Positions 1-5,272 of a stretch of DNA of 5,272 nt are shown here, in pieces. The notes under the pieces were generated by a model that did not search any database, was not told the origin of the DNA, and saw only the letters and a program-made list of their open reading frames with translations. Every line of letters starts with the position of its first letter. Within the stretch, counting starts at the first letter, position 1. A program made the translations under genes and the position numbers. The DNA is from Planctomycetota bacterium (GTDB lineage: Bacteria > Planctomycetota > Planctomycetia > Pirellulales > UBA7805): the NCBI GenBank assembly GCA_030605285.1, contig JAUWIQ010000181.1, forward strand, positions 1 to 5,272, given 5' to 3'.

Positions 1-152
1 GAGAAAAACCTCTTCAAGACCGAACTGAACATATAGTAGAGACTAATGTCGCAGCGGGTCTCGTATGCTCAGTTTTTCGCGCAGATCGTGAGATAAATAA
101 ATTAATAGAACAAATAAAACAAAAAAAACCCAAATTTGACTTTGAAAAATAC
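1..152. other. AT-rich upstream region without a defensible gene
   Basis: The left edge holds no ORF with recognisable protein features. Positions 86-150 are strongly AT-rich, including an A8 run at 121-128, and could act as an UP-like element or promoter region for the RNA candidate that follows. I could not find a well-spaced -35/-10 pair: TTGACT at 136-141 has no partner at the right distance. One frame is open from position 3 to a stop at 216-218, so the tail of an upstream gene entering from the left cannot be excluded, but its sequence is not recognisable. Confidence 0.4.
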
Positions 153-381
153 TCCTTTTCGCCAGCCGCCTGCGGCGGACAGGTCCCCAGTACCAGCCAC
201 TCTGCCGCATCCCCTTGAGCCGTTGAAACCGCCCGGCTGCTGGCTGGAGGAGGGGCAAATTCAGGTTCTTTTCGGCCCTCTTGCGGACCCCACCTACCAC
301 GACGGAATTTTTTTTGGCCAGCGGGGATATTCCTGCGTAAAAACACCATGCAGCCTGGGAAGAGCAGGTCGCGGAAGAGGA
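153..381 (+). ncRNA. ssrS: Candidate 6S-like regulatory RNA upstream of recA
   Basis: 6S RNA binds the housekeeping RNA polymerase holoenzyme by imitating an open promoter: a long closing stem, a large central bubble and a terminal arm. Pairings I can trace by eye are 153-159 with 375-381, 160-162 with 371-373, 169-172 with 365-368, 184-190 with 355-360 (one bulge), and 204-210 with 348-354 (one mismatch). Together they form an interrupted closing stem. An open bubble follows (211-236 facing 325-347), then a terminal arm of 237-246 with 315-324 and 248-255 with 288-295 (one A-A mismatch). At the 5' edge of the bubble, 210-222 reads UCCCCUUGAGCCG. The E. coli 6S segment that templates product RNA reads UCCCCUGAGCCG, as I recall it, in the same structural place. 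The length of about 229 nt is somewhat long for the family. Ends are approximate, and neither a clear promoter nor a terminator was found. The sequence match is short and the fold was not computed, so another structured RNA or recA leader element remains possible. Confidence 0.5.
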
Positions 382-391
382 AATTTGTCTC

Positions 392-420
392 TTGCCAGGA
401 CTACTGAACACCGATATAGT
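392..420 (+). promoter_or_regulatory. Probable sigma70-type promoter of recA
   Basis: A -35 box TTGCCA at 392-397 (5 of 6 consensus) lies 17 bp from a -10 box TATAGT at 415-420 (5 of 6). Transcription would start near 426-428, giving an untranslated leader of about 100 nt before the recA ATG. An imperfect dyad, GTACAAATGTTTAC at 425-438, covers the predicted start and could be an operator. It does not match the E. coli LexA box or the GAAC-N4-GTTC type, so SOS control is not shown. Confidence 0.6.
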
Positions 421-515
421 CACTGTACAAATGTTTACTTTGCCTCAAGAACCTCCGCTGCGTCCTACCACAGGGGTTGAGCTCGACTTGCGAGGTTTCA
501 GTTTCTTTACGATAA

Positions 516-522
516 AAGAGGA
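516..522 (+). promoter_or_regulatory. Ribosome-binding site of recA
   Basis: The purine stretch AAGAGGA ends 7 nt before ATG 530. It decides the start: in-frame ATGs at 431 and 590 have no comparable Shine-Dalgarno sequence, and 431 lies practically at the predicted transcription start. Confidence 0.65.
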
Positions 523-529
523 TAACAAA

Positions 530-1642
530 ATGATCACATCGACACGGAAGCCGTCAAAAACAGACCGTCCCTCCCCTTCGGACAACCGCATGACAAAAAA
601 AACCACCAAGGGCAAGTCCGCCACTGCGAAACGGCAGGTCGCGAAACGGCAGGTCGCTGAGAGTACTCCGGCGGGTGATGCCTTGCTCAAGAACAATCCC
701 CAGTTGAAGAACACGCTTCAGCAGATAGAAAAGGAATTCGGTGAGGGGGCCATCATGCCCCTCGGTGCTTCCCAGCGGGGCCGTATCCAGGGCATCTCGA
801 CGGGCTGTCTTTCACTCGATTTGGCCCGCGGTGGCCAGGGTATTCCCCGGGGTCGTATCATTGAGATGTTTGGTCCCGAATCGAGCGGCAAGACAACGCT
901 CGACCTGCACGTGGTTGCCCAAGCACAGGGCGCGGGCGGCATTGCCGCTTTTGTGGATGCAGAACATGCGTTGGATCCGAGTTGGGCAAAAAAGCTCGGC
1001 GTCGAGTTGGATACGCTCCTGGTTTCCCAGCCCAATCACGGCGAGCAAGCGATGAACATTTGTGAAATGCTGATTCGCTCGAACGCGGTCGACGTGATCG
1101 TGATTGACTCGGTTGCGGCCCTGATCCCCCAGAAAGAATTAGAGGGTGAGATTGGCGATTCTCATGTCGGATTGCAGGCGAGACTGATGAGTCAGTCGAT
1201 GCGAAAGCTGACCGGAGCGATTGCCAAGAGTAAAACCTGCGTGATTTTCATCAATCAGATCCGTGAGAAGATAGGCGTGATGTTCGGTAGTCCGGAAACG
1301 ACCCCAGGCGGACGGGCACTGAAGTTTTATTCGGCTTGCCGCATTGATGTCCGAAAGATCGGACAGATCAAGGACGGTGAAGAGGTGGTGGGCCAGCGCG
1401 TACGCGGCAAGGTCGTGAAGAATAAGGTGGCCCCTCCATTCCGTCTGGCTGAATTCGATATGATGTACGCCGGAGGCATAAGTTACGAGGGAGATATTCT
1501 CGATCTCGCGTTAGCTGCCAATCAGGTGGTACGAAGCGGTGCCTGGTTCCGCTATGGAGACATCCAGTTGGGACAGGGACGGGAAAAGACGCGGCAATTT
1601 CTCAAGGAAAATCCTGAGATTACGAAAAAGTTGCGAGAATAA
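530..1642 (+). CDS. recA: RecA recombinase, with basic N-terminal extension and shortened C-terminus
   Basis: RecA is the cytoplasmic ATP-dependent recombinase that forms filaments on single-stranded DNA, drives strand exchange and triggers LexA self-cleavage. The 370-residue product has every core motif: Walker [10 protein letters not shown] (115-123), the catalytic glutamate in VDAEHALDP (Glu145), Walker B DVIVIDS (188-194), the L1 region around [14 protein letters not shown] (205-218), and [13 protein letters not shown] (241-253) leading into DNA-binding loop L2. The core aligns to E. coli RecA without gaps that I noticed. Two features are odd. First, about 55 residues precede the conserved start near [15 protein letters not shown]; they are rich in Lys, Arg, Ser and Thr and contain the duplicated block AKRQV. 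Second, the protein ends at [11 protein letters not shown], inside the helix that in E. coli reads DNPETAKEIEKKVRE, so the last 30 or so residues and the acidic tail are missing. An acidic tail is encoded in frame just past the stop (1643-1819). Start 530 is chosen for its Shine-Dalgarno sequence; ATG 590 is the alternative (350 residues). The family call is certain, the exact ends less so. Confidence 0.98.
626..655 (+). repeat. Perfect 15-bp tandem duplication inside recA
   Basis: GCGAAACGGCAGGTC occurs twice back to back (626-640 and 641-655), encoding AKRQV twice at residues 33-42. It lies in the poorly conserved basic N-terminal extension, where gaining or losing a unit keeps the frame. 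It looks like a recent slippage or duplication product. Confidence 0.9.
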
Positions 1643-1819
1643 ATTCTGGCGATCGGTGGCCACCACGATATGCTGGCGGGCGATCCAGCAGAGTCGCCAG
1701 AAATGACGGAGCAGTCGGAAGCGCAGTCGGAATCGCAGTCGGAAGCCACGGAGCAGTCGGAATCGCAGTCGGGAGCCAAGGAGCAGCGACCGGAAAAGGA
1801 GACGGTCTCGACAGCGTGA
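1643..1819 (+). other. In-frame acidic continuation of recA beyond its stop codon
   Basis: After the recA TAA (1640-1642) the same frame stays open for 58 codons to TGA at 1817-1819. The first part reads ILAIGGHHDMLAGDPAESPE. The rest is a Glu/Gln/Ser-rich low-complexity tail with QSEA/QSES units, ending EKETVSTA. It has 11 Glu and 2 Asp against 2 Lys and 1 Arg, so it is strongly acidic, as RecA C-terminal tails usually are. Replacing the stop by Lys (AAA) would restore LREKILA, which lines up with EKKVRE of the E. coli terminal helix. I infer that this was, or still is, the RecA C-terminus, lost by a nonsense change, hidden by a base error, or made by readthrough (429 residues). ATG 1703 lies within it but has no Shine-Dalgarno sequence, so a separate small gene is less likely. 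Confidence 0.6.
1712..1783 (+). repeat. Tandem repeats of CAGTCGGAA-type units
   Basis: Five units begin with CAGTCGG (1712, 1724, 1736, 1754, 1766), spaced 12 or 18 nt apart. At the higher level, 1724-1753 and 1754-1783 are two 30-nt copies differing at 2 positions. All spacings are multiples of three, so in the recA frame they encode QSE[A/S] units with TE or KE joints. This preserved periodicity fits a protein-coding low-complexity tail. Confidence 0.85.
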
Positions 1820-1842
1820 CTGCCGTGACTGCCGTGACTGCG
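1816..1842 (+). repeat. Three tandem copies of GTGACTGC[C/G]
   Basis: The 9-bp unit GTGACTGCC occurs at 1816-1824 and 1825-1833, and as GTGACTGCG at 1834-1842. The first copy contains the TGA that ends the acidic continuation of the recA frame, and the other two repeat a TGA in the same frame. It is probably a slippage repeat; no function can be read from it. Confidence 0.85.
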
Positions 1843-1855
1843 GGTAAGTCGGGTG

Positions 1856-1878
1856 GGGGCCACGTGGCCCCACGTGGG
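1856..1878. repeat. Overlapping palindromes with two CCACGTGG sites one helical turn apart
   Basis: GGGGCCACGTGGCCCC (1856-1871) is a perfect 16-bp palindrome. It overlaps a second perfect palindrome, CCCACGTGGG (1869-1878). The shared core CCACGTGG thus occurs at 1860-1867 and 1870-1877, 10 bp apart. As RNA, GTGGGG at 1853-1858 could pair with CCCCAC at 1868-1873, but no T-run follows, so a classical intrinsic terminator is not supported. A dimeric DNA-binding protein site or a mRNA 3'-end hairpin for recA are the two options. Confidence 0.5.
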
Positions 1879-1992
1879 CTCTTGCATCGTGCTCTGACCC
1901 GGCTGAGGAGATGAGGTGTCACAGCCCCTGCGCTGTCCGGTTCAGATTCCGTTGCCTGCTGGTTGGTCAGGGAATTTCGGATACGGTTATCG

Positions 1993-3483
1993 ATGAGCGC
2001 AACACTCTTTTTCCATCCGTCCGGCCGTTTGTGGCTGTTGGGTGTTTTTGCCTTGCTGGCTTTTGTGGTTCGGACTCCAGCTTCTGCCAGGGCCGACGAA
2101 AGTTCGGCATTGGCGACGGCAACCGCACTCGAAAAAGTTCTCGTCGAGGCCATTGCGCGCGGTGAAAAGTCGGTCGTGGCGATTGCTATTTTTCGTTCCG
2201 GAGGACTGGCTGATGGCAACCTGATCCTGGGGCGGCAGCGATTCCGTGTCGAAAATAAAAAAAGTGTGCCACCGCTGGACGCCATTCCGGATTCCTTTGC
2301 CACCGGGGTGGTCGTGGATCGGGCGGGACTGATTCTCACAAACCAGCATATACTTCGAGGCAAGCCGGAGGAGACACGGATCTTCATTCGTCAGGCCCAT
2401 CGTCCCTTCTGGGATGAAGTGACGGTGAAGGCCGCCGATCCCTATAGTGATCTGGCGATCCTGGAATTCGTGAATGCCGAGATCCAGGAACTGAAACTGC
2501 AGCCGATCGTATTTGGGGATGCCAAGAACTTGCGCAAGGGACAACATGTGATTACCTTGGGAAATCCCTACGCGATTGCCCGTGATGGGCAGGTGAGTGC
2601 CGGTTGGGGGATTGTTTCGAATCTGCGTCGCCGCTTGCCACCGCAGCTCGGCAAATCGGCGGCAGAGGCCAAGCCGACCCTGCATCACTTTGGGACGTTA
2701 ATTCAGACCGATGCTAAACTCAATCTGGGTACCAGTGGGGGTCCGTTGTTGAATTTGCAGGGGGAGATGATCGGGCTCAATACCTCGTTGGCGGCACTTT
2801 CCGGTTACGAACAATCCGCCGGGTATGCGATCGCAGTCGATACCTTCTTCAAACGCACGGTGAAACTCTTGTCCCAGGGTCGTGAAGTCGAGTATGGCTT
2901 TCTGGGCATCGGCCCCGAGCAACTCCCAGAACGCAATCGCCGGCAGGGCGATCGTGGCGTGCGGGTCGGTCGTGTCATTCGGGGAGCACCCGCCTGGGGT
3001 TTGTTACGCAGCGGAGACGTGGTGACGCATATCGAGGGAGACGAGATTGTAACCCTGGCGGATTTGATGCTGCTGATCGGTCGCCAACCGGCCGGTGTTC
3101 CCATTGAGCTGACGATTCGCCGCCGGGATCAAGAAATAAGTCTCTCCGTAGAACTCACGAAAAATCGTGTGGTCGGAGATAAGGTCATTACCAAGCGGCC
3201 ACCTGCCTGGCGGGGGCTCCGCGTCGAATATCCCGCTGCGATGCGTTCGCTGCAGTTTGCCACGCAGATTCCCTCTCGCTGCGTTGTTGTTCGTGAGGTG
3301 GAGCCACAGAGTCCGGCTGCGAACGCGGGTCTACAGCCCGGGATGCAAATTAACCGTGTCGGCGACTTGCCCGTCCGTACGCCTCGGGAGTTTGCCCAGG
3401 CAACTGCGCAGAACGCCGGTGAGGTACGGATCGGGATTCAAAATGCCGCCTCGGGTGCCCCTGAATTTGTTGTGCTGCCGTAG
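1993..3483 (+). CDS. Exported HtrA/Deg-family serine protease with two PDZ domains
   Basis: This is a trypsin-like HtrA/Deg protease expected to degrade or refold damaged proteins in the envelope. The 496-residue product starts with a signal peptide: a short n-region with Arg12, a hydrophobic core at about 13-26, and a likely signal peptidase I site after ARA (residue 34). The protease domain (about 45-295) has the full triad: His119 in LTNQHIL, Asp153 in DPYSDLAIL and Ser248 in NLGTSGGPL. Thr247 replaces the more usual Asn of GNSGG. Between GIVSN (206-210) and LIQTD (236-240) lies a stretch of about 25 residues rich in Arg, Pro and Lys, longer than in DegP as I remember it. Two PDZ domains follow, at about 300-388 (carboxylate loop YGFLGI) and 405-483 (loop WRGLRV), the same architecture as DegP and DegQ. 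Start ATG 1993 is the first ATG in the open frame and gives a well-formed signal peptide; the frame is open from 1915 with a TTG at 1963, and no strong Shine-Dalgarno sequence marks either. The family call is firm; assignment to degP, degQ or degS is not justified. Confidence 0.93.
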   Translation: MSATLFFHPSGRLWLLGVFALLAFVVRTPASARADESSALATATALEKVLVEAIARGEKSVVAIAIFRSGGLADGNLILGRQRFRVENKKSVPPLDAIPDSFATGVVVDRAGLILTNQHILRGKPEETRIFIRQAHRPFWDEVTVKAADPYSDLAILEFVNAEIQELKLQPIVFGDAKNLRKGQHVITLGNPYAIARDGQVSAGWGIVSNLRRRLPPQLGKSAAEAKPTLHHFGTLIQTDAKLNLGTSGGPLLNLQGEMIGLNTSLAALSGYEQSAGYAIAVDTFFKRTVKLLSQGREVEYGFLGIGPEQLPERNRRQGDRGVRVGRVIRGAPAWGLLRSGDVVTHIEGDEIVTLADLMLLIGRQPAGVPIELTIRRRDQEISLSVELTKNRVVGDKVITKRPPAWRGLRVEYPAAMRSLQFATQIPSRCVVVREVEPQSPAANAGLQPGMQINRVGDLPVRTPREFAQATAQNAGEVRIGIQNAASGAPEFVVLP

Positions 3484-3639
3484 GTGTCGGCCGCCTGACG
3501 GTTTTGGTGCGTTCTATTCCCGCTCGATACCGCTCGCTCTGGTGGCACGAAGTGGGAGCAGGTATCATTGCCTTTTTCTGATGCCCTGCCGGTACTAAGC
3601 CGTTGTGGAGTTTCGCCCTGGGGCGACTAGGGATTGGTT
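3484..3639 (+). other. Protease-alaS spacer with weak candidate signals
   Basis: The 156 bp spacer holds no ORF of note. Just after the protease stop, a short imperfect hairpin (GTCGG at 3486-3490 with CCTGAC at 3494-3499, one bulge) precedes GGTTTT, a poor terminator candidate. Further on, TTGCCT (3568-3573) and TACTAA (3593-3598), 19 bp apart, could be a weak promoter for alaS. Both calls are marginal, and cotranscription of the two genes is equally possible. Confidence 0.2.
3629..3633 (+). promoter_or_regulatory. Ribosome-binding site of alaS
   Basis: AGGGA lies 6 nt before ATG 3640, a good Shine-Dalgarno position. It supports that start, as does the N-terminus, which aligns with other alanyl-tRNA synthetases. 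Confidence 0.6.
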
Positions 3640-5272
3640 ATGGAAACGGATGAACTGCGCGAAAAATATCTGAATTTCTTCGAGTCGAAGGGGCACAGTC
3701 GCCAAAGGAGCGATGTGCTGGTACCCACCTGGGATCCGTCGGTGCTTTTTACACCCGCCGGGATGAATCAGTTTAAGGACCATTTTCTTGGCAAAGTCAA
3801 ACTGGACTTCACCCGAGCAACCAGTTGCCAAAAGTGCCTCCGGACTGGGGATATTGAGAATGTTGGCCGCACGGCTTACCACCACACGTTTTTTGAGATG
3901 CTGGGAAATTTCAGCTTCGGCGATTACTTCAAACGTGAGGCTATTTGCTGGGCCTGGGAATTTTTAACGGACAAAAAATGGTTGGGGCTGGATCCGGCTA
4001 GGCTGAGCGTGAGTGTTTACAAGGAAGCTCGACAGGCGGCAGAAATCTGGCGGGATGAAGTCGGATTGTCCGACGGACGCATCGAATGGCTGGATGAAGA
4101 CGAAAATTTCTGGCCCGCCAGCGCACCCAGTCAAGGGCCGGACGGTGTTTGTGGGCCTTGTAGCGAAATTTTTTACCATGATGAAAAGGGTGGCTCGGTT
4201 GAAATATGGAATTTGGTCTTCACGCAGTTCCAGCGCGTCGGAGATCCTCCCGACAATTTGCGGCCACTGCCGAGTCAAAATATTGATACCGGGATGGGAC
4301 TTGAGCGGACGGCGGCGACCCTGCAAGGGGTCGAAACCAATTTCCACATCGACACCTTGTTGCCGATCGTAGAGGCTGCAGCCGAAGTATGCGGCAGGCA
4401 ATACCGGTACGAATCGGAGGATGGCCGCCGTCTCAGAAGGATTACCGACCACATCCGCGCTTGTGCGATGGCCATTCATGAAAATGTCTATCCAGGGGCC
4501 CAGAAAGAAAAATACGTCATTCGCCGTTTGCTTCGTCGTGCGGTTCTGGATGGACATCAAATGGGGATGCGAGAACCGTTCCTTTACCAACTGGTCCCCG
4601 CAGTGTTCGAGAAGATGAAAGCGGCCTATCCCGAAATTACGGAAACCAAGACGCGGGTGGCGGAGGTGATTCAAGGTGAGGAAGCTAATTTCTTTGGCAC
4701 AATCGATGCGGGGCTGGCGCACATTGATCGCATCTTTCAGGAGATGGAGGCCGCGGGGCGTTTGACTGTGGATGGGGCAGAAGCGGCTGAACTCTATCAG
4801 ACGTTTGGGGTGCCGGTGGAAATGTTTGAATCGATGGCTGCCGAGAACAACCTAGCCTTTGACTGGGAGGGTTACGAGCGGGCCATGCAAGAACACGGGG
4901 AGGCATCGGGCAAGGTTAGCCATGCGGTGATGGGGATCCATGGTCCGCTCGACGCGGTCAAGAAGGTTTTGCATGCGGTCGAATTTGTAGGTTACGAGAT
5001 GCTCGAAACCGAAGCCGAGCTGAAATTTATTATTGCCCAACATCAGCTCTGTGATCATCTGAAAGAGGCGGGGCATGAGTCATCGATTGGTGTGATTCTC
5101 GATCGCACTCCTTTCTATGGTGAGAGTGGTGGACAGGTGGGAGACGAAGGAGAAATTTGCGGCGAAGGTTTTCGGTTTGTTGTCTGTGACACTCAGAAAG
5201 AGGGGAATTTGCTGGTCCACACGGGTCATCTCGCCGAGGGTGAGATGACGGCTGGAATGCGCGTTGTTGCCA
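3640..5272 (+). CDS. alaS: Alanyl-tRNA synthetase, 3' end cut by the window
   Basis: AlaRS is the cytoplasmic class II synthetase that charges tRNA-Ala and hydrolyses mischarged Ser- and Gly-tRNA-Ala. The window contains 544 codons of a protein usually near 875 residues. The N-terminus METDELREKYLNFFESKGH matches the family. The catalytic domain shows LFTPAGMNQFKD (37-48), motif 2 from RATSCQKC (59-66) through HHTFFEMLGNFSFGDYF (81-97), and motif 3 in DTGMGLER (216-223). GVCGPCSEIFY (170-180) and EIWNLVFTQFQR (188-199) lie between them. The tRNA-recognition helical region follows (ITDHIRACA at 268-276, YVIRRLLRRAV at 292-302). The editing domain begins at DRTPFYGESGGQVGD (488-502). The editing-site HxxxH and Cys/His zinc ligands and the C-Ala domain lie beyond the edge, so their integrity cannot be judged. 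No frameshift or stop was found in the visible part. It probably has its own translation signal and perhaps a weak promoter in the preceding spacer. Confidence 0.97.
   Translation, partial: METDELREKYLNFFESKGHSRQRSDVLVPTWDPSVLFTPAGMNQFKDHFLGKVKLDFTRATSCQKCLRTGDIENVGRTAYHHTFFEMLGNFSFGDYFKREAICWAWEFLTDKKWLGLDPARLSVSVYKEARQAAEIWRDEVGLSDGRIEWLDEDENFWPASAPSQGPDGVCGPCSEIFYHDEKGGSVEIWNLVFTQFQRVGDPPDNLRPLPSQNIDTGMGLERTAATLQGVETNFHIDTLLPIVEAAAEVCGRQYRYESEDGRRLRRITDHIRACAMAIHENVYPGAQKEKYVIRRLLRRAVLDGHQMGMREPFLYQLVPAVFEKMKAAYPEITETKTRVAEVIQGEEANFFGTIDAGLAHIDRIFQEMEAAGRLTVDGAEAAELYQTFGVPVEMFESMAAENNLAFDWEGYERAMQEHGEASGKVSHAVMGIHGPLDAVKKVLHAVEFVGYEMLETEAELKFIIAQHQLCDHLKEAGHESSIGVILDRTPFYGESGGQVGDEGEICGEGFRFVVCDTQKEGNLLVHTGHLAEGEMTAGMRVVA

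Follow-up and report, generated by a model that had tools for sequence, protein, structure and literature searches.

The recA gene of this planctomycete contig carries an in-frame TAA that parts RecA from a genuine acidic C-terminal tail, and we lean, by judgement rather than by computation, towards a base-calling or consensus error in the contig as the source of that codon. Within the window (the whole stretch of DNA analysed, 5,272 nt), recA starts at the ATG at 530 and its frame closes at TAA 1640-1642, after [11 protein letters not shown], which leaves the tail outside the open frame. A sequence-only reading of the same DNA had described this stop, the 58 open codons behind it, and two possible RecA forms of 370 and 429 residues, and both the frame and the count (370 + 1 + 58 = 429) bear it out. 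Between 530 and 1816 there is no further in-frame stop and no frame loss. On the reading we favour, this would be an ordinary planctomycete-type recA; in its relatives translation continues across this codon, completes the last helix and goes on into a tail that is disordered and mostly acidic, and the TAA would be a single private base difference (see the table).

The translation is clearly that of a RecA. It contains the Walker A motif GPESSGKTT, matches the Pfam RecA core PF00154 at residues 59-318 with 427.7 bits (cut-off 27), and matches RecA_C (PF21096) at residues 321-369 with 68.4 bits, covering profile positions 1-49 of 57; the closest listed RecA, P0001 (a database cluster of 415 aa, ENA), reaches 68.5 bits over positions 1-53. 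P0001 has the same N-terminal extension and the same tail start and end as the window protein, and differs from it in having Glu at the stop, in lacking a 14-residue repeat stretch, and in keeping the family residues at positions 100, 125, 269, and 313. The N-terminal extension is basic, spans about 50 residues (530-680; [13 protein letters not shown]...), is common to the window RecA and its closest listed relatives, and is modelled with low confidence in P0001; one possibility is that it pairs with the acidic tail at the C-terminus.

In all five relatives compared (L125-L129), recA is likewise followed on one strand by the two-PDZ S1C protease and then alaS, and the organism names among the listed protein matches are planctomycetes without exception, most rows being nameless. 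No known RNA families were found in the window at gathering scores, and a search of 1400-2100 found no promoter-like site and, on the plus strand, no terminator-like site.

Table. Features of the window, numbered from its first letter; "relatives" are the 119 aligned RecA proteins from the best 120 of 7999 scored.
Feature	Position	Strand	Remarks
recA as read (370 aa): basic N-terminal extension (about 1-50), RecA core, and C-terminal domain in large part	530..1639	+	PF00154 and RecA_C matches; 96% identity to P0001 over 370 residues
Codon 100, Arg	827..829	+	Leu in 118/119 relatives
Codon 125, Asp	902..904	+	Two residues past GPESSGKTT; Ala in 119/119 relatives
Codon 269, Ala	1334..1336	+	Ser in 118/119 relatives
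Codon 313, Tyr	1466..1468	+	His in 119/119 relatives
In-frame TAA, seen in no other sequence examined	1640..1642	+	Sense codon in relatives (Glu in the closest, Lys commonest)
58 codons homologous to the last-helix end and acidic C-terminal tail of P0001	1643..1816	+	
Imperfect 30-nt direct repeats in the tail, in frame	1711..1782	+	Overlap the 14 residues absent from P0001
TGA closing the tail frame	1817..1819	+	Same final residues in P0001 (KETVSTA)
HtrA/S1C-type serine protease, two PDZ domains, ATG to TAG	1993..3483	+	Downstream of recA
alaS (alanyl-tRNA synthetase), first 544 codons	3640..5271	+	Continues past the window end

The openness of the frame behind the stop is unremarkable by itself, as 16% of 20,000 base shuffles of the stretch also stay open for 58 codons. 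What marks the tail as more than chance is its homology to the tail of P0001, a RecA uninterrupted at this position: identity extends to 42 of 44 aligned residues, with one 14-residue in-frame gap where P0001 lacks those residues. This alignment to the closest listed relative rules out a chance open frame. The tail holds 13 acidic and 3 Lys/Arg residues (net charge -10). The claim that the stop splits RecA from what is a real acidic tail in relatives is supported. We would not expect such in-frame preservation to last long after a real stop. The repeats within the tail may mean that RecA tail length varies with repeat number. Beyond the coding sequence, the tail-ending TGA opens a short tandem repeat, tgactgccg, in nearly three copies (1817-1841), and another locus (L096) likewise has a repetitive stretch past its recA stop.

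We found the stop in none of the relatives examined. From the best 120 of 7999 scored RecA proteins, 119 were aligned after one (P0117) was left out; the residue in the stop column is K in 73, E in 37, R in 5, Q in 2, D in 1, and L in 1, no protein ends there, and all 119 continue for at least 10 residues from that column onward. The protein left out is a 638-residue fused prediction from another relative in which RecA is joined to protease-like sequence, probably through a frame error and possibly as a real gene fusion. Of 124 loci collected, the 104 in which the recA-finding motif was present (99 distinct sequences, from planctomycetes and other phyla) were counted: none has a recA ending at the stop position, and all extend at least 10 residues past the residue preceding the stop. 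A genome search in the larger order drew 396 genomes, 367 of which matched, and the C-terminus was viewed in 30 loci and 28 regions. Among the matches listed, 31 carried an internal stop and were examined through three of the loci (L110, L119, and L123) and the 28 further regions. None of the 28 ends at the stop position or has a stop between the equivalents of residues 60 and 370; their frames end 10-35 residues further on, and those of the three loci 27-32 further on. In another match that spans a stop (G002), the TAG is the natural gene end. A natural end at KKLRE shared with relatives, followed by unrelated sequence, had been named as the outcome that would make the tail a coincidence; it was looked for and is ruled out, as the relatives examined continue past that position.

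The comparison also corrects the codon from which the stop would have come. The sequence-only reading had proposed a single AAA to TAA change and Lys in close relatives. One base does suffice, since the nearest genome has a Glu codon that differs from TAA by a single base; Lys in the closest relatives does not stand, because Glu occupies the position in P0001-P0005 and in five genomes compared as DNA, and Lys is the commonest residue only across all 119 proteins from the best 120 of 7999. From the stop column onward, the net charge of these 119 ranges from -11 to +1 (108 negative, 4 neutral, and 7 positive), and an acidic tail is therefore usual in this set, not universal.

In an AlphaFold2 model of P0001, built together with 44 relatives, the last long helix spans residues 362-375, which agrees with the earlier suggestion that the stop lies inside it. 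The mean pLDDT of the model is 68.8 overall, 94 for residues 361-370, and 83 for 371-380, and residues 384-415 fall below 50. Only 9 of the 14 predicted helix residues would remain before the stop, so the loss would exceed the flexible tail. E. coli RecA, which belongs to the same family as P0001 (the P0001 sequence matches RecA chains in the PDB), has an acidic C-terminus whose removal alters DNA binding, and the acidic tail of the relatives probably tempers DNA binding in the same way. The C-terminal deletion mutants made of the E. coli protein reportedly lose mostly the disordered tail, whereas the window stop would also remove predicted helix residues 371-375. A simple hyperactive tail-less RecA, as had been suggested, is thus doubtful, because the end of the last helix would go as well and because the same gene departs from its family at four near-invariant sites.

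These four departures (see the table) fall within a set of 194 columns with a conservation of 95% or more in the 119 relatives from the best 120 of 7999, columns at which P0001-P0005 show none; 8 of the 119 have four or more, gaps included, and the four in the window are therefore not extreme by number alone. In alaS, codon 130 (4027-4029) is a private departure, reading Ala against Asp in all 120 relatives; a departure at alaS codon 213 was left out of the count because it is common to P0121-P0123. When derived residues were polarised with outgroups (P0026 and P0028 left out for recA), the window had 8 in recA with its tail, 3 in the protease, and 2 in alaS, against 2, 4, and 1 in the nearest relatives (P0001, P0241, and P0121, respectively), which may be different organisms. 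Six of the window changes lie at columns with an outgroup conservation of 90% or more; five of them are in recA (including the stop), one is in alaS, and none is in the protease, and the nearest relatives have two such changes. At the 95% conservation level, recA has 5 changes in 195 columns, the stop column being added by hand, and alaS 1 in 290 (post hoc Fisher P 0.04), a clustering that fits recA decay as well as it fits uneven read depth.

By type, five of the six window changes at conserved columns exchange A and C or G and T (post hoc binomial P 0.018). Both such changes in the nearest relatives are swaps of this class too, and when the more distant alaS relative P0122 is put in place, none of its three alaS conserved-column changes is. 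Excerpts of one report on Illumina sequencing (PMC4381044) state that A and C are read with one laser and G and T with the other, and that in one MiSeq amplicon data set A was most often replaced by C, C by A, and G by T, although T most often became C. With an Illumina platform assumed, the swap pattern is weak evidence of error. We favour an error because no relative examined ends at this position, the tail is preserved in frame, the gene has four further departures, and the changes belong largely to the A/C or G/T swap class.

A recent, real nonsense mutation is an alternative that we take seriously, if tentatively. It would leave a 370-residue RecA whose last helix is cut short and whose acidic tail is gone, be it an unfit allele carried within a population or a step in recA decay. 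The concentration of five of the six conserved-column changes in recA, among them a charged residue two positions past the Walker A motif, speaks for it, as does the 14-residue in-frame difference from P0001, which implies some real divergence of the contig at the tail; a natural recA mutant strain of another bacterium is also on record, according to excerpts of PMC2483709. Against a real mutation stand the intact frame from 530 to 1816, a tail still nearly identical to that of P0001 where the two align, and a stop common to no relative examined. Relative to the nearest genome with DNA (L125), recA has a dN of 0.083 and a dS of 1.26 over 392 aligned codons, TAA excluded, and has therefore been under long-run purifying selection over the aligned gene taken as a whole; estimates for L126-L129 were missing, saturated, or near saturation. 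Both sequencing error and real truncation had been raised at the outset, and they remain the leading explanations.

Readthrough of the TAA, programmed or leaky, which would yield a tail-less form of 370 residues and one of 429 residues with a regulatory tail, is in our estimate very improbable. The frame past the stop does match a real RecA tail, and the arrangement resembles bacterial stop-codon readthrough as excerpts of PMC11126739 present it, with coding sequence left open behind an in-frame stop. The same excerpts record that readthrough occurs in E. coli and that 6 of the 15 genes detected in one proteome study end in TAA; in E. coli reporters, however, the order of leakiness was TGA > TAG > TAA, which makes the stop in the window the least leaky type. 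The window differs from that system further in having no notable structure behind the stop: the 100 nt from 1637 fold with a z of -0.54, a level that 57 of 200 shuffles equal or better. Nor is the stop kept in relatives (0/119 from the best 120 of 7999, 0/104, and 0/28), and the conservation of the tail needs no readthrough because relatives translate it directly through a sense codon. The proposal that readthrough tunes RecA is thus not supported, as the stop is absent from the relatives examined, the codon is TAA, and no accompanying signal was found. A related account, in which the TAA is real, the lineage makes mainly tail-less RecA with a little full-length protein by leakage, termination sets the dosage of the tail, and the four changes at near-invariant sites are co-adaptations, strikes us as similarly far-fetched.

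It is just as hard to credit that translation from an internal ATG at 1670 yields the tail as a free-standing acidic peptide of 49 residues. An ATG-started open frame is present (1670-1819), yet in close relatives this Met is an internal residue of an unbroken RecA (HHDML in P0001 and HDML in P0002-P0006), and this ATG therefore needs no peptide to explain it. The lack of a promoter-like site in 1400-2100 also counts against a separate peptide, although re-initiation on one mRNA would need none.

The original observation is right, and the biology underlying it is probably ordinary: a familiar protein, with a tail of a familiar kind, is broken by a stop private to this contig. The case illustrates that a single base peculiar to one contig can mimic a regulatory device, and most of the question was settled by comparison, that is, by asking whether the stop is shared by relatives and whether the tail is. 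If the stop is real, this would be a natural RecA cut within its C-terminal domain, and it would offer a way into the function of the acidic tail in planctomycetes.
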